The notes beneath the pieces were generated by a model. That model saw nothing but the letters and a program-made list of their open reading frames with translations, searched no databases and was not told the origin of the DNA. Shown piece by piece: positions 1 to 64,000 of a stretch of DNA of 64,000 nucleotides. The translations under genes were made by a program, and so were the position numbers. The stretch spans positions 1 through 64,000 of the IMG/VR virus record IMGVR_UViG_3300027797_000025; one strand, 5' to 3'. Numbering within the stretch: position 1 is the stretch's first letter; every line of letters begins with the position of its first letter. The stretch comes from a virus.

Positions 1-294
1 AATTTGAAATCATACGGGCCCCTATACGTTGGAAAGTTACGCTACTGGCATAAAAAAGTGTTACCTATTTTTGAAATAGGAACTACCCAAGAAACTGAAA
101 TGCCTTACAGAAAAGGTAAGTGTTTGGTAATGCGAGCCCCATTTACAGAGCCAGGTTTTTATTTAGGCCTGTGGGTTGAGCGCCCTCAAATTGACTGGGA
201 AGATGAAGATAAGATTGATAAGATACTATCTGACGCTATGAAAGCTAGAGTTGCTTGGAAACCAGAGGATGGGTTATTTGATGAAGCTTTTTAA
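1..294 (+). CDS. Hypothetical protein, possibly 5'-truncated by window edge
   Basis: The frame is open from base 1. A TTG at 4 could be a start, but no ribosome site can be seen, so the true start may lie outside the window. About 97 residues are visible, with an aromatic N-terminal part and an acidic stretch (DWEDEDKIDK) near residue 65. I recognise no family. Its end overlaps the next gene by 14 nt, which suggests the two are co-translated just upstream of the packaging genes. Confidence 0.65.
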   Translation, partial: NLKSYGPLYVGKLRYWHKKVLPIFEIGTTQETEMPYRKGKCLVMRAPFTEPGFYLGLWVERPQIDWEDEDKIDKILSDAMKARVAWKPEDGLFDEAF

Positions 295-526
295 AAAGAA
301 AGAGCCTTGGTTAAAGCCGTTCTCTGAAAAGGTATCTAATAGAGTATCTAAGATCCCTACCGCAGAGCTTGAGCAGTGGGTTGATCAATCATTGTATGAG
401 ATCGGCCGTTGCATGACCGCGTACTCAAAACAAAGAGAACCTATGTTCTTAAATGAGGCTTTATTAGGGGCGGAAGCCTTGCACGCGGTTATAGATGAGT
501 TAAACCGCCGAACAACACGCCATTAA
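281..526 (+). CDS. Hypothetical small protein upstream of terminase
   Basis: This is an 81-residue protein. I chose ATG 281 because AGAGGA lies about 11 nt upstream and the reading MKLFKKKEPW looks like a natural N-terminus; TTG 251 and ATG 269 are longer alternatives. The protein starts basic and is otherwise predicted helical (QWVDQSLYEIGR, ALLGAEALHAVIDEL). No known domain is recognised. A helical protein just before terL could be a small terminase subunit, but it has no clear helix-turn-helix and I do not claim that. Confidence 0.7.
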   Translation: MKLFKKKEPWLKPFSEKVSNRVSKIPTAELEQWVDQSLYEIGRCMTAYSKQREPMFLNEALLGAEALHAVIDELNRRTTRH

Positions 527-545
527 ATCAATTTGTCGACAATTG

Positions 546-554
546 TGCTAAGAT
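546..554 (+). promoter_or_regulatory. Extended -10 promoter candidate upstream of terL
   Basis: TGCTAAGAT matches the TGNTANNNT pattern seen in several other gaps of this window. It lies just after the 10-bp palindrome TTGTCGACAA (533-542), which could be an operator. The terminator hairpin at 598-628 lies between it and the terminase, so transcription from here would have to read through or be attenuated. Confidence 0.35.
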
Positions 555-597
555 TCTCTTGCCTCTCTTCTCTCCCCCGTGATGGCAATCAAAAGGT

Positions 598-628
598 CCT
601 GGGTTTAAACGCCCAGGCTTTTTGTTTT
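598..628 (+). terminator. Rho-independent terminator / attenuator before terL
   Basis: The stem CCTGGG (598-603) pairs with CCCAGG (612-617) across an 8-base loop and is followed by CTTTTTGTTTT. This is a clear intrinsic terminator for the two small upstream genes. It ends only about 20 bases before the terminase ATG and so may also act as an attenuator. Confidence 0.75.
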
Positions 629-648
629 CACCTAGACTAGGGAACACA

Positions 649-2220
649 ATGAACACAGCAATGGATGAAGACGAGTTTTTCCCCGATGAAGAAGAAGACC
701 TTGCGCCCGAAGAAGAAATTGAAGAGCTTGATGAGCTCTCAAAAGAATTTGTTAACAAACTTGTAGATCGTTGTATTCAGTTTCAAACTGCGCTTGTAGG
801 CCATGAGCTACACCCTTATCAAATGCCTCTTGCGCGTCGTGTTATTGAATCTGTAATCATTAACGACGGTGAAGAAATTACCGCACTTGCTGCGCGTCAG
901 TCAGGCAAATCAGAAACTATTGCTAATACAGTTGCTGCGCTTATGGTGTTACTTCCACGCTTAGCAAAGATGTACCCAGACCTATTAGGCAAGTTTGCTA
1001 ATGGTGTGTGGATCGGTATGTTTGCCCCTGTTGAGGGTCAGGTAGAAACACTATTTGGTCGTACAGTAAACCGCCTTACATCAGAGCGCGCACTAGAGAT
1101 CTTGGGTGATCCTGAAATTGACGATTCTCTAGGAAAAGTTCCAGGCGTTACACGGCAGATTAAACTTAAGAACTCTGGCTCATCTCTAATGATGATGACA
1201 GCTAACCCCCGCGCAAAGATTGAATCTAAGTCGTTTCACCTTATTGTTATTGACGAGTGCCAAGAGGCAGATGACTTTGTAGTGTCAAAGTCCATCTCCC
1301 CAATGCTTGCGTACTACTCAGGGACCATGGTTAAAACTGGTACCCCGACTACGCACAAGAATAATTTTTATCGTTCTATTCAATTAAACAAGCGTAGACA
1401 GACAGGCGCACGTTCTAGACAGAATCATTTTGAGTGGGACTGGCGAGATGTGGCTAAGGTTAACGAAAACTACGGTAAGTTTATTAAAAAAGAAATGCTT
1501 CGTGTAGGGGAGGATTCTGATGAGTTCCAGATGTCGTACTCATGCAAATGGTTGTTGGAGCGCGGAATGTTCGTTACATCAACTATTATGGACGAACTCG
1601 GAGACACCTCCCAAGAAACTGTTAAAGCCTGGCACCGAACACCCGTCGTTGTTGGAATCGACCCCGCACGAAAACTTGACTCAACTGTAGTTACTGTTGT
1701 GTGGGTAGATTGGGATCGCCCAGATGAGTTTGGTTATTTTGACCATCGCGTCCTTAATTGGTTAGAGATCCAAGGTGACGATTGGGAAGATCAATATTTT
1801 CAGATTGTTCAATTCTTAAGTAGCTACGATGTGCTAGGTGTTGGCGTAGACGCTAACGGTGTTGGTGACGCAGTAGCTCAACGACTTAAACTGCTTTTAC
1901 CAAAATCTGAGGTTTATTCAATTGGCAGTAGCCAGCCCGAACAGTCAAAGCGGTGGAAGCATCTTAAAGCACTTATTGACCGACGTATGGTTGGGTGGCC
2001 TGCTCACGCAAAAACTCGCCGCCTACGTACCTGGAAGCGGTTCTACCAGCAGATGACAGATCTAGAGACTAAGTTTCAGGGCCCTAACTTCTTAGCTAAA
2101 GCCCCAGATGAAGCACATGCTCATGATGACTACGCCGACTCTTTAGCTATTGCTGTGGCCCTAACCATGGATTTAACTATGCCATCAGTTGAGGTTTCGA
2201 GTTCACCGTTTTATAGATAG
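649..2220 (+). CDS. terL: Terminase large subunit (packaging ATPase/nuclease)
   Basis: This is a 523-residue DNA-packaging motor subunit. It docks on the portal, translocates DNA with its ATPase domain and cuts concatemers with its RNase H-like nuclease domain. The Walker A-like segment ARQSGKSE lies around residues 81-88 and Walker B LIVIDE at 198-203. The nuclease domain has the first acidic site in VVGIDPA (D338) and the C-terminal HDDYADS (D493, D494, D497). I start at ATG 649 behind GACTAGGGAA; an upstream TTG at 622 lies inside the terminator tail. Length is normal for the family. The small subunit was not identified. Confidence 0.95.
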   Translation: MNTAMDEDEFFPDEEEDLAPEEEIEELDELSKEFVNKLVDRCIQFQTALVGHELHPYQMPLARRVIESVIINDGEEITALAARQSGKSETIANTVAALMVLLPRLAKMYPDLLGKFANGVWIGMFAPVEGQVETLFGRTVNRLTSERALEILGDPEIDDSLGKVPGVTRQIKLKNSGSSLMMMTANPRAKIESKSFHLIVIDECQEADDFVVSKSISPMLAYYSGTMVKTGTPTTHKNNFYRSIQLNKRRQTGARSRQNHFEWDWRDVAKVNENYGKFIKKEMLRVGEDSDEFQMSYSCKWLLERGMFVTSTIMDELGDTSQETVKAWHRTPVVVGIDPARKLDSTVVTVVWVDWDRPDEFGYFDHRVLNWLEIQGDDWEDQYFQIVQFLSSYDVLGVGVDANGVGDAVAQRLKLLLPKSEVYSIGSSQPEQSKRWKHLKALIDRRMVGWPAHAKTRRLRTWKRFYQQMTDLETKFQGPNFLAKAPDEAHAHDDYADSLAIAVALTMDLTMPSVEVSSSPFYR

Positions 2221-2298
2221 TTATGACTTTAGCCTGATTTTGTCTTACTTACGTAGCACACTATTGACTGAGGTCCTCAAACCAATTTAGGAGTTTAT

Positions 2299-2697
2299 AT
2301 GTCAATCTCACCAGCACCACGTTTTCCAGAAAGTGCGGATACAACTTACGACCGTAAGATGACAGGCGCTGTCCCAGGACAACGCGGCCCACTACGTTTT
2401 GAAGAAGGTATCGCAACTGATACCGATGTTCCACAATCGTTTACAGAAGGCGCAATGCAAGGTTATATGCCTGCACCTGGCCGCCCAAACCGTAATGCAA
2501 ACGTATTTGAAAAGCTTCCAGAAGAAACAATGCGCGAGCGTGCTCACGTAGGTTCTGCAGCTTGGGTAGAAGCCCCAAACAGCTTAAATGATTTTTCTGC
2601 TGGCGCATTTGCTGACCATGGCGATAACCGTTTTGAAGAGGTATTCCGCAATGGTGCTCATCAACAGGCTCTTAATCCTGCTGTAGTTCAAGACTAA
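2299..2697 (+). CDS. Hypothetical protein between terminase and portal
   Basis: This 132-residue protein starts at ATG 2299 behind TTAGGAG. It is rich in Pro, Gly, Asn and Glu, with little predicted secondary structure (for example MPAPGRPNRNANVFEKLPEE). The composition resembles the unknown proteins encoded at 58432-60342, so it may belong to the same kind of flexible, possibly virion-associated protein. No domain is recognised. A strong hairpin follows it at 2713-2751. Confidence 0.75.
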   Translation: MSISPAPRFPESADTTYDRKMTGAVPGQRGPLRFEEGIATDTDVPQSFTEGAMQGYMPAPGRPNRNANVFEKLPEETMRERAHVGSAAWVEAPNSLNDFSAGAFADHGDNRFEEVFRNGAHQQALNPAVVQD

Positions 2698-2712
2698 TAA
2701 ATTAAATAGCAA

Positions 2713-2751
2713 GCCGTTCCCCCTGCCCCTTACGTGGCGGCAGGGGGCGGC
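2713..2751 (+). terminator. Strong GC-rich hairpin, no T-tract
   Basis: CCCCCTGCC (2719-2727) pairs perfectly with GGCAGGGGG (2739-2747), and an outer GCCG/CGGC pair extends the stem. No run of T follows. It may be a weak terminator, an mRNA stabiliser or a processing site between two structural genes. Confidence 0.5.
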
Positions 2752-2771
2752 TGCCTATCTAAGGATTATAA

Positions 2772-3077
2772 ATGGCACTCATCTCAGGTAGAGAAGCAAA
2801 AGAAACTCCAACGCAGGTTGCTGCTAACCCTAAACTTTGGAACATGGTTACTGCTCAAGCAGGAGCAAAGTTTTCTAAAAACTCTCCCGCTCGCGGCCAC
2901 TGGATTCATGCTAAATACAACCAAATGGGTGGTCAATACGTTAAATCTAAGAAAGATATAGACCCTAGGTTTCGCGACTACGTTCAAGAAAAACGTGACA
3001 AAGAAGAAGAGCAAAGAAAAAAGAAAATAACCAAGAAGGTTGGGCAAGGCAACATCCGAGGCGAACGCTTCATATAA
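2772..3077 (+). CDS. Hypothetical basic protein upstream of portal
   Basis: This 101-residue protein starts at ATG 2772 behind TAAGGATTATAA. The middle (ARGHWIHAKYNQMGGQY) looks folded. The C-terminal third is a highly charged helix rich in Lys and Glu, which would suit nucleic acid or portal-partner contacts. No family is recognised. An internal dyad (3080-3103) directly follows its stop codon. Confidence 0.75.
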   Translation: MALISGREAKETPTQVAANPKLWNMVTAQAGAKFSKNSPARGHWIHAKYNQMGGQYVKSKKDIDPRFRDYVQEKRDKEEEQRKKKITKKVGQGNIRGERFI

Positions 3078-3079
3078 GC

Positions 3080-3103
3080 TGTCGATATGTTAATATATCG
3101 ACA
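3080..3103. promoter_or_regulatory. 9-bp dyad upstream of portal, possible operator
   Basis: TGTCGATAT (3080-3088) and ATATCGACA (3095-3103) form a perfect inverted repeat with a 6-base spacer. It shares the TGTCGA core with the palindrome at 533-542 upstream of the terminase. It could be a regulator binding site or a hairpin; no T-tract follows immediately. Confidence 0.35.
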
Positions 3104-3135
3104 TTGAGTTTTACTTATTTTGAAAGAGGTGATTG

Positions 3136-4857
3136 GTGAGCGGTATTGATTTCTCGCCTCCGAGTTATCGTGCAGCCTCTTCTGACCTAACAATCTCCAT
3201 CTCCCCACTTGGACTTGTTGAGCTTGCAGATGAAGAGTTTGAAGTACACGGCCCTCGTTTAAACCGTTATTCTCTTAACTGGGCAATGTACCTTGGTCAT
3301 CACTATTCATACCGCCGTCAAACAGGCGAAGCACAGATCATGCTCAACTATTACAGAGCATTTACAGACTTTTTAATTAACTTTACATTTGGTAAGGGCG
3401 TTAATTTTCGCTCATCTAAACTAACAGAAGCTATTGTTCCTAATTTACTTGAACGCGTTTGGGAAGTAGATAACAACAAAGCTACAGTGCTCTGGGAGAT
3501 TGGGCAGCAAGGCTCTGTTTCTGGAGATTGTTTTATCAAAGTAGCTTACGAAGAAGCCTGGGTTGACCCAGCTGGTAGAAACCATCCTGGCCGTGTACGC
3601 GTTCTTCCACTTAACTCATCTTTTGCTTTTCCAGAGTTTCACCCCCATGACCGCGAGCGTTTAATTCGTTTCAAGCTTAAGTATCGTTTCTGGGGAACAT
3701 CACTAGAAGGAACACGTCAAGTCTTTACTTACACAGAGATTTTGACAGACGACATCATTGAAGAATATATCAACGATGAGCTTATTGACTCTCGCCCTAA
3801 CCCGCTTGGCACTATCCCTGTTGTTCATATTCCAAACGTTCGTATATCTGGTTCTCCTTGGGGCCTATCAGATTGCAATGACATTATTAACATTAACCGT
3901 GCATACAATGAAACCGCTACGGATATTGCGGACATTGTTAACTACCACGCAGCGCCAGTTACGGTCATCATTGGAGCAAAGGCATCTCAGCTAGAAAAGG
4001 GTGCTAATAAAGTTTGGGGCGGGCTTCCAAAAGACGCTAAGGTAGAAAACCTTGAGGGCGGGTCACAAGGCCTAAAAGGCGCCATGGATTTCATGGCTTT
4101 GCTAAAGAAGTCTATGCACGAGATGATTGGTGTTCCTGAGACTGCTCTTGGTCAAGCACAACCAATCTCTAACACCTCTGGTGTGGCGCTTTCTATTCAA
4201 TTCCAGCCTTTAATGAACCGTTATCATCAAAAGATTATTCAATACGCGCATGGTTTGGAAAGAGTTAATGAATTAATCCTTGTAAGCCTTGCAGTCAAAG
4301 AACCTGAAACATTTATTTGGGATCCTAATTCCAGCACTGTGCCTCTAAAACAAGGCCAGGCTGCTCAGTTAGACCCTAACGACCCAATAACCTTTCAAAA
4401 CTATGTTTATTTCCCACAGCCACTGCCTCTAGATAAACTTATTGCACTTAACGAAATTCAAAGCAAGCTGTCTCTAGGCCTTGAATCTAAAGAAGGTGCC
4501 CTACGAGCACTTGGGGAAGAGTTCCCAGCGGCAAAACTTACAGAAATTCGTCAAGAACTTATTGAAGATGCTAAATCTGATGGCGCTCTTAAGTTGGTAC
4601 AGACTCAAATTGAAAATGACATCATGATGTTAACTGGTATGCAGTCAGCACAGCTAGGGCCTGGCGGAGGCCCAGCTCAGCCTGTAGGCGGCGGAGGCCC
4701 TGAAGCAGGAGTTCCTCAGTCTGTATTACCTCCAGTAATTGACGACGCAACTATTGCCGCACAGATGGGCGACCAAGCCTTGCGCGGCAACCTCGTCACA
4801 CAAGCTTATGGAACCCAACTCCCACAGAGGCGTGTTCCAGAAGGCTATGAAAATTAA
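3136..4857 (+). CDS. Portal protein
   Basis: This 573-residue protein forms the dodecameric head vertex through which DNA passes and to which the terminase docks. I call it from length, position between terminase and scaffold/capsid, and its C-terminal half: a segment like MIGVPETALGQ followed by NTSGVALSIQF, which is typical of portals of the SPP1 gp6 type. I chose GTG 3136 because GAAAGAGGT lies five bases upstream; TTG 3133 is the neighbouring alternative. The last 70 residues are Gly/Pro/Gln-rich and probably flexible. A hairpin with one bulge (4846-4883) spans the stop codon. Confidence 0.88.
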   Translation: MSGIDFSPPSYRAASSDLTISISPLGLVELADEEFEVHGPRLNRYSLNWAMYLGHHYSYRRQTGEAQIMLNYYRAFTDFLINFTFGKGVNFRSSKLTEAIVPNLLERVWEVDNNKATVLWEIGQQGSVSGDCFIKVAYEEAWVDPAGRNHPGRVRVLPLNSSFAFPEFHPHDRERLIRFKLKYRFWGTSLEGTRQVFTYTEILTDDIIEEYINDELIDSRPNPLGTIPVVHIPNVRISGSPWGLSDCNDIININRAYNETATDIADIVNYHAAPVTVIIGAKASQLEKGANKVWGGLPKDAKVENLEGGSQGLKGAMDFMALLKKSMHEMIGVPETALGQAQPISNTSGVALSIQFQPLMNRYHQKIIQYAHGLERVNELILVSLAVKEPETFIWDPNSSTVPLKQGQAAQLDPNDPITFQNYVYFPQPLPLDKLIALNEIQSKLSLGLESKEGALRALGEEFPAAKLTEIRQELIEDAKSDGALKLVQTQIENDIMMLTGMQSAQLGPGGGPAQPVGGGGPEAGVPQSVLPPVIDDATIAAQMGDQALRGNLVTQAYGTQLPQRRVPEGYEN

Positions 4858-4883
4858 AGGTGTTTAGCCTGTAATTTTTCATA
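4846..4883 (+). other. Hairpin across the portal stop codon
   Basis: TATGAAAATTA (4846-4856) pairs with TAATTTTTCATA (4872-4883) with one bulged T. It covers the end of the portal gene. It may tune readthrough into, or mRNA processing before, the scaffold gene 4975. Confidence 0.35.
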
Positions 4884-4974
4884 GGGATAGAGAAAATAAA
4901 CTCGTAATACAACGTTTGGTCACTCGTGCTCTTACTTCGGACAACGACCCCTAGGATATAAAGGATGTATAAAA

Positions 4975-5748
4975 ATGGAAAATGCAGAAACTATGGCAGC
5001 TGCTTTTGAAGCAGAAGCTAATACAGCTCCAGTTGTAAATGTGTCGGGCGTTGACGCGCCGACTGTTACTGATTCTACTAGTCTTAATAAGTTTTATACT
5101 GACGAAGATTTAGCAAGAGTCCGACATCAAGAAAAGGATAAGCTCTACCCTCAAATTGAAAGTTTGAAGGAAGAACTTAATTCGCTACGAAAAGAAAAAG
5201 AAGAAGAAGCATCTCGTCGTACTGCAGACGCGCAAGCAGAAGCAGAACGGGCAAGAGTAGAAGCATTGTCGGAACTAGATTCCAAGTCATATGCAGATGC
5301 TCGATTGTCAGAGTTGCAGGAGCAGTTGGAGCGTGAGCGTACCGAACGCGAACGAGCCTTCGCTCTTCTGGAGCAAGAAAAGTTATATGCAGATTTACAA
5401 TTTTATCGTACGCAAGTAGTTGAAGAAGAACGTGACAATATCATTCCGCAGCTAGTTGATTTTATTCAGGGTAATACCCGCGAAGAGATCGCTGAAAGCG
5501 TAGAACGATTGAAGGAACGTTCAGCAAGTATTCTTGAATCTGCGCAATCTGCTATGCAGACCGCCAGAAAAGAAATGAAGGGAACGAGCATTTCTGCTCC
5601 TCCCGCTGGACCACTGGAAACTAATATGGAGCAACGTACCCTTACGCCACAAGAAATTGCGGCAATGCCGATGAACGAATACGCAAAATATAGAGAACGA
5701 CTCATGAGCGACACCGCTCGTGGGAAGTCTCGCGGGCTGTTCGGTTAA
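4975..5748 (+). CDS. Capsid scaffold protein
   Basis: This 257-residue protein lies between portal and major capsid genes. Residues about 50-190 are heptad-like and full of Glu, Arg, Lys and Leu, predicting a long coiled coil. The N-terminus is low-complexity, and the short basic C-terminus (around the last 20 residues) is the kind of segment that binds capsid protein in known scaffolds. Position and architecture fit an internal scaffold that guides prohead assembly and then leaves. No protease domain is visible. Confidence 0.8.
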   Translation: MENAETMAAAFEAEANTAPVVNVSGVDAPTVTDSTSLNKFYTDEDLARVRHQEKDKLYPQIESLKEELNSLRKEKEEEASRRTADAQAEAERARVEALSELDSKSYADARLSELQEQLERERTERERAFALLEQEKLYADLQFYRTQVVEEERDNIIPQLVDFIQGNTREEIAESVERLKERSASILESAQSAMQTARKEMKGTSISAPPAGPLETNMEQRTLTPQEIAAMPMNEYAKYRERLMSDTARGKSRGLFG

Positions 5749-5783
5749 CCCCCAACCCAAAATCTAACAAGGAGTCAATTTAA

Positions 5784-6854
5784 ATGGCATCATCCATTAC
5801 AGGTACTGGCAATTTAGCCGCTGCGCCTACCGCGTACTCAGGTACCAATACCCAACTGACTCAAGCGATTCAGACAATCTGGTCTAAGGAAATTCTTTTC
5901 CAGGCCATGCCAATCCTTCGCTTTGAGCAGTTTGCAGTTAAGAAGACAGAACTAGGCGTAGCGCCTGGTCTTCAGATTAACTTTATGCGTTATAACAACC
6001 TCGGCTTTGCGGGTTCACTCGTTGAAGGCGTTCGTATGCAAACTAACGCACTAACAGCACAACAGTTCTCAATCACAGTATCTGAGCATGGTTATGCTCT
6101 TGCTGTTTCAGAGCTACTTCTAAACGCTTCATTTGATGACGTAATGGCTTCAGCCTCACGTCTTCTAGGTCGTAACATGGCTATCTATCTAGATCAGCTT
6201 TCACGCGACACACTTTATGCAGCAACTTCAACAATTTACGGTGAAGACCGCTCAGGTCTTACAGCCGCAAATGACTGGTATGGAGACGGCACAAAGGGAA
6301 CATCCCGTGCTTCTATGACAGGCGCGTTTAACTTAACAACAAAGACAGTTAAAGACGCAGTTGAGACACTTGCTACAAAGAACATCCCTCGCCTAGGTGA
6401 GACATATGTTGCTTTTATTCACCCACACCAAAGCCGTAAGCTTCGTGACAATCCAGAATTTATTGAAGTCACAAAGTACGCAGCTCCAGGTAACTTCATG
6501 CTTGGTGAGATTGGCCGCCTATACGACACAGTATTCATTGAGACCACACAGGTTCTCAAGGTTGCTGGTGGCGCTGGTGCCTCTTACACCACAGACACAG
6601 CTGTTGCTAACCCAACAGTAACTGCTGGTGGAGGTTATACAACCCCTGCCACATTCACTGGCAACGGTGGTTCTGATCGTTATTCAGCTATCTTCATTGG
6701 AGATAACGCATTCGGTCACGCAATCTCACTTCCAGTTGAACTTCGCGATGGCGGTATTCTTGACTTCGGTCGTGAGCACGCTCTTGCTTGGTACTCAATC
6801 TTCGGACTTGGTCTAATCACAGATCAATCTGTTGTTATTGCAGAAACCAACTAA
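5784..6854 (+). CDS. Major capsid protein, N4-gp56 type
   Basis: This 356-residue protein is the shell subunit. The N-terminal half has the family pattern ending in QLSRDTLYAAT, and the middle has the IHPHQSRKLRDNPEFIEV-like segment and GEIGRLYDTVFIETTQ, which I associate with the N4-gp56/HK97-fold capsid family. It starts at ATG 5784 behind AAGGAG. Codons favour strong GC-ending choices more than neighbouring genes, as expected for a highly expressed product. A 13-bp long-loop hairpin follows (6867-6923). Confidence 0.9.
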   Translation: MASSITGTGNLAAAPTAYSGTNTQLTQAIQTIWSKEILFQAMPILRFEQFAVKKTELGVAPGLQINFMRYNNLGFAGSLVEGVRMQTNALTAQQFSITVSEHGYALAVSELLLNASFDDVMASASRLLGRNMAIYLDQLSRDTLYAATSTIYGEDRSGLTAANDWYGDGTKGTSRASMTGAFNLTTKTVKDAVETLATKNIPRLGETYVAFIHPHQSRKLRDNPEFIEVTKYAAPGNFMLGEIGRLYDTVFIETTQVLKVAGGAGASYTTDTAVANPTVTAGGGYTTPATFTGNGGSDRYSAIFIGDNAFGHAISLPVELRDGGILDFGREHALAWYSIFGLGLITDQSVVIAETN

Positions 6855-6866
6855 TACAACTGAATA

Positions 6867-6923
6867 GTGATGGGGCGAGGATAAGCAAGGGCTGAAACCA
6901 CGCCCGCACTCTCGCCCCATCAC
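6867..6923 (+). terminator. 13-bp hairpin after the capsid gene
   Basis: GTGATGGGGCGAG (6867-6879) is perfectly complementary to CTCGCCCCATCAC (6911-6923). The 31-base loop can form an inner GGGC/GCCC pair. No T-run follows, so partial termination or 3'-end protection of the capsid mRNA is more likely than full termination. Confidence 0.6.
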
Positions 6924-6956
6924 ACCCTTCCACAGTCACTAATTAGGAGAATATAA

Positions 6957-7319
6957 ATGGCTACAAAAAAGCCCACCGATGTAACTGGTCGCATGCGTGA
7001 GCAGCAACTAGAAGATAATCTAGAAGTTATGCAGGAACGAGCAGCAGAGATGTCTATGGCATCGGCTACTGCCGCTGTACGACTTGAAACAGAAGTTATT
7101 GATGCTACTACGCCAGACCGTCAAACTATAATTGTTGATGAAGTAATCACCGTAGGTGATTCAAATGACACAGTTGAAATTCGTGTTATTGAAACAATTG
7201 AAAACATGACGCTTGGCGCAGGCAATAACTACAACTTCAAAGCTGGTCAAAAGTACAAAGTCACTAAACAAGTAGCTCAACACCTTAAGGAAAAAGGCTA
7301 CCTCGCAGGCGTAATCTAA
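6957..7319 (+). CDS. Small protein downstream of capsid, unknown role
   Basis: This 120-residue protein starts at ATG 6957 behind TTAGGAGAA. A charged helical N-terminus (1-45) is followed by a beta-type region and a C-terminal segment (NFKAGQKYKVTKQVAQHL) found in many small phage proteins encoded just after the capsid gene. A head decoration or connector-related role is plausible, but nothing in the sequence proves it. An intrinsic terminator follows at 7338. Confidence 0.8.
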   Translation: MATKKPTDVTGRMREQQLEDNLEVMQERAAEMSMASATAAVRLETEVIDATTPDRQTIIVDEVITVGDSNDTVEIRVIETIENMTLGAGNNYNFKAGQKYKVTKQVAQHLKEKGYLAGVI

Positions 7320-7337
7320 ATCAGTTAGACGCGGGGG

Positions 7338-7367
7338 GCGGGCTTTCGGGCCCGCTTCTTCGTTTAT
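7338..7367 (+). terminator. Rho-independent terminator
   Basis: GCGGGC (7338-7343) pairs with GCCCGC (7350-7355) around TTTCGG and is followed by TTCTTCGTTTATT. It ends the capsid-region transcript before the connector gene. Confidence 0.7.
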
Positions 7368-7422
7368 TAAGACTTTTTCTTTAAAAAGTGACACCATGTA
7401 ACCTGAAAGGTAAGGATTAATA

Positions 7423-8481
7423 ATGGCCCTACTTGCAGACTTGGTAGCACGAGTTCGTACTGAATTAGGAGACTCTAAAAAGCAGTTTAAGTTTACCGAT
7501 ACAGGTACAGGCTCTGAAAAGAGCTTCTATTTAAATGCAAAACCTGTTGAATTAACAGGGCTATATGTAACTGTAGCGGGCACGGCTATTGCGTACCCAG
7601 CTGGCTATACCCTTGAAAGTGGTATTGGCGTCATTCACTTTGTAACCGCCCCAGCCCTTAACGCTGCAATTGTAGTTGAAGGCATGTCTTCAAGATACTT
7701 CCTAGATACCGAACTTGAAGAGTTCATTAACACGGCCGTTCTACAGCACACAGACAACCGTACAGACCAGTTTGGTACCCAAGTAACCCTAGCCTCTCTA
7801 CCGCCTGTTGAAGAGTACCCTGTGGCCATTTTGTCGGCTATTGAGGGCCTATGGACACTCGCAACTGACGCCGCTTTTGACATTAACATCACTGCTCCAG
7901 ATGGGGTTGTAATCCCACGCGCACAGCGCTATACCCAGTTAACTGGAATTATTACCCAACGTGTAGAGCAGTACAAGCAACTATGCGCCGCACTTAACAT
8001 TGGTTTGTGGCGGTTGGAGATGGGCACTCTACGCAGAGTCTCACGAACAACTAACAAGCTAGTCCCTATCTACCTAGCTCAAGAAATTGATGATTCTCGC
8101 AAACCAGAGCGTATTTATATTAATAATGATTTGAAGGGGAGAACCCCACTACCCTCTTACGCGGGCACCTATGACATTATTCTTTATCAGGGTGATAACT
8201 GGTCGGGCACATTTGATTTCCCATTTGATGTAACTAATTTAAATTTTAAAGCTCAAGTACGAACCTATCCAAATAGCCCAGCTATTTACGCAACATTTAC
8301 AATTACTAAAACCAGCGCTGTTAACGGAACTATTCTATTAACTCTTCCATCAAGTGCTACTAAGTACATGCCTGTGCGAGCCTTTTGGGATCTACAAGCG
8401 ACTATGGATTCTGACCCCAACTTTGAGCAGACGTATGTTAGAGGCCAAATATTTACTCAACAACAAGTAACATTGGATTAA
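7423..8481 (+). CDS. Connector-like virion protein with C-terminal beta domain
   Basis: This 352-residue protein starts at ATG 7423 behind GTAAGGATT. Residues 1-200 look like a head-tail adaptor: a short helical start (LVARVRTELGD), a beta segment and then helices with the acidic run DTELEEFINTAV. The last 115 residues (YQGDNWSGTFDF onwards) resemble the small beta domain that often heads phage fibre or baseplate proteins. The fusion may tie the connector to the fibres encoded next. The assignment rests on position and shape, not a clear family match. Confidence 0.6.
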   Translation: MALLADLVARVRTELGDSKKQFKFTDTGTGSEKSFYLNAKPVELTGLYVTVAGTAIAYPAGYTLESGIGVIHFVTAPALNAAIVVEGMSSRYFLDTELEEFINTAVLQHTDNRTDQFGTQVTLASLPPVEEYPVAILSAIEGLWTLATDAAFDINITAPDGVVIPRAQRYTQLTGIITQRVEQYKQLCAALNIGLWRLEMGTLRRVSRTTNKLVPIYLAQEIDDSRKPERIYINNDLKGRTPLPSYAGTYDIILYQGDNWSGTFDFPFDVTNLNFKAQVRTYPNSPAIYATFTITKTSAVNGTILLTLPSSATKYMPVRAFWDLQATMDSDPNFEQTYVRGQIFTQQQVTLD

Positions 8482-8482
8482 T

Positions 8483-8779
8483 ATGACAATTCCTACTCAC
8501 GTTCCTATTGTCGTTACAGTTACGCCGCCAGCAGCACCATCAATAACTATAAACGATATTGTAGTTAGCGGTATAAACTCCCCCGCAGTCGCGTATCATC
8601 ATACGCAGGGAACTTCCTCAGCTACTTGGGTTATTGCTCATAACTTGGGGTGGAAACCTAACGTTACCGTTCAGGACTCAGGCGGTTCAATCGTAGAGGG
8701 CGAAATTGTCTATACGAGCGTGAACTCCCTTACCGTTACTTTTACTGGCGCATTCAGCGGCAACGCGTATCTTTCTTAA
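8483..8779 (+). CDS. Small fibre-type protein with HNLG beta domain
   Basis: This 98-residue protein begins one base after the previous stop. Its C-terminal 55 residues (WVIAHNLGWKPNV...GEIVYTS) form a beta domain also found at the C-terminus of the fibre protein ending at 10255 (TITHNLGTRDV). The shared domain marks it as a fibre or tip subunit. The N-terminus is Pro/Thr-rich and probably an attachment strand. Confidence 0.7.
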   Translation: MTIPTHVPIVVTVTPPAAPSITINDIVVSGINSPAVAYHHTQGTSSATWVIAHNLGWKPNVTVQDSGGSIVEGEIVYTSVNSLTVTFTGAFSGNAYLS

Positions 8780-8791
8780 AGGAGAAGGTAA

Positions 8792-10255
8792 ATGGCACGT
8801 AAGTTTTTAACCGCACTTGATTTAGGTAAGAACGAGCTTCAAAACGCTAAAGTTCAAAACCTAGCAACTGACCCAGCAAGTCCTGTCCTTGGTCAAATCT
8901 ATTACAACACCGTATCTAATGAAATGCGTATCTATAACGGTACGATATTTGAAGCCATTGGTCTTAACGGTGTTACCGCAGATGCTGCGGAAATTAACAT
9001 CCTTGACGGCGCTACCCTTACCACTACAGAGCTTAATTATGTAGACGGCGTAACCTCTGCAATCCAGACACAGATTGATACTAAATCTCCGTCAGCTAAC
9101 CCAACTTTTACTGGCACAGTAACACTTGATACTGGCGTTAACATCGTCTTTGAAGGTGCAACAGCCAACGCATTTGAAGCCACCCTTACAGCTGGTGACC
9201 CAACAGCAGATCGAACAATCACTCTTCCAGACCTTACAACAACTCTTGTAGGTCAAGATACAACCGACACTCTTACTAACAAGACACTTACTAGCCCAAC
9301 AATTTCAGGTCTTACTCTTTCAGATGGGTCAATCGTTGTTGAAGGCGCTACTGCAGATGCCTACGAAACTACGCTCTCATTTGTAGACCCGACCGCAGAT
9401 CGCACAATCTATGTGCCAAATGCTGACGGTACTTTAGCTCGCGTTGAAAACAAGCTTCACGATTTTGCTGTAGCTACTGCTTCAGTAGATCTTAACAGCC
9501 AAAAGATTACAAACCTTGCAACACCTACAACTGCAACAGACGCCGCTAACAAGGGCTACGTTGACGCAGCTGTTGTTGGTATTGATTGGAAAGCCTCTGT
9601 TCGTGTGGCAACAACAGCAGCTGTTACTTTAGCAACAGCTTTTGAAAACGGAGATACTCTTGACGGAGTAACTCTTGCCACAGGTAACCGCGTTCTTGTT
9701 AAAGACCAAGCGGATGGATCAGAGAACGGTATCTATACAGTAAACGCTTCTGGTGCCCCTACCCGAGCAACTGATGCCGATACCGCAGCTGAAATCACAG
9801 CTTCTTTTGCAGTATTTGTAGAAGAAGGCACTGTCAACGCAGACTCAGCGTGGACACTTACAAACAACGGAACAGTTACTGTTGGAACTACCGTTCTTGT
9901 CTTTACTCAGTTTACAGGTCTTGGCCAAATCACAGCTGGTGCTGGTCTAACTAAGGCAGCTAACACTCTTGACGTTGGTGCAGGCACTGGTATTACGGTT
10001 AATGCTAACGATGTAGCAATTGACACCGCGGTAGTTGTTCGCAAGTACGCAGTTAGCCTTGGAGATGGATCAGCTACCTCTTACACAATCACACACAACT
10101 TAGGTACTCGCGATGTAACAGTTGCTCTCTACGAAGTCGCTTCACCATACGCTGAAGTAGTAGCAGATATTGAACACACAACTACAAACACCATCACAGT
10201 TAAGTTCTCAGTAGCACCTACAACTGATCAGTTCCGCGTAGCCGTACAGGGATAA
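8792..10255 (+). CDS. Fibre protein with repeat shaft and HNLG tip domain
   Basis: This 487-residue protein starts at ATG 8792 behind AAAGGAGAAGG. It has a short N-terminal domain, a beta shaft with repeats such as ELNYVDGVTSAIQ and NPTFTGTVTLDTG, and ATADAYETTLS-type motifs that recur in the 889-residue protein at 10753. It ends in an HNLG domain (residues about 430-487). These are hallmarks of trimeric phage fibres. Its position between connector and tail genes leaves open whether it is a tail or a head fibre. Confidence 0.8.
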   Translation: MARKFLTALDLGKNELQNAKVQNLATDPASPVLGQIYYNTVSNEMRIYNGTIFEAIGLNGVTADAAEINILDGATLTTTELNYVDGVTSAIQTQIDTKSPSANPTFTGTVTLDTGVNIVFEGATANAFEATLTAGDPTADRTITLPDLTTTLVGQDTTDTLTNKTLTSPTISGLTLSDGSIVVEGATADAYETTLSFVDPTADRTIYVPNADGTLARVENKLHDFAVATASVDLNSQKITNLATPTTATDAANKGYVDAAVVGIDWKASVRVATTAAVTLATAFENGDTLDGVTLATGNRVLVKDQADGSENGIYTVNASGAPTRATDADTAAEITASFAVFVEEGTVNADSAWTLTNNGTVTVGTTVLVFTQFTGLGQITAGAGLTKAANTLDVGAGTGITVNANDVAIDTAVVVRKYAVSLGDGSATSYTITHNLGTRDVTVALYEVASPYAEVVADIEHTTTNTITVKFSVAPTTDQFRVAVQG

Positions 10256-10258
10256 CCC

Positions 10259-10720
10259 ATGAGCCGTAAATCGCTCGTACCTGTAAACGTTCCTGCACTA
10301 GCTAGTGCTCCGAGCACGCCTACTTTACGCACGGGTGACTTGTACTTTAATACGGCTGACTCAACCCTCTACAGCTATAACGGCACAGCCTGGGCTGCAT
10401 CTAGTGGTGCTGGCGGTGGTATTGCTGCCGCCGCCTCATCCGCACCAGGTTCTCCAGTAGATGGGCAGTTATGGTTTAACACAGTATCAAGTCATCTATC
10501 TGTTTATTCTGCAGGAGCTGCTGACTGGATTGTGCTTGCTAATTTTGCAGACGACCTTAGACAACATATTCACGACACCGCGGTCGATGGTACTGGACTA
10601 ATTATTTTTGTATTTGAAGATGCAGGGTTTTATGACGAAACCTTCTTTCTATCTACAGCAGATGCTGGATTTTACGATACAACATCCTGGGCTAGTAGTT
10701 ACGACGGCGCAAGTCTCTGA
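10259..10720 (+). CDS. Small fibre-associated protein
   Basis: This 153-residue protein starts three bases after the previous stop. It has two copies of the common fibre segment in which a visible tag reads as LYFNTADSTLYSYNGTAW and LWFNTVSSHLSVYS. The C-terminal 45 residues carry two AGFYDE/AGFYDT copies. The pattern fits a short fibre or fibre-connector subunit. A promoter-like TGATATAGT sits over and after its stop codon. Confidence 0.7.
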   Translation: MSRKSLVPVNVPALASAPSTPTLRTGDLYFNTADSTLYSYNGTAWAASSGAGGGIAAAASSAPGSPVDGQLWFNTVSSHLSVYSAGAADWIVLANFADDLRQHIHDTAVDGTGLIIFVFEDAGFYDETFFLSTADAGFYDTTSWASSYDGASL

Positions 10721-10726
10721 TATAGT
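10718..10726 (+). promoter_or_regulatory. Extended -10 promoter for large fibre gene
   Basis: TGATATAGT matches TGNTANNNT exactly. Transcription would start near 10733 and give a short leader that contains GGGAGG before ATG 10753. Confidence 0.45.
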
Positions 10727-10752
10727 AGTAAAGGTCTGGGAGGACATCTAAA

Positions 10753-13422
10753 ATGGCAACAAGAATGCAACAGCGTAGGGGCACTGCGGCGCAGTGGATC
10801 TCTACTAACAGTGGCAACGGTCCTATCCTAAACGCGGGCGAAATCGGATTTGAAAGCGATACAAATAAGTTTAAAATCGGTGACGGAATAAATCACTGGA
10901 TAGCCCTTGATTACTTTTTAGATGCTAATTCAACAGCAAATCCATCATTTGGTTCAAGTATCACATTTGAAGGCGCAACAGATAATACTTTTGAAACTAC
11001 GGTTTCGGTAACTGATCCTACAGCTGATCGTACAATCACACTTCCAGATGCAACTGGCACAGTAGCACTTACTTCAGATGTTACAACACACGCAGACCTT
11101 ACAGTAGCTCATGGCGCAACTGGTGCGGTAGTTGGAACAACTAATACACAAACCCTTACTAACAAGACTCTTACATCACCAGTAATCAATACACCTACTG
11201 GAATTACAAAGACAGACGTTGGTCTATCAAGTGTTGATAATACAACCGATGCTAATAAGCCAGTATCCACAGCAACACAAACAGCTCTTGATTTAAAAGC
11301 ACCCCTAGCCTCACCGACCTTCACAGGTACCGTATCCCTGGACACTGGTGTCAACCTTGTATTTGAAGGCGCAACAGCAGATGCTCACGAAACAACTTTA
11401 ACAGTTACTGACCCCACCGCTGATCGGACAATTACATTCCCAAATGCCACAGGAACAGTAGTTCTTGCTGACGGTGGCGGAAATGTAACGGTATCAGGAG
11501 ACTTAACTGTATCGGGAGCAACAACTATTATTAATAGTACAGTGCTTGAAGTTCAGAATGAAGTTAAATTTGAAGGCTCCACAGCAAATGATTTTGAAAC
11601 TAGCCTTAAAGTTGTAGACCCTACAGCAGATAGAGTTATTACATTTCCAGATGCTACTGGAACAGTTGCCATACTTGATACTACTCAAACATTGACTAAT
11701 AAAACAATTAACTTAACTTCAAATACATTAACTGGTACAAAATCTAACTTTAATGCGGCGATGTCAGACGCAGACTTTGCAACACTTGATGGCACAGAGA
11801 CACTAACAAATAAAACAATTAACTTAACTTCAAATACAGTAACCGCTACGCTTGCTCAATTAAATACAGCAGTGTCAGATGCTGATGTTGCTTCACTTGC
11901 TGGATCAGAAACGCTTACCAATAAAACTTTAACTTCTCCAAATGTTAACGAAGCAGTTGCTCTTTTAGCAACCTCTACAGAGTTAAACGTTCTTGATGGG
12001 ATTACCTCATCCACAGCCGAACTAAACATTCTTGATGGCGTAACATCTTCAACCGCAGAACTAAACATTCTTGATGGCGTAACAGCAACAACCGCACAAA
12101 TAAATGTCCTTACAAGTTTAACCTCATCTGCAACAGAATTAAACATTCTTGATGGGGTCACAGCAACTACAGCAGAGATAAATAAACTTGCTGGAGTTAC
12201 CGCAACTTCAGCTGAGATTAATACTTTAGCTGGACTTACGTCTACCGCTGCAGAATTAAACATTCTTGATGGCGCTACTCTTAGCGTAACAGAACTTAAC
12301 TATGTTGATGGTGTCACTTCAGCTATTCAAACACAGTTAAACAATAAGCAAGCAGTTGTTGCTAATGTGTCAGATACTGAAATTGGATACCTAGATGGCG
12401 TTACCTCAGCTATTCAAACCCAGCTAAACAATAAACAAGCAGTAGTTGCTAACGTGTCAGATGTTGAAATTGAATACCTTAACGGTGTTACTTCAGCTAT
12501 TCAAACACAGATAGATACTAAAGCACCACTAGCCTCTCCAACATTTACAGGTACTGTAACCCTGCCTTCGGGCGCTGTAACAAGCACAATGATTCTTGAT
12601 GGAACCATTCTTAACGCAGACATTAATGCAACAGCAGCAATTGACTGGACAAAGCTTGGAATATCTTCAACAGTTTCTTCAACTGAAATTGGGTATGTAG
12701 ATGGCGTAACTTCAGCTATTCAAACTCAGTTAGATGCAAAGTCACCTCTTGCATCACCTACTTTTACAGGAACAGTAAACGCAGCAGAACTTATTCTTTC
12801 TGGAGATCTAACGGTTAACGGAACTACCACAACAATTAATTCAACTACACTAGCTGTGGATGATAAAAACATAGTAATTGGCGATGTTGCTACTCCTTCA
12901 GATGTAACTGCAGATGGTGGCGGTATTACCCTTAAAGGCGCAACAGACAAAACCTTTAACTGGGTAGATGCAACAGACTCTTGGACCTCTTCAGAGCACA
13001 TCAACCTTGCTTCAGGAAAAGACCTAAAGGTAAATGGAACTGCAGTTATTAGCTCAACTGCTGGTGGATTTATATTTACTGATGGCACACAGACAAAAGA
13101 AGGAACTCCTTCTCGTACACCAATTATTCAAAAGACAGATTCTTACACACTATCAGCATTAACTGAAAGAGATTCACTAATTGAAGTTGCAAAAGGATCT
13201 GCAGCAACAATTACAATTCCACTAAACTCAGCAGTAGCCTTCCCAGTTGGAACCTCAATTGATATTCTTCAAACCTCAACAGGTCAAGTAACAATTGCAG
13301 GAGATGCTGGAGTAACCGTAAATTCAACACCAGGATTAAAACTTAGAACACAGTGGTCAACTGCAACTCTTTTCAAAAGAGCAGAAAACACCTGGGTTGT
13401 TTACGGCGATCTGACAGCGTAA
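10753..13422 (+). CDS. Large repeat fibre protein
   Basis: This 889-residue protein starts behind GGGAGGACATC. Residues 1-50 (MQQRRGTAAQW...GEIGFESDTNKFKIGDG) are the N-terminal domain of the major-tropism-determinant type that many phage receptor-binding fibres use for attachment. The rest is a beta shaft with repeated TADRTITLPDATG, TNKTLTSP, SPTFTGTV and ELNILDGVT motifs, including eight exact-length 13-residue units at residues about 410-513. The C-terminus (last 70 residues) looks globular. It is probably a receptor-recognition fibre; paralogy to the 8792 gene is clear. Confidence 0.85.
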   Translation: MATRMQQRRGTAAQWISTNSGNGPILNAGEIGFESDTNKFKIGDGINHWIALDYFLDANSTANPSFGSSITFEGATDNTFETTVSVTDPTADRTITLPDATGTVALTSDVTTHADLTVAHGATGAVVGTTNTQTLTNKTLTSPVINTPTGITKTDVGLSSVDNTTDANKPVSTATQTALDLKAPLASPTFTGTVSLDTGVNLVFEGATADAHETTLTVTDPTADRTITFPNATGTVVLADGGGNVTVSGDLTVSGATTIINSTVLEVQNEVKFEGSTANDFETSLKVVDPTADRVITFPDATGTVAILDTTQTLTNKTINLTSNTLTGTKSNFNAAMSDADFATLDGTETLTNKTINLTSNTVTATLAQLNTAVSDADVASLAGSETLTNKTLTSPNVNEAVALLATSTELNVLDGITSSTAELNILDGVTSSTAELNILDGVTATTAQINVLTSLTSSATELNILDGVTATTAEINKLAGVTATSAEINTLAGLTSTAAELNILDGATLSVTELNYVDGVTSAIQTQLNNKQAVVANVSDTEIGYLDGVTSAIQTQLNNKQAVVANVSDVEIEYLNGVTSAIQTQIDTKAPLASPTFTGTVTLPSGAVTSTMILDGTILNADINATAAIDWTKLGISSTVSSTEIGYVDGVTSAIQTQLDAKSPLASPTFTGTVNAAELILSGDLTVNGTTTTINSTTLAVDDKNIVIGDVATPSDVTADGGGITLKGATDKTFNWVDATDSWTSSEHINLASGKDLKVNGTAVISSTAGGFIFTDGTQTKEGTPSRTPIIQKTDSYTLSALTERDSLIEVAKGSAATITIPLNSAVAFPVGTSIDILQTSTGQVTIAGDAGVTVNSTPGLKLRTQWSTATLFKRAENTWVVYGDLTA
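11980..12291 (+). repeat. Eight 39-bp in-frame tandem units in fibre gene
   Basis: Eight units of exactly 39 bp encode 13-residue copies of the form ELNILDGVTSSTA, with variants such as EINKLAGVTATSA. A ninth partial unit starts at 12292. Unit length is strictly kept while bases drift, which indicates selection on a repeating structural turn of the fibre shaft and a hot spot for length change. Confidence 0.85.
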
Positions 13423-13435
13423 TAGGGAAATATAA

Positions 13436-14440
13436 ATGGCTAAGAAGACGGGTAAACGTTCCGCGGCATCAAACGACTTTTTAGAGCCATTAGCACCAAC
13501 AATCGGGACTGCTACAAATGTTGGAACAGGCAGAGCCTTTAACAATGGCGCTGCCACAGTTACATTTTCTTTGCCTGCACTATCGCCTGCTGCTACATCA
13601 TTTACTGTAACCTCATCACCTGGCGGATATACAGGAACTGGGTCATCTTCTCCAGTTACAGTAGCTGGACTTCAGTCTGCTACAGCCTACACATTTACCG
13701 CAACAGCTACTAATGCTGCGGGAACCTCTCAAGCATCTGCGGCATCAAACTCTATTACCGCAACAACAGTCCCTGCAACTATGTCTGCCCCAACCCCAAC
13801 TGCTGGAGTTAATCAAAACTCAATTGCTTTCTCAGCCCCAGCAACTGGTGGCAGCGCCATTACAGGATTTACCGTAACAGGCAGCGATGCTACTACTGGA
13901 ACAGGCTCTACTTCTCCAATTACTATTGCTGACACTGGCGGAACATCTCAGACTTATACCGTTACCGCAACAAACGCTAACGGAACAAGCATTGCCTCTG
14001 CCGCATCTGGATCTATTACTACGTTATCCCCCTTCTTCCCGCCTTTCTTCCCACCTTTCTTCCCGTTCTTCCCGCCGTTTTTCCCGCCTTTCTTTCCATT
14101 CTTCCCGTTCTTTCCGCCATTCTTCCCGCCATTCTTCCCGTTCTTCCCACCTTTCTTCCCACCTTTCTTCCCGTTCTTCCCGTTCTTTCCACCATTCTTC
14201 CCACCGTTCTTTCCGTTCTTCCCATTCTTCCCACCGTTCTTCCCACCGTTTTTCCCATTCTTCCCACCATTTTTCCCACCATTCTTCCCACCTTCATTCC
14301 CTTCTTGTGCAAGCATGTATAGCGCTTGTGGCGGTGGCAACGGAGCTTGTTGTTCAGGAGCAGGCGCTTGCACATATGGATGTTGTTTCGGGTCATGCGG
14401 AGTCGTATGCAATGGTGAAAATTTAGTAAATATTTGTTAA
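13436..14440 (+). CDS. Fibronectin-III / Phe-Pro repeat / ten-cysteine fibre protein
   Basis: This 334-residue protein starts at ATG 13436 behind AGGGAAATATAA. Residues about 20-110 and 115-195 are two fibronectin-III-like domains (SPGGYTGTGSSSP, YTFTATATNAAGTS). Residues 199-286 are a tract of 24 FF doublets separated by P or PP, made of seven 11-residue FFPPFFPPFFP units and three FFP spacers. The last 44 residues contain ten cysteines (291, 298, 305, 306, 312, 316, 317, 321, 325, 334), with C-X6-C-X6-CC-X5-C-X3-C at the start. It is presumably a displayed virion protein of the fibre cluster. It lies directly before the oxygenase island, whose enzymes could act on its prolines. No known protein of this full layout comes to mind. 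Confidence 0.85.
   Translation: MAKKTGKRSAASNDFLEPLAPTIGTATNVGTGRAFNNGAATVTFSLPALSPAATSFTVTSSPGGYTGTGSSSPVTVAGLQSATAYTFTATATNAAGTSQASAASNSITATTVPATMSAPTPTAGVNQNSIAFSAPATGGSAITGFTVTGSDATTGTGSTSPITIADTGGTSQTYTVTATNANGTSIASAASGSITTLSPFFPPFFPPFFPFFPPFFPPFFPFFPFFPPFFPPFFPFFPPFFPPFFPFFPFFPPFFPPFFPFFPFFPPFFPPFFPFFPPFFPPFFPPSFPSCASMYSACGGGNGACCSGAGACTYGCCFGSCGVVCNGENLVNIC
14030..14302 (+). repeat. Phe-Pro coding repeat with pyrimidine-rich + strand
   Basis: This is the DNA of the Phe-Pro tract. The + strand is nearly all C and T (TTC/TTT and CCN codons), with scattered G or A mostly at codon third positions. The repeat is imperfect at DNA level but regular at protein level. Such a strand-asymmetric tract can form unusual DNA structures. 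The minus-strand frames of Lys-Asn-Gly repeats across it are shadows. Confidence 0.85.
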
Positions 14441-14454
14441 TTACAATTCATGCG

Positions 14455-14463
14455 TGATATGCT
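14455..14463 (+). promoter_or_regulatory. Extended -10 promoter at start of enzyme island
   Basis: TGATATGCT matches TGNTANNNT. It lies in the only gap between the fibre cluster and the enzyme island and would give a leader of about 20 bases with GAAAGG before ATG 14491. Confidence 0.4.
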
Positions 14464-14490
14464 TTACCCACAAAAAGAAAGGTTTTTGAT

Positions 14491-14871
14491 ATGGCTTTAA
14501 ATGCTAATGGAGGGCTTATTTCAGAAGATAAAAATCCTGATTTAGTTAGGTTTGCTAATGATCAAACTAACACAGCTCTTATTTTAGACGGTGTAGTTGA
14601 AAAAATAATGCGTTTAGGGCCACCTATGCCTCAAATTATATTTGGAAATTATCAATTTAGAGATGTAACTGAGGCAAAAAGAGTAGAAAAAGAAAGCTCT
14701 ATGTTCTTTTTTGAAATTGAATCGGAAGATGGATTAGTATTAGTGGTGGCCTCAGACGAAAGTATGTGGGCAATTATGGCATCCCACCCTTTAGCGGTAG
14801 AGATCCCAGCTGAGTTAGATGTACAACTTGGCTGGACGTACACTGTTGAAACTGGTTTTGTAAGTAATTAA
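14491..14871 (+). CDS. Hypothetical protein at head of enzyme island
   Basis: This 126-residue protein starts at ATG 14491. Residues 30-126 alternate beta strands and short helices (FGNYQFRDVTEAKRVEKE, FFEIESEDGLVLVVASDE), suggesting a compact fold. No family is recognised. A promoter-like element precedes it and a zinc-type Cys protein follows, so it may belong functionally to the oxygenase island. Confidence 0.7.
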   Translation: MALNANGGLISEDKNPDLVRFANDQTNTALILDGVVEKIMRLGPPMPQIIFGNYQFRDVTEAKRVEKESSMFFFEIESEDGLVLVVASDESMWAIMASHPLAVEIPAELDVQLGWTYTVETGFVSN

Positions 14872-14897
14872 ATAACTTTTATAACTTGGAGTATAAG

Positions 14898-15164
14898 ATG
14901 TCAGAAAAATCAGCGTGGGAAATATATAAAGAAAAAAATAAAGAAGCGCTTAACGATATGGAAGCATATAGAAAAGCAAAGCCTTGGGATTTACTAAACC
15001 CAAAAACAGAATATGTAGAAGGATCGGTTGCAAAAGATAGATTTGATATCTGCAAGGCCTGCCCTGAACTAATTAAATTAACCTCTCAATGTAAAAAATG
15101 CGGATGTTTTATGAAAATAAAAACTACTATGGCGACTGCTACTTGCCCAATTGATAAGTGGTAG
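14898..15164 (+). CDS. Small Cys-rich zinc-type protein (DUF6171-like)
   Basis: This 88-residue protein uses ATG 14898, eight bases after GGAG. Its C-terminal part has ICKACPELIKLTSQCKKCGC, later followed by CPIDKW, which I associate with small phage proteins of the DUF6171 type. The cysteines probably bind zinc. Related proteins often sit beside 2-oxoglutarate dioxygenase genes in aquatic phages, as here, but the function is unknown. Confidence 0.75.
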   Translation: MSEKSAWEIYKEKNKEALNDMEAYRKAKPWDLLNPKTEYVEGSVAKDRFDICKACPELIKLTSQCKKCGCFMKIKTTMATATCPIDKW

Positions 15165-15172
15165 GGGGCCCT

Positions 15173-15886
15173 ATGGATATTTATAATGAAAATGAAAACC
15201 CTTGGTTTACAAAGGATAGGTCTGAGACGGCTTCAGATAGAGTTGCAAGGCTAATGCCTCAAAGCGATATCACTATTAGCAACCCAGGACTGGGGCTAAA
15301 TGTTTATCATAATACTTTTTCTTTAGATGACTCTAAAAGGTACATCAATACGCTTGAGTCTAACCTGTCTACTGGTAGCAAGTATAAATGGTCAGAGGCT
15401 CAAGTAACAAACTCTGACGTACCGATCAAAAAGGCAAGAGACTGTGTAGATTTTAGATATAAACAAGAGAACCTAGGGCCAAGGGACGAGTCTAATGCGG
15501 ACTTAATTGACCTTCATGAAGAGATATATCAAAAATTAAAAATGTGTATGGACGACTATGCCCATTACTGGGGCATAAATGTTACGTATTATGAAGCGTT
15601 TAACTTTGTAAAGTATGAAGGTGAGGGCACTCACTTTAATATTCATGCCGATCACGGCCCTGCTTATAACTGTACCGTTTCTGCGGTAATCTATATTAAT
15701 GATGATTACGAAGGCGGAGAGATTAAGTTTCCAAGATTAGATAACTTTGTGCATACTCCAAAGGTTGGGGATATAGCTATTTTCCCCTCAAACTATATCT
15801 ACGAACATGCCTCTTTACCAATGAAAACAGGAACAAAATATTGTGTTGTTGTTATGACAGATATAAACCTTTTGAGCCACAACTAA
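15173..15886 (+). CDS. 2OG-Fe(II) dioxygenase 1 (prolyl hydroxylase type)
   Basis: This 237-residue protein starts at ATG 15173 behind GTAGGGGGC. Members use 2-oxoglutarate and O2 to hydroxylate protein or small-molecule targets. The iron site is visible as H158-x-D160 (NIHADHG) with distal H212 (YEHAS), and a Lys in GTKY follows where the 2OG carboxylate binds. The core segment INDDYEGGEIKF is shared nearly word for word with the next oxygenase. It is the first of seven such genes in 8 kb. Confidence 0.88.
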   Translation: MDIYNENENPWFTKDRSETASDRVARLMPQSDITISNPGLGLNVYHNTFSLDDSKRYINTLESNLSTGSKYKWSEAQVTNSDVPIKKARDCVDFRYKQENLGPRDESNADLIDLHEEIYQKLKMCMDDYAHYWGINVTYYEAFNFVKYEGEGTHFNIHADHGPAYNCTVSAVIYINDDYEGGEIKFPRLDNFVHTPKVGDIAIFPSNYIYEHASLPMKTGTKYCVVVMTDINLLSHN

Positions 15887-15899
15887 AATAGGAGAACAT

Positions 15900-16571
15900 A
15901 TGAATGCAGAAACTACAATATCAGCACCCTGGAGCAGCTACGAAGAAATTGGTCCAGGCATCTTTGTTTACCACGACGTTCTGCCAACAGAGTTAGACAT
16001 CATTAATAGGTTAGAACAAGTTTTGGGTAGTGATAGCCCCCACTATAATTGGCAACCAGCTTACGTAGGCTATATGCAAAGAATGCCAGAATATAGAGAC
16101 TGCGTTGACTTTAAATTTAAAAAAACAGATATTCAAAACGATAAATCTGAAGCATCCGCTCAACTACAGGGGATTTGGCAAGATTGCTATGATAGGCAAA
16201 AGTTAGCAGTAGAGGATTATTGCAAGCGTTTTAACATTAATAACTTAAGGTACTGGGAAGCCTTTAACTACATCAAGTACGAGCCTGGTCAACACTTTAT
16301 GGAGCACCATGACCACGGGTTCTCGTATAACTGTACTCTATCTTTGGTTGCCTATATTAATGATGATTATGAAGGCGGAGAGCTATTCTTTAGGCTTCAA
16401 GGGCTAACCTATATCCCAAAGGCTGGGGATGTTGTGCTATTCCCGTCAAACTTTATGTACCCGCACCAAGCAAAGGTTGTTCACTCTGGAACAAAATACT
16501 CATTAGTAACAATGCTTGATTACAGCGAGAAGTACCATACCGCAGAAATGTATCAAGAAACTGGATCATAA
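15900..16571 (+). CDS. 2OG-Fe(II) dioxygenase 2
   Basis: This 223-residue protein starts behind AGGAGAACAT. The iron site is H136-x-D138 (EHHDHG) with distal H189 (YPHQA) and GTKY beyond. It is a close paralogue of the gene at 15173: both share CVDFKFK/CVDFRYK, YEAFN/WEAFN, DHG..YNCT and YINDDYEGGE. The pair probably arose by tandem duplication. The substrate is unknown. It is coupled to the next gene by an ATAATG overlap. Confidence 0.88.
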   Translation: MNAETTISAPWSSYEEIGPGIFVYHDVLPTELDIINRLEQVLGSDSPHYNWQPAYVGYMQRMPEYRDCVDFKFKKTDIQNDKSEASAQLQGIWQDCYDRQKLAVEDYCKRFNINNLRYWEAFNYIKYEPGQHFMEHHDHGFSYNCTLSLVAYINDDYEGGELFFRLQGLTYIPKAGDVVLFPSNFMYPHQAKVVHSGTKYSLVTMLDYSEKYHTAEMYQETGS

Positions 16572-17293
16572 TGTCAATTATCACAGCTTATAAAAGAACA
16601 CCAACGGCATTAAACATAGAGCCGATGTCTATTAAACGTGACTGGATGGATGAAACCCCTCAAGGCCATGCTTATAGGTGTCACCCAGTAACCTCTGCTA
16701 ATGTTATTGGTTGGGCTATCTCTTTGCCAATAGATTTGAAGTTTATTTGGAATGGCGTAAATGATACAAGTAGCGATAACGTAACAATTTTAGAAGGTAC
16801 AGAGTACGTTTACACGGGTAGAGGGCAGGCTACAATTAGTTTTAACACTGGGTTTATTCTAAGAACTGCTCAGGATGTAAGCGTACTTACAATTACCCCT
16901 CAAAACTATTTTAATGAAAACTTTGAAGTAGTATCTTCTTTAATATCCACTTCATTTTTAAATACTGATTTTCCATTAGCAATTAAATGTAGAATACCTA
17001 ACCAAGAAATCATTATTAAAACAGGAACCCCAATAGCAACTATAATTCCTATATCTTTGACTTCTTTAAAGGATGAGTCAGTAGAAATTGTTAATTTTGT
17101 CAATACTCAAGAATATAATGACACTGTAAGTGCGTACGGAGCAGCAGCTCAAGAAGTAAATAAACTTGGCGAATGGACGGATTGGTATAGAAATGCGGTA
17201 AATGAAAAGGGGGAGTCAGTAGGAGCCCACGAAGTAAAAAACCTAAAACTTAGTGTTATTGACAATACAAGGTTTAATAATGAAAATAATTAA
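16571..17293 (+). CDS. Unknown protein A of a paralogous pair (DUF6065-like)
   Basis: This 240-residue protein starts at ATG 16571 overlapping the previous stop. It resembles a family of phage proteins I know as DUF6065: a start with CHPVTSANVIGWAISLP, a later FNTGFILRT segment and IKTGTPIATIIPI. The same ordered landmarks occur in the next gene (GYSLVTP, VPNGYSVLYVSP, LPAGTPYAQLIPF), so the two are paralogues. Mostly beta strands are predicted. No catalytic motif can be seen; always being beside oxygenases would suggest a partner or substrate role. Confidence 0.7.
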   Translation: MSIITAYKRTPTALNIEPMSIKRDWMDETPQGHAYRCHPVTSANVIGWAISLPIDLKFIWNGVNDTSSDNVTILEGTEYVYTGRGQATISFNTGFILRTAQDVSVLTITPQNYFNENFEVVSSLISTSFLNTDFPLAIKCRIPNQEIIIKTGTPIATIIPISLTSLKDESVEIVNFVNTQEYNDTVSAYGAAAQEVNKLGEWTDWYRNAVNEKGESVGAHEVKNLKLSVIDNTRFNNENN

Positions 17294-18044
17294 TTTTATA
17301 AGTAATAGGCCTTGGCTTACTAAAGAGAGCGCATCAAAACCAGTTCCAATTTCAAAATTAATGCCACAATGGTACAAAGATGCAGATAGATTTGCTAAGA
17401 TGCCAACTGGGGAATACTACAAAGCGCCAAAAGAAGTTTGCCCGTTTCCCAAAGAAGGTACAACCAACGATTATGGGAAAATCCCTACATGGAAGGCTTG
17501 CCCCGCAATTCTTGATATTTTAACAACAGGCTATAGCTTGGTTACGCCTTGCGACATAGAGTTCTTCTTAGATGACGCTGGGCAGATTGATGTTAAAATT
17601 GAAGATCCAATGTATAAAGGGTTTGCAACTAGAAGGCCCCCTATGCCACAATTTCGGCATCCAGAGGGGTACTATAACTATCACTTTGCTTGGATGCCCG
17701 ATTGGGCAGTAAAAGTCCCAAATGGGTATAGTGTTTTATACGTGTCGCCTCTTAATCGTTATGATCTTCCAATTATGACAGTTTCTGGGATTATTGATAA
17801 CGACGAGGTTAACCTTCCTGGGTCATTTCCATTTTTTGTACAAGAGGGTTGGGCTGGGGTTTTACCAGCAGGAACCCCTTATGCTCAGCTGATCCCCTTT
17901 TTAAGGGAAGATTGGAAAGCTGAAACCACTATCCCTTCAACACAAACAATGATGAATAGCAATATAGAAAATAGTAAGAAATACCGTGTACCAGATGGCG
18001 GGGTATATCAAAAAGAAGTCTGGACCAAGAGGGCCTACGAATAG
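17280..18044 (+). CDS. Unknown protein B of a paralogous pair
   Basis: This 254-residue protein starts at ATG 17280, overlapping the preceding gene by 14 nt; the longer TTG 17253 lacks support. It is a paralogue of the 16571 product, with the shared beta-rich core between residues about 80 and 215. An N-terminal WYKDADRF segment and Pro-rich middle (RRPPMPQF) are specific to it. Similar proteins occur in large aquatic phages without known function. Confidence 0.7.
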   Translation: MKIINFISNRPWLTKESASKPVPISKLMPQWYKDADRFAKMPTGEYYKAPKEVCPFPKEGTTNDYGKIPTWKACPAILDILTTGYSLVTPCDIEFFLDDAGQIDVKIEDPMYKGFATRRPPMPQFRHPEGYYNYHFAWMPDWAVKVPNGYSVLYVSPLNRYDLPIMTVSGIIDNDEVNLPGSFPFFVQEGWAGVLPAGTPYAQLIPFLREDWKAETTIPSTQTMMNSNIENSKKYRVPDGGVYQKEVWTKRAYE

Positions 18045-18051
18045 GAAATGG

Positions 18052-18063
18052 TATAGTTAACAT
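18052..18063 (+). promoter_or_regulatory. Leaderless promoter, TATAGT-N6-ATG
   Basis: TATAGT (18052-18057) lies exactly six bases before ATG 18064, so the transcript would begin at or next to the start codon. No useful Shine-Dalgarno site sits at normal spacing. Confidence 0.55.
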
Positions 18064-18744
18064 ATGAAACAGAACAATGACTCATACACCGTAGTTAAAC
18101 GAGCGCCGTCTATGACCCCATCTGGCTGGTTTGGAGATAGCAAAGACATGATTGTCGAGCTAGAAAACTTCATGACCCAAGAAGAGATAGAGTTTTTAGA
18201 GAAAGCTGCCAAATCTTTAACCATTTGGGATGTAACGCAAAGCCATACAAATGAGAATGGAACAGTTACCTATGACTCAGATTATTGGAAAGATAGGGTT
18301 GCCACTCAACCAACCTTAGATAAAAATGATCCAAAGATATCTCCAATAATTGCAGGGCTATTTCAACGACTAAGGCCAATTATTGAAGAATTTTATAAAG
18401 TAGAAGTTCACCCAACTGGCACAACTATTGTTAAATGGCTTCCTGGGCAGTTTCAAAACCCTCATGCAGATAAAGAACTTCACGAGGGGCCAGACGCGGG
18501 AACGCCTAATGATTTTCCAAACTATGACCTTTCAAGTTTGTTCTATTTAAACGATGACTATGAAGGTGGGGAACTATACTTCCCACTACAGGGCGTGCAG
18601 TTTAAGCCTAAAAAAGGCGCTGCTTACTTTTTCCCAGGGGATAAAAACTATATTCACGGGGTTACTGAGATCAAAAGTGGTTTAAGATTTACATGCCCAT
18701 TTTTTTGGGAAATAACCCGACATACAGGGGACAGACAACCGTAA
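18064..18744 (+). CDS. 2OG-Fe(II) dioxygenase 3
   Basis: This 226-residue protein has the iron triad H134-x-D136 (NPHADKE) and H198 (YIHGV), with R208 (LRFTCPFFW) for 2-oxoglutarate. The core LNDDYEGGELYFP is that of prolyl-4-hydroxylase-like enzymes. It uses Arg rather than the Lys of oxygenases 1 and 2, so it belongs to a different sub-branch. It begins a new transcription unit with a leaderless-type promoter. Confidence 0.88.
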   Translation: MKQNNDSYTVVKRAPSMTPSGWFGDSKDMIVELENFMTQEEIEFLEKAAKSLTIWDVTQSHTNENGTVTYDSDYWKDRVATQPTLDKNDPKISPIIAGLFQRLRPIIEEFYKVEVHPTGTTIVKWLPGQFQNPHADKELHEGPDAGTPNDFPNYDLSSLFYLNDDYEGGELYFPLQGVQFKPKKGAAYFFPGDKNYIHGVTEIKSGLRFTCPFFWEITRHTGDRQP

Positions 18745-18751
18745 TGACGGA

Positions 18752-18763
18752 TATAATACAATT
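18752..18763 (+). promoter_or_regulatory. Leaderless promoter, TATAAT-N6-ATG
   Basis: A perfect TATAAT (18752-18757) stands six bases before ATG 18764. There is no Shine-Dalgarno sequence. Confidence 0.6.
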
Positions 18764-19537
18764 ATGAGATCTATTTATGATATCCCGCTTAACTCGGCCG
18801 ACGGGGCTCCTGGTTTCTTAGACCAGTTTAAAGGTAAGGTCACACTACTAACAAATACAACAGTTGGTTGTGGCAATGCTAATCAAATGGAAGTTCTCCA
18901 ATGGCTTCAAGATAAGTACGGTGGAGATGATTTCCAAGTAGTCGCTATCCCTACTAATGACTACTGTGGCCCTGGCGTTACTAAGGGCAAGTGGTCACAA
19001 GGCATTACTTGTGGCTTAGACTCACAAGAGTATGGCAAAGACACTTATGGGACTACTTTTGCGTTCTCAGAGCTGGTCGCATCAAATCCAAATAAAAGTG
19101 CTAATGAGATGAGTGATCATAAGGGGGACGATTCTGTAAACGGATTAGGTCAACCAAGAAAAGAAACTCACGAACTATATAAAGAGATATCAGATCAAAT
19201 GCTGGCGTATGCTGCAAAACAAAAAGAACTTGGCATTCCAGATAGAGACGGGTACCTATCCCCTTGGCTAAATCAACCTGTTGCTAATGGTGCAATGCAG
19301 GGCGGAAACTTTGAAAAGTATCTTATTGATAAAGATGGCTTTGTAGCAAATTGGTTCCAATGTACCGTTTTAAATTATGATATTGAAAAGACCCTTAAAG
19401 AGGATTTAATAGCTAAAGGAACCCCTGCTGCTATGGGAGAAGGCAGAACTCCAGAAGTGTTTGAAGAAGAATATAACCTTGTTCAACAGGAAATAGAAAA
19501 GTTAATTGCTGGAGATAAATCCCTTATAAATAACTAA
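18764..19537 (+). CDS. Glutathione-peroxidase-like thioredoxin-fold protein
   Basis: This 257-residue protein has the family start FKGKVTLLTNTTVGCGNANQ, where C36 takes the peroxidatic cysteine/selenocysteine place, followed by LQWLQDKYGGDDFQVVAIPTND. A C-terminal FEKYLIDKDGFVANWF matches the final strand pair of glutathione peroxidases. It is longer than usual (about 160-180 residues) because of a middle insertion around 90-170 and a charged C-terminal tail. A role in reducing peroxide made by uncoupled oxygenases next door, or in forming disulfides, is possible but inferred. Confidence 0.75.
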   Translation: MRSIYDIPLNSADGAPGFLDQFKGKVTLLTNTTVGCGNANQMEVLQWLQDKYGGDDFQVVAIPTNDYCGPGVTKGKWSQGITCGLDSQEYGKDTYGTTFAFSELVASNPNKSANEMSDHKGDDSVNGLGQPRKETHELYKEISDQMLAYAAKQKELGIPDRDGYLSPWLNQPVANGAMQGGNFEKYLIDKDGFVANWFQCTVLNYDIEKTLKEDLIAKGTPAAMGEGRTPEVFEEEYNLVQQEIEKLIAGDKSLINN

Positions 19538-19553
19538 ATGGAGCACAAGTACA

Positions 19554-20309
19554 ATGAACTTGGAAAACAAAACAAGAATAACAAAAGATATAGTTGTTTA
19601 TAAGAACTTTATAAGCAGAGAAGACTGCAAAAAGATGATTCAAGCCTTAGACGCTCAAGCAGACAACGGGGCAATTTCTTGGATGCCTATTTCATTTTAT
19701 GAGTCATACTCTTCAGTATTGCCACAAGACAACGATAAAGAAGTAGTTGATGCTGGGCTATCTCCAACTATATTCTCAGACATTGAAAAAATAATGTACG
19801 AAGCAATTGCTTCAGTTCATGACTTAGACCCAAAGGTAATATCAAAAATTGGGTATCACACACAAAAATGGGAGCCAGGAGCATACGCAAGAATTCACTC
19901 TGACAATACAGATGAGCATGGGAAGTCAGGCGCGTTCACAAGAAGCCGATACGCGGGTTTTCTATATCTTAATGACGATTTTAAAGGCGGGCTACTTAAA
20001 TTCCCAAGTCAGAACATAGAGATTAAACCAGAAGTTGGACTGCTTGCCGTATTTGATGGCGGGTTTAACAACATGCACGAAGTGTCCCTAATAGAGAGTG
20101 GGGTACGGTACACCATTGGATCTTTCTGGGATGATAGAGAAGAATCAGACTATCCGCAAGAGCTAAGAGATGCTTGGGCCGCAGAAATGAAAGAAACTAG
20201 AGCCCAACAAGAAGTTGAACGAGCAGAGTGGCAAGATTTGCTTAAGCAGGGCTGGAAGCTAGATGCAGATGGTAATAAATACAAAGTAAAGGAGATTACA
20301 AATGATTGA
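19554..20309 (+). CDS. 2OG-Fe(II) dioxygenase 4
   Basis: This 251-residue protein starts at ATG 19554 (GGAGCACAAGTACA upstream). The iron site is H115-x-D117 (RIHSDNT) with H175 (NMHEV) and R185 (VRYTIGSFW). The prolyl hydroxylase fold is followed by a C-terminal extension of about 50 residues, rich in Glu, Arg and Gln and probably helical, ending in LDADGNKYKV. This tail is absent from the other six and may bind a partner. It overlaps the next gene by 8 nt. Confidence 0.88.
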   Translation: MNLENKTRITKDIVVYKNFISREDCKKMIQALDAQADNGAISWMPISFYESYSSVLPQDNDKEVVDAGLSPTIFSDIEKIMYEAIASVHDLDPKVISKIGYHTQKWEPGAYARIHSDNTDEHGKSGAFTRSRYAGFLYLNDDFKGGLLKFPSQNIEIKPEVGLLAVFDGGFNNMHEVSLIESGVRYTIGSFWDDREESDYPQELRDAWAAEMKETRAQQEVERAEWQDLLKQGWKLDADGNKYKVKEITND

Positions 20310-20961
20310 ATCTTTTAAACAACAGTTAATAGATAGCGGGTACGTAGTTACAGAGATTACCCCAGAACTATTTTCTGTTGAAAACTTTTTATCACAAGAT
20401 CAAATAGATACTTTTTGGGATATTATACATAGCACACCTCAAAAAGATTGGGAAGTAGAGTACCACGCAAACTTAAAACACTTTTGCATGGAAAAGTTTG
20501 GCAGAGATGACGTAGATAATTTGGTTGCTGAAGGTAAGTTTGAAATTACTCAAAATTGGAAAGATAAAAACTTTAATATATTACATCATGAGATCCAAAG
20601 GCCTTTATATGATGGCCTAAACTCAATGGTAATAAAAGCTGACCCAAAATTGGTCTTAAGCGGCTTTGCAACAATTCAAAGAATGCAACCAGGAGTAGAG
20701 CTAAAATCACATACTGACCAAAAAACAGATCCGTCTATAAAATACGCCACAATTGCATATATTAATGATAACTACGCAGACGGCGAGTTATTTTTTCCAA
20801 ACCTTGATATCCAGCTAAAGCCTAAACCAGGAACTATGTTATTTTTTCCAGGTAATGAGGAGTATGAGCACGGGGTCAAGCCCGTAGGCGAAGGGTCAAT
20901 AAGATATGTTCTTGTTGGTTTTATTAAAGAAAAAGATCACTATCAAAATAATAAATACTAA
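20302..20961 (+). CDS. 2OG-Fe(II) dioxygenase 5
   Basis: This 219-residue protein starts at ATG 20302 with GGAGATTACAA upstream. The iron site is H137-x-D139 (KSHTDQK) and H190 (YEHGVK), with an Arg in SIRYVLVGF. The core reads YINDNYADGELFFPN. The N-terminal 60 residues differ from the other paralogues, so substrate choice probably differs. It sits in the tight run 19554-23391. Confidence 0.87.
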   Translation: MIESFKQQLIDSGYVVTEITPELFSVENFLSQDQIDTFWDIIHSTPQKDWEVEYHANLKHFCMEKFGRDDVDNLVAEGKFEITQNWKDKNFNILHHEIQRPLYDGLNSMVIKADPKLVLSGFATIQRMQPGVELKSHTDQKTDPSIKYATIAYINDNYADGELFFPNLDIQLKPKPGTMLFFPGNEEYEHGVKPVGEGSIRYVLVGFIKEKDHYQNNKY

Positions 20962-20971
20962 GGGGCACTAA

Positions 20972-21598
20972 ATGGATAAAGAAATACTTGAAGAAAAAGT
21001 TTACTATTACACAAACGTAATTGAAAACCCAAAGAAACTTGTTGATGCAATTGAACAAGACAATGAAAATCCTTGGGGCGAATGGATGGCGTGTAGTGGA
21101 GAGGCGTATATTTATGGTACAGATAAAAGTATCTTTGCAGACCCGTCAGATATACAAAAAACTTATATCTACTCTACGCTACAAAAAGCTTTTGATGATG
21201 TAGCAAGAGATTACGCAGCAGCTCACGGCATCACAGAGGATCCTAAACTATTTCCAATGTACCCAATTAAAAAGTATAAAGCTGGAACATACATGGGCGC
21301 TCACTTTGACCAACAAGAGGGAGATGACCGTCTTAAAATATCTTTTGTTATGTACTTAAATGATGACTACGAAGGCGGAGAACTATCTTTTAGCATAGCG
21401 TCTCCAGATGGCATACTGCAAAATGCTAGCCCACACCCAGACTTTGAAATTGCAACACAAGACGGAAGCTATACTTTTGCTATCAAGCCAAAGGCTGGAA
21501 GCATTGTTGTTTTCCCACCATCTCCGCCATATCACCACACTGCACACTTAGTGAAGAGTGGGGAAAAGATTATGGTGCCGCAACACTGGATTCATTAG
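20972..21598 (+). CDS. 2OG-Fe(II) dioxygenase 6
   Basis: This 208-residue protein starts behind AAGGGGCAC. The iron site is H111-x-D113 (GAHFDQQ); the distal ligand is one of H188, H189 or H192 in YHHTAHLV. The core LNDDYEGGELSF is followed by an insertion of about 30 residues (around 140-170) before the last strands. The segment near residue 197 (SGEKIMVPQHW) puts Lys in the 2-oxoglutarate position, so it groups with oxygenases 1 and 2. Confidence 0.86.
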   Translation: MDKEILEEKVYYYTNVIENPKKLVDAIEQDNENPWGEWMACSGEAYIYGTDKSIFADPSDIQKTYIYSTLQKAFDDVARDYAAAHGITEDPKLFPMYPIKKYKAGTYMGAHFDQQEGDDRLKISFVMYLNDDYEGGELSFSIASPDGILQNASPHPDFEIATQDGSYTFAIKPKAGSIVVFPPSPPYHHTAHLVKSGEKIMVPQHWIH

Positions 21599-21599
21599 C

Positions 21600-22268
21600 A
21601 TGAAAACAGCTATTGTAACTGGAGCAAGCAAGGGTGTTGGTTTAGCAACGGTTAAACGCTTATCTGAAAACGGGTACAAGGTCATTGCTGTTTCAAGAGA
21701 CCTCTCTAAAGTATCTGAACTTGTATCTGACAACGTTGAGGTATACCGCCTAGATATAACAGACTCTAAAGCAATAGAACTATTCTTTGAAAAATACAAA
21801 AATATAACCCTAGATCTTTTAGTTAACAACGCGGGTGGCGGTTCTGGCCCAACCCACATTATTAATGAAACCCCAGAAAACTTTAGAAAAGCCTATGATA
21901 TAAACGTAACGGGCCCTATGTACCTATCTCAACTATTTGTACCCTGTATGAGAAGATCACAATCTCCAACAATTGTCTTCATTACCTCTTTTGGCGGTAA
22001 AGTGCCCTATCGCGGTGGGGGAAATTACACAAACGCCAAGAGGGGTGAGCGTGGTCTAATTGACACAATGAGGCTTGAGTTTCCTCAATTTGGCATTAAA
22101 ATTACAGATATCTGCCCAGCTACTATCGACACCCAAGAACAAAAACGAGACCACGCTTTAACTGCAGAAGATTTAGCAGAAGCCATTTACTGGGTAGGTT
22201 CGTTACCAAGCCATGTTAATATAAACGAAATTGAAATTTGCCACATCAACAGTAGCAAGTATAACTAA
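21600..22268 (+). CDS. Short-chain dehydrogenase/reductase
   Basis: This 222-residue protein starts at ATG 21600, one base after the previous stop. It has the NAD(P)-binding TGASKGVG (residues 7-14), NNAG (76-79), catalytic S130 (ITSFGG), Y143 and K147 (YTNAK). It is a classical, slightly short SDR that interconverts an alcohol and a carbonyl group. In this island it might act on an oxygenase product or on a sugar; the substrate cannot be told. SDR genes are rare in phages. Confidence 0.88.
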   Translation: MKTAIVTGASKGVGLATVKRLSENGYKVIAVSRDLSKVSELVSDNVEVYRLDITDSKAIELFFEKYKNITLDLLVNNAGGGSGPTHIINETPENFRKAYDINVTGPMYLSQLFVPCMRRSQSPTIVFITSFGGKVPYRGGGNYTNAKRGERGLIDTMRLEFPQFGIKITDICPATIDTQEQKRDHALTAEDLAEAIYWVGSLPSHVNINEIEICHINSSKYN

Positions 22269-22270
22269 GC

Positions 22271-22864
22271 ATGATTAATTACAAAAATAGTAAAAGCTCT
22301 ACGTTTCAAGAGTCATTTGTTATCTCTATGACGCAAGAGAAAAAAAATGGGTTTTATGTAGAGCTAGGCTCGGCTGACCCATACACGGATAGTAATACGT
22401 TTTTGTTAGAATCTGAGTTTGGCTGGAAAGGTCTTGCTCTTGAGATTGACAAAGAAGTGTCTGAGAAATACAACTTATCTGACCGCAATAACAAATGTAT
22501 TAATAAAGACGCACTAAGTTTTGACTACCTTAACTACTTTAAAGAAAATAACTTTCCAAAAACCATTGACTTTTTGCAAATTGATATAGATGGGCATGAC
22601 GATGGAAACTGTCTTTTAGCCCTCATAGCGCTACCTATGTTGCAATATAGATTTTCAACAATAATTATTGAGCATGATTTAGGTCAAAATTATAAAAGGT
22701 ACTCTATGAGGGATGCTCAAAGAGAGCTTTTAAGCAGTTTAGGGTACAAACTTATTGGACAGACGTTAAGTGAAGACTGGTGGGTTGACCCAAAGTCTGT
22801 AAACCAAGAGGCCTACAGGTATGACACATTTAACGGGATACCGTACATTGAAGGGACCAAATGA
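22271..22864 (+). CDS. FkbM-like methyltransferase
   Basis: This 197-residue protein has the FkbM-type start GFYVELGSADPYTDSNTFLLE, then WKGLALEID and FLQIDIDGHD, which together form the SAM-binding core. FkbM enzymes O-methylate sugars or hydroxyl groups of small molecules. Beside seven hydroxylases, methylation of a newly made hydroxyl or of a virion glycan is an attractive guess. It overlaps the next gene by 4 nt (ATGA type). Confidence 0.78.
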   Translation: MINYKNSKSSTFQESFVISMTQEKKNGFYVELGSADPYTDSNTFLLESEFGWKGLALEIDKEVSEKYNLSDRNNKCINKDALSFDYLNYFKENNFPKTIDFLQIDIDGHDDGNCLLALIALPMLQYRFSTIIIEHDLGQNYKRYSMRDAQRELLSSLGYKLIGQTLSEDWWVDPKSVNQEAYRYDTFNGIPYIEGTK

Positions 22865-23391
22865 AAGTAATAAAACACGCAGAAGGTGTGTACGAAATTG
22901 AGGGGTTTTTAGATGAAGAGTTGAGAAGTGCCCTTATATCTGAGGCTCAACTAAATATTGATTGGGATACTACTCATGTAGGAAATACAGTTAAAGCTAT
23001 GAGTGATGAGTCACGTGCTAAAATAAACAATCTGTATAAAAATATTGAAACATTTTTTACTAATATAGAGTCAATAGACTATTCTCGTGATTTACGAAGG
23101 CTAAAAGATTCAGAGTTTATGTGGCCGCACACAGACGACGGAAACCCCGATGACCCAAGAACAATAGTTTTTGGTATTGCTATTTATTTAAATGACACCT
23201 TTACTGGGGGAGAGCTAATATATCCAGACCTTGGACTAAGCGTTACCCCAAGGCCAGGAAGCATGGTTATCCATAGTGCTCACCTTAAGCATCAAGTGTT
23301 TCCAGTTTTAGGGGGAGAACGGTACTCAATAACTACCTTTGTTTTTGGCAATAAATCTACTAAATTTGCCCAAAGCGCTGTTGTTGCTTAA
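22861..23391 (+). CDS. 2OG-Fe(II) dioxygenase 7 (minimal)
   Basis: This is the shortest of the seven at 176 residues, close to a bare prolyl hydroxylase core. The iron site is H90-x-D92 (WPHTDDG) and H144 (LKHQVF), with R154 (ERYSIT). The core is YLNDTFTGGELIYPD. It closes the enzyme operon; a promoter-like element follows at 23404. Confidence 0.87.
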   Translation: MKVIKHAEGVYEIEGFLDEELRSALISEAQLNIDWDTTHVGNTVKAMSDESRAKINNLYKNIETFFTNIESIDYSRDLRRLKDSEFMWPHTDDGNPDDPRTIVFGIAIYLNDTFTGGELIYPDLGLSVTPRPGSMVIHSAHLKHQVFPVLGGERYSITTFVFGNKSTKFAQSAVVA

Positions 23392-23403
23392 AGCCGCTTG
23401 AAA

Positions 23404-23418
23404 TGCTAACGTAGCCGT
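23404..23418 (+). promoter_or_regulatory. Extended -10, leaderless promoter TGCTAACGT-N6-ATG
   Basis: TAACGT (23407-23412) carries the upstream TG extension and stands six bases before ATG 23419. No Shine-Dalgarno site is visible. Confidence 0.5.
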
Positions 23419-23604
23419 ATGACTAAAGATAATGTAGTTACACTTATGATGGAATCAATCAATTCAGATAATAAACAGCTCTGCTTAGATATGGGAATGT
23501 CTGAAAAAGAGGCTAATAAAAACATAGAACAAAGCCAAATGAGCCTTGGTCTAATGATGGGCAATATCTACGATAAGCTTGTTGACGCTAAAATAATTGT
23601 TTAA
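23419..23604 (+). CDS. Hypothetical small helical protein
   Basis: This 61-residue protein appears fully helical and Met-rich (SLGLMMGNIYDKLVDAK). No family is recognised. It probably uses a leaderless start and opens the unit that returns to virion genes. Confidence 0.65.
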   Translation: MTKDNVVTLMMESINSDNKQLCLDMGMSEKEANKNIEQSQMSLGLMMGNIYDKLVDAKIIV

Positions 23605-23609
23605 TGCGC

Positions 23610-23622
23610 TATAGTTGTTTAT
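23610..23622 (+). promoter_or_regulatory. Leaderless-type promoter, TATAGT-N7-ATG
   Basis: TATAGT (23610-23615) stands seven bases before ATG 23623, close to the six-base spacing of the other candidates. There is no Shine-Dalgarno sequence. Confidence 0.45.
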
Positions 23623-23772
23623 ATGGGCAGAGACCATTTTTCTAAAACGTTTCACTCACCTTATTTTCAATCTAATTACTATAAGGAAGAAACCCCTGGC
23701 GGAAAGTTTGAAACTAAAGTAGAGAACTGGCTTAAAAAAGTGTTCTTTCGTCCTAGAAAAGATACCAAATGA
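23623..23772 (+). CDS. Very small basic hypothetical protein
   Basis: This 49-residue frame runs from ATG 23623 to TGA 23770-23772 and overlaps the next start (ATGA). The product is aromatic and basic (NYYKEETPGGKF, WLKKVFFRPRK). The coupling overlap and the promoter element in front support it as a real gene. Its function is unknown. Confidence 0.6.
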   Translation: MGRDHFSKTFHSPYFQSNYYKEETPGGKFETKVENWLKKVFFRPRKDTK

Positions 23773-24344
23773 GATCTTATAGCCCAGGCGGTCGGTTTGA
23801 CGCAGACTTTGAAACAGATGAGCTACTTATAGGTGTTGATACTGACCTTAAGAATCCAGTAGGCACATCCGCGCTTTGGTACATTTACGACCCCATCAAT
23901 ACGGTCTTGGACCCTATCTACGATGTAGGTCAAGATGTAACAGGCGGAGTAGGCGGAAAAGCCTGGACAGGGCCGTTTACTATCCCTGTAGTTAGAGCTG
24001 TTATTGACCAAGGCGAGGCTCGTACCTCCGCAGTTGGTTTCTATAACGCTGACACCCTGCACTTAACCTTTAACATTGAAGACGTCCAGAAGTACGCCCC
24101 TAATATAATTATCCGTCCCGACACAAACAACCGCGACCGTATTGTCTGGCGCGGTCAGGTATATCGCCCATTCTCAATCCAAGAACGCGGTATCATTGCC
24201 GAGAGATTTACTATTCTGTCTGTTGACTGTATTCAGGTTATGCCTGAAGAAATGGTCAACGACGCTCAGTTTTTCACCTCTGCATCTAGTACCGTTACTT
24301 ATAGTGCAGGGTATTACGGCGATGGAACTTATGGAGGAGCTTAA
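23769..24344 (+). CDS. Connector-type virion protein
   Basis: This 191-residue protein is coupled to the preceding small gene. It is beta-rich, with RDRIVWRGQVYRPFSIQERG and an ending of SVDCIQVMPEEM, in the style of head-tail stopper or adaptor proteins. Position before the tail terminator and sheath supports a head-completion role. This is inference from order and fold; no specific family is certain. Confidence 0.55.
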   Translation: MRSYSPGGRFDADFETDELLIGVDTDLKNPVGTSALWYIYDPINTVLDPIYDVGQDVTGGVGGKAWTGPFTIPVVRAVIDQGEARTSAVGFYNADTLHLTFNIEDVQKYAPNIIIRPDTNNRDRIVWRGQVYRPFSIQERGIIAERFTILSVDCIQVMPEEMVNDAQFFTSASSTVTYSAGYYGDGTYGGA

Positions 24345-24346
24345 TT

Positions 24347-24808
24347 ATGCCCGTTGTTAAACCTACGGTTGGATCTAATAGTTGGGGTACAACCCTTAAC
24401 ACCGCTATTGATACCTTAGATGCAGAAAAGTCACCTATTGCCAACCCCACTTTCACAGGGGTTGTAACTAAGCCAATCTCAAGCATTACTTCATATCAAA
24501 AGTTTGCTGTAGCTGCGGTTACTACACCTATTACAGCTGGTGCTTACACAGTTCCTGTAACTGACACCTTTGTTATCTTTAACTCCGACTCAGCTATCTC
24601 TGTAACTTTTCCAACCGCGTCATCTTTTACAGGCCGTATGCTACACTTTAAGACAATTAATACGGGGCCAGTTGCATCTGTTTCTTCAAACGTAGTCGCA
24701 TTGGCAACTGTTACACCTGCTACAACCATATTTTCTGCTAACACGGCGGGCAAGTGGACAATCCTAGTTAGTAACGGCACTAACTGGGTAATCATGGCGC
24801 AGAACTGA
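24347..24808 (+). CDS. Short fibre/tip protein
   Basis: This 153-residue protein starts behind GGAGGAGCTTAATT. Its start (NSWGTTLNTAIDTLDAEKSPIANPTFTG) is the fibre attachment/shaft motif seen in the large fibre genes. The remainder is a beta domain (AGAYTVPVTDTFVIFNSDSAIS) ending in WTILVSNGTNWVIM. It is probably a short fibre or tip subunit separate from the main fibre cluster. Confidence 0.7.
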   Translation: MPVVKPTVGSNSWGTTLNTAIDTLDAEKSPIANPTFTGVVTKPISSITSYQKFAVAAVTTPITAGAYTVPVTDTFVIFNSDSAISVTFPTASSFTGRMLHFKTINTGPVASVSSNVVALATVTPATTIFSANTAGKWTILVSNGTNWVIMAQN

Positions 24809-24818
24809 AAGGTCCCTA

Positions 24819-24968
24819 ATGGCTAAAGATGCAAACCCTTGTTGGGATGGCTACGTTCAAGTAGGCATGAAAATGAAGGATGGCAAAAAGGTTCCGAACT
24901 GCGTACCTGCAGGCTCTGGAAAAAAGAAAGTTGCAAAACCTACTACAAAGAAGGCTGGTAAAAAATAA
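24819..24968 (+). CDS. Tiny Lys-rich protein with CWDGY motif
   Basis: This 49-residue frame runs from ATG 24819 to TAA 24966-24968, with AAAGG upstream and a TAATG overlap to the next gene. It holds NPCWDGYVQVGMK and VPNCVPAG, a two-Cys motif I have seen in small proteins of aquatic phages, followed by a Lys/Ala tail. It is the first of four tiny basic proteins in a row. Confidence 0.65.
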   Translation: MAKDANPCWDGYVQVGMKMKDGKKVPNCVPAGSGKKKVAKPTTKKAGKK

Positions 24969-25153
24969 TGTGTAAAGGATGCGGATGCGGTTGTTCAAAG
25001 GCAGGCTGTAACGGCGGTTGCAAGAAGACTGCAAAGAAGACTGCTAAGAAATCTGCTGCAAAGGGCATGTCCCCAAAGCAGAAGAAGCTTGATACAGATA
25101 AAGACGGGAAGCTAGAAGGCTCTGACTTCGCTGCCCTACGAAAGAAGAAGTAA
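24968..25153 (+). CDS. Tiny protein: Cys cluster, Lys/Ala linker, EF-hand loop
   Basis: This 61-residue protein has six cysteines in the first 18 residues (2, 5, 7, 9, 14, 18), a Lys/Ala linker and a canonical EF-hand calcium loop at 42-53 (D42, D44, D46, G47, L49, D53). A metal-binding N-terminus joined to a calcium loop is rare in so small a phage protein. It is coupled by TAATG on both sides. Confidence 0.72.
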   Translation: MCKGCGCGCSKAGCNGGCKKTAKKTAKKSAAKGMSPKQKKLDTDKDGKLEGSDFAALRKKK

Positions 25154-25296
25154 TGTGCGCGACTTGCGGCTGTGGGCAACCAAAGAACAAGCACGGGATG
25201 AAGACATTGCCAGCAGCGAACAAGAAGTTTGCTGCCAAAAAGGCTGTACCTGCAAAGGGTAAAAAAACCTCTATGGTAAAGAAGAAGGGCATGTAA
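25153..25296 (+). CDS. Tiny Cys/Lys-rich protein
   Basis: This 47-residue frame runs from ATG 25153 to TAA 25294-25296. The start MCATCGCGQPKNKHG is a Cys cluster related to that of the preceding gene, and the rest is a Lys/Ala/Pro tail. It is coupled to both neighbours by TAATG. It probably arose by duplication of the 24968 gene with loss of the EF-hand. Confidence 0.65.
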   Translation: MCATCGCGQPKNKHGMKTLPAANKKFAAKKAVPAKGKKTSMVKKKGM

Positions 25297-25520
25297 TGGC
25301 ACACGATGACAAAAAGTGGACCAAAGGCATGACCCCTGCTCAAAAAGAGAAGTTTGAAACTGAAGATAGCAAGAACGACTCTAGATTAGCTAACAAAATT
25401 AAAGGCTATATGTCTACTGCTAAAACAGTGCGAAGTAAAGAAAAAGACGCTGCCGCTAAAGCCAAAGAAAAGCCAGCTGCTAAAAAGGCTGAAACTAAAA
25501 AGAAGCCAAAAAAGAAGTAA
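25296..25520 (+). CDS. Small Lys/Ala-rich basic protein
   Basis: This 74-residue protein lacks Cys. It has WTKGMTPAQKEKFETED, which echoes the SPKQKKLDTD stretch of the 24968 product, and a C-terminal half almost wholly Lys, Ala, Glu and Pro, like histone tails. It could bind DNA or be packaged in the head. An intrinsic terminator follows at once. Confidence 0.75.
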   Translation: MAHDDKKWTKGMTPAQKEKFETEDSKNDSRLANKIKGYMSTAKTVRSKEKDAAAKAKEKPAAKKAETKKKPKKK

Positions 25521-25524
25521 GGTT

Positions 25525-25549
25525 AAGGCCCCGCAAGGGGCCTTTTTCT
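25525..25549 (+). terminator. Rho-independent terminator
   Basis: AAGGCCCC (25525-25532) pairs with GGGGCCTT (25537-25544) around a GCAA tetraloop and is followed by TTTCTTT. This is a clean terminator ending the small basic-protein unit. Confidence 0.85.
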
Positions 25550-25550
25550 T

Positions 25551-25556
25551 TATACT
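25551..25556 (+). promoter_or_regulatory. -10 promoter for tail operon
   Basis: TATACT lies just after the terminator. Its start point near 25563 falls downstream of ATG 25558, which supports ATG 25627 (behind TAGGAG) as the first translated start of the operon. Confidence 0.4.
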
Positions 25557-25626
25557 TATGATGACCTCATGCGAGGTCAAAGCTATACCTTGCGAAGTAT
25601 GTTGCCCTACTCTTAGGAGACTTGCC

Positions 25627-25773
25627 ATGTCTAATATAGACAAACCAGATGAAGTTGCATTTGCGCGAGCAATCGCTGAAAATCTTCCTTCGCAGGATGA
25701 CAAACATAAACAACTGGTGGGCTTGGGTTTATCATACTTACTAGGTAGAGCAATTAAACATGTCTCAAAATAA
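25627..25773 (+). CDS. Small hypothetical protein
   Basis: This 48-residue protein starts behind CTTAGGAGACTTGCC. It is mainly helical (EVAFARAIAENL, LVGLGLSYLLGRAIK). It overlaps the next gene by 14 nt. A longer frame from ATG 25558 exists but would start before the predicted transcript. Function is unknown; it heads the tail operon. Confidence 0.65.
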   Translation: MSNIDKPDEVAFARAIAENLPSQDDKHKQLVGLGLSYLLGRAIKHVSK

Positions 25774-26089
25774 CAACGTAGATATCCTTGCTTCTGACGC
25801 AGCTTACGCGTTAATCCCCGTTCTTGAACAGAATCTTCGCCTTGCCGCAGATGCTGGCGGGTGGCCTGATGACATTATTAAAGAGCTCTCAGTAAAGTTT
25901 GATGAGGGCGCCCTTTCTGCTGATTGGCCAGAGAACCTAGAACAGACTATTCAAGATTTAGAATATGGTTCTAAAGGCAACAGCCAGCCAGTACTTCGTG
26001 GTTTTATTTACCGAGCTGACTCTTATATTAAATCGGTATTAGCTAATCAAACAGTTGATTTGCTTATGCAGTACGAGGAGGTATTTTAA
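25760..26089 (+). CDS. Head-tail completion candidate
   Basis: This 109-residue helical protein (LIPVLEQNLRLAADAGGWPDDIIKEL) lies directly before a tail-terminator candidate. Position suits a small head-tail joining or completion protein. No family is recognised; it overlaps the next start by one base (TAATGG). Confidence 0.65.
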   Translation: MSQNNNVDILASDAAYALIPVLEQNLRLAADAGGWPDDIIKELSVKFDEGALSADWPENLEQTIQDLEYGSKGNSQPVLRGFIYRADSYIKSVLANQTVDLLMQYEEVF

Positions 26090-26712
26090 TGGGAAATCCA
26101 TTTATTATTGCTGAAGACCTCGCTTTAAAAACTCACCTATCTGGGCTTACCGTATCTGATGAAAAAAGTGCTTCACGTCAAGTAAAGCTTTGGTTTGGGT
26201 ACCCTGATGTAGAAGTACGCGCCCAAGAATTCCCATTTGTAACTATTGATTTGATTGATATTATGCCTTCAAATGAGCGCCAAACCTCTGGTTTTACCTA
26301 CGATGGTGACTACAACGGAACAATAGCAATTAACTCAGATGGTGCTTACGGCTACGAGATTCCTATTGCTTATGACCTTATATATCAAATTACATCTTAC
26401 GCTCGTCATCCAAGGCACGATAGAGCAATTATGTTTCAGCTACTAAATAAGTTTCCATCAAAGTTCGGAAAGCTGCCAGTACCTAATCAACTTGGTACAG
26501 AAATTGGTTATCGCTCGATGTTCCTTGATGGATTTGTAAAACGAGATGCTGTGGAGGGGGAGACTGGAAACCGTCGCCTGCTTCGTAACGTTCTATCAGT
26601 ACGTGTAATAAGTGAGATGTCTCCTGATTTGGCGCTCTCTCGAACACCGTACGTAGAAGAAGTGTCTTTGGATACTACCTCGACTCCCCCTTCTGGATAC
26701 ACACTGGTATAA
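26089..26712 (+). CDS. Tail terminator/completion-like protein
   Basis: This 207-residue protein shows alternating strands and helices (FPFVTIDLIDIMPSNERQ, IPIAYDLIYQITSYARHPRHD) in the pattern of tail-terminator proteins that cap the tube and sheath. Its place immediately before the sheath gene matches other myoviruses. The call rests on fold pattern and order. Confidence 0.62.
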   Translation: MGNPFIIAEDLALKTHLSGLTVSDEKSASRQVKLWFGYPDVEVRAQEFPFVTIDLIDIMPSNERQTSGFTYDGDYNGTIAINSDGAYGYEIPIAYDLIYQITSYARHPRHDRAIMFQLLNKFPSKFGKLPVPNQLGTEIGYRSMFLDGFVKRDAVEGETGNRRLLRNVLSVRVISEMSPDLALSRTPYVEEVSLDTTSTPPSGYTLV

Positions 26713-26750
26713 CACATGTCACTTACGAAACAACTTAAGGAGATAATCTA

Positions 26751-28322
26751 ATGGCATTTTCACGCCCTGGGGTGTACGTCCAAGAGGCACTAACCCCTAT
26801 TCAACCTATAGATGGGCCAAACTCGGATTCAGTAGCAGCTTTTGTTGGTGCTAACGATCGAGGCCCTGTTACACCAACACTAGTTACATCCTGGACTCAG
26901 TATGTAAATCTTTTTGGTTCTTGGAACTCAACGTTCTCAAATGATCTTCCAATTGCAGTTTATTTGTTCTTTACAAACGGCGGACGCCAAGCGTACATTC
27001 TACGCGTAGTTACTACTGGCAACGCTACTGCAGGAAACAATGCGGCTGTTGCTACTAGAACGCTTCTAGATAGAGCTGGAACAGCTTTAAACACCCTTGT
27101 ACTAAGTGCAAAAAACCCTGGTACCTGGGGTAACTACATTAGCTATACTATTACAAACGCTCCAACTACAGGGTATTTTAATTTATCTGTCTATTACAAC
27201 GTGCCAGCAGCCCCAACAGATGCGTATATTGTTGAAAAATTTACAGATTTAAGCATGGTTACTACTGACACAAGATACGCTGTAAACGTAATCAACACCT
27301 CTTCAACATATATTACAGCAGCGCAACCTGCAACACCTTCAGCAACCGCTGCTCCTAATAACAACCCAGCTGTTGCATCAACCCCAGTTGCATTAGTAGG
27401 TGCTACAGACGGCCTTACCCCAACAACAACACTCCTTACAACTGCTCTTTCTTTGCTTGACCCAATTAATACATCTTTAATACTAAACCTTCCAAACAAA
27501 ACTGACGATACCACTATCAACGCTGCGCTTTCATACGCGTCTGCTCGTGGAGATGTGTTTGTTGTAATTGACCCAGTTGCTGGGGCTGTAGTTGGCCCAG
27601 TTGGGACTGCTGGAACCCAGCTGTACGTAACAGCAACATATGGAACAAGCACAACTGGATCTTACGGTGCTGTTTACTATCCACAACTTGTAATTAGCGA
27701 CCCAACAGTTGGTATTGGCGCCGCTACAGGTGTTACCCGTAATGCCGCTCCTGGTGGAGCAATTGCTGGTTTGTACGCATCTACTGATGCCGCACGCGGA
27801 GTGTTTAAAGCACCTGCAGGCCTTCAAAGCAGAATTGCTGGAGCAGTATCAGTTACTTCTCTATCAAATACTGACTTAGATTCACTAAACAGTGCGGCCG
27901 TTCCAGTAAACGCTATTAAATTCGTTCCTGGCTCAGGAATTGTAGTTATGGGAGCTCGTACGCTTAAGTCAGGTTACATAGATCGTTATGTTCCTGTTCG
28001 TCGTACCCTTATCTACTTAAATAAGTCCCTTAAAGACTTAAGCGAGTTTGCAGTGTTTGAGCCAAACGACCCATCTTTATGGCGTCGAATTAACTCTACG
28101 TTGTCCTCTTTCTTGACCAACTTTTGGGCTCAAGGAGGCCTTAATGGAGCAACTCCAGCACAGGCTTTCTATGTAAAAGTAGATAGCACTAATAATTCAC
28201 AGGCATCAATTGATAACGGAGATCTTACAATTGAAGTCGGTGTTTCCCTTCAGCGCCCAGCTGAATTCGTAATCATCAAAATAGGTCAGTTCAACGGTAG
28301 AACTACCGTTACTACGGCGTAA
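26751..28322 (+). CDS. Contractile tail sheath protein
   Basis: This 523-residue protein starts behind AAGGAGATAATCTA. The N-terminus FSRPGVYVQE and the C-terminal region (GARTLKSGYIDRYVPVRRTLIYLNKSL in register, then RINSTLSSFLTNFWAQGGL) are typical sheath landmarks. The subunits contract on infection and drive the tube into the cell. Its presence defines the phage as a myovirus. A Thr/Ala/Pro-rich middle (about 190-330) is probably a surface domain. Confidence 0.92.
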   Translation: MAFSRPGVYVQEALTPIQPIDGPNSDSVAAFVGANDRGPVTPTLVTSWTQYVNLFGSWNSTFSNDLPIAVYLFFTNGGRQAYILRVVTTGNATAGNNAAVATRTLLDRAGTALNTLVLSAKNPGTWGNYISYTITNAPTTGYFNLSVYYNVPAAPTDAYIVEKFTDLSMVTTDTRYAVNVINTSSTYITAAQPATPSATAAPNNNPAVASTPVALVGATDGLTPTTTLLTTALSLLDPINTSLILNLPNKTDDTTINAALSYASARGDVFVVIDPVAGAVVGPVGTAGTQLYVTATYGTSTTGSYGAVYYPQLVISDPTVGIGAATGVTRNAAPGGAIAGLYASTDAARGVFKAPAGLQSRIAGAVSVTSLSNTDLDSLNSAAVPVNAIKFVPGSGIVVMGARTLKSGYIDRYVPVRRTLIYLNKSLKDLSEFAVFEPNDPSLWRRINSTLSSFLTNFWAQGGLNGATPAQAFYVKVDSTNNSQASIDNGDLTIEVGVSLQRPAEFVIIKIGQFNGRTTVTTA

Positions 28323-28337
28323 AGGAGATAAATAAAA

Positions 28338-28970
28338 ATGGCAGGCGATAGCGCAATTAACAGATTTTCTACTTTAGCGACTGACCCGTTACGTTCGTTT
28401 CGGTTTCGCGCAGAGTTTTCAGCGGTTGATAACACATTTAGCAGTAAGCTAGTTACAACCTCAGGACAAACACCAAGCCTTACCACTATGTCTACAGGTT
28501 TTATTGGTGGATTTACATCCATCAGCGGCCTTAACATCACAACACAGGCTATCCAGTATCGTGAAGGCGGTTATAACACCACTGTTCACCAAGTACCTGG
28601 TATGACTACGTTCTCACCAATCACGCTACAGCGCGGTGTTCTTTACGGAAATGACCAAGGAATCACATGGATGCGTGGTTTATTTGCTGCAGTATCAGGT
28701 GACGGCATCCAAGCTGGAGCAACCAACGCAAAGGGTTTCCGCGTAAATATGAAAATTTACGTAATGGACCACCCAAACTCAGCAGCTGCCAACACGCCAC
28801 GTATGGGATTTGATATCCGTAATGCGTGGATTACTCAGCTAAGCTATACCGACTTAAATGCTAATGATGGCGCTCTTCTATTTGAATCAATGAACTTGGT
28901 TCATGAAGGCCTATCTGTATTCTTTACAGATGCGTCATTTAACCCAACAGATAGCCGTACACTCTCTTAA
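28338..28970 (+). CDS. Tail tube protein
   Basis: This 210-residue protein follows the sheath by 15 bases behind AAAGGAGATAA. DPLRSFRFRAEFS at residues 16-28 and GFRVNMKIYVMDHPN in the second half match the gp19-type tube of T4-like tails. The product stacks as hexameric rings inside the sheath, with length set by the tape measure. Confidence 0.88.
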   Translation: MAGDSAINRFSTLATDPLRSFRFRAEFSAVDNTFSSKLVTTSGQTPSLTTMSTGFIGGFTSISGLNITTQAIQYREGGYNTTVHQVPGMTTFSPITLQRGVLYGNDQGITWMRGLFAAVSGDGIQAGATNAKGFRVNMKIYVMDHPNSAAANTPRMGFDIRNAWITQLSYTDLNANDGALLFESMNLVHEGLSVFFTDASFNPTDSRTLS

Positions 28971-28992
28971 TCAAACAAAAGGAGCACAATAA

Positions 28993-29784
28993 GTGTCAAA
29001 CGTCATCACTGATGCGGAACTCGTATCACAATTCGCAAAAAAAGCTATGGAAGAGCCCGAGGCGGTTATCACGTCTCGGGCCCCTTCTGAAACTTCTGTT
29101 GATCTTCCTGGCGGGTACATTAAAAACGGTACCGTCATTAAAACCGCAGAAGTAAGAGAACTAAACGGAGCTGATGAAGAAGCCATTGCAAAGGCAGGGT
29201 CTCGTGCTAAAGCTCTACACGTTCTCCTTCAAAGGGGGCTTGTAAAGCTAGGAGCAGATGAAGTTACTAAAGAAGATTTAGATAATCTTTTATCTGGTGA
29301 CCGAGACGCTATCTTGCTTGGTATTCGCAAGGTTACTTTTGGAGAAGAAATGCCTTTAAATGTTCGTTGCTTTACCTGCAACGAAGATCAAGAAGTTGTA
29401 TTAAATCTAACTGAAGACGTACCAGTCGTAAAACTAGAAGACCCTATTGAGGGCCGTGCTTGGTTTGTAAACACTAAAAACGGTCAGGTAGGCGTAGCCC
29501 TACCTACTGGATTAGTCCAGAAAAAGTTAATGGATAACGCAGATAAAACAGCTGCTGAAATCAATACCCTTCTTCTATCTGGCTGCGTTCTTTCTGTTAA
29601 CGGCGTGCCGTCTATGGGAGCGCACACTGTGCTTTCTCTTGGAATGGTTGACCGAAGCAAAATTGTTGATGAAATTATTGAAAAGAACCCAGGCCCACGC
29701 CTTGGGGAGGTGAGCAAAGCCTGCAAGGCATGCGGTGAAGATATAAGTCTTCCGTTGAGCTTGCTTGATTTGTTTCGACTCTAG
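28993..29784 (+). CDS. Tail assembly chaperone, upstream frame
   Basis: This 263-residue protein uses GTG 28993 behind AAAGGAGC. It has a helical first half and two Cys pairs (CFTCNED near 131-137 and CKACGED near 243-249) that look zinc-binding, plus LGIRKVTFGEEMPL, recalling baseplate/chaperone proteins of T4-like phages. Between tube and tape measure is the standard place of the chaperone G. A UUU CGA site at 29773-29778, just before the stop, allows +1 shift into the next frame. Confidence 0.75.
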   Translation: MSNVITDAELVSQFAKKAMEEPEAVITSRAPSETSVDLPGGYIKNGTVIKTAEVRELNGADEEAIAKAGSRAKALHVLLQRGLVKLGADEVTKEDLDNLLSGDRDAILLGIRKVTFGEEMPLNVRCFTCNEDQEVVLNLTEDVPVVKLEDPIEGRAWFVNTKNGQVGVALPTGLVQKKLMDNADKTAAEINTLLLSGCVLSVNGVPSMGAHTVLSLGMVDRSKIVDEIIEKNPGPRLGEVSKACKACGEDISLPLSLLDLFRL

Positions 29785-29932
29785 ATTAAGTACATATGAT
29801 GATCTGCTAAACCAATACGAGGTATTAACAAGATCATTTACAGGTTGGACTTTAACAGAGATTAAAGCGCTCTCTTATAGAGAGCGTTTAAACTGGTTAG
29901 ATAGAGCGATGCGGTATAACGGAAGGAAATAG
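29777..29932 (+). CDS. Tail assembly chaperone, frameshift extension
   Basis: This frame is open from 29759 to TAG 29930-29932 and has no good start codon (TTG 29765 lacks a ribosome site). It encodes DSRLSTYDDLLNQYEVL followed by FTGWTLTEIKALSYRERLNW, a conserved T-domain type segment. If the ribosome slips +1 at TTT CGA (29773-29778), the product reads through as one chain of 312 residues (261 + 51). Such G/GT pairs bind tape-measure protein before tail assembly. This part would be missed in ordinary gene calling. Confidence 0.72.
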   Translation, partial: DSRLSTYDDLLNQYEVLTRSFTGWTLTEIKALSYRERLNWLDRAMRYNGRK

Positions 29933-29934
29933 CA

Positions 29935-32274
29935 ATGGCTGATAGCAAAAGCGGTATGAACTTACCATCACGTACTAGCTTTGTTATTTCCGACCTTAAA
30001 ACTGGCATCTCTGGTATGCGCCAAGAGACCTCTCTTTTAAATCAAGAGTGGTCAAGCCTTGTTCAAAAAATGGGAACTGGCGTAACCAAATTTAATAGTA
30101 TTGGCGGAAATGGGCCTGGTAGCGCCCTAGCTTCAACTAAAGTTGCCCCAGACCCCGTCTTTAGCAATTCTAATCCTAACTCTGGAAATCTAGTTGCTGC
30201 TGGGCCTTCGGGTGGCGGCGGAGGATTTAACAATAACAATAACAATAACAATAACAATAGCTCTGTTGGCGGCGGTGGTGGCGGCAATCAAGGTGGAGGC
30301 GGCGGAAATCTATTCAGAAACCTTTCTGAGTTTATTAGTAGTAATAAAACGGGCTCCGCACTGTATGGCATGGGAACCGCACTAGAGGGGGCCCAAGCCA
30401 CATCTGACATGGTTCAAGCTCAGCTATTAATGCAGCGCACTGCCGCTAACATGCCGAGTGACCCAGGTTTATCATTTCGTGACACAATAACAGGCTCAGG
30501 CGGAGGATCTCGTTACGAGTACGCCCGCCGTAGTGCAACACAAATGGCAAAAATGGGCCAAGCTAATGACCGTATGGACGCTTTTAATGCAATGACTGCT
30601 GCTCAAAGCTACGGTTTGACAGGCACTAACTACTTGCAAAACGCAAACAACCCTTCTAAGTTTGAAGGCAGTATTGCAGCACAAATAGCAAACACCTCTA
30701 ATTTAACTCCAGGTATTGGTCTTGAAGGTATGACCCGTGCAGCTGGTGGAATGCAACGAGGCCGTAATGTAAACATGCTTAAAGGTGTTGGCATAGAGAT
30801 CCGCGACTCTAATGGAAACATGAAAGGCCCAGAAGAGATTATTGATGCCCTTTGGAAAAAGATTTGCCGTGATTACTCTGGCGCGTACGGCTCAGGAAAA
30901 TCACCATCTGAACGTGAAATACAAATAGGTTTTCAACAAGGAAACTCCATGGACCAGCTGGTTCAAAATATGTTTGGAGACGATCCTTTAATTTATACAA
31001 CTATTAAAAATGGTCTTATTTATAAAGCCAAAAGTGGTGGCGGCGCCATTACTAAAGAAAATGTAACTGATTTTGGTATGACAACCGCTGCAGCTAACAC
31101 TTTTGCAATGAAACAAGCGCTTAGCACACAACAACTTGGTCAAGTATCTAACTTTGGAGCTGGCGCGTACAACATTACACAAATGGGGCTTAATGCTGTA
31201 ACAGGTGTTTTAAACGCAACAGACGCTGCATCTGGCCCTGCGTTTGGTCCGTTAAAGATACTCAACGGAATTGCTGCAATTATGCAAACTTTGGGCAATT
31301 CTGCTGGCGGAATGAGCTCAGCCCTTATGAATTTCTTAATGATCAAACTCGGCCTTAGGGGCAAAGCAGCAGGCGGACCAGTAGACGATAAACAACCATA
31401 CATTGTTGGTGAAAAAGGTCCTGAGCTATTTATTCCAAAAACTGATGGAACAATTATCCCTAACATGGACGGTAAAAACCCATTTAGACATCACGGAGGA
31501 AGTGTAAAAGCCACTGGCCCAGACATGAGTAAAAATGAATGGGCTAAAGCTCTTATTGCTAAACTTGGTGGAAGTCCCACTGAAGCAAACAGTAGCGCAG
31601 TGCTTTCTTGGATGGCGCAAGAGGGCGGTCATTGGAACAACTCCGCGGGCTATAACCCTCTTAACACAACCCGTAAAATGCCTGGCGCAAAATTAATGGA
31701 CGGCGGTCCTGGAAGAGAGCACGGCGTAAAACACTACACAAGTTGGGAACAGGGGTTAGAGGCTACTGTTTTAACTTTAACTGAAAAGGCAAAAGAACGC
31801 GGCTACGACAAAATTGTTAATTCTATTATTCATGGAAAAGACCGAAATAGAATTATGGACGCCGTGTATGCCTCTAAATGGGGAACAGGTCCTGGCGGCA
31901 CAATAACCTCGAGTACATCTTCTTCCTCTTCCTCCTCTTCCTCCTCTTCATCCTCTTCTACGTTTACAGACAGCGCAGTTATGGATAAAGAAGGCATTGC
32001 AGCAGTTACTCAATACTTAGGCAAAGATTTTGGTGACGCTTATAAAAACTATTTAAAAACTGGCGAAGTTGGAGACACAAGCCTTGCAAGCCTTGTTGGA
32101 GGCGGCGCTGCTGGAGCAGGCCTTGCTGCAACTCTTGGTAACGCAATAACCAACAACTACGGCGGAGTTACATTTAATATGAATGTATTAGGTGGGGACC
32201 CTAAAACCCTTGAAAGTGCAATTAAAAAGTACGTTGACACGCTTCAAACAGGAACAGGGGTGAGTGGTAAATAA
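29935..32274 (+). CDS. Tape measure protein with lysozyme-like domain
   Basis: This 779-residue protein sets tail length and is ejected with the DNA. After a helical start come low-complexity Gly/Asn/Ser tracts (about 92-125, with a run of ten Asn), a helical tape (130-480) and the common segment AAGGPVDDKQPYIVGEKGPELF (about 479-500). Residues 530-660 look like a muramidase: E563 in AQEGGHWNNSAGYNPLNT is the likely acid, and HYTSWEQGLEA follows. A run of Ser (about 662-680) precedes the C-terminal domain. It is short for a tape measure, so a short tail is expected. Confidence 0.85.
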   Translation: MADSKSGMNLPSRTSFVISDLKTGISGMRQETSLLNQEWSSLVQKMGTGVTKFNSIGGNGPGSALASTKVAPDPVFSNSNPNSGNLVAAGPSGGGGGFNNNNNNNNNNSSVGGGGGGNQGGGGGNLFRNLSEFISSNKTGSALYGMGTALEGAQATSDMVQAQLLMQRTAANMPSDPGLSFRDTITGSGGGSRYEYARRSATQMAKMGQANDRMDAFNAMTAAQSYGLTGTNYLQNANNPSKFEGSIAAQIANTSNLTPGIGLEGMTRAAGGMQRGRNVNMLKGVGIEIRDSNGNMKGPEEIIDALWKKICRDYSGAYGSGKSPSEREIQIGFQQGNSMDQLVQNMFGDDPLIYTTIKNGLIYKAKSGGGAITKENVTDFGMTTAAANTFAMKQALSTQQLGQVSNFGAGAYNITQMGLNAVTGVLNATDAASGPAFGPLKILNGIAAIMQTLGNSAGGMSSALMNFLMIKLGLRGKAAGGPVDDKQPYIVGEKGPELFIPKTDGTIIPNMDGKNPFRHHGGSVKATGPDMSKNEWAKALIAKLGGSPTEANSSAVLSWMAQEGGHWNNSAGYNPLNTTRKMPGAKLMDGGPGREHGVKHYTSWEQGLEATVLTLTEKAKERGYDKIVNSIIHGKDRNRIMDAVYASKWGTGPGGTITSSTSSSSSSSSSSSSSSTFTDSAVMDKEGIAAVTQYLGKDFGDAYKNYLKTGEVGDTSLASLVGGGAAGAGLAATLGNAITNNYGGVTFNMNVLGGDPKTLESAIKKYVDTLQTGTGVSGK

Positions 32275-33428
32275 TGGCTATATACCTAGGAAATATGATC
32301 CACGACGAGAGTCCGTACGTAGGAACAACCGCGTCCGCAGTAGTCAATGTAACTTTGCAAAACGAAGCTAGACGTATTGCTCTAGGCCTTCCTAAAGGTG
32401 CTTTGATTGACACGGCGTTAAATGACCGTCAATATGACGCTTACGTAGAAACTTATGCAAAGCTTTTAGAAGAAGCATCCAAAGAAGTAAACACAGCTTC
32501 AGGACCTGTAACAAAAAATATTGGAGTATCACAACCTACTTCTAATTACAAATGGAACCTGCCACCACATAGATGGAGTTTGCCCGTAAGGCCTACAACT
32601 ATGGATCCAGAATTTGTAGGAGATAACGAATATGATTCTTTTCATGGCCTTCGTCGTGGACGTATTTGGTTTTGGGCTGGTGTGCGCGACACCGCTGAAT
32701 TAACTGCGGAAGGTATTAGAAAGTTAGCAGGCGGAACAGCTGTAGAGGGCTCTTCCAATAATACTCCAAATACTCAAGTAGACAACGACTATGCTTTTCA
32801 ATTTCTTTGGAACCCTACGACTATTAGCACAAGCGTTGTACGAAACATGGAAATTACGCCAAACCAAGCTGACACATTAAAAGTTGTTGCTGGCGCATTT
32901 CCTGGCCAAGAGACTGTATCTTTAAACATAATGTTAGATAGAGTAAACGATTTTGCTTGTATTAAAGCTAGCGGAAGAGCGGGAATAAACACTGTTGTAA
33001 AAAATATAGATCCTACAAACCCAGAGTCTTTTACAACTGTGCAAGGCTATAACTCTATTAATAACTATACTGCGTTTTCTCGATATTACACTGGCAATGG
33101 GTACCCTGTGCAGGCGCCAAGACCAACTATCGCAACTAAAATAAAAAATTTAATGGATCAAGGGACAATGGCTGATTTAGAGTATTTGTTTAAAGCTATT
33201 AATGGCGGTTACGCGTGGAAAAACCTTTTAGGTAAAAAAACTGCAAACATTGGTTTCCTCATGCCCACCCTAATGGGTATTCAACTTGGGCCAACTCTTG
33301 ATAGTTTAAACTATGTTGGTTGGATTACCAATATTGGCATCAACCATACAGATTTTACTGAAAACATGATTCCGATCAGAACAACAGTCTCACTGAGCAT
33401 CGAATGCTTCTCTGGTTCGGCGGGGTAA
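32274..33428 (+). CDS. Baseplate/tail hub-associated protein
   Basis: This 384-residue protein overlaps the tape measure stop (TAATGG). It contains the YAFQFLWNPTTIS segment and a C-terminal VGWITNIGINHTDFTENMIPIRTTVSLSI, landmarks of proteins that join tape measure and hub in many Gram-positive myoviruses. The next gene is a LysM-like wedge protein. A hub-cap role is inferred. Confidence 0.65.
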   Translation: MAIYLGNMIHDESPYVGTTASAVVNVTLQNEARRIALGLPKGALIDTALNDRQYDAYVETYAKLLEEASKEVNTASGPVTKNIGVSQPTSNYKWNLPPHRWSLPVRPTTMDPEFVGDNEYDSFHGLRRGRIWFWAGVRDTAELTAEGIRKLAGGTAVEGSSNNTPNTQVDNDYAFQFLWNPTTISTSVVRNMEITPNQADTLKVVAGAFPGQETVSLNIMLDRVNDFACIKASGRAGINTVVKNIDPTNPESFTTVQGYNSINNYTAFSRYYTGNGYPVQAPRPTIATKIKNLMDQGTMADLEYLFKAINGGYAWKNLLGKKTANIGFLMPTLMGIQLGPTLDSLNYVGWITNIGINHTDFTENMIPIRTTVSLSIECFSGSAG

Positions 33429-33431
33429 CTC

Positions 33432-33713
33432 ATGGCTATTTATAACGGCTCTCGCTATGAGTATTCAACAATTGATTATGTGGCGACTAAAGCCCCTTAC
33501 ATAGAAAAACCACTTGTTCTTTACTCGTTCTCTAACTTAGGTTTAGTTAACTTTTGGGAACATGTTTATGTGCAAGGAGAACGGCTAGACCAAATTTCTT
33601 ATAAATACTATAAACGCCCTGAATACTGGTGGGTAATTCCAGAATACAACCCGCACATTGAAGATATTAATAATATAACTCCAGGCACTGTGTTGCGGAT
33701 ACCTAATGTTTAA
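33432..33713 (+). CDS. Small LysM/gp53-like baseplate protein
   Basis: This 93-residue protein has a LysM-like C-terminal half (GERLDQISYKYYKRPEYWW ... ITPGTVLRIP), the layout of T4 gp53-like and similar baseplate wedge components. It overlaps the hub gene by 8 nt. A structural rather than a peptidoglycan-binding role is usual for this form. Confidence 0.75.
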   Translation: MAIYNGSRYEYSTIDYVATKAPYIEKPLVLYSFSNLGLVNFWEHVYVQGERLDQISYKYYKRPEYWWVIPEYNPHIEDINNITPGTVLRIPNV

Positions 33714-35052
33714 ATTTATATCTATTGAGTTTCCAGACGCTAAAGTGTCCCCCAAAACAATTTACAGAGCTACTATTACTCAAAAACGGTATCACCACGA
33801 AATTGCTGTAATTGAGTTTAAAGACTGGGGAGCTGAGTACGATTCAATAACCCCTGGGTCGCCTGTAAGAATGGTAATTTCAAGCACTGGGGTAGGTAAA
33901 AGAAACTTTTATGGCTATGTGCACCATTTAAGCGTTGATAGAACTCCAGGCAAAAACTTTACAGAAGTCACTATTGTTGGTGGATCGTTTCCGATGAAAC
34001 AAAGACGGCAACGAGTATACAAAGAAACAACAGCCGATCAGATAATTAAAGAGATAGCGGCTTCTTACAATATGGCCTGCTATGCGGTTGCTTACCCTCG
34101 CGTATTTCCTCAAGTTTCTCAAGCAGGACTATCCGACTGGGAATTTATGGTAAATCTTGCAAAACAATGCGGATACTCTTTAAGAACAGAAAACACAGAA
34201 TTGTATTTTCAACCAATTCTTGAAGACTATACTAAATACAGAACAGAAGCGCCTAAATTTGTATTACGGTCAGCCTCACACCCAGACGGATCTAGCTTGT
34301 ATTCGTTTACTCCAACAATAAGTGAGTCTATGCCGTACGCAGAAGGAACAAAAGCAGCTATTGCAGTATCTGGCGTTGATGTTTTAGGCCAAGTTCCAAT
34401 GTCTGTAACCCAGCAAGTTAGAAATAAAACAACTAGAACTAAAAAACAAATAGAATTCTTTGACTTGTTTGCTACAGATATTGTTGCTCAAACCCCAGAG
34501 GTAGCTAAATATGAAGCTGAAGCTGCCGAAAATAGAGCTCATTTTCCATATAGAGCAACTGCAGAGGTAATTGGTTCTCCTGAACTTCGGCCAGATATGC
34601 CAATATATGTAGAAGGTGTTGGCGCCCCTTATTCTGGATACTGGATAGTTTTAGAAACAGAACATAAAATTATTGAAAAAAATAGAAATGTTTTTCAATA
34701 TACAACTGTTTTGCATCTTGGAGCAGACTCTTTAGGCTCATCTGACGTATGGACAGATAGCAAAACTGTAATTTCTCCCTCAAAGTATCCAAAAAGAACT
34801 GTAATACCAAATGTAAAGCAAACAAAAGTTAAACCTGTAACGTCGTTAATTACAAAAATAAAAGTTGGAGCTGCTACAAATAAAGGTAGCTTTGGAACTA
34901 TAGAAAATAGAGCTAACGTAAATAGTAATGCCAGAGCAAGTGCTCCTAGCACTTGGGCTACCCTTACAAAATCATTAGATATATTAATACCTGTTGTTAA
35001 AAAGCCTGTGGCTATTGTAAACAGGTTAGCTATAAAAAGAATGGAGAGTTAA
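33706..35052 (+). CDS. Baseplate hub protein (gpD/gp27 type)
   Basis: This 448-residue protein has the family sequence of domains: an opening beta domain, TTADQIIKEIAASYNM (about 108-123), and the GLSDWEFMVNLAKQCGYSLR segment (about 143-162). Trimers of this protein hold the central spike. The last 100 residues are Lys-rich and probably disordered. It is coupled to the spike gene by TAATGG. Confidence 0.8.
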   Translation: MFKFISIEFPDAKVSPKTIYRATITQKRYHHEIAVIEFKDWGAEYDSITPGSPVRMVISSTGVGKRNFYGYVHHLSVDRTPGKNFTEVTIVGGSFPMKQRRQRVYKETTADQIIKEIAASYNMACYAVAYPRVFPQVSQAGLSDWEFMVNLAKQCGYSLRTENTELYFQPILEDYTKYRTEAPKFVLRSASHPDGSSLYSFTPTISESMPYAEGTKAAIAVSGVDVLGQVPMSVTQQVRNKTTRTKKQIEFFDLFATDIVAQTPEVAKYEAEAAENRAHFPYRATAEVIGSPELRPDMPIYVEGVGAPYSGYWIVLETEHKIIEKNRNVFQYTTVLHLGADSLGSSDVWTDSKTVISPSKYPKRTVIPNVKQTKVKPVTSLITKIKVGAATNKGSFGTIENRANVNSNARASAPSTWATLTKSLDILIPVVKKPVAIVNRLAIKRMES

Positions 35053-35528
35053 TGGAAAAGCACTATGGGCTATATTTAGGGTTTTGCGTAGACAACCTTG
35101 ACCCAGATAACAGAAACCGTATAACACTTAGAGTTCCTCAAATATTTGGAGAAGCCGCGGTTACTACCTGGGCTTTGCCATGTTCTCCTGTAACTTCTAA
35201 TGCAAACCACCCTGATCATCAAGAACACACCGCTGCTCAAATAGCTGTTTTGCTAACCACAACCGCAACTACCGCAGCTGACCCACAAGGCGGCTCAGTT
35301 ACTATACCCGCGCTTACGGTGGTAGCAAAAGCAGGAGCAGCAACCCTTAAACACCCTAAAAAAACGGCTGCGGATACTGACGAGCGTTGGAACGACCCTC
35401 AAGAAACAAATACAACGGCAGAGCACACTCCCCACAGAATAGTTCCAAAAATTAACCAACCTGTGTGGGTTATGTTTGTTGCGGGAGACGCCAATTTTCC
35501 AGTATGGATGGGAGTTTTAAATGACTAG
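35052..35528 (+). CDS. Baseplate spike OB-fold protein (gp5/VgrG-like)
   Basis: This 158-residue protein begins YGLYLGFCVDNLDPDNRNRI and ends INQPVWVMFVAGDANFPVWMG, the first and last strands of a gp5-type OB domain. Between them lies a Thr/Ala-rich insertion of about 75 residues (50-125) that is unlike the compact domain of other phages. No beta-helix needle is encoded here. It sits between hub and gp25 genes as expected. Confidence 0.82.
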   Translation: MEKHYGLYLGFCVDNLDPDNRNRITLRVPQIFGEAAVTTWALPCSPVTSNANHPDHQEHTAAQIAVLLTTTATTAADPQGGSVTIPALTVVAKAGAATLKHPKKTAADTDERWNDPQETNTTAEHTPHRIVPKINQPVWVMFVAGDANFPVWMGVLND

Positions 35529-35931
35529 TAAAGCGATAGCGCTTCCGTTTTCAATCAATGAAGTTGGCGGAATTAATTACGCAACAACTGAAGCCAAGAT
35601 TTGGCAAGATCGTGTGCTTATTGTTGTAATGACTAACTTGAACGAACGAGTTATGAACCCAACTTTTGGAGGCAACATTGGGGTGTCCCTTTTCCAAAAC
35701 ATCAATGACGCTATGACTTTGATCCAACAATCAATTTCTTTGGCGTTTAGCCGCTGGCTTGAGCCGCTAACTTTAATATCTGTAAGCGGATACATGGACC
35801 CCATTGAAGACAGATTAGTGTTAGAAGTTAATTATAACCTTCGTGATACTGACAATGAGCAGAGTGTAACGATAAAAACTGCTATCCTAAGTAGGGCTGG
35901 CGATGTGCTGTTGGAGGTAAGAAATGACTGA
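35521..35931 (+). CDS. gp25-like baseplate wedge protein
   Basis: This 136-residue protein overlaps the spike gene by 8 nt. It has the gp25/W landmarks NERVMNPTFGGNIGVSLF and later ALS-type SRWLEPLTLISV, and its C-terminal strands read LVLEVNYNLRDT. It connects wedge, sheath and hub in contractile machines. It overlaps the next gene by 8 nt. Confidence 0.9.
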   Translation: MTSKAIALPFSINEVGGINYATTEAKIWQDRVLIVVMTNLNERVMNPTFGGNIGVSLFQNINDAMTLIQQSISLAFSRWLEPLTLISVSGYMDPIEDRLVLEVNYNLRDTDNEQSVTIKTAILSRAGDVLLEVRND

Positions 35932-37618
35932 TATTAACTACGTACCGCAAGTAGATTACACTTCTAAAGATTACACGTCTATTAAAGAAGATCTGATAGA
36001 TCTTATCCCTTCTTTTGTTCCTTCATGGACTAACAGAGACCCTGCAGACTTTGGTATGGCTTTAATTGAGCTGTTCTCATATATGGGCGACATTCTTAAT
36101 TATTATATTGACCGATCTGCAAACGAAGCGTTTATTGGAACAGCTAGCCAGCGTGATAGCGTCCTTCAAATCTCTCGTCTTTTAGGGTACAACCCAACTG
36201 CAGCAACCGCAGCTACAGTTACTTTAACTTTTTACAACTCATCTGCTAGTACCATAACTGTGCCTGTAAAAACTCAAGTAGCTACGACCCCATCTTCAAA
36301 TGGGTCGTTAACTCAAATTATTTTTGAAACTAACAGTCAAGTGGTTGTACCTGCAAAGGTTGGAACAGTTGATGGCAGCATTACAGTGGCAGCTACTCAA
36401 GGCTATACAGTGACCTCTGAAGAAGTTGGAACCTCTACTGGAACTATTAATCAAGTCTGGAAAATTCAAACATCTCCGTTGATTACGGGCTCAATGTCTG
36501 TGTTAGTTGGTAGTAAAAACTTTAGCGAAGTTCCTTATTTAATTGATTACAATAATTACGACCCTGTATTTTCTGTATATACAAACGCATCTGGGTCTTC
36601 TTTTATTCTGTTTGGCGATAACATTAGCGGAATTGTTCCAGACCCAGGCGCAATAATCTATGCCACTTACCGTGTTGGCGGAGGCGTTGCTGGAAACGTA
36701 GCTGTTGGGGCAATTACCTCTATTCTTAGTAACAGCTATGCTGGTTTAAGAGTTAACAACTTAACCGCAGCAAGCGGAGGTTCAGAAGAAGAAACAACAG
36801 ATTCAATTAGAGTAAACGCCCCATTAAGTTTAAAAGCTTTAAACAGAGCGGTCTCTTTAGCTGACTATTCAGCTTTAGCTACAGCTGCGGGCGTTGCTAA
36901 AGCAAATGCTGTTGCTGATGTATACACAAGCGTAACTATCTATTACGCCCCTTCTGCAGGAGACTTGGGAGTAGAGGTTGATGGCGTTACCCCATCTACC
37001 GTGTTTAATAACTTTAAAACTACTCTTACTTCATTTTTGACTGGAAAGGTACCAGCAAACACAACAATAACTTTCCAGCCACCAACTTACGTAGCTACTA
37101 ACATAACCGCAACAATTACAGTACTTCCTCAATACAGGAGAACATTATTAGATACTGCGGTAACTGCGATTTTAACTGAACTATTAGCTTTTGATAACGT
37201 AGGTTTCCGAGACACAATTACGTTAACTGATGTTATAAGCGCTGCAACGTCTATTGAAGGAGTGGCTTTTATACAAGTTGAAAAACTTGTAAGAAACGAT
37301 GCCGATTTAACATACACAATATCTAATAAAGCAGCATCTGGTACCGTGGCTACGCTAACTACTAGTGCTACGCACGCTTTAACTCAAGGAAGTACCGTAA
37401 AAGTTACTGGTATTGACAGCACGTTTAATGGCACGTTTGTTGTTAAATCGGTAACTTCTACAACGTTTACCTACGATTTAATTTCCGCAGTAGTTAGTAG
37501 CGTAGCTGCTTCAGGCGCCGTTACTAAACTAGTTACCGCCTCAGTAGTTTGCGCACCCAATGAGATCCCAAAGCTTGGAACTTTATCTTTGACGTTCAAT
37601 GGTGGAATTGATAACTAA
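35924..37618 (+). CDS. Baseplate wedge protein (J/gp6-like)
   Basis: This 564-residue protein has the J-family start DYTSKDYTSIKEDLIDLIP and DPADFGMALIELFSYMGD, then SQRDSVLQISRLLGYNP. It forms the wedge backbone around the hub. The C-terminal 100 residues add a beta domain (TVKVTGIDSTFNGTFVV) that also appears in the next gene, perhaps a fibre anchor. It is coupled to that gene by TAATGG. Confidence 0.88.
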   Translation: MTDINYVPQVDYTSKDYTSIKEDLIDLIPSFVPSWTNRDPADFGMALIELFSYMGDILNYYIDRSANEAFIGTASQRDSVLQISRLLGYNPTAATAATVTLTFYNSSASTITVPVKTQVATTPSSNGSLTQIIFETNSQVVVPAKVGTVDGSITVAATQGYTVTSEEVGTSTGTINQVWKIQTSPLITGSMSVLVGSKNFSEVPYLIDYNNYDPVFSVYTNASGSSFILFGDNISGIVPDPGAIIYATYRVGGGVAGNVAVGAITSILSNSYAGLRVNNLTAASGGSEEETTDSIRVNAPLSLKALNRAVSLADYSALATAAGVAKANAVADVYTSVTIYYAPSAGDLGVEVDGVTPSTVFNNFKTTLTSFLTGKVPANTTITFQPPTYVATNITATITVLPQYRRTLLDTAVTAILTELLAFDNVGFRDTITLTDVISAATSIEGVAFIQVEKLVRNDADLTYTISNKAASGTVATLTTSATHALTQGSTVKVTGIDSTFNGTFVVKSVTSTTFTYDLISAVVSSVAASGAVTKLVTASVVCAPNEIPKLGTLSLTFNGGIDN

Positions 37619-40254
37619 TGGCTCGGTACGGTATAAATTATTACGGCCTCTCTACGTATGGTACTGAGACCGCCGTTGCGTATGCCGCAAATAACTTTAC
37701 CGCTACTTCAGGGGCTATTGGCAGTCTAATAACTGTTAAATCACCGTACGGATCAATTACACTTGATTGGAATAGTCCTGCGGGTAACTGGTCAAAGATA
37801 AAATTAGTGCGAAACTCTTACGGATTTCCAGTAAGTGAGGTAGATGGCACACAATTAGATATTAAAAATAATAGTACGTTTGAGGCGTACAAAGAAAATG
37901 ACCCTACAAACTTTACTGACGAAAACCTTGCTAAAAATGCTTTTTATTATTATTCTTTATTTGTTTTTGAACGAATTAACTATAAATGGATTCGCGTAGG
38001 AAATGCTATTGGCCTTTCTGTTGAAGACTACGGCTATGCCGACAATTTGTACAACTTTTTACCAGAAATTTATAAGATCTCTAATTTAAATGAAGTGGCT
38101 GGCGAGTCTAGTAACCAAACACTTTACAATTTCTTGTCTATTTTTGGGTTTGAGTTAAATAAATACCACACATTAACTAATTTATTAATTAACAGGCACG
38201 ACACCTCTAAATTAAATGGATTACTTTTGCCATCTTTACTACAACAGTTTGGCCTTCAATACGAGCCAGAAATAGGATATCAACATGCTCGTATTTTGGC
38301 CCGTGATGTTGGTCAGCTGTACAAGTCAAAAGGCACAGTTGACGGATTAAGAGAGTTTTTAAAAGCTTTTACTGGGTGGGCGGTCCCTACCGTTGCTAAC
38401 GTACCTAACCCAACAATCAATGGAATAACTGTTAGTAAAAACTTAATGCTTGATTATAACGACTCATCTTTTGAAGAGTCTGTAGGCCATTGGGCAAGCA
38501 GCGGATCAGCAAACTTGTACTGCCTTAAAGTTAAAGAAGTTAGAACAGTCGCTTTAGCTAGTAACGTAGCAACCCTTGATATAGGAACCCACCAATACAA
38601 CGTTGGAAATTATATTTTTGTTTCTGGAAGCTCCTTACCGTTGTTTAACCAAAGTACTGCAGTTGCAATTACCGCAGTCACCGCGACTACAGTTTCCTTT
38701 TCGTTAACTGGCTCAAACCTGACCTCTATGAACGCTTGGAACGCCTCAACTGAAAGTTATCCACAAGTATCTCCGTCACCCGCCCCTTGGGATGAACCAA
38801 CAACTCCAGTTTTATATCCAAATAAACAACTTGGAATTATGGCTGTTAAAAACTCAAGTGTGACGGCAGGAACTGTAACTTTAGATTGTGGGTCAGGCGC
38901 CTCTATCATTAAAGGCATCCCTGTTACTGCAGGCACATTCTATTCATTTAGTGTTTATACCGTTAATTCAACTACTACACGTAATGTTACTGTAGGTATT
39001 ACTTGGTATGACCGATTTGGTGCTTCTATTTCTTCAGTTACTGGATCGGCTACCGCTAGTGGTACAGGGGCGTTTTCTGCTCGTGCAACAGTAATTAACA
39101 AAGAAGCGCCCGCTACAGCTTATTATGCTGTACCTACTATTTCTATTGCTGCCCTTGCGGGGTCAGCCAGTAATGAGTATCAGTACTTTGATTGTGCGCA
39201 ATGGGAAGCTAGCGCAACAGCAACTGATTTTGATGAGGCTCGGCAACTCCATTTAACTTTAAAAGCGACACGAATTAATGAACTTTTAAATCCTCGTTTT
39301 GGGCTAAGTAGTGGAAGTTACGCTTCACCTACCGTAGCTCCTTGGGTTATATCTGGGTCAGCCGCTACTGTAACAATTAATGAAGCCACTAAACAACCAG
39401 AAAATACTTCATGGCAAACGCTTTATAAAACTTTAACTTCTAGCGTAGCTAGGGTAGAAACTTTATATACAAACGATTTTAAAGTCGGCGACAAAGTATA
39501 TGTATCTGGTGTTGGCACCTCATTTGATGGAGTTCAAACAGTAACCGCCGTTGGAGAGTCTGCTTCATCTGGCGGAACAATAACAAACTATTCTTATATA
39601 GAGTATTCGGTTTCGGGCAGCCCAGCAAACGTTGCTCGCACCGCAGACGTTGACGGCGTTGTATGGCTAGCTGGTAATGCTTTAAACCTTGCAGCTACTG
39701 CGTCTGGCACAGTTAATGTTAAATCTTGGGACTCCTCAACTAGCTCTCACCTTATGCCAATTCATTACCCAGACACCTCATACACATTTAGTATCTACGC
39801 TCAAAAAGATACTAATAATGAGTCTGTTACCGTTTCCATTAAGTGGTACACCTCCGCGGCAACTCCTGTTTTAATTAGTACATCTACTAGTAGTGCTTTT
39901 ACAATTACAGCCTCTGGAAATGATTGGGATAGGCCGTATATAACCGCCGTTGCACCGTCAACCGCTGCATATGCAGTTGTTAGTCTTGACTGGCAAGCGG
40001 CAAACGGTAGAACCCTTCGGTTAGACTCGGCTATGTTTGAAAACACCCCAATTATGTCTTGGTATTTTGATGGCTCAAGCGGGTATGGGGGATCTATTCC
40101 AGATTACGAATGGCAAGGCACAGCAAATGGCTCTCGCAGCCACTACTACAAAAACAAGTTTGCTGTCCAAGATAGAACTAGCAACGCCACGTTTAAAGAT
40201 AAATTGCCGCTAGGCTCTACCGTGGCAATTTACCTATCTCAGCCAAAAACGTAA
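37618..40254 (+). CDS. Large tail protein with gpI-like domain and beta tip domains
   Basis: This 878-residue protein starts by coupling to the wedge gene. Residues about 140-260 (LPEIYKISN ... ARILARDVGQLYKSKGTVDGLREFLKAFTG) match the gpI-type tail protein that joins wedge and fibres. Residues 280-860 are beta domains in repeats, two of which look like carbohydrate-binding modules (FYSFSVYTVNS, YTFSIYAQKDTNNES). It is probably the true tail-fibre or tip protein at the baseplate, with likely glycan recognition. Confidence 0.78.
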   Translation: MARYGINYYGLSTYGTETAVAYAANNFTATSGAIGSLITVKSPYGSITLDWNSPAGNWSKIKLVRNSYGFPVSEVDGTQLDIKNNSTFEAYKENDPTNFTDENLAKNAFYYYSLFVFERINYKWIRVGNAIGLSVEDYGYADNLYNFLPEIYKISNLNEVAGESSNQTLYNFLSIFGFELNKYHTLTNLLINRHDTSKLNGLLLPSLLQQFGLQYEPEIGYQHARILARDVGQLYKSKGTVDGLREFLKAFTGWAVPTVANVPNPTINGITVSKNLMLDYNDSSFEESVGHWASSGSANLYCLKVKEVRTVALASNVATLDIGTHQYNVGNYIFVSGSSLPLFNQSTAVAITAVTATTVSFSLTGSNLTSMNAWNASTESYPQVSPSPAPWDEPTTPVLYPNKQLGIMAVKNSSVTAGTVTLDCGSGASIIKGIPVTAGTFYSFSVYTVNSTTTRNVTVGITWYDRFGASISSVTGSATASGTGAFSARATVINKEAPATAYYAVPTISIAALAGSASNEYQYFDCAQWEASATATDFDEARQLHLTLKATRINELLNPRFGLSSGSYASPTVAPWVISGSAATVTINEATKQPENTSWQTLYKTLTSSVARVETLYTNDFKVGDKVYVSGVGTSFDGVQTVTAVGESASSGGTITNYSYIEYSVSGSPANVARTADVDGVVWLAGNALNLAATASGTVNVKSWDSSTSSHLMPIHYPDTSYTFSIYAQKDTNNESVTVSIKWYTSAATPVLISTSTSSAFTITASGNDWDRPYITAVAPSTAAYAVVSLDWQAANGRTLRLDSAMFENTPIMSWYFDGSSGYGGSIPDYEWQGTANGSRSHYYKNKFAVQDRTSNATFKDKLPLGSTVAIYLSQPKT

Positions 40255-40260
40255 CACCTG

Positions 40261-40269
40261 TGCTAGTGT
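40261..40269 (+). promoter_or_regulatory. Extended -10 promoter at virion/replication boundary
   Basis: TGCTAGTGT matches TGNTANNNT. It sits at the switch from tail genes to replication genes. Transcription would start near 40276, inside a possible CCTCC/GGAGG hairpin (40274-40290) that could mask the ribosome site if transcripts from further upstream read through. Confidence 0.45.
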
Positions 40270-40294
40270 GCGTCCTCCCTACCAAGGAGGCCAC

Positions 40295-40948
40295 ATGGAC
40301 AAATATTATGTGATAGTTGCAGGAAGCGGCTCAACTAGCCGTGCAAATCTAGAAGCGCTTATGGAAGATCATTTTTACGCACATGGCGCAGACGGTGTTG
40401 TTGTTTTACCTTATGAAATAAAACCAAGTCAAGGGCAGGTATTTGCTGCTCAACTGGCTAAAGATAAAAACAAAGAGCTAATTGTTTATACCAAATCAGG
40501 TAAGTTTGAAGGCCTACCGACATCAACTATGGTTGAGGGCTTAGCTAAAGATGCCGCAAATGACTTTAAAAAAGAAAAATCTTTTGCGTTTCTATTGTGG
40601 GATGATGAAGACCCTAACAGCGTAAACCTACTGGCCGATCTTGATGGTATTCCGTGCTTTGACTTAACAGACGGATTAAAAAGTATGTCATCGGCAGACG
40701 TTACCCGTATGGAAGCGCCAGTAATCCCTGAGCAAGAAACTATTAAGGTAGAAGCTGAGCAGGTCGAGGATGAAGAGGATGATGAAGAAGAAGACCTCTC
40801 CGAAGAAGAAGATCTTGATGAGGCCGACGAGGAAATTATGGAAAACCTCTACTACGGGGTTCAAGCCATAGCCCAGATCTTTGCCCAAGCTTTGATAGAA
40901 GCCATGGAAGATGCCCCAAACAAACCTTTAAAGGGCCCTGAGGCGTGA
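40295..40948 (+). CDS. Hypothetical acidic protein heading the replication operon
   Basis: This 217-residue protein starts at ATG 40295, four bases after AAGGAGG. The N-terminal 130 residues alternate strand and helix (YYVIVAGSGSTSRANLEALM, SFAFLLWDDEDPNSV), like a Rossmann-type domain. Residues 155-195 are almost all Glu and Asp, and a helical C-terminus follows. An acidic tail could mimic DNA or bind replication proteins. It is coupled by GTGA to the next gene. Confidence 0.75.
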   Translation: MDKYYVIVAGSGSTSRANLEALMEDHFYAHGADGVVVLPYEIKPSQGQVFAAQLAKDKNKELIVYTKSGKFEGLPTSTMVEGLAKDAANDFKKEKSFAFLLWDDEDPNSVNLLADLDGIPCFDLTDGLKSMSSADVTRMEAPVIPEQETIKVEAEQVEDEEDDEEEDLSEEEDLDEADEEIMENLYYGVQAIAQIFAQALIEAMEDAPNKPLKGPEA

Positions 40949-41781
40949 TTACAGGCTTACCCCTACAAGTGTTACAGGAGATGGCTAGACGCACCCGTAA
41001 TCGGGGCGCTAGGCACCTTTATACAGAGTTGGGGGTTGCCCGAAATAAAGTTCAGGCGGCCATAACCTACTTACGTAATATCGGGGCAATTGAGACAAGT
41101 ACCGTAAAGTTCGCAAATGGTAGCCCTATTAAGAGCATTAATATCACGGATCTGGGTAACGAATTGCTGGGACATACTGTTGGTACATACAGTGGTACAT
41201 ACATACAGCAATCTGAGCAGAATAGCTATATACCCAATATAGCTTATTCATATATAAGTAAACCGAATAGCGAACAGGGTTCGCGGGAGGCACACATGAG
41301 TGAGTATTACTACGATGAGGATGAGCGCTTAGAGGCGCAACGCAAGTTCCGCGAAAAACAACATACTGAAAAAGTAGGGGCGCATGAGGAGAGGCGTCAA
41401 CAGAGAATGGTTAAGCGCAGTCAATCTAACGCGGTTAGTTGGTCTTCTACAGATTCCGCATTTGAGTTTGCCGAGCAGATGCACAGCCTGTGGCACATTA
41501 AGCCTTGGCAAGTGACCCGTAGCCGTTTTAGGTATGCCCTTGACGCTAAACGTAAAGAGTTCAACACTGATGGTTCTATTGAGCTGGAGATGATGAAGTT
41601 ATTTTTTAGTCAGATCAAGCACGAAACAAAGCTCATAGATCCTGAGATTGTTTGGAAACGTTTTATTGTTCAGTTCCATAACTTGCTTACCGAGGTTCAG
41701 CGTTCTAAGGTTACTACCGAAGAGATTGAAGTTATTAAAGAGAAGGCCAAGCGTTCTTTGGAATGGATGGATAATGTTTAA
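40945..41781 (+). CDS. Replication initiator candidate (lambda O-like layout)
   Basis: This 278-residue protein uses GTG 40945 overlapping the previous stop. The first 70 residues form a winged helix (LQVLQEMARRT, ARNKVQAAITYLRNIGAIE). The middle (75-115) is a linker whose DNA holds repeats and two perfect dyads, and the C-terminal half is helical and basic. The gene is followed at once by a DnaC-like ATPase, as lambda O is followed by P. By this layout it should bind its own gene and recruit the loader. The family itself is not recognised. Confidence 0.65.
   Translation: MITGLPLQVLQEMARRTRNRGARHLYTELGVARNKVQAAITYLRNIGAIETSTVKFANGSPIKSINITDLGNELLGHTVGTYSGTYIQQSEQNSYIPNIAYSYISKPNSEQGSREAHMSEYYYDEDERLEAQRKFREKQHTEKVGAHEERRQQRMVKRSQSNAVSWSSTDSAFEFAEQMHSLWHIKPWQVTRSRFRYALDAKRKEFNTDGSIELEMMKLFFSQIKHETKLIDPEIVWKRFIVQFHNLLTEVQRSKVTTEEIEVIKEKAKRSLEWMDNV
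41170..41284. other. Candidate replication origin inside initiator gene
   Basis: The stretch holds three copies of a (G)ACATAC(A/T)G motif (41171-41179, 41181-41192, 41193-41208), the 8-bp perfect dyad AGCTATAT/ATATAGCT (41224-41244), an AT-rich run and the 6-bp dyad GCGAAC/GTTCGC (41270-41284). Iterons, dyads and AT-rich DNA inside an initiator gene match the lambda ori pattern. It is a prediction from layout only. Confidence 0.5.
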
Positions 41782-42463
41782 ACTTGATGAGTTAAAAATT
41801 CGTCGTCGTTCATGGGTTCAAATGGCCAACGTACCAACCGCACGTCTTGGTTGGACTTTAGAAGACTGCACTGAGGTTAACGATGAAGACCTCACCATGA
41901 TTAGAAAATGGCTAGACGCCGTTAAGAATAAAAAAGTAATTAGGGCTGTTGGTTCAAACGGGTGCGGTAAAGGACTTATGTTCTGGGGCACGCCAGGGCA
42001 CGGTAAAACCACTTTAGCTTTATCAGTTATACAAGAGGTAATGGCTACATTCCCCCTTGATGCGTTTGATGTTAAAGATAACGGCCCTTTAATTCGCCCT
42101 TGTTATTTTGCAACGTTCAACGCCATCTTAGATTTAAAGGGGGCTATGATGGACGGCCCAACTGACGACCAAGAGGTTGTTTACTCAGGAATGCTTGGGG
42201 AATGCCGAAATGACGCTTATAACATCAGAATTCTTGTTATAGACGATGTTGGCAAAGAACATGCTAGTTTGAGCGGGTGGCAAAAAAATATGTTACATCA
42301 CGTTTTACGTACCAGATTTAACAACGGATTGCCTACTATTGTTACCACTAACATTGAGTTAGAAGATTGGGCAGGTCTATACGGTGACGCTACAGAAAGT
42401 TTTGCCAACGAAGCCTTTGGCTACCTCCCTATTACTTCTAAGCGTGGGGACTTACGACGATGA
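41774..42463 (+). CDS. DnaC-like AAA+ helicase loader
   Basis: This 229-residue protein starts at ATG 41774, eight bases before the previous stop. It carries Walker A GTPGHGKT (72-79) and Walker B ILVIDDVG (153-160), with a sensor-like IVTTNIELEDW around 192-202. Loaders of this type place DnaB helicase on the melted origin. The frame is open further upstream, but the ATG that overlaps the initiator gene gives the natural N-terminus. It is coupled to the next gene by ATGA. Confidence 0.88.
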   Translation: MFKLDELKIRRRSWVQMANVPTARLGWTLEDCTEVNDEDLTMIRKWLDAVKNKKVIRAVGSNGCGKGLMFWGTPGHGKTTLALSVIQEVMATFPLDAFDVKDNGPLIRPCYFATFNAILDLKGAMMDGPTDDQEVVYSGMLGECRNDAYNIRILVIDDVGKEHASLSGWQKNMLHHVLRTRFNNGLPTIVTTNIELEDWAGLYGDATESFANEAFGYLPITSKRGDLRR

Positions 42464-42777
42464 GGGAGCAAAACGTGAGTCAACCAACTAATCGTTTAGT
42501 ACAGGTATTTTTAAGTCAAGCTCAAATACCAGGCCCTGGGATCTTTGAAGTAAGTGCTAACGATGTTGGTGCTTTAAGATGTACTTGCCCTGGATACAAC
42601 GCTCGCAAGTCTTGTAAACATACAAAGTTTGTACAGACTCGAATTGATAAAAATAACGGAAGCTACCCGTTAGAAATATCAAGCCGTGCTACAAAAGAAG
42701 ACGCTTTAAAAGCAAAAGGGTCAAACGATGAGTTTCGTGACTTTGTAATTAGGTTTGGAAAAATAGAGGTTTACTAA
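42460..42777 (+). CDS. SWIM zinc finger protein
   Basis: This 105-residue protein has CTCPGY...SCKH, the CxC-x8-CxH SWIM finger (C41, C43, C52, H54), which binds zinc and often DNA or protein. ATG 42460 overlaps the previous stop; GTG 42475 behind AGGGAG is an equally good start. Placed between loader and helicase, it may help primosome assembly; this is inference. Confidence 0.82.
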   Translation: MREQNVSQPTNRLVQVFLSQAQIPGPGIFEVSANDVGALRCTCPGYNARKSCKHTKFVQTRIDKNNGSYPLEISSRATKEDALKAKGSNDEFRDFVIRFGKIEVY

Positions 42778-43184
42778 TGCTCAAAGGGGATATCAGTAAT
42801 GAGCTCCCGCAAAGAATAATAGTAGTAGCCGACGTATTCTTAAATGTAGAGCGAATTGTAAAAAAGAAATTTAAAGTTTTCCCTGTTGTTACAGTTAATA
42901 AAAGTACTAGACGGGAAATATTAAGTTATTTGTTTTTATTAACTAGCAGGCGCGGGGTAACTCTTGAGCTTGTTTCATTTGATTTATCTGAAGAAGAACT
43001 AAACGAGGTCATGCTTGTGCTTGACAAGATGGGCACTAACCCATTTAGATATTGCACTACATACGATAGGTTTGAGCAGTTAGTTATTGAGCTTCCGTAT
43101 AGACCCGAAGTTATAGGCGTGTTAGATTTACCAACTCGTTTGCTACGATATGGACACTGGGGATTGGACTTCAATAGCTTATGA
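42777..43184 (+). CDS. Hypothetical protein of replication operon
   Basis: This 135-residue protein is coupled by TAATG on its 5' side and ATGA on its 3' side. Alternating strands and helices (RIIVVADVF, REILSYLFLLT, VTLELVSFDL) suggest a small alpha/beta domain. It lacks any visible catalytic motif. No family is recognised. Confidence 0.72.
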   Translation: MLKGDISNELPQRIIVVADVFLNVERIVKKKFKVFPVVTVNKSTRREILSYLFLLTSRRGVTLELVSFDLSEEELNEVMLVLDKMGTNPFRYCTTYDRFEQLVIELPYRPEVIGVLDLPTRLLRYGHWGLDFNSL

Positions 43185-44407
43185 ACAACGACGCAAGATT
43201 AATTAGTAAGATCGTTGAAGATAAAAACATAGGTGCTGCATTAGAGCGCAATGTAAACGAGCACTGGTTTGCTGATGTAAACGACAAGAAAATGTTTCGT
43301 TTTTTACACGATCATTACACTAATTATCAAGAGTGCCCAAGTCTTGACGTTATACTTGAAAACTTTCCAACTTATAAAACATTAGGTATCCAAGACCGTA
43401 TTGATTATTTAATTGATAGGGCTGTTGAAAGCCGTCGCAAAGCCTCTGTCATTAAAACCATTGATGAGGTTTTATCTTCTATTGAAAAAAACCAAGACCA
43501 TGAAGGCGCTATTATTTCTATGGAGCGCGGGTTAATTAGGTTAGAGGAAGAGGGCCTTACTAGATCTAATGATTTAGAAATTACAGATGCTGCTAAGCAC
43601 GCCAAAGAGGAGTACGAGTTTCGCAAAGCAAACCCAGGGTTACTTGGGTTGGCTACAGGGTTTCCTACTATGGATGAGGCAACCTCTGGTTTACAGCCAG
43701 GTCAGCTAATTGTTATTGTTGCTCCACCAAAAACTGGTAAATCAACTTTGGCGTTACAGATTGCCTTAAATGCGCACCTAAATGGCAAAGTTCCAATGTT
43801 CATGTCATTTGAGATGAGCAACTCTGAACAAAAGTCTCGGTACTACGCAATGCGGGCTCGAATATCTCACCGCAGGCTTATGACGGGCACCTTGAACCCT
43901 GATGAAGAAACACGCTACTTTAAGATTGTTGAAAGCATTGAGCGTATGAATGAGCGGTTCTGGTTTGTTGATTCTTCTGGCGGTCAAACAGTTGGCGCCG
44001 TAACAAGTAAAGTACAGAGCAAAAATCCAGATATTGTATTTATTGACGGCACCTATTTAATGATTGATGAGCAGTCTGGTGAGTCAAACACTCCTCAGGC
44101 TATTACTAACATCACTCGGTCTCTAAAACGTTTGGCGCAGAAGATTAACAAGCCTATTGTTATCTCTACTCAAGCTCTTACTTGGAAGATGAAGAAGGGG
44201 CAGGTAACCGCCGACTCTATTGGTTACTCATCTTCTTTCCACCAAGACGCAGACGTTATCTTTGGTCTACAACGAGAAGATGAGAATGTAGATGACACCC
44301 GTTTGCTTCGTGTTGTTGCTAGCCGTAACGGTGGGCTTAGCGAAGTGTCTCTGATGTGGGATTGGAATACAGGGCACTTCCGCGAGATTAGCGATGATGA
44401 CCTATGA
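43181..44407 (+). CDS. dnaB: Replicative DNA helicase, DnaB type
   Basis: This 408-residue protein has a short N-terminal domain, a linker, and the RecA-like motor with Walker A PPKTGKST (182-189), MFMSFEMSN (motif H2-like) and IVFIDGTYL (Walker B region). It unwinds DNA ahead of the polymerase and binds primase. The motif I and later KINKPIVISTQ segments match the family. It is coupled to loader and primase genes in one operon. Confidence 0.92.
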   Translation: MNNDARLISKIVEDKNIGAALERNVNEHWFADVNDKKMFRFLHDHYTNYQECPSLDVILENFPTYKTLGIQDRIDYLIDRAVESRRKASVIKTIDEVLSSIEKNQDHEGAIISMERGLIRLEEEGLTRSNDLEITDAAKHAKEEYEFRKANPGLLGLATGFPTMDEATSGLQPGQLIVIVAPPKTGKSTLALQIALNAHLNGKVPMFMSFEMSNSEQKSRYYAMRARISHRRLMTGTLNPDEETRYFKIVESIERMNERFWFVDSSGGQTVGAVTSKVQSKNPDIVFIDGTYLMIDEQSGESNTPQAITNITRSLKRLAQKINKPIVISTQALTWKMKKGQVTADSIGYSSSFHQDADVIFGLQREDENVDDTRLLRVVASRNGGLSEVSLMWDWNTGHFREISDDDL

Positions 44408-45330
44408 CAATAGAAGAGATGACCGATACGTTATCTCGCCTCGGCATTGAGGTATTAGATACTCGCGGGGATGAGATTAACGGTTATTGTGCCGCGCACG
44501 AGCAGCGTACAGGCCACATAGACCATAACCCTTCTTGGTGGATTAACTCTGACTCAGGCGCCTTTATTTGCTTCTCCTGCGGTTGGAAGGGGAACCTTTA
44601 CTCACTAGTTAGCTATATACAAGATATTGAGTACGCAAAGGTTGGGGATTGGTTAGGTTCTGCCGCTAGTCTTACTGCTCGCTTTAGTAGATTAACAAAC
44701 GCTATTAAGCGCAAGCCTATTGAGGATGTAACAGTTGTTACTGAGTCAATGTTATCTGCTTACACACAGCCTCCAGAGTATGCGCTTGAGGTTCGTGGGT
44801 TATCTACAGAGAGCTCTGCTAAGCACGGGCTTTTATGGGATGAGCGCGCTGGTAACTGGGTCATTCCTATTAGAGAACCCTTAACAGGTACTCTATTAGG
44901 ATGGCAAGAAAAAGGATTCTCTCACCGCTATTTTAATAATAGACCTGTAAAAGTAAAAAAAAGCGGTAGTTTATTTGGGTATGAGCATTACAAAGGTGGA
45001 GACATGATTGTTGTTGAGTCCCCGCTGGATGTTGTTAGGCTTAGTTCTATCGGTATTGAAGGCGCAGTTGCGACCTATGGGGCCATAGTGTCTGCCGCCC
45101 AATTCAATCTAATACGTGGCGCCGATAGGATTATTTTTGCTATGGATAACGATGACGCTGGAAAAGCGTCATCTCAAGCCTTACTCGAACTGTGTAAGCA
45201 AATGGGTGTAGAGTGCTGGTTATTCAATTACAGCGGTATTGATTTAAAGGATGTAGGCGGCATGAGTAGGTCAGAGGCTTTGACTGGATTGTCTACTGCA
45301 CGCCATCAGTTACGAGGAGTAGCAAAATGA
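44404..45330 (+). CDS. DnaG-like primase
   Basis: This 308-residue protein begins with a CHC2-like zinc finger (GYCAAHE ... FICFSCGWKGN, around 29-63) and has a Toprim domain with IVVESPLDVV (about 202-211) and FAMDNDDAGK (about 247-256). It makes RNA primers for lagging-strand synthesis. It is shorter than cellular DnaG, lacking a large helicase-binding domain, as in many phages. It is linked to helicase and kinase genes by ATGA overlaps. Confidence 0.9.
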   Translation: MTIEEMTDTLSRLGIEVLDTRGDEINGYCAAHEQRTGHIDHNPSWWINSDSGAFICFSCGWKGNLYSLVSYIQDIEYAKVGDWLGSAASLTARFSRLTNAIKRKPIEDVTVVTESMLSAYTQPPEYALEVRGLSTESSAKHGLLWDERAGNWVIPIREPLTGTLLGWQEKGFSHRYFNNRPVKVKKSGSLFGYEHYKGGDMIVVESPLDVVRLSSIGIEGAVATYGAIVSAAQFNLIRGADRIIFAMDNDDAGKASSQALLELCKQMGVECWLFNYSGIDLKDVGGMSRSEALTGLSTARHQLRGVAK

Positions 45331-45857
45331 TTATTGGGCTTTCAGGGTACGCGCAATCAGGCAAAGACACTTTGGCTGGGATGCTTATTGGCCTTCACAA
45401 ATATGAGAACAGATCTTTTGCTGACCCTATACGTAAGTTGTTGTATGAAACAAACCCTTTAGTAAAAGATGAATATAGGGTTAAAAGTGTTGTTGATGCG
45501 TACGGCTGGGACAAAGCTAAAGTAGAGTTTCCAGAACTTAGAGGCCTTCTTCAAACTTTAGGAGTTGGTGCGCGTACTGTGTTTAATGACCAGTTTTGGG
45601 TAGCTCAAGGGTTAGCTGGTTTATCTGCTGGTGACAAAATTGTTATTACTGACGTTAGATTTCCAAATGAAGCGGACGCTATAAAAGATTTAGGCGGTCA
45701 AATCTGGCGCGTTAAACGTTTTGGTGTTGACGCTGTTAATGAGCACGTCTCTGAGACTGCTATGGACGGTTACAAAGTTGACCAGATTTTTATAAACAGC
45801 GGTTCTATTGAAAATCTTATGGCTTTGTTGCAGGCTCGCATGAGGCAGTTTGTATGA
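45327..45857 (+). CDS. Deoxynucleoside monophosphate kinase
   Basis: This 176-residue protein has P-loop GYAQSGKDT (6-14) and the DVRFPNEADAI segment of phage dNMP kinases. It raises dNMPs to dNDPs for phage DNA synthesis. Length and motif spacing are normal. It lies directly after primase, in keeping with nucleotide supply. Confidence 0.88.
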   Translation: MIIGLSGYAQSGKDTLAGMLIGLHKYENRSFADPIRKLLYETNPLVKDEYRVKSVVDAYGWDKAKVEFPELRGLLQTLGVGARTVFNDQFWVAQGLAGLSAGDKIVITDVRFPNEADAIKDLGGQIWRVKRFGVDAVNEHVSETAMDGYKVDQIFINSGSIENLMALLQARMRQFV

Positions 45858-47443
45858 CTTTTACTGGCACCCTTCTCCCTTACCAGCCTGAGGCAGTAAA
45901 CCTCATGTGCGAACGTGCTCGCATGCTTGTTGCTTACGACCTTGGGCTGGGAAAGACAGTGCTTACCATTGCCGCCCTAGAACGGCTTATGGATGAGGGC
46001 AAAATTAAAGAACCAGGCCTTATAATCTGCTTATCTTCATTGAAATATCAGTGGGCTAATCAGATTGAGAAATTTACAGATGGAACTTCTAAAGCTTTGG
46101 TCATTGACGGAACACCGAAGAAAAGAAAAGAACAGTACGCCGAAGCTATGGACTGGCGGACTAGCGGGGTTGATTACATTGTGCTTAACTATGAGCAAAT
46201 TGTTAACGACTGGGACCAAGTACGACAGCTCCCGCGAGGATTTGTCGTGCTTGACGAAGCAACCGCTATCAAATCTTTTAAATCAAAACGATCCAAAGCA
46301 GTAAAGAAATTAGTTAATACCCCCTTTAGATTTGCTTTAACGGGCACGCCTATAGAAAACGGCAAACCAGAAGAGCTTTACTCAATTATGCAGTTTGTAG
46401 ATGCAAGTGTTCTCGGGCGCTTTGATATATTTGATTCCGCTTTTATTGTTAGAAACTCTTGGGGCGCCCCTCAATATTATAGAAATTTAGATACTCTTCA
46501 TACAAAGATGAAAGAGGCTTCTGTTCGTAAAGCTCAAAAAGATCCAGATGTCGCCCCCTACTTGCCAGACACTATTCACAACGATCCAATCAAAATTAAT
46601 TTTGATCGTAAGTGTTCAAAGCTATACTCTCGAATTGTTGACGACTTACTATTTGATTTAGACGAAGCTCAAGCTTTATTTGGCTCATCCTTCAACGTGC
46701 TATCTCATTATGGGTACTCTTCTCAGCGCGGCGGGCCTGCGGAAGAAATGCGCGGTAAGATTATGTCTAAGATTGGGGCATTAAAGATGCTCTGTTCCCA
46801 CCCTGACCTTCTTCGCACCAGCGCATTTAAATTTAATTTGCAAATGGGTGAAGGCTCTTCTTACGCAAACGATTTGAATAGCTCTGGCGCCATAGACGGC
46901 GTTATTACCTCTCCCAAATTAGATTATCTTATTCAATATGTTAAAGAGTTTCTTGAACAGGACGACGCAAATAAAGTAGTTATTTTTGCTACATACGTAG
47001 ACATGCTTGACAAGATTGCTGAGGCGCTTGGCCCTGATCAGTGTCGGTTATACTCAGGAAAGTTAGATGCCAAAACTAAAGAGGAGAATAAAATTGCTTT
47101 TAACACTGATCCTAGTATTCGGGTGCTTATTTCTTCAGATGCTGGCGGTTATGGTGTGGATTTACCTGCGGCTAATCTCCTCGTCAACTACGACTTACCA
47201 TGGTCATCAGGAGCCGCCGTCCAAAGAAACGGACGTATAAAAAGAGCGTCTTCCGTTTGGCCGTCTATTGTTATTCAAGATCTGTTAGTTGAGGGGTCTA
47301 TTGAGATCCGCCAATATGAGTCTTTACAACAAAAAAGCTCAGTAGCTGACGCTATTCTTGATGGTGAAGGCTTAGATAAAGACGGCGGAGTGCCTTTAAG
47401 TGTTGGGGGCCTTAAACAGTTTTTAGCATCAGCTATAATTTAA
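45854..47443 (+). CDS. SNF2-like/DEAD helicase
   Basis: This 529-residue protein is a superfamily 2 ATPase: motif I DLGLGKT (about 32-38), motif II LDEATAIK (about 134-141), motif III LTGTPIENG, and motif VI VQRNGRIKRA near the C-terminal end (about 456-465). Such phage enzymes remodel DNA-bound proteins or help replication and repair. It closes the first replication operon; no clear terminator follows. Confidence 0.88.
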   Translation: MTFTGTLLPYQPEAVNLMCERARMLVAYDLGLGKTVLTIAALERLMDEGKIKEPGLIICLSSLKYQWANQIEKFTDGTSKALVIDGTPKKRKEQYAEAMDWRTSGVDYIVLNYEQIVNDWDQVRQLPRGFVVLDEATAIKSFKSKRSKAVKKLVNTPFRFALTGTPIENGKPEELYSIMQFVDASVLGRFDIFDSAFIVRNSWGAPQYYRNLDTLHTKMKEASVRKAQKDPDVAPYLPDTIHNDPIKINFDRKCSKLYSRIVDDLLFDLDEAQALFGSSFNVLSHYGYSSQRGGPAEEMRGKIMSKIGALKMLCSHPDLLRTSAFKFNLQMGEGSSYANDLNSSGAIDGVITSPKLDYLIQYVKEFLEQDDANKVVIFATYVDMLDKIAEALGPDQCRLYSGKLDAKTKEENKIAFNTDPSIRVLISSDAGGYGVDLPAANLLVNYDLPWSSGAAVQRNGRIKRASSVWPSIVIQDLLVEGSIEIRQYESLQQKSSVADAILDGEGLDKDGGVPLSVGGLKQFLASAII

Positions 47444-47476
47444 AGCATTTACACCCAACAACCTACACAGAGAAGG

Positions 47477-47488
47477 TATAATTGTTCA
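47477..47488 (+). promoter_or_regulatory. Leaderless promoter, TATAAT-N6-ATG
   Basis: A perfect TATAAT (47477-47482) lies six bases before ATG 47489. The nearby AGAAGG is too far and overlaps the -10 context, so it is unlikely to serve translation. Confidence 0.6.
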
Positions 47489-47641
47489 ATGCCTAACGCA
47501 CCTAAGACCCCTACGCGTACTATCCGCGTACCTGATGACCTATGGCTTGCTGTTCAAAAAAAAGCTGCTAAAGAAGGCGTCACAGTTACTAGTGTCATTA
47601 TTAAAGCACTAGCGGCTTATATTGCTGAGGTTGACAGCTAA
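47489..47641 (+). CDS. Small ribbon-helix-helix regulator
   Basis: This 50-residue frame runs from ATG 47489 to TAA 47639-47641. TRTIRVPDDLWLAVQKKA followed by VTVTSVIIKALAAYI is the ribbon-helix-helix pattern of CopG/Arc/MetJ repressors: one strand that enters the major groove, then two helices. It appears leaderless and sits at the junction of two replication operons, so it may regulate them or itself. Confidence 0.82.
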   Translation: MPNAPKTPTRTIRVPDDLWLAVQKKAAKEGVTVTSVIIKALAAYIAEVDS

Positions 47642-47683
47642 CCTTTAAAGCATTAAGTTATTCTTCTAGTTAAAGGGGATAAC

Positions 47684-48085
47684 ATGGAAGACCAAGAACT
47701 TAAAAATACTATTCGTCAATATCTTATGCTCAAGGACGAACTTGATTTAATTACCAAGCGTCAAACAGAAATTAAACAACGACTTATTACAGTTGTAGAC
47801 GCAGTAGAGGCCGATGATCGAGGCCATCGCATACTTACAATCACTGATGAAGTTACAGGAGATGTAACTCTTACACGTCAACGCCGTGTTTCTAAATCAC
47901 TTGACATGGATGTTGCAGAAGAAATTCTTACTAAAAAAGGCATCAAAGATTTTTGCATAAAAATGGTTCCTACTATTGATGAGGGAGCTATCATGTCTGC
48001 GTTTTATGAAAACTATTTAACAGAAGAAGATATTGACGCTATGTTTCCCTCTAAAGTATCGTACGCATTTTTATTGGATAAGTAA
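47684..48085 (+). CDS. Hypothetical coiled-coil protein
   Basis: This 133-residue protein starts behind AAAGGGGATAAC. Residues 1-45 form an N-terminal helix/coiled coil (LMLKDELDLITKRQTEIKQ), and an alpha/beta C-terminal half with DFCIKMVPTIDEGAIM follows. The general shape recalls phage nuclease inhibitors or recombination partners, but I cannot assign it. It overlaps the next gene by one base. Confidence 0.72.
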   Translation: MEDQELKNTIRQYLMLKDELDLITKRQTEIKQRLITVVDAVEADDRGHRILTITDEVTGDVTLTRQRRVSKSLDMDVAEEILTKKGIKDFCIKMVPTIDEGAIMSAFYENYLTEEDIDAMFPSKVSYAFLLDK

Positions 48086-48555
48086 TGTCAGATGAGATAG
48101 ACAAGTTATTTGAAGATCTGGATTCTTATTACCCTAACAGCAAACGTAAAAGAAAGCCGTTGGTAGAGAAGGCTCCAGAAGTAAAACTAGATCTACACTG
48201 GGATACTAAGCCTTATAAAAAAACTTTGCCTAACGGCAATGAGGTAGAGATGTTTACTATTGGGCCCCTTGCTGCGGCCCTAGGTCGTCCAGTTATTACT
48301 ATCCGTACTTGGATAAAAGAGGGGTACTTACCCGCCTCACCATATAGACTTCCCGCTAAGAAGGACTCTAAGGGGGATGACCATCAAGGCCGTAGACTTT
48401 ACTCTAGGGCTATGGTGGAAGCAGTAATTCGGTTGTTTGATTCGGCTGGACTTCTAAACATAAAACGTATAGAATGGTCTGCACACCGACAGCTCAGCAA
48501 TGAGATAGCCGAGGCTTGGAATAACATCCGAGCAAACGAAACTAAACCAAACTAA
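48085..48555 (+). CDS. MerR-like helix-turn-helix protein
   Basis: This 156-residue protein has a MerR/excisionase-type winged helix around residues 55-120: FTIGPLAAALGRPVITIRTW, IKEGYLPASPYR and, after a loop, RRLYSRAMVEAVIRLF. No effector domain follows. It may bind phage DNA for control of replication or late genes. It stands two genes before the polymerase. Confidence 0.8.
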   Translation: MSDEIDKLFEDLDSYYPNSKRKRKPLVEKAPEVKLDLHWDTKPYKKTLPNGNEVEMFTIGPLAAALGRPVITIRTWIKEGYLPASPYRLPAKKDSKGDDHQGRRLYSRAMVEAVIRLFDSAGLLNIKRIEWSAHRQLSNEIAEAWNNIRANETKPN

Positions 48556-48575
48556 AATAAAAGGATGATAAACAA

Positions 48576-49244
48576 ATGGCAGTAAACAGAACAGATGAGT
48601 ACGTAGCAGAGAACGACGAGTTTTCTAACACAGCAATTGAAGACCGACCAGCCCAGAGCACAAGCTCAGTAATTCAATCTGGTTGGGAAGCCGCAGATAA
48701 AGCATCTGCACCAGCAGGCGGTTACCCAGTTGAATTTAAATTCAACGATGGTGACTTTCAAGTAATTAAATTCCTTGACCAAGATGGCCCGTTCGCCATC
48801 TATAAGCAGCACTTCTTGTCACAAATTACATCAGGTAAGCGTTCATTCATTTCACTAGGTGCTAATGACCCGTTGTGTGTAAAGATTGGCAGTAAGCCTG
48901 AAGATAAAAAAGCATTTACAGTTGCTAACCTCAGCGCACCTGGTGGCCCGCAGCGTCAAATGCTTATTGCAAGCCCACGTTTGTACAAATCACTACATGC
49001 CGCACACTTCTCCCCAGCAGGGCCTTTAACAAAGAACTACTGGGCAGTTAGTCGTACAGGCAAGATGCAATCAACTGTGTACCATATTAATCCAGTTAAG
49101 CCACGTGACCTCGCTGAGGACTGGGGCATTACAGATGAAGAGGCAATTGAAAAAGCAATTGCTGCAATGGTGCCGTTTGAACGCTCCGCTATCAAGGAGC
49201 CAACTTGGGAAGAACTAGAAGCAGTTGCTTCTTCACTTCTTTAA
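48576..49244 (+). CDS. Putative single-stranded DNA-binding protein
   Basis: This 222-residue protein starts behind AAAAGGATGAT. The core (about 50-180) is beta-rich with aromatic positions (FQVIKFLDQDGPFAIYKQHF), consistent with an OB-type fold. Place just before DNA polymerase, its strong hairpin terminator and its high-expression codon use fit an abundant single-strand binding protein. There is no acidic C-tail of cellular SSB type. This is inference, not a clear family match. Confidence 0.55.
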   Translation: MAVNRTDEYVAENDEFSNTAIEDRPAQSTSSVIQSGWEAADKASAPAGGYPVEFKFNDGDFQVIKFLDQDGPFAIYKQHFLSQITSGKRSFISLGANDPLCVKIGSKPEDKKAFTVANLSAPGGPQRQMLIASPRLYKSLHAAHFSPAGPLTKNYWAVSRTGKMQSTVYHINPVKPRDLAEDWGITDEEAIEKAIAAMVPFERSAIKEPTWEELEAVASSLL

Positions 49245-49258
49245 TAAATAGTTCGCTG

Positions 49259-49294
49259 AAAGGCTAGGGCCTATATCCCCTGGCCCTAGCCTTT
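49259..49294 (+). terminator. 13-bp hairpin terminator before DNA polymerase
   Basis: AAAGGCTAGGGCC (49259-49271) and GGCCCTAGCCTTT (49282-49294) pair perfectly across a 10-base loop. Only a weak CGGCTTT follows. It probably lowers transcription into the polymerase gene after the abundant upstream product. Confidence 0.72.
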
Positions 49295-49315
49295 CGGCTT
49301 TATAAGGGGTGCATC

Positions 49316-51283
49316 TTGAATGTTATTACAACAAAAGAACAGTTAAACGAGATGGTTAATTACTATCTTAAGCAAGACTCGTTTGCATTTGACGTGGAGA
49401 CCGTTGGAGATCATCGCGGCACTCCTGCTGTAAACGAAGTTCTTTGGATTAGCTTTGCTACTCATGGCCGAGGCGATGTAATTCCTATGGGGCACCCGCA
49501 CGGCGAATTTGTTTCTGAATCGTTTCCCTTGACTGGCCAAGGTGAAAAACGAATTGCTGCGGGATTACCTGCCCGAGAGTTGGATTACTCTCGTGATAAG
49601 AAAAAAGCAATTAAAGTGTTTGATGATGCGCCTACACAGTTGTTTCCAGCAGAAGTATTTAAAACAATTAAGCCTTTAATGTTTAACGACAGCATATTAA
49701 CTATAGGTCACAACTTAGTTTTTGATCTTAGTTCTGTAGCAAAGTACTACGGAGGCAGTGTGCCTCCAGGGCCTTATTTTGACACGCTAATGGCTTCTTT
49801 TTTATATGACAACAAGAACAAAGGCAAATTAGGTTTAGACGACTGTTTACAGCGAGAGCTTGGTTACAGCATGGAGAAGGGTATTGGCCATCAGGTTGAG
49901 CTTTATTCGTTTAGTGACGTAGCTAAGTACTCTTACTTAGACGCTAAATACACATTTATTCTTTGGAAGACTATTGCCCCAAAGCTAATCGCTGCTGACG
50001 TTGAAGGCGTTATGAAGTTAGAGATGGATGTTCTTCGGGTGCTTTGCGATATGAAATTGACTGGCGCGCCTATCGATACAAATGAATTACAGATTCTTCA
50101 TGACAGGCTAGTGCTTGAGATCGAAGAGGTTAGATCTAATATTTATCGCATTGCTGGTCAGCCGTTTAATATTAATTCAAATAATGAAAAACAATACATT
50201 TTATACGGGCCTCGCGACGAAGGCTGTCGAGGGTTACGCCCACAGCTCCTTACTGGTAAAGGGTTGCAAAAAGCAGAGACTGATCTTGACTACAAAGACT
50301 ATTCCGTATCTGCCGAAGCGTTAGAGCCTTACCGAGAAAAAGACGAGTTGGTAAACGCCCTTTTAACTTATTCAGATTTAAACAAGTTAATGAGTACGTA
50401 CGTAATTCCGTATTTAGGCGGTGAGGTAACTAAAACCGTGGGCGGTAAGTCAAAAGTTGAAACCCGAGAGTCTATGTTAGTTAATAGCCGCATCTACGGT
50501 GATTTTGTTCAATGGGGTGCAGAGACTGGTCGTTTTTCTAGCCGTAACCCTAACCTTCAAAATGTACCTGCTCCGCACACTGCGCACGGGCGCTCTATCC
50601 GTAATTTATTTACAGCCCCTGACGGGTACAAATTGGTAGTAGCCGACTACTCACAGATTGAGCCTCGCGTAATTGCGGCAATGTCAGAAGACCCCATTAT
50701 GATGAAAAACTATCTAGATGGTGGGGATATTTACACTACGGTAGGGGATACGATGGGGGTAGACCGTAAAGCAGGTAAAGTTCTTGTGCTTGCTATGGCT
50801 TATGGCGTAGGCCCTGACAAGATTGCACGTTCTATTGGGTGCTCGGTCAATGAGGCAAAAAAGCTTTTGACTGACTTTTCTGATAAATTTGCGGCTGTTA
50901 GCACCTACCGCGCTAAGGTTATTGGCCTATCTCGTAATAAAGGGTACGTTACTACAATTTTAAAGCGTAGACGCTATCTTCCTGATATTTCGTCTAAAGT
51001 CCACAGCTTTAGGTCTAGCTCTGAGCGTCAAGCGTTTAACACAAGGATTCAAGGCTCGGCTGCTGACATTATTAAAGTTGCTATGGTGCGTGCTCATCAG
51101 ATGATCCCAGAAGGTGCTAAATTGATCCTTACAGTGCACGACGAGCTTGTAACGTTAACCCCAGACCATCTGGTAGACCAAACAATCAGCGCTATCCGTG
51201 AGGCTATGGAAGAAATTAAGATCCTACCCATTCCTTTAGTAGCAGATATTAAAGTAGTTACCAAGTGGGGAGAGGCAAAATGA
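49316..51283 (+). CDS. polA: DNA polymerase, family A
   Basis: This 655-residue protein has a 3'-5' exonuclease domain (D26 and E28 in FAFDVET) and the polymerase domain: motif A VVADYSQIEP (D444), motif B around KVLVLAMAYG, and motif C LTVHDELV (D609). There is no 5' nuclease domain. The start is TTG 49316 with AAGGGG six bases upstream; the nearby ATG 49320 is out of frame. Length and order are typical of phage replicative polymerases. Confidence 0.93.
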   Translation: MNVITTKEQLNEMVNYYLKQDSFAFDVETVGDHRGTPAVNEVLWISFATHGRGDVIPMGHPHGEFVSESFPLTGQGEKRIAAGLPARELDYSRDKKKAIKVFDDAPTQLFPAEVFKTIKPLMFNDSILTIGHNLVFDLSSVAKYYGGSVPPGPYFDTLMASFLYDNKNKGKLGLDDCLQRELGYSMEKGIGHQVELYSFSDVAKYSYLDAKYTFILWKTIAPKLIAADVEGVMKLEMDVLRVLCDMKLTGAPIDTNELQILHDRLVLEIEEVRSNIYRIAGQPFNINSNNEKQYILYGPRDEGCRGLRPQLLTGKGLQKAETDLDYKDYSVSAEALEPYREKDELVNALLTYSDLNKLMSTYVIPYLGGEVTKTVGGKSKVETRESMLVNSRIYGDFVQWGAETGRFSSRNPNLQNVPAPHTAHGRSIRNLFTAPDGYKLVVADYSQIEPRVIAAMSEDPIMMKNYLDGGDIYTTVGDTMGVDRKAGKVLVLAMAYGVGPDKIARSIGCSVNEAKKLLTDFSDKFAAVSTYRAKVIGLSRNKGYVTTILKRRRYLPDISSKVHSFRSSSERQAFNTRIQGSAADIIKVAMVRAHQMIPEGAKLILTVHDELVTLTPDHLVDQTISAIREAMEEIKILPIPLVADIKVVTKWGEAK

Positions 51284-51327
51284 GTAAACAAATAGAAAAG
51301 AAATGGGTTGAACATGGCGTGGTATAA
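51280..51327 (+). CDS. 15-codon ORF after polymerase, possible coupling peptide
   Basis: ATG 51280 overlaps the polymerase stop (ATGA) and ends at TAA 51325-51327, overlapping the next start ATG 51314. It reads MSKQIEKKWVEHGVV. It may serve to carry ribosomes to the next start, which lacks a good Shine-Dalgarno site. It could also be chance. Confidence 0.35.
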   Translation: MSKQIEKKWVEHGVV

Positions 51328-51757
51328 CAAAAGAAAGAAAAAGTTTGAGATTATATCTACAGAGATTCCGTTATCAACTATGCTTCGTTGGTACCTATAC
51401 GACACAGGGCTAGCTCCTGCAAATTCTTTAGCAGAGGGCGTTGGTTTAAATAGAGTTAGTGATGAGGGCGACGTTAAAGAAAAAGAAGATAGCGATCTAC
51501 GCCTTAGTGGTATTTTTGAGTTAATGCCTTTTATTGATTCTATCTCTGATATGAGCGTGTCTACTATGCTTGCTTTACAAGAATCTAAAACTAATAATGA
51601 AATGTCTGAAGAAGAAATAGAGGCCTCTTCTGTTATATATAAGGCAATTTCTATGTCGTCTTTAATTGGCGCTTTATCTATTGGGCTTAGCCTTGGTATA
51701 CTAGAAACTGCCGCAATAAGTTCAGGAAGAGTAGATATGGATATTGATAATGAGTAA
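51314..51757 (+). CDS. Hypothetical protein between polymerase and recA
   Basis: This 147-residue protein starts at ATG 51314 (AWYNKRKKKFEI). The middle is acidic. The C-terminal 40 residues (MSSLIGALSIGLSLGILETAAI) are Ala/Gly/Leu/Ile-rich and could be one membrane helix or a helical packing segment. No family is recognised. It overlaps the next gene by 8 nt. Confidence 0.7.
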   Translation: MAWYNKRKKKFEIISTEIPLSTMLRWYLYDTGLAPANSLAEGVGLNRVSDEGDVKEKEDSDLRLSGIFELMPFIDSISDMSVSTMLALQESKTNNEMSEEEIEASSVIYKAISMSSLIGALSIGLSLGILETAAISSGRVDMDIDNE

Positions 51758-52118
51758 CGCTGATTGGTTTGCAAAAAAACTGGGTGTTCAACCCGTACCT
51801 CAACAACAAGTTATACAGCCTACTTACGTTCCGCAACAGCAGGTCCCATATCAGTTACAACAGCCTTCATACCCAGTGGCCGCTCCCGCAGTTCCTATGG
51901 CGGATCGGTGTCCAGGATGTGGTAGCGGTAACTACGTAGGAGGCGCAACTGCAGAGTCTCGTAAACGTTGTTATGATTGCGGATACCCAATCACACAAAG
52001 CGGTTCAGGTATGGGCAAAGGCATAACAAGCGGGCCACAGGCCTCAGGGCCAGCTCAACCATCAAAGCAAGTGCAAGCAGGCGGGTTTAATCCACAGACA
52101 ATCATTGGACATATTTAA
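51750..52118 (+). CDS. Gln/Pro-rich zinc ribbon protein
   Basis: This 122-residue protein starts at ATG 51750. Residues 10-50 are Gln/Pro/Tyr-rich and flexible; then come CPGCGSGNYV and RCYDCGYP, a four-Cys zinc ribbon (about residues 53-78). A disordered Gly/Ser/Gln tail follows. It is coupled to recA by TAATGG, so it may be a partner in recombination or a single-strand-binding accessory. Confidence 0.75.
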   Translation: MSNADWFAKKLGVQPVPQQQVIQPTYVPQQQVPYQLQQPSYPVAAPAVPMADRCPGCGSGNYVGGATAESRKRCYDCGYPITQSGSGMGKGITSGPQASGPAQPSKQVQAGGFNPQTIIGHI

Positions 52119-53170
52119 TGGCAATTACAGGTGAGTTAGCAAAAGTATTTAGCTCAATTAATAAAAAAATGGGCCTAGGCACAATTGTTTTAGGGTCTGA
52201 CATTAGAGATGATGTTATGGGTTATATAACTACTGGCTCTATTTCTTTAGACGTAGCGCTAGGTGGTGGGTGGCCAATTAATCAGTGGCATGAGGTTATT
52301 GGTGAAGAGAGTCAAGGTAAAACAGCAATTGCATTAAAAACTATTGCAGCAAATCAAAAACTTAATCCAGACTTTACAACTGTATGGGTAGCAGCAGAGC
52401 AGTGGGTGCCAAAATACGCAGAAATGTGCGGCGTTGATACTTCTCGCGTGTACGTAGTATCTACAAACCTTATGGAAGAGGCGTACGAGGCGGTTATACA
52501 GGTTGTAGAGAGTAAAGCAATTGATTGTATTGTTGTTGATTCACTTCCATCGTTAGTGCCCAGCGCAGAAGACGACAAAAACATGGACGAGCACACTGTA
52601 GGTCGTGGCGCGTTACTTACTAATAAGTTTTTTCGTAAAGTTGGACTAGCATCTAAACGTAGTCTTACAGAGTTTGAGCGCCCGTTTATTGGCATTATGA
52701 TTAATCAATGGCGCGACAAGGTTGGGGTTATGTACGGCGACCCGCGCACTACCCCAGGAGGTAAGGGAAAGAATTACAGTTACTTTACCCGTATAGATGT
52801 ACGCAGAGATGAGTGGATTGAGGCTGGAACTGGTGAGGACAAGCATCGTGTTGGCCAAACAATTAAAGCTAGAGTATTAAAGAATAAGTCCGCCCCACCA
52901 TCACGTGTGGCTTCTTTTGATTTTTATTTTGCTGAGGGCGGGGAAATACCTGCTGGAGAACTTGATTTTGGTAAAGAATTAATCGCTATTGGTAAGTTAA
53001 ACAAGGTTATTGTCCGTGCTGGGGCTTACTACCGATACGGGGATCGACAATGGCAGGGTGCAGATGCTATGCTTGCCTCAATACGGGAAGAGATTGACTT
53101 GAAAGAGGCCCTTGAACGGGACGTGCTGGACTCAATTAAAGCTGGGTCTAAGTTCGCTTATGAAGAGTAA
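52118..53170 (+). CDS. recA: RecA-like recombinase
   Basis: This 350-residue protein has Walker A GEESQGKT (62-69), the WVAAEQW segment that corresponds to the catalytic glutamate region, Walker B IVVDSLPSLVP, and a DNA-loop region with IGIMINQWRDKVG. It pairs homologous DNA strands for repair and for recombination-dependent replication. The C-terminal domain is present. It overlaps the nuclease gene by 11 nt. Confidence 0.92.
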   Translation: MAITGELAKVFSSINKKMGLGTIVLGSDIRDDVMGYITTGSISLDVALGGGWPINQWHEVIGEESQGKTAIALKTIAANQKLNPDFTTVWVAAEQWVPKYAEMCGVDTSRVYVVSTNLMEEAYEAVIQVVESKAIDCIVVDSLPSLVPSAEDDKNMDEHTVGRGALLTNKFFRKVGLASKRSLTEFERPFIGIMINQWRDKVGVMYGDPRTTPGGKGKNYSYFTRIDVRRDEWIEAGTGEDKHRVGQTIKARVLKNKSAPPSRVASFDFYFAEGGEIPAGELDFGKELIAIGKLNKVIVRAGAYYRYGDRQWQGADAMLASIREEIDLKEALERDVLDSIKAGSKFAYEE

Positions 53171-53591
53171 GGGCCAGCGAGAGTCTAAGAAGCATGAGGA
53201 CCGACTTGCAAAGAAAGTTGGCGGACAGCGTAGCGCTGGAAGCGGAGCTTTCTGGAGTCGGAAAGGCGATGTGCGTTCTACTGATTTGCTCATAGAGCAT
53301 AAGTGGACGGGCAAAGCTTCTTTTACCGTCAAAGCGACGGTTTTGGAAAAGATTGTTGAAGAAGCAATTCTTGACAGTCGGATGCCTATCCTCGGTTTCA
53401 GCCTTAACAACGAGAACTACGTAATGTTAACTGAAGATGATTTTCTAGAGCTTCGCTCTACTCTTCAGGAGCATACTTGTACGAATCAGATCTTGGACAC
53501 AATGAAAGCTGGCGACACAAAGCCAAATGTAGAGGGATGGATACCGAACTCTGGTACCCCCCAAGAGACAAATCTAAATACCAATCAATAG
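53160..53591 (+). CDS. Holliday junction resolvase-like nuclease
   Basis: This 143-residue protein starts at ATG 53160 inside the recA end. It has KKVGGQRSAGSGAFW and GDVRSTDLLIEHKW, the D...ExK core of PD-(D/E)XK resolvases (E at about 48, K at about 50). It would cut branched recombination intermediates made by RecA. Its last 38 codons overlap, out of frame, the WhiB gene that starts at 53477. Confidence 0.78.
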   Translation: MKSKGQRESKKHEDRLAKKVGGQRSAGSGAFWSRKGDVRSTDLLIEHKWTGKASFTVKATVLEKIVEEAILDSRMPILGFSLNNENYVMLTEDDFLELRSTLQEHTCTNQILDTMKAGDTKPNVEGWIPNSGTPQETNLNTNQ

Positions 53592-53797
53592 CACAGGTCT
53601 CTAAAGCCGTATGCTATGGCAAAGATGGTTTACCAGAATGCCCTGTGCGTAAAGATTGTTTACTGTACGCAGATAAAATGGAAGAGCAGCACGGTATCTG
53701 GGGCGGTATGAGCCACCGTGAACGCAATTCGTTAAAGCGTAAAGCAACTAAAGCAGGAATTTCATTTAAAGATTGGGTAGAAACTAAAAAATCGTGA
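53477..53797 (+). CDS. WhiB-family iron-sulfur transcription factor
   Basis: This 106-residue protein has the WhiB signature: C18 in AKCRGMDTELWYP, C46, C55 and C61 in the CPVRKDC motif, and GIWGGMSHRER. The four cysteines bind a 4Fe-4S cluster; members bind sigma factor and alter transcription. There are eight residues between C46 and C55, more than the two in cellular WhiB. The start is TTG 53477 (AGGA six bases upstream). The family is limited to Actinobacteria and their phages, which is the best host clue here. Confidence 0.9.
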   Translation: MYESDLGHNESWRHKAKCRGMDTELWYPPRDKSKYQSIAQVSKAVCYGKDGLPECPVRKDCLLYADKMEEQHGIWGGMSHRERNSLKRKATKAGISFKDWVETKKS

Positions 53798-53809
53798 TAG
53801 GTTTTACTT
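53795..53809 (+). promoter_or_regulatory. Extended -10, leaderless promoter TGATAGGTT-N6-ATG
   Basis: TAGGTT (53798-53803) with the TG extension stands six bases before ATG 53810. No Shine-Dalgarno sequence is seen. Confidence 0.45.
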
Positions 53810-54655
53810 ATGAAATACAAACCAAGTGGCACATTAAAGAGGTTCATTGAAGTGGGTAAAAAAGATACGCGTGTTCTTGGTTCAGTAGAGCGGTTTCTAT
53901 TGTCTAAGCCTAGAGATGGATCACGTAGAACAGACGTTCTACACCCATCTGAGATGGCAAGCGGTAACTGGTGTTACCGTGCGTCTTACTTTCAATTATT
54001 AGGCCAATCACCACAGGCCAATAGAAAAATGAGTATGCGCCTTCTATCAGTGTTTGAAGAAGGTCATTTTATCCATGCAAAGTGGCAGCGCTGGTTCCAG
54101 CAGATGAACGTACTTTATGGTAAGTGGTATTGCGTTGAATGCGAAGAGATGTTCTGGGGCGGTTCTGACTGTCACGATGGGCCACTTGAATACCGCGAAG
54201 TACCGTTGTTTTATGAACCACTGCGTATTAGTGGGCACTCAGATGGTTGGCTAGTAGGTCTTAACGACCCATTAATGCTTGAGATTAAGTCAGTAGGTGT
54301 AGGAACTCTTAGATGGGAAGCTCCTGAGTTATTAATTGAAAACGATAACGACATTGAAAAGGCATGGAGAGCGTTAAAAGCACCGTTTCAAAAACATATA
54401 ACACAAGTTCAAATTTATATGAAGTTAGCCGAACTCCTTGGGTATGAAGACGTACCGCAAGAGGCTGTTCTTATTTATGAATGCAAAGCTAATCAAGAAG
54501 CAAAAGAGTTTGTAGTTCACAAGAGCGATTTTGGAATTACTGAATTATTTGATGCAGCTAAGATGATCTGCGATGCGGTTCGAGATAAAAAGCCTCCAGT
54601 GTGTAATCTATCTTCCGATGAATGTGCTAACTGTAAAGGATATGTAAATGATTAA
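53810..54655 (+). CDS. Cas4/RecB-type exonuclease with Fe-S motif
   Basis: This 281-residue protein has the nuclease core GHSDGW (D145) and LEIKS (E158, K160). C55 (NWCYRASYF) with C265, C272 and C275 at the end gives the four-cysteine pattern that holds 4Fe-4S in Cas4/AddB proteins. An inserted C108-x2-C111-x9-C121 group may bind zinc. It would process DNA ends for RecA recombination. No cas genes or repeats are near, so this is not a CRISPR component here. Confidence 0.82.
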   Translation: MKYKPSGTLKRFIEVGKKDTRVLGSVERFLLSKPRDGSRRTDVLHPSEMASGNWCYRASYFQLLGQSPQANRKMSMRLLSVFEEGHFIHAKWQRWFQQMNVLYGKWYCVECEEMFWGGSDCHDGPLEYREVPLFYEPLRISGHSDGWLVGLNDPLMLEIKSVGVGTLRWEAPELLIENDNDIEKAWRALKAPFQKHITQVQIYMKLAELLGYEDVPQEAVLIYECKANQEAKEFVVHKSDFGITELFDAAKMICDAVRDKKPPVCNLSSDECANCKGYVND

Positions 54656-55124
54656 GATCATAGCAACTGGCATAAGCGATGAGGTAATGAAGGTCCTTGA
54701 AGCACAAGGGTTACCTGTACGTCGTAGCTTAGATATTGATTCGCCCCCATTTCCAAAAGATATTACAGTTGTAGATGATCAAGAGTTGATGGTATTAGCC
54801 ACTAAATATATGGAGAATTACAGTTTTCTTCGCACGCAGGTGGCGTGTGCTGCTTTAGCAGAGCTAGAGGCTGAGAACACATACTCAACTGCTGAAGCAA
54901 AAGCTTTTTTATCTAAAACTAACGGCAAGAGTACAGAAAAAGCTACTATGTTAAAAGCTGCTGTTAACGTAGATCCAGAGATTATTGAACTATCTACGGC
55001 AAAAATGTATGCCTATGCCTATCGTAAAATGCTAGAGACTACAATGGATAACCTTGAGCGTTACTACAGCCTGACTAGCCGTGAACTTACTCGACGCACG
55101 TCAGCGTTAAGAAATAGGTTCTAA
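54648..55124 (+). CDS. Hypothetical helical protein of recombination cluster
   Basis: This 158-residue protein overlaps the nuclease gene by 8 nt. A short alpha/beta start (KIIATGISDEVMKVLEAQG) precedes a long helical part (YSFLRTQVACAALAELEAENTY; MYAYAYRKMLETTMDNLERYY). It has no clear motif. Position between two nucleases suggests a recombination or repair accessory role. Confidence 0.7.
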   Translation: MIKIIATGISDEVMKVLEAQGLPVRRSLDIDSPPFPKDITVVDDQELMVLATKYMENYSFLRTQVACAALAELEAENTYSTAEAKAFLSKTNGKSTEKATMLKAAVNVDPEIIELSTAKMYAYAYRKMLETTMDNLERYYSLTSRELTRRTSALRNRF

Positions 55125-55480
55125 TGCCAAGTCAATCTCGTAAACATAGAGGGTATCGTTCTCAAAAAGTTGTAGCCATGTATCTTGCTGAGCATGGGTT
55201 TCCATATGCTGAAAGCACTGGGGCGGGCCGTTCAGGCACAGACATAACAGGCACAGTAGGTATTGACTGGGAGGTAAAAGCGCGTAAAGATTTTTCTCCA
55301 AGTGCTACTATTAAACAACTCAAAGACCGACATAATGGTAAAGACTTGCCAGTAGCAGTGCTAAGGCTTAATGGTCAAGGCGAAGCTAACGTGGGTGAGT
55401 GGGTAACTTTATTAAGGCTTGAAGATTTTGTAGGGCTACTACGTGATGCAGGATATGGAGAACAAGATGCCAAATTATGA
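55124..55480 (+). CDS. PD-(D/E)XK endonuclease, resolvase-like
   Basis: This 118-residue protein starts RGYRSQKVVAMYLAEHGFPYAE and has TDITGTVGIDWEVKARKD: D (about 46), E (about 56) and K (about 58) give the PD-(D/E)XK set. The form resembles Holliday junction or VRR-type nucleases. It is coupled by TAATG to the previous gene and overlaps the next by 14 nt. It is a third nuclease within 2.5 kb. Confidence 0.75.
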   Translation: MPSQSRKHRGYRSQKVVAMYLAEHGFPYAESTGAGRSGTDITGTVGIDWEVKARKDFSPSATIKQLKDRHNGKDLPVAVLRLNGQGEANVGEWVTLLRLEDFVGLLRDAGYGEQDAKL

Positions 55481-55637
55481 TTTTGTATGCATGCCGTGTG
55501 ACTCCACCGTGGAGATGCACATGACGTTTGATTCCGTTGAACGGCCTGCATGCGATAGGTGCGGTAACTATATGACTAAGGTTTACACACCACCAGCAGT
55601 ACAATTCAAAGGCGGAGGATGGGGAGGGCAAGGGTAA
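55467..55637 (+). CDS. FmdB-like zinc ribbon protein
   Basis: This 56-residue protein starts at ATG 55467 behind GGAGAACAAG. MPNYDFVCMPCDSTVEM with later CDRCGNYM is the FmdB-type four-Cys zinc ribbon, and the Gly-rich tail (GGGWGGQG) is usual for the family. It probably regulates or binds nucleic acid; its role in phages is unknown. Confidence 0.82.
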   Translation: MPNYDFVCMPCDSTVEMHMTFDSVERPACDRCGNYMTKVYTPPAVQFKGGGWGGQG

Positions 55638-55774
55638 TGCATAAAGAGAGTAAGATTTTTAAAAAGTACTGGGTTTCCTACGGCTATGGAAAGCGTTTAT
55701 CATTAGGGTTTTCTATTGATAAATACTCAATTAACATTGATTTTTTATGTTTTTGGGTTGGAATTGAGTTGTGA
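55637..55774 (+). CDS. Tiny hypothetical protein
   Basis: This 45-residue frame runs from ATG 55637 (TAATG overlap) to TGA 55772-55774 (GTGA overlap with the next gene). The product is aromatic and hydrophobic at its C-terminus (IDFLCFWVGIEL), maybe membrane-touching. The couplings at both ends support it as a real gene. Confidence 0.6.
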   Translation: MHKESKIFKKYWVSYGYGKRLSLGFSIDKYSINIDFLCFWVGIEL

Positions 55775-56001
55775 GTAAACGACAAGAAAAAAAAGAAACA
55801 AATCAAGCAGCCGCAGAAGCATTTGTAAAAGAACGTCGTGCGGTACAGATTGCTATCTTTGAGCAAAACTTTGAAACAGGACTTCGCGTATATCAAGATA
55901 ATAAAGATAAGCTAAGCCCTGAGCAGGTAGTTGAGATTGAAAACGAAATTGAAGCCAACCGCAAGCTGATTGAAGGCTTAAAGGAGAAATGGGGTGCTTG
56001 A
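55771..56001 (+). CDS. Small coiled-coil protein
   Basis: This 76-residue protein uses GTG 55771. It is almost entirely charged helix (AFVKERRAVQIAIFEQNFE, VVEIENEIEANRKLIEGLK). No domain is known. It overlaps the next GTG start by 8 nt. Confidence 0.68.
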   Translation: MSKRQEKKETNQAAAEAFVKERRAVQIAIFEQNFETGLRVYQDNKDKLSPEQVVEIENEIEANRKLIEGLKEKWGA

Positions 56002-56152
56002 CCTCCGCGGCGACCCTGTAGAGGTCTGCATTTGCGGGTCTACCCTTTGGAAAGTAAAAGCCATGTTCCAAGATGGGGAAATAGCCTTATACATGCTTGA
56101 TATGGAGTGCTATTCCTGCGGAGCTCTGGCTACAGCCCCAACTCCTATTTAA
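55994..56152 (+). CDS. Small zinc-finger protein
   Basis: This 52-residue frame runs from GTG 55994 (AAGGAG seven bases upstream) to TAA 56150-56152. CICGSTLWKVKAMF with later MECYSCGALA forms a CxC...CxxC zinc site; similar small proteins (CGS..W and DGEI..Y) occur in actinophages. Start coupling and ribosome site make it secure. Confidence 0.72.
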   Translation: MLDLRGDPVEVCICGSTLWKVKAMFQDGEIALYMLDMECYSCGALATAPTPI

Positions 56153-56226
56153 TAAGACAGTTACTATTTAATACCTCATACTTGATTCAACGTAGCACTC
56201 ACACTATTCGTAAAACGAGGTATAAA

Positions 56227-56505
56227 ATGACTGAACAAACTGAAGAACACATCCTGCGTGTAAGCGCAGGTAGTAACCCCCAAGCCGTTGCGTCAGCAAT
56301 TGCTCATAGTATTTATGAGCTAAGGTCTTGTAAACTACGCGCAGTAGGCGCTGGGGCCGTAAATCAAGCCACCAAAGCTATTGCTATTGCTCGTGGTTAC
56401 ACCGCACCTAGAGGGCTAGACCTTATCTGTGTGCCTGGTTTTGCCAGCATTGAAAGCCATGAAGGTACTATCTCAGCCATTGTTTGGTCTGTAGAAGTAC
56501 GGTAA
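56227..56505 (+). CDS. spoVS: SpoVS-like (Alba-type) protein
   Basis: This 92-residue protein starts at ATG 56227 behind CGAGG. HILRVSAGSNPQAVASAIAH, LRAVGAGAVNQATKAIAIARG and GLDLICVPGF follow the whole of stage V sporulation protein S, an Alba-fold nucleic-acid-binding family of about 86 residues. The host may not form spores, so a role in binding RNA or DNA is more likely. It stands alone between the recombination cluster and a small gene. Confidence 0.88.
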   Translation: MTEQTEEHILRVSAGSNPQAVASAIAHSIYELRSCKLRAVGAGAVNQATKAIAIARGYTAPRGLDLICVPGFASIESHEGTISAIVWSVEVR

Positions 56506-56547
56506 TCCTGTTATTCTTTAATAACACCTTAGGCCAAAGGAAAATAA

Positions 56548-56898
56548 ATGAAAGATTCAACTAAGAACTCAAAGCCGTTAGCGCCAGCTTCAACAGCTCC
56601 AACGGTTTCTGCAAGCGCAAAGATCAAAGTAGCAATGCCTGAGCGCGGAACACTTATTAAGAAGACAGGTAACGCTAAAGGCGGAACCGACCCATACGTA
56701 CAGGCTAAGCCTTCACGTACATTTGTAACAAGCCCAAATGCTCAAGGACGTAATGGAGCAACTTACGGAATTAAAGTAGGTTTTAATGCGCATGTTGCGC
56801 CAGAAGCCTCAGCTACTCAAAGCAACGGCCGTATTATTGGCCCAGCTATGAATCGTCAGCGTCCTTCATTTCAATCAGGAATGTCAGATTTAAATTAA
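56548..56898 (+). CDS. Hypothetical flexible protein
   Basis: This 116-residue protein starts at ATG 56548 behind AAAGGAAAA. It is rich in Ala, Pro, Thr, Ser, Gly and Asn with few hydrophobics (for example KAKPSRTFVTSPNAQGRNG-type composition). Codons resemble those of capsid and SSB genes, so it may be abundant. A strong terminator follows directly. Function unknown. Confidence 0.72.
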   Translation: MKDSTKNSKPLAPASTAPTVSASAKIKVAMPERGTLIKKTGNAKGGTDPYVQAKPSRTFVTSPNAQGRNGATYGIKVGFNAHVAPEASATQSNGRIIGPAMNRQRPSFQSGMSDLN

Positions 56899-56912
56899 AT
56901 TATTACCAATTA

Positions 56913-56940
56913 AACCCCGCCCTAGTGGCGGGGTTTTTTG
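56913..56940 (+). terminator. Strong rho-independent terminator
   Basis: AACCCCGCC (56913-56921) pairs with GGCGGGGTT (56927-56935) around CTAGT and is followed by an unbroken T run. It is the best terminator in the window and ends the replication/recombination region. Confidence 0.92.
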
Positions 56941-56960
56941 TTGTTATGGCGATGTTTATG

Positions 56961-56969
56961 TGTTAACCT
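56961..56969 (+). promoter_or_regulatory. Extended -10 promoter
   Basis: TGTTAACCT matches TGNTANNNT and stands right after the terminator. The leader of about 25 bases carries AAGGGG before ATG 57001. Confidence 0.45.
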
Positions 56970-57000
56970 TAACGCATCACGACGACAACAAGGGGATAAC

Positions 57001-57240
57001 ATGTTGGATATTTTAACAAAGCACCTTGAAGAAAAAGCTTCTATTAACTGTGTAGTAAGCGTTTGGATTGAGTCATTAGAAGATGCTGAAAAAGAAGCAT
57101 TTGCTAAGTTAAAAGAAAATAATAAAAACGTTGTTCTTGCTTCATTATATAAAGAATTACATAACGCAGAGTCAATGCCTTTTGGGTTAACCGCTTTTCG
57201 TTCCCACTTGAGAGGTTACTGTACATGTCTGAAAAATTAA
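57001..57240 (+). CDS. Small helical actinophage-type protein
   Basis: This 79-residue protein starts behind AAGGGGATAAC. VSVWIESLEDAEKEAFAKL, then LASLYKELHN and a C-terminal FGLTAFRSHLRGYCTC, fit a small DNA-binding helical protein seen next to MRE11-like genes in actinophages. It overlaps the next gene by 16 nt. The role is unknown. Confidence 0.75.
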   Translation: MLDILTKHLEEKASINCVVSVWIESLEDAEKEAFAKLKENNKNVVLASLYKELHNAESMPFGLTAFRSHLRGYCTCLKN

Positions 57241-58427
57241 ATATACTAGGAAAAACCCTTATTAACGCTGATTTAAACGGTGTTGAGTCCGATTTAAAAA
57301 AAGCTAACACCCCTCAAGAATACAGAGCTAGATTAGAACTTGGGCCAGAGGGTGGGTATTTTGTATCCACTCCGCGCACCGCTGGAGAATTACCAGACGC
57401 GGTTGAGTTATTTAAAGATTTTGAATTAGATCCAAAAGTATGGCAAGTAGTAAGTGTTCGTAAAAGTCGTTGGCAAAGATATGACGGTGAATGGCTAGAG
57501 GCCGCTCGAGTAAATGTTAGACCTGCTGGTTTATTATCTGAACTTGATCTTGATTACGATAAATTAATTGTCGACATTTCAAAATGGAAACCTGGTAAAG
57601 TTGAAAAAACTACTGGCCCACTTTATGCAATCTATGCAATTGGTGATACGCAATATGGAAAAGATGCGGGCGGCGGCACAGAAGCCACTATAGAAAGAGT
57701 CCTTAGGGGCATAGAAGAGTCAGTAGCGCGTCATAAAGAGCTATTAAAACTAGGACGTCAAATTGGAACAGTAGTCTTGCCACAGTTGGGTGACTGTATT
57801 GAAGGCAGTTCCTCACAAAAGGGAATGGTGCTTGGGCGCAGCGATCTAGGCGTTACTCAACAGGTTCGCGTAGGACGTCGTGTGTTAATGGCATGGATAA
57901 AAGCTTTTGCGCCGTTGTGCGAAGAGTTACTTATCCCAGTAGTTCCAGGGAACCACGACGAGCCTCACCGCATTGTTATGACAGACCCTATTGACTCATG
58001 GCAGATTGAAGTTGTATCTGCCGTGCAAGATGCATGTGCGGAAAACCCCGCGCTATCACACGTAAAGTTTTATTACCCAAAAGCTGACCACGCTACGTTA
58101 GCTTTAGAGCTTGGCGGTACTGTAATTGGTTTGGCGCACGGGCATCAAGCTAAAGACATGGGCAAGTGGTTGCACGGACAGGCCACTGGGCGCACACCAG
58201 TTGGTTCGGCAGACATTTTGTTAACTGGTCACTTTCATCATTTCCGCGCCGATCAAATTGGCCCACGTTTATGGATTCAAGTGCCAGCTATGGATGGCGG
58301 AAGCGCATGGTTCCGTGACAAGAGCGGTTTAGAATCACCAACAGGCATTGTTTCATTAGTTGTTGGCGCAGGTTATGACCCCCGCAGAGATTTAGCAGTT
58401 CTAGCAGGGGAACACCGCGTACCATAG
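57225..58427 (+). CDS. MRE11-like metallophosphoesterase
   Basis: This 400-residue protein has the two-metal phosphatase motifs in order: GDTQYG (about 143-148), GDCIEGS (about 190-196), GNHDE (about 243-247), and HGHQ and GHFHH towards the end. The N-terminal 130 residues are a separate domain. It probably acts as a nuclease or phosphatase in DNA end handling. It pairs with the small helical gene before it. Confidence 0.85.
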   Translation: MSEKLNILGKTLINADLNGVESDLKKANTPQEYRARLELGPEGGYFVSTPRTAGELPDAVELFKDFELDPKVWQVVSVRKSRWQRYDGEWLEAARVNVRPAGLLSELDLDYDKLIVDISKWKPGKVEKTTGPLYAIYAIGDTQYGKDAGGGTEATIERVLRGIEESVARHKELLKLGRQIGTVVLPQLGDCIEGSSSQKGMVLGRSDLGVTQQVRVGRRVLMAWIKAFAPLCEELLIPVVPGNHDEPHRIVMTDPIDSWQIEVVSAVQDACAENPALSHVKFYYPKADHATLALELGGTVIGLAHGHQAKDMGKWLHGQATGRTPVGSADILLTGHFHHFRADQIGPRLWIQVPAMDGGSAWFRDKSGLESPTGIVSLVVGAGYDPRRDLAVLAGEHRVP

Positions 58428-58431
58428 TGAT
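58420..58431 (+). promoter_or_regulatory. Leaderless-type promoter, TACCAT-N6-ATG
   Basis: TACCAT (58420-58425) fits TANNNT six bases before ATG 58432, which has no ribosome site. It is weaker than the TATAAT cases because TANNNT alone is common. Confidence 0.35.
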
Positions 58432-58965
58432 ATGACAGCGCCACATCAAAATACGCAGAGCCTCGGCGCTGCGGGTATGGCAGGAACCTACACCAACTAT
58501 GGTGGAGGTGGTACTCCTGTTGCTCGTTCAGAACTTGATTTCTTACGTCTTGGTGTTGGACGCGCACCGCAAGCAGAATATCCAGATGGATACTTAGGTA
58601 CTATTAGATCCCGTCGTGACGATAGAGGTCGCCCTTCAAGCACCTCAGATACCGTCATGAACAGTTTAAAAACACGAGTCGGTCAACGATCCTACCAGCG
58701 TGGTGTTCACCGCGGTGAGCGTATTGATCAATCAGATTATTATTACCCAGAGGGTTTAGAAAACACTCGCGGTATTGCGCGTCAAATGAGAGCCTCACGA
58801 ATTGGCAACGTATATTTATCAAAACGTAACGTAGAAAACGCAATGGCTGCGCCTGCTCCACACTTACCAAACGATGGCAAGGCTAATATTCGCAGCACAT
58901 CACCAATGTCGTTAGATAAGCAACGTGTAGACCAGATGGCGCGTATGCGCCCAGCTTGGAAATAA
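58432..58965 (+). CDS. Hypothetical flexible Gly/Arg-rich protein
   Basis: This 177-residue protein has a Gly-rich start (NYGGGGTPVARSELDF) and a long Arg/Ser/Asn-rich remainder with little hydrophobic core. It is the first of a run of six tightly packed unknown genes (58432-60342). Composition resembles the gene at 2299. The products may be virion internal or packaging-related; I cannot tell. Confidence 0.7.
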   Translation: MTAPHQNTQSLGAAGMAGTYTNYGGGGTPVARSELDFLRLGVGRAPQAEYPDGYLGTIRSRRDDRGRPSSTSDTVMNSLKTRVGQRSYQRGVHRGERIDQSDYYYPEGLENTRGIARQMRASRIGNVYLSKRNVENAMAAPAPHLPNDGKANIRSTSPMSLDKQRVDQMARMRPAWK

Positions 58966-58966
58966 T

Positions 58967-59359
58967 ATGGCAAACGGAGCAAACTTATATTCAGGAGGCG
59001 TCTACGGCCATAAGCCGTGGGATAAAGACCGCGCTGGAGTCATTACCCCAGAAGAGGCAGCATTCCCACCACAGGCTTACATTGGCCCATTTGCTTCTAA
59101 TCAAGAGCGTTTACTAAGCCAATCATTAGCCGCATTTACCATGAGCGCGGCCGAGATTCAAGAATATGTCCGCCCCCCACTACCTCAGATTAAACTATTT
59201 CCAGCTAGATACGGGTTTACAGAAAACGAAATTGGTATTGAGGATATTATTGACTTACCGCGTACCGCACCTACTGCTCAGCGCGTTGAGTCTGACTTTA
59301 GCAATACGCCAAACAGCACTCAATCAAGCAGCCGTAATACTTTAGGAGGCTCCGTATAG
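58967..59359 (+). CDS. Hypothetical protein
   Basis: This 130-residue protein starts one base after the previous stop. Residues 1-80 contain YGHKPWDKDRAGVITPEEAAF and a helical patch (RLLSQSLAAFTMSAAEIQEYV); the end is Ser/Thr/Asn-rich. No family is recognised. It shares a base with the next GTG start. Confidence 0.7.
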   Translation: MANGANLYSGGVYGHKPWDKDRAGVITPEEAAFPPQAYIGPFASNQERLLSQSLAAFTMSAAEIQEYVRPPLPQIKLFPARYGFTENEIGIEDIIDLPRTAPTAQRVESDFSNTPNSTQSSSRNTLGGSV

Positions 59360-59565
59360 TGACCCGCAATAACAAAGATTTTCACGAAGCCAAAACTTTA
59401 AGCGAAGCCGTAGAAGCCGCTGCCGATTCTTATCAAGTTCAAGCTGCTCACGATAAGTTTAACCCGCGTCCAAAAGGCCCACACGCAGATGAGCTTGACG
59501 AAGCGCGTAAAAATGGCGGATTAACATTTACTACTCAATGGCTAGATTCGCAGGATGATAAATAA
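59359..59565 (+). CDS. Small hypothetical protein
   Basis: This 68-residue protein uses GTG 59359 with TAGGAGG upstream. It is charged and helical (FHEAKTLSEAVEAAADSYQ). It overlaps both neighbours by one base. Function unknown. Confidence 0.68.
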   Translation: MTRNNKDFHEAKTLSEAVEAAADSYQVQAAHDKFNPRPKGPHADELDEARKNGGLTFTTQWLDSQDDK

Positions 59566-59792
59566 TGAGTAATGACCCAGGGCTATTTACAGACGCAACA
59601 GGCGACGGCATGGCTGGAGCCATGGATGTTGCGCTTGAAACTCAGCGCGAAATGCCTACAGTTTACAACGGTTCTACATCCTGTAAGGGGTGTGGGATGA
59701 TGCTGAACCCCGTACAATCGTTACATACAGATCTTTGCTCCTCTTGCAACCGACGCAAGTTAAGCAAATTAGTGAAAGGCCGAATGGCATGA
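59565..59792 (+). CDS. Small zinc-finger protein
   Basis: This 75-residue protein has CKGCGMMLNP and later CSSCNRRK, a four-Cys zinc site, after a Gly/Asp-rich start. The C-terminus is basic (KLSKLVKGR). Nucleic acid binding is likely from the zinc ribbon and charge. It overlaps the next gene by 4 nt (ATGA). Confidence 0.7.
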   Translation: MSNDPGLFTDATGDGMAGAMDVALETQREMPTVYNGSTSCKGCGMMLNPVQSLHTDLCSSCNRRKLSKLVKGRMA

Positions 59793-59998
59793 CCGTAAAC
59801 AAGTTCCGATCAGAGAGTGCTTCACTCATTGAAGGTTCAACAGATGGCAAGTATCGTAAGCGCCGTCCAAATACAGAAGTTGCGCCAGGCATGGGTGACC
59901 AGTTAGTTGTTAAGAACCGCGCTGGCTTGCATCCTTACATGAACTACGGGTTTATTAACTCAGAAGAGACCGCAAAGGTAAGCCCAGGAGCTAACTAA
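59789..59998 (+). CDS. Small hypothetical protein
   Basis: This 69-residue protein starts at ATG 59789; the frame is open upstream but that part overlaps the zinc-finger gene and has no ribosome site. The sequence is polar (SASLIEGSTDGKYRKRRPN) with an aromatic end (LHPYMNYGFIN). No family is recognised. Confidence 0.65.
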   Translation: MTVNKFRSESASLIEGSTDGKYRKRRPNTEVAPGMGDQLVVKNRAGLHPYMNYGFINSEETAKVSPGAN

Positions 59999-60342
59999 TG
60001 AAAACACCACGCCGTAGAGATCGTGATGACCGCCGTTCAGTGGGGTCACACGAAGAAATGACTGCTGCTTTAGGTCGTGCAGCTGGTTGGGCCAAAGCTG
60101 GGCCGTTTGCTGTAAAGTTTAATCCTGGTAACACAGAGGTTGAAAGATCAGGTCATGGTCATGTTAAAGTTGGTAAAAAAGGTTTCTATGACCCAGATTC
60201 TGTAGTCGATGTGTCTTTGTACCCTCACGAGGCAACTAAAGGTTTAGATAACACTGCAACTGGTCGCCCAGAAAATAAACTACCAAAAAAAGGTAAAGGT
60301 CGCCCAGATATGACAGGTATTGAGGATGCGGAAATAAAATAA
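59998..60342 (+). CDS. Hypothetical basic protein
   Basis: This 114-residue protein starts at ATG 59998 (TAATG). It begins with a run of Arg/Asp (TPRRRDRDDRR), followed by EEMTAALGRAAGWAKAG and a His/Lys-rich middle. A DNA- or RNA-binding character is possible from charge. It is the last of the six-gene run. Confidence 0.68.
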   Translation: MKTPRRRDRDDRRSVGSHEEMTAALGRAAGWAKAGPFAVKFNPGNTEVERSGHGHVKVGKKGFYDPDSVVDVSLYPHEATKGLDNTATGRPENKLPKKGKGRPDMTGIEDAEIK

Positions 60343-60359
60343 GTACGCAGCCTTTGTGG

Positions 60360-60371
60360 TAGTATTTCGCC
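60360..60371 (+). promoter_or_regulatory. Leaderless-type promoter, TAGTAT-N6-ATG
   Basis: TAGTAT (60360-60365) lies six bases before ATG 60372. The gene has no ribosome site. Confidence 0.42.
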
Positions 60372-60926
60372 ATGTCAAAGACTGAACTAGAAAACGAATA
60401 TATTCTTCTGCTTGTATGCAAAACTTGTAAAAGCATTGAAGAGATTCCGTATGTTAAATCTGGCAAATATTTAGGTGATGGTAAGTTTGATCAAACAGAA
60501 AACCCATATTTAGCAGAGTCTAACGCCCCGCATGAGCGTAAGGGTTGTTACGGCGCCCTTGTAGATATTAACTGGGTATATTGGATGACACCTAAGATTA
60601 AAGAATCAATTGTTGCTCAGATTAAAGAGCAATTTACTTCTAAAAGCCCATTAACTGCAGGTCTTGATGTTTTTGGTACAGGGTTTTACGACCTTAAAGA
60701 TACGTTTAGCGCAGATGCTATGTCTTGCTGGAAGCTTCACAACAGCCCCAAGGGCCAGTGTCCAGACTATAAGACAGACCGTAAACTGCTTAAACCAGGT
60801 ACTGACAAAGAACGTGCTGCCGAAGGGTTGGCTAAATCCACAATTAAGGTTCATTTATGCGATTTTTGCCCTGTTAAAATGTACAACCAGCAAAAGGCCT
60901 ATAAAGAGCGTGGCCTTTACGACTAA
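60372..60926 (+). CDS. Hypothetical Cys-rich protein
   Basis: This 184-residue protein has paired cysteines at the start (LLVCKTCKSIEE) and end (HLCDFCPVKMY) with others between (GCYGAL, CWKLH, GQCPDY), suggesting zinc or iron-sulfur binding. It contains KIKESIVAQIKEQF, a helical patch. No known family is recognised; similar Cys-pair proteins occur in actinophages. Confidence 0.72.
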   Translation: MSKTELENEYILLLVCKTCKSIEEIPYVKSGKYLGDGKFDQTENPYLAESNAPHERKGCYGALVDINWVYWMTPKIKESIVAQIKEQFTSKSPLTAGLDVFGTGFYDLKDTFSADAMSCWKLHNSPKGQCPDYKTDRKLLKPGTDKERAAEGLAKSTIKVHLCDFCPVKMYNQQKAYKERGLYD

Positions 60927-60944
60927 AGGCTTGTAGCTCAGGGG

Positions 60945-60950
60945 TATACT
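60945..60950 (+). promoter_or_regulatory. -10 promoter, TATACT
   Basis: TATACT stands about 31 bases before ATG 60981. The resulting leader would carry AAAGAGGTGG, a good ribosome site. Confidence 0.4.
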
Positions 60951-60980
60951 GTACATACACACATTTAAAGAGGTGGCCCC

Positions 60981-61187
60981 ATGTTTATAGAGATGAGCTG
61001 CAACTGCGAAGCGTCATTTCAAATTGATAGCGCCGAAAATGAAACACTTGGTTTAATTTGGGCGCAATCATTTATAAACGCGCACAATTCGTGCGGTTAC
61101 ATGACACGGCCTTTAGCGCAAGAGATTGAAGAAAAGATGAAGCGCTATGACGTTATCTATAAAGAAGAGCGAGAAAAAGAACTATAA
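60981..61187 (+). CDS. Small Cys-containing protein
   Basis: This 68-residue protein starts behind AAAGAGGTGG. It has MSCNCEASF and a distant CGYMTRP, then a charged helix. A metal site is possible. Its last codons contain the TATAAT of the next leaderless promoter. Confidence 0.7.
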   Translation: MFIEMSCNCEASFQIDSAENETLGLIWAQSFINAHNSCGYMTRPLAQEIEEKMKRYDVIYKEEREKEL

Positions 61188-61194
61188 TAAGTAG
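61183..61194 (+). promoter_or_regulatory. Leaderless promoter, TATAAT-N6-ATG
   Basis: TATAAT (61183-61188) lies six bases before ATG 61195 and overlaps the previous stop codon. No ribosome site is present. Confidence 0.58.
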
Positions 61195-62124
61195 ATGAAC
61201 TTATACGACGCACTGGTTGCGCAAGCAACTCCAGTAGACGTAGAGCCTTCAGAAACTTCGTATTTTGCCCCATCTTCCGCAGGGCTCGATCCACGGCTAT
61301 TTAGGGATGGAAAGTTAATCCCAGCAGTTAGATCGTCAATTTTAAGAATCTTACTTGAACACCTTCGCGTTCATTATTATAACCCTGAGGGTTATATTCA
61401 TGCTTGGCTTGCTGGATCAGCTGTATCGTATCAATGGACTGCTGCTCGCAAACCAGCTGATTTAGATTGTTTAATTGGTATAAACTATTTAGCATTCCGC
61501 CAATCTAATCAAGAATACAAAGCATTAAGTGATAAACAGATAGCTGATATGTTTAATGAAGATTTTAGAACAGCCCTTCATCCTTATGTTGATAACTTTT
61601 TAGAGGCTTACGAACTTACTTTCTACGTAAATGTAAAGTCAGATATCATTTCAATTAAACCTTATGCTGCTTACTCGCTTACTAATGACGACTGGACAGT
61701 TCAACCAGAGATTCGCAGAGCACCAGTTAATAAGTTATGGGAACGTAAACTAGCCCAAGATACCTCAATGACTACAGAAATTCTTTCACGCTATTCAAAA
61801 GCATTAACCGCAATAGGCTCTGCTACTACTGACCACGCAAGACGAAACGCAGAGTCTGCGTTAAAGTTAGCTATTCAACAAGGTTCTGCTTTGTTTGAAG
61901 ATATACACAGTGGTAGAAAAGTAGCGTTTAGCCCAGAGGGGCAAGGGTACTCAGATATTGCTAACTATCGTTGGCAAGCAGGCAAATCTGCTGGTACAGT
62001 TCAGGCCTTAAAGAAATTAAAAGATATATCTACGCGTAGTCGTAAGGAGTACGAACAATCTACTTATGGTATGGAGTTGCCAACAACTGATACTTTAATT
62101 AGACGTACTATGCTAGGAAAGTAA
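61195..62124 (+). CDS. Nucleotidyltransferase-like protein
   Basis: This 309-residue protein has WLAGSAVSYQW followed by PADLDCLIGI (about 71-96), the GS...DxD core of polymerase-beta-like nucleotidyltransferases. A third acidic residue is not obvious. The C-terminal half is helical. Related proteins in actinophages are of unknown target; adding a nucleotide to RNA or protein is the family's usual chemistry. It overlaps a tiny Cys gene by one base. Confidence 0.72.
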   Translation: MNLYDALVAQATPVDVEPSETSYFAPSSAGLDPRLFRDGKLIPAVRSSILRILLEHLRVHYYNPEGYIHAWLAGSAVSYQWTAARKPADLDCLIGINYLAFRQSNQEYKALSDKQIADMFNEDFRTALHPYVDNFLEAYELTFYVNVKSDIISIKPYAAYSLTNDDWTVQPEIRRAPVNKLWERKLAQDTSMTTEILSRYSKALTAIGSATTDHARRNAESALKLAIQQGSALFEDIHSGRKVAFSPEGQGYSDIANYRWQAGKSAGTVQALKKLKDISTRSRKEYEQSTYGMELPTTDTLIRRTMLGK

Positions 62125-62210
62125 TGTGTAGGGAGTGCGGTAACTGCTCACAAGAGCATACGCGGACACTAGATGACGCAGTTGATGAGGCAGAAGCAAG
62201 TATTATTTAA
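62124..62210 (+). CDS. Tiny Cys peptide
   Basis: This 28-residue frame runs from ATG 62124 (TAATG coupled) to TAA 62208-62210. It begins MCRECGNCSQEH with three Cys in eight residues and ends in an acidic helix. Coupling supports translation, but the length is marginal. Confidence 0.42.
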   Translation: MCRECGNCSQEHTRTLDDAVDEAEASII

Positions 62211-62233
62211 CTAGGTAGTTGGAGAATTAATTC

Positions 62234-62692
62234 GTGACATTTTTAATGTTTATAGATGGCGTACTGCGTACGCATACTCATACCCCTATCTATCAAGGCC
62301 TTGGTCTATACAGGTTACTTGCCGAAAACAATAGAGTACTTTTAATATCTTCTAATAAAGAAGTAGACGATGTGTGGTTACGCCAACATAAGATTAATAA
62401 AATTGATGATCTAATTGGTCGTGATATCCCCTCAATGACAGAGAACATAGAGTTTCGTCAAGTTGAGTACTGTCGCGGTCAAGGGCCAGTTGAGATGGTT
62501 ATAACTTCTAACCCAGTGTTGGCTAAAGACCTATTAGAAGTTGGAATTACAACAATGGTGTTTCTACAACCATCTTATGTCAAAGAGGAATTTAGACCAG
62601 ATAGCCGCGTAGGCCGCAAAAGCTGGGAAGATATATCTACAGAAATAGCCAACCAGCAAGACGCAATAAAAGAAGACCCACGCGTACAATGA
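62234..62692 (+). CDS. HAD-like hydrolase fold protein
   Basis: This 152-residue protein uses GTG 62234 with GGAG about ten bases before. It has FIDGVLR near the N-terminus (in place of the HAD motif DxD), LLISSNKEVDD for motif II and VITSNPVLAKDLLEVG further on, the layout of a small HAD-type domain. The second Asp of motif I is missing (IDG V), so the activity may be changed or lost. It overlaps the last gene by 4 nt. Confidence 0.62.
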   Translation: MTFLMFIDGVLRTHTHTPIYQGLGLYRLLAENNRVLLISSNKEVDDVWLRQHKINKIDDLIGRDIPSMTENIEFRQVEYCRGQGPVEMVITSNPVLAKDLLEVGITTMVFLQPSYVKEEFRPDSRVGRKSWEDISTEIANQQDAIKEDPRVQ

Positions 62693-64000
62693 AGCTAATA
62701 TATCTAGGAGCAGAGGTTCCCAGCAACCGTACTCTATTAGAAACAACTTCAGCCACCCAGGTAGGCGTGAGCTTCTGGCGGCTGCGGGAGCGGGGCTTAC
62801 CTAAAAACAAAGATTACCTATTAGATAACTATTTTAATGATGATTTTTCTATTTATGTGTACCCTGGCATCCCAAAAGGCACATCTCTGGGCCCAGACGA
62901 GCTCGCAGTTTTTGCCGCCGAATACGAAGATTTTATTGCACATAACATAGACCGCTTAACTACTTTCAATGAAATTAGCGAAATAGACCCCGCCTTTGTT
63001 GATCTACAAAGAAAGACAGCTTGGTCGGAGGTTCCACCAGGCAAGTTCCAGCCAGTCTGGGATCCAGCTTCTGGATTAAAAGGCTTGAATCTAATGGTAG
63101 ATACTTACTTAGATATAGCAATCCCTGGCTATGCCATCGAGGATGAGCCTCAGCTTGCCGTAGTTACTCGAACACATGTTCGAAACAATGGCACACGCTT
63201 TCATGCGATAGGTTGCGCTAAACCAGATAACCTACGCCAAGTAAGTATTGAATCGGCTAGCACTATGTCTTGGCTCAGTCCTATGATGCACGGAGAAACT
63301 ATCGTATGGGACGGCATGAAGCTGATGCGTTACCCAAAGCGTATGAAGGCTCAAGCTAGGTCTAGGTATCGGAACGTATATATAAAGGCTGGGCTTGATA
63401 TAGATAAGATTTTGGAAGACGACCCTAAGGAAGTCTGCCGATTAGCAGTGTGGTCATACGGCCAATTTGAACGAAAGGTGAACGGCGTGACTGATGAGGG
63501 CTTCTTATATGATAACAGCGATGAACTAGAAGTAGTATCAAACGCGGAAACACCCCTACCTAGTATTGATAACAAGGGGGTTGGGATGCGGAAACTTTTG
63601 CCCCGTGAGCCTGAAGAAATGGGCAACCTTCCCGTGTTTGGTTACGGTATTTCTAGCACCGTAGACGAGAACGGGCTCATCCAAGATGTACAAACTGTAC
63701 ACTCTCAGGCATCATCACTTAGGGTATGTAATACTTGTTTTGTAGCCTCTAGCTGCCCAGCTTTTAAGCCTGATTCAGTGTGCGCTTTCAAGTTACCTAT
63801 TGAGGTAAAAACTAAAGATCAACTTAAATCCCTTATCAATGCAATCATTGAAATGCAGGGGCAACGTGTTGCTTTCATGCGTTTTGCTGAAGAAATGAGC
63901 GGTGGATACGCCGATCCTAATGTTTCTCAAGAGATAGACCGCCTATTTAAATTAATCAAGACGACCAAAGAATTAGACGATTCACGTGAGTTTATTCGCA
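62689..64000 (+). CDS. Hypothetical protein, 3' end outside window
   Basis: The frame runs from ATG 62689 (ATGA overlap) to the window end without a stop, at least 437 residues. The start (KLIYLGAEVPSNRTLLETT) is alpha/beta. The middle has a Trp/Arg-rich part, and CNTCFVASSCPAF with a later VCAFK (about 348-370) makes a four-Cys cluster. The C-terminal helical part includes RVAFMRFAEEMSGGY. I recognise no family. It resembles long conserved proteins of actinophages that lie before terminase genes. Confidence 0.75.
   Translation, partial: MKLIYLGAEVPSNRTLLETTSATQVGVSFWRLRERGLPKNKDYLLDNYFNDDFSIYVYPGIPKGTSLGPDELAVFAAEYEDFIAHNIDRLTTFNEISEIDPAFVDLQRKTAWSEVPPGKFQPVWDPASGLKGLNLMVDTYLDIAIPGYAIEDEPQLAVVTRTHVRNNGTRFHAIGCAKPDNLRQVSIESASTMSWLSPMMHGETIVWDGMKLMRYPKRMKAQARSRYRNVYIKAGLDIDKILEDDPKEVCRLAVWSYGQFERKVNGVTDEGFLYDNSDELEVVSNAETPLPSIDNKGVGMRKLLPREPEEMGNLPVFGYGISSTVDENGLIQDVQTVHSQASSLRVCNTCFVASSCPAFKPDSVCAFKLPIEVKTKDQLKSLINAIIEMQGQRVAFMRFAEEMSGGYADPNVSQEIDRLFKLIKTTKELDDSREFIR

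Follow-up and report, generated by a model that had tools for sequence, protein, structure and literature searches.

The window, which is the whole stretch of 64,000 nucleotides analysed here, forms part of a 68,229-base IMG/VR virus record and comes from a phage of the contractile-tail type, with a sheath gene at 26751-28322. Judging from the sheath protein, the nearest isolates are the Streptomyces myophages BRock and LuckySocke (37-38% identity over 94%), and because of this likeness we would guess at an actinobacterial host. The gene under study is flanked upstream by a fibre gene and downstream by seven genes for predicted 2OG-Fe(II) oxygenases, and its product comprises a base, a tract of Phe and Pro, and a small tip (Table 1). 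Two small genes lie in the gap (14491-15164) that separates the tract gene from the first oxygenase gene; one encodes 126 aa of no family, the other 92 aa with a DUF6171 domain.

Table 1 Features at the Phe-Pro tract locus, in window coordinates
Feature	Position	Strand	Basis
Upstream fibre gene, 889 aa, Mtd_N N-terminus	10753..13422	+	Mtd_N E 3.1e-11; tail-fibre PHROGs
Base-stalk-tip protein gene	13436..14440	+	ORF, ATG start, 334 aa; homologues in hundreds of IMG/VR contigs
Base: short N-terminal segment and two FN3-like domains, residues 1-198	13436..14029	+	Pfam fn3; AlphaFold2
Phe-Pro stalk tract, 24 FF doublets, residues 199-286	14030..14293	+	Direct translation; family statistics
Cys-rich C-terminal tip, ~48 aa, residues 287-334, swapped in relatives	14294..14437	+	Sequence; tip comparison
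2OG-Fe(II) oxygenase 1, prolyl-hydroxylase-like	15158..15886	+	PF13640 E 2.3e-10
2OG-Fe(II) oxygenase 2	15900..16571	+	PF13640 E 4.5e-12
2OG-Fe(II) oxygenase 3	18064..18744	+	PF13640 E 1e-8
2OG-Fe(II) oxygenase 4	19554..20309	+	PF13640 E 3.4e-7
2OG-Fe(II) oxygenase 5	20302..20961	+	PF13640 E 2.1e-11
2OG-Fe(II) oxygenase 6	20972..21598	+	PF13640 E 3.5e-12
2OG-Fe(II) oxygenase 7	22861..23391	+	PF13640 E 1.7e-8
Putative cassette: tract gene and oxygenase cluster	13436..23391	+	Synteny with L382, L397, L401

Within the base, residues 39-105 match Pfam fn3 (PF00041; E 4.6e-7, 30.4 bits against a curated cut-off of 25), and AlphaFold2 returned an all-beta model for residues 1-198 (pLDDT about 88-96) that appears to hold a second FN3 domain. 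The best structural matches of the whole protein are UniProt 'Fibronectin type III' proteins of uncultured Caudovirales (e.g. A0A6J5MFV5; at most 60% identity over the aligned part), which probably belong to the same family; they are annotated by their FN3 domain only, and we found no description of their tract, tips or linked oxygenases. The window tip matched no Pfam family, the S74 chaperone domain included.

Translation bears out what an earlier note, made from the letters of the window, had read at this position, namely that residues 199-286 are exclusively Phe and Pro and that the 24 FF doublets are arranged in seven FFPPFFPPFFP(P) blocks and three FFP spacers. Its count of 48 Phe also stands, but the 39 Pro that it gave are in fact 40, and its tract end at 14302 overshoots the actual end at 14293 by about 9 bases, into a following S-F-P. 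The note had further held that such a tract cannot be a normal domain, and this is supported. Within the tract, AlphaFold2 assigns no secondary structure, and its confidence drops from about 73 to 43. The stiff polyproline-like rod that it proposed is still our best guess, although this low-confidence model does not depict one. Collagen-like phage fibres (Gly-X-Y) are likewise repetitive, Pro-containing fibre stalks and would work in a similar way if hydroxylated; the window tract differs from them in its lack of glycine, its period of 3 or 4 and its paired aromatics, and we rejected an identity with such fibres for a tract of F and P only. Keyword searches of the open-access literature gave no description of a Phe-Pro tract or of such a stalk paired with 2OG oxygenases, in line with the earlier note's remark that no phage fibre of this layout was known, and for the motif they returned only Amanita peptides and one unrelated paper.

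The metagenome search for FFPP-repeat proteins that the note had suggested found at least 338 relatives in a first scan of IMG/VR, and hundreds of contigs from uncultured lake phages encode the tract in frame. In a catalogue of 148 distinct tract-plus-tip sequences, complete tracts hold 5-50 doublets (median 17). The second position of the repeat unit is F in 2571/2573 two-residue segments, the first is F or Y in 98% and sometimes H or W, and 2638/2649 spacers consist of one or two prolines. A collection of bacterial and archaeal genomes contained the pattern in only 17 stretches, most of them short ORFs and four (L089, L093, L100 and L101) phage-like architectures in MAGs, and on these grounds we rejected a cellular origin. 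In phage isolates, tblastn with FN3-, PASTA- and L137-type proteins found no tract, a result from which low-complexity filtering may have hidden matches. A culturable phage may offer a looser analogue, SSCSM1_245 of Synechococcus phage S-SCSM1 (L495:13880-15145), a 'short tail fiber' that sits between two groups of 2OG oxygenases and contains an Arg/Pro/Phe-rich insert of RQPRNFR-type repeats. A cysteine-bearing variant of the tract occurs in L555, L556 and L563 (e.g. FFPSFCPFFPNFCPSFCP in L555), and in L555 an oxygenase gene begins 12 bp downstream of the tract gene.

Phe is encoded in the window tract by 41 TTC and 7 TTT codons and Pro by 18 CCA, 15 CCG, 6 CCT and 1 CCC, so that third positions vary between units. 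Family-wide, where a codon differs from the one most common at its unit position, the change is synonymous in 84% of cases (2027/2420), compared with 22% expected from random base changes. L018 shares 12 consecutive units with the window at the same spacing, with 26 codons identical, 18 synonymously different and none non-synonymously different, and L012 keeps 13 units with 20 synonymous and 1 non-synonymous codon differences. Across up to 13 units, the order of single and double prolines relative to the window is conserved while ~40% of codons are synonymously changed; summed over homologues, the differences from the window come to 945 synonymous and 6 non-synonymous, counts that are not independent of one another. 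At the level of codons, these comparisons show purifying selection on the tract, including its strict xFP/xFPP spacing. The earlier note had named an artefact, or a broken frame in related phages, as what would speak against its reading; the tract survives this test, in that complete tracts in relatives are all open throughout and their changes mostly synonymous. It is hardly credible, then, that the repeat arose without function, through DNA slippage or faulty assembly, with the real gene antisense or in another frame: it is a tandem array by TRF, varies in copy number and has a stop codon in no frame, but the extensive synonymous change over fixed amino acids and spacer order contradicts this reading, as do its recurrence in hundreds of contigs and the frame that it shares with the flanking FN3 and tip. 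Artefact, slippage and an antisense gene were thus ruled out by the codon analysis, and the antisense ORFs over the tract were set aside as by-products of a composition that leaves every frame without stops.

The earlier note had also placed the protein in a fibre cluster, and the neighbourhood agrees: the gene upstream carries Mtd_N and tail-fibre PHROG matches, and a homologue of it lies directly upstream of 132/148 tract genes. This genome context points to a host-facing, fibre-associated virion protein. An effector that is secreted or acts inside the cell, outside the virion, and releases a Cys-rich or Hint-like tip would draw on the Hint-like, possibly self-processing tips and Cys-rich mini-domains found among relatives, and both kinds of domain are also known from secreted proteins; the constancy of the fibre neighbour and the Peptidase_S74 fibre chaperone borne by one relative make this reading improbable. 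In L140, L153 and L172 tract-bearing genes are paired in tandem, and in L153 and L172 the oxygenase cluster comes next.

The architecture of these proteins is modular, with a base, the Phe-Pro tract and a swappable tip. The tract is carried by FN3 pairs, by PASTA bases and by multi-domain fibres that reach about 960 aa, and among FN3-type pairs with a base identity of at least 80%, 212/244 have a tip identity below 45%. Tips are Cys-rich mini-domains, Hint/intein-like, one clear Peptidase_S74, FN3-like extensions or absent. The Peptidase_S74 domain follows the tract immediately in L145 (E 8.5e-12), a likeness to S74-chaperone-tipped tail fibres that the window protein does not share, and weakly in L216; in these two and in L178 the tip is or resembles the start of this intramolecular chaperone. 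The tips of L058 and L132 match Hint/intein profiles at 1.6e-4 and 1.6e-5, under the curated cut-offs, and the window tip has no such match. No reverse transcriptase (PF00078) was found in 36 tract-bearing contigs, which may be incomplete, and a diversity-generating retroelement was rejected as the source of tip diversity.

Host-recognition proteins are usually built as base, stalk and hypervariable tip, and we consider it quite probable that the window protein is such a modular stalk with a swappable tip, whose function would be receptor binding. Alternatively, the Phe-Pro tract might itself bind, its aromatic surface sticking to lipids or glycans in the envelope of the host, with the tips as accessories. 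Many PASTA-based and other members do end in the tract, followed only by a C-terminal xFK such as GFK, and the nearly constant aromatic at the first unit position would suit a sticky surface. Tips are nevertheless often present and differ between near-identical proteins, as expected of the part that meets a receptor, and the free variation in tract length fits a spacer, so we regard binding by the tract as unlikely.

All seven oxygenases match PF13640. The closest PDB sequence to oxygenase 2 is the Bacillus anthracis prolyl 4-hydroxylase (E 1e-4). For oxygenase 1, whose start in orthologues is the ATG at 15176, a model of mediocre confidence (pLDDT 70) was compared with the PDB by Foldseek: nearly all of the best 50 matches were prolyl hydroxylases (E 1e-8 to 7e-7, TM 0.44-0.62), among them the algal P4H with (Ser-Pro)5 and the PBCV-1 viral enzyme, and the sole exception was PolD, with two chains. 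With the 2-His-1-Asp iron triad motif as criterion (PMC2767507), H157, D159, H211 and K221 (HxD, H, Lys at +10) proved invariant in 14 sequences. As modelled, the product of this gene has the predicted fold and the catalytic residues of a prolyl hydroxylase. Known prolyl 4-hydroxylases (B. anthracis P4H, algal P4H-1, PHD2, PBCV-1 vCPH) resemble the window genes in predicted fold, HxD...H triad and Lys at +10, with a sequence identity of only about 10-20%. Other genes are interspersed in the cluster: a DUF6065 protein and an overlapping unknown gene (16571-17293, 17253-18044), similar to genes that recur in related clusters; a glutathione-peroxidase-like protein (18764-19537; PF00255 E 1e-8); and, by eye, short-chain dehydrogenase-like and FkbM-methyltransferase-like genes (21558-22864).

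The earlier note missed how widespread the tract is as a module, that the tips on it are swappable and that oxygenases are linked to it, and this linkage is the most informative clue to the function of the tract. PF13640 is present in 35/36 tract-bearing contigs, nearly always in several copies (the L110 contig has none). Of 50 contigs of 20 kb or more drawn at random, only two contain it, and both of these lack the tract pattern. Among phages related by their sheath, both tract-positive contigs carry six oxygenases each; among the 18 tract-negative contigs, two have a single oxygenase and the other 16 are without any. When the fibre gene was held constant, all 15 tract-positive loci had oxygenases, as did 8 of the 30 tract-negative ones (Fisher p 2e-6; contigs are incomplete, and since those sampled are partly related, p-values here overstate independence). 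On follow-up, three of the eight tract-negative exceptions had short or Cys-containing tracts, one had a tract upstream of its oxygenases and two were contigs whose first bases already fall within the oxygenase cluster; L520 and L537 are the only exceptions left. Conversely, an F-P tract gene lies upstream of 47/47 oxygenase-1 orthologues with enough upstream DNA, which are close orthologues and not 47 independent events. The arrangement is directional, with 498 oxygenase ORFs downstream of tract genes on the same strand and 16 upstream on either strand, the first downstream one usually within about 1 kb of the tract gene and sometimes less than 60 bp away.

The window terminase was found in only 3/33 tract records searched and is absent from most contigs of more than 80 kb, so the linkage spans several phage lineages. 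In three sheath relatives (L382, L397 and L401) other genes occupy the interval from the fibre genes to gene 23769, and for this reason 13436-23391 looks like an exchangeable cassette.

If proline is what the oxygenases act on, the proline content of the tract offers a natural contrast. An oxygenase lies within 5 kb downstream of 43/48 Pro-rich tract genes (mean 3.1; 5/48 have none), as against 2/6 genes with a Phe-rich but Pro-poor tract on a related FN3 base (one each, mean 0.33), a difference with Fisher p 0.005 and Mann-Whitney p 0.001 on six Pro-poor cases only. The Pro-poor tracts, with 2-12% Pro, are of the kinds GAFGAFG, GFAPFGFTPFG and FFSVFG, and L078, with an FFAPPLFFGPP tract, has three oxygenases downstream. 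Proline is thus the likely target of the neighbouring oxygenases. Stalks of this sister type, with GAFGAFGAFG or GFAPFGFTPFG (Phe-Gly-Ala) or FFSVFG repeats, occur in L615, L634, L641, L655 and L689, and also in L520 and L602, on related FN3 bases; many have Hint-like tips, and the oxygenase cluster is mostly missing.

The prolyl-hydroxylase-like oxygenases might instead have another target, for example a host protein, glycans or nucleotides, the tip or a different fibre protein, with the tract gene merely co-inherited in the cassette. Seven divergent enzymes seem many for one substrate. Several 2OG oxygenases are carried by 14/16 T4-like cyanophages (PMC3037559) and 24 by cyanophage S-SCSM1 (PMC9602691); some of the cyanophage genes lie near replication genes, so a tract of this kind cannot be what all of them serve. 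Roles suggested in the literature are 2-oxoglutarate metabolism and DNA repair (PMC3037559), and the B. anthracis P4H is reported, in the title of PDB 5v7y, to modify elongation factor Tu. Against this, the cluster accompanies tract genes despite differing base domains and phage lineages and is mostly missing beside Pro-poor tracts on related bases, which hitch-hiking alone would not predict. Another target is the most serious of the alternatives, and we consider it the less probable account.

We know of no Phe-Pro tract in chloroviruses. Their prolyl 4-hydroxylase is likewise virus-encoded, active on Pro-containing peptides and of unknown role, but it belongs to an algal virus, in the virion proteins of which, according to a review, hydroxyproline was not found (PMC7019647). 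In a structural survey, no human protein was matched by phage proteins more often than the prolyl hydroxylase EGLN3 (PMC12774648).

Taken together, we lean towards a modular, host-facing stalk protein that has its prolines hydroxylated by the enzymes encoded next to it. Close to the fibre, an FN3 base would carry an extended Phe-Pro rod, probably polyproline-II-like, with a small exchangeable tip facing the host, and the 2OG-Fe(II) oxygenases encoded downstream on the same strand would act as prolyl hydroxylases on the stalk. The tract is very hydrophobic, and hydroxylation may stiffen it and raise its solubility; the several enzymes of a cluster could cover different prolines or related substrates. 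That at least one of them uses the tract prolines as substrate is, on balance, our expectation, and the genome context and composition from which we infer hydroxylation, stalk conformation and virion location are those set out above. More tentatively, stalk and dedicated prolyl hydroxylases could constitute a phage protein-hydroxylation system that moves jointly between lineages as a cassette.

Were this so, the abundant phage 2OG-Fe(II) oxygenases would have in the tract their first natural substrate to be identified, and a rod in which aromatic doublets alternate with hydroxyprolines would be a kind of protein fibre without earlier description. The tract is a concrete candidate substrate and the Pro-poor tracts are a natural negative control, which makes the question testable by co-expression. 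The protein would represent a new modular, adhesin-like type that joins a stalk of unusual chemistry to very diverse tips and that, among abundant lake phages, may determine the range of hosts.
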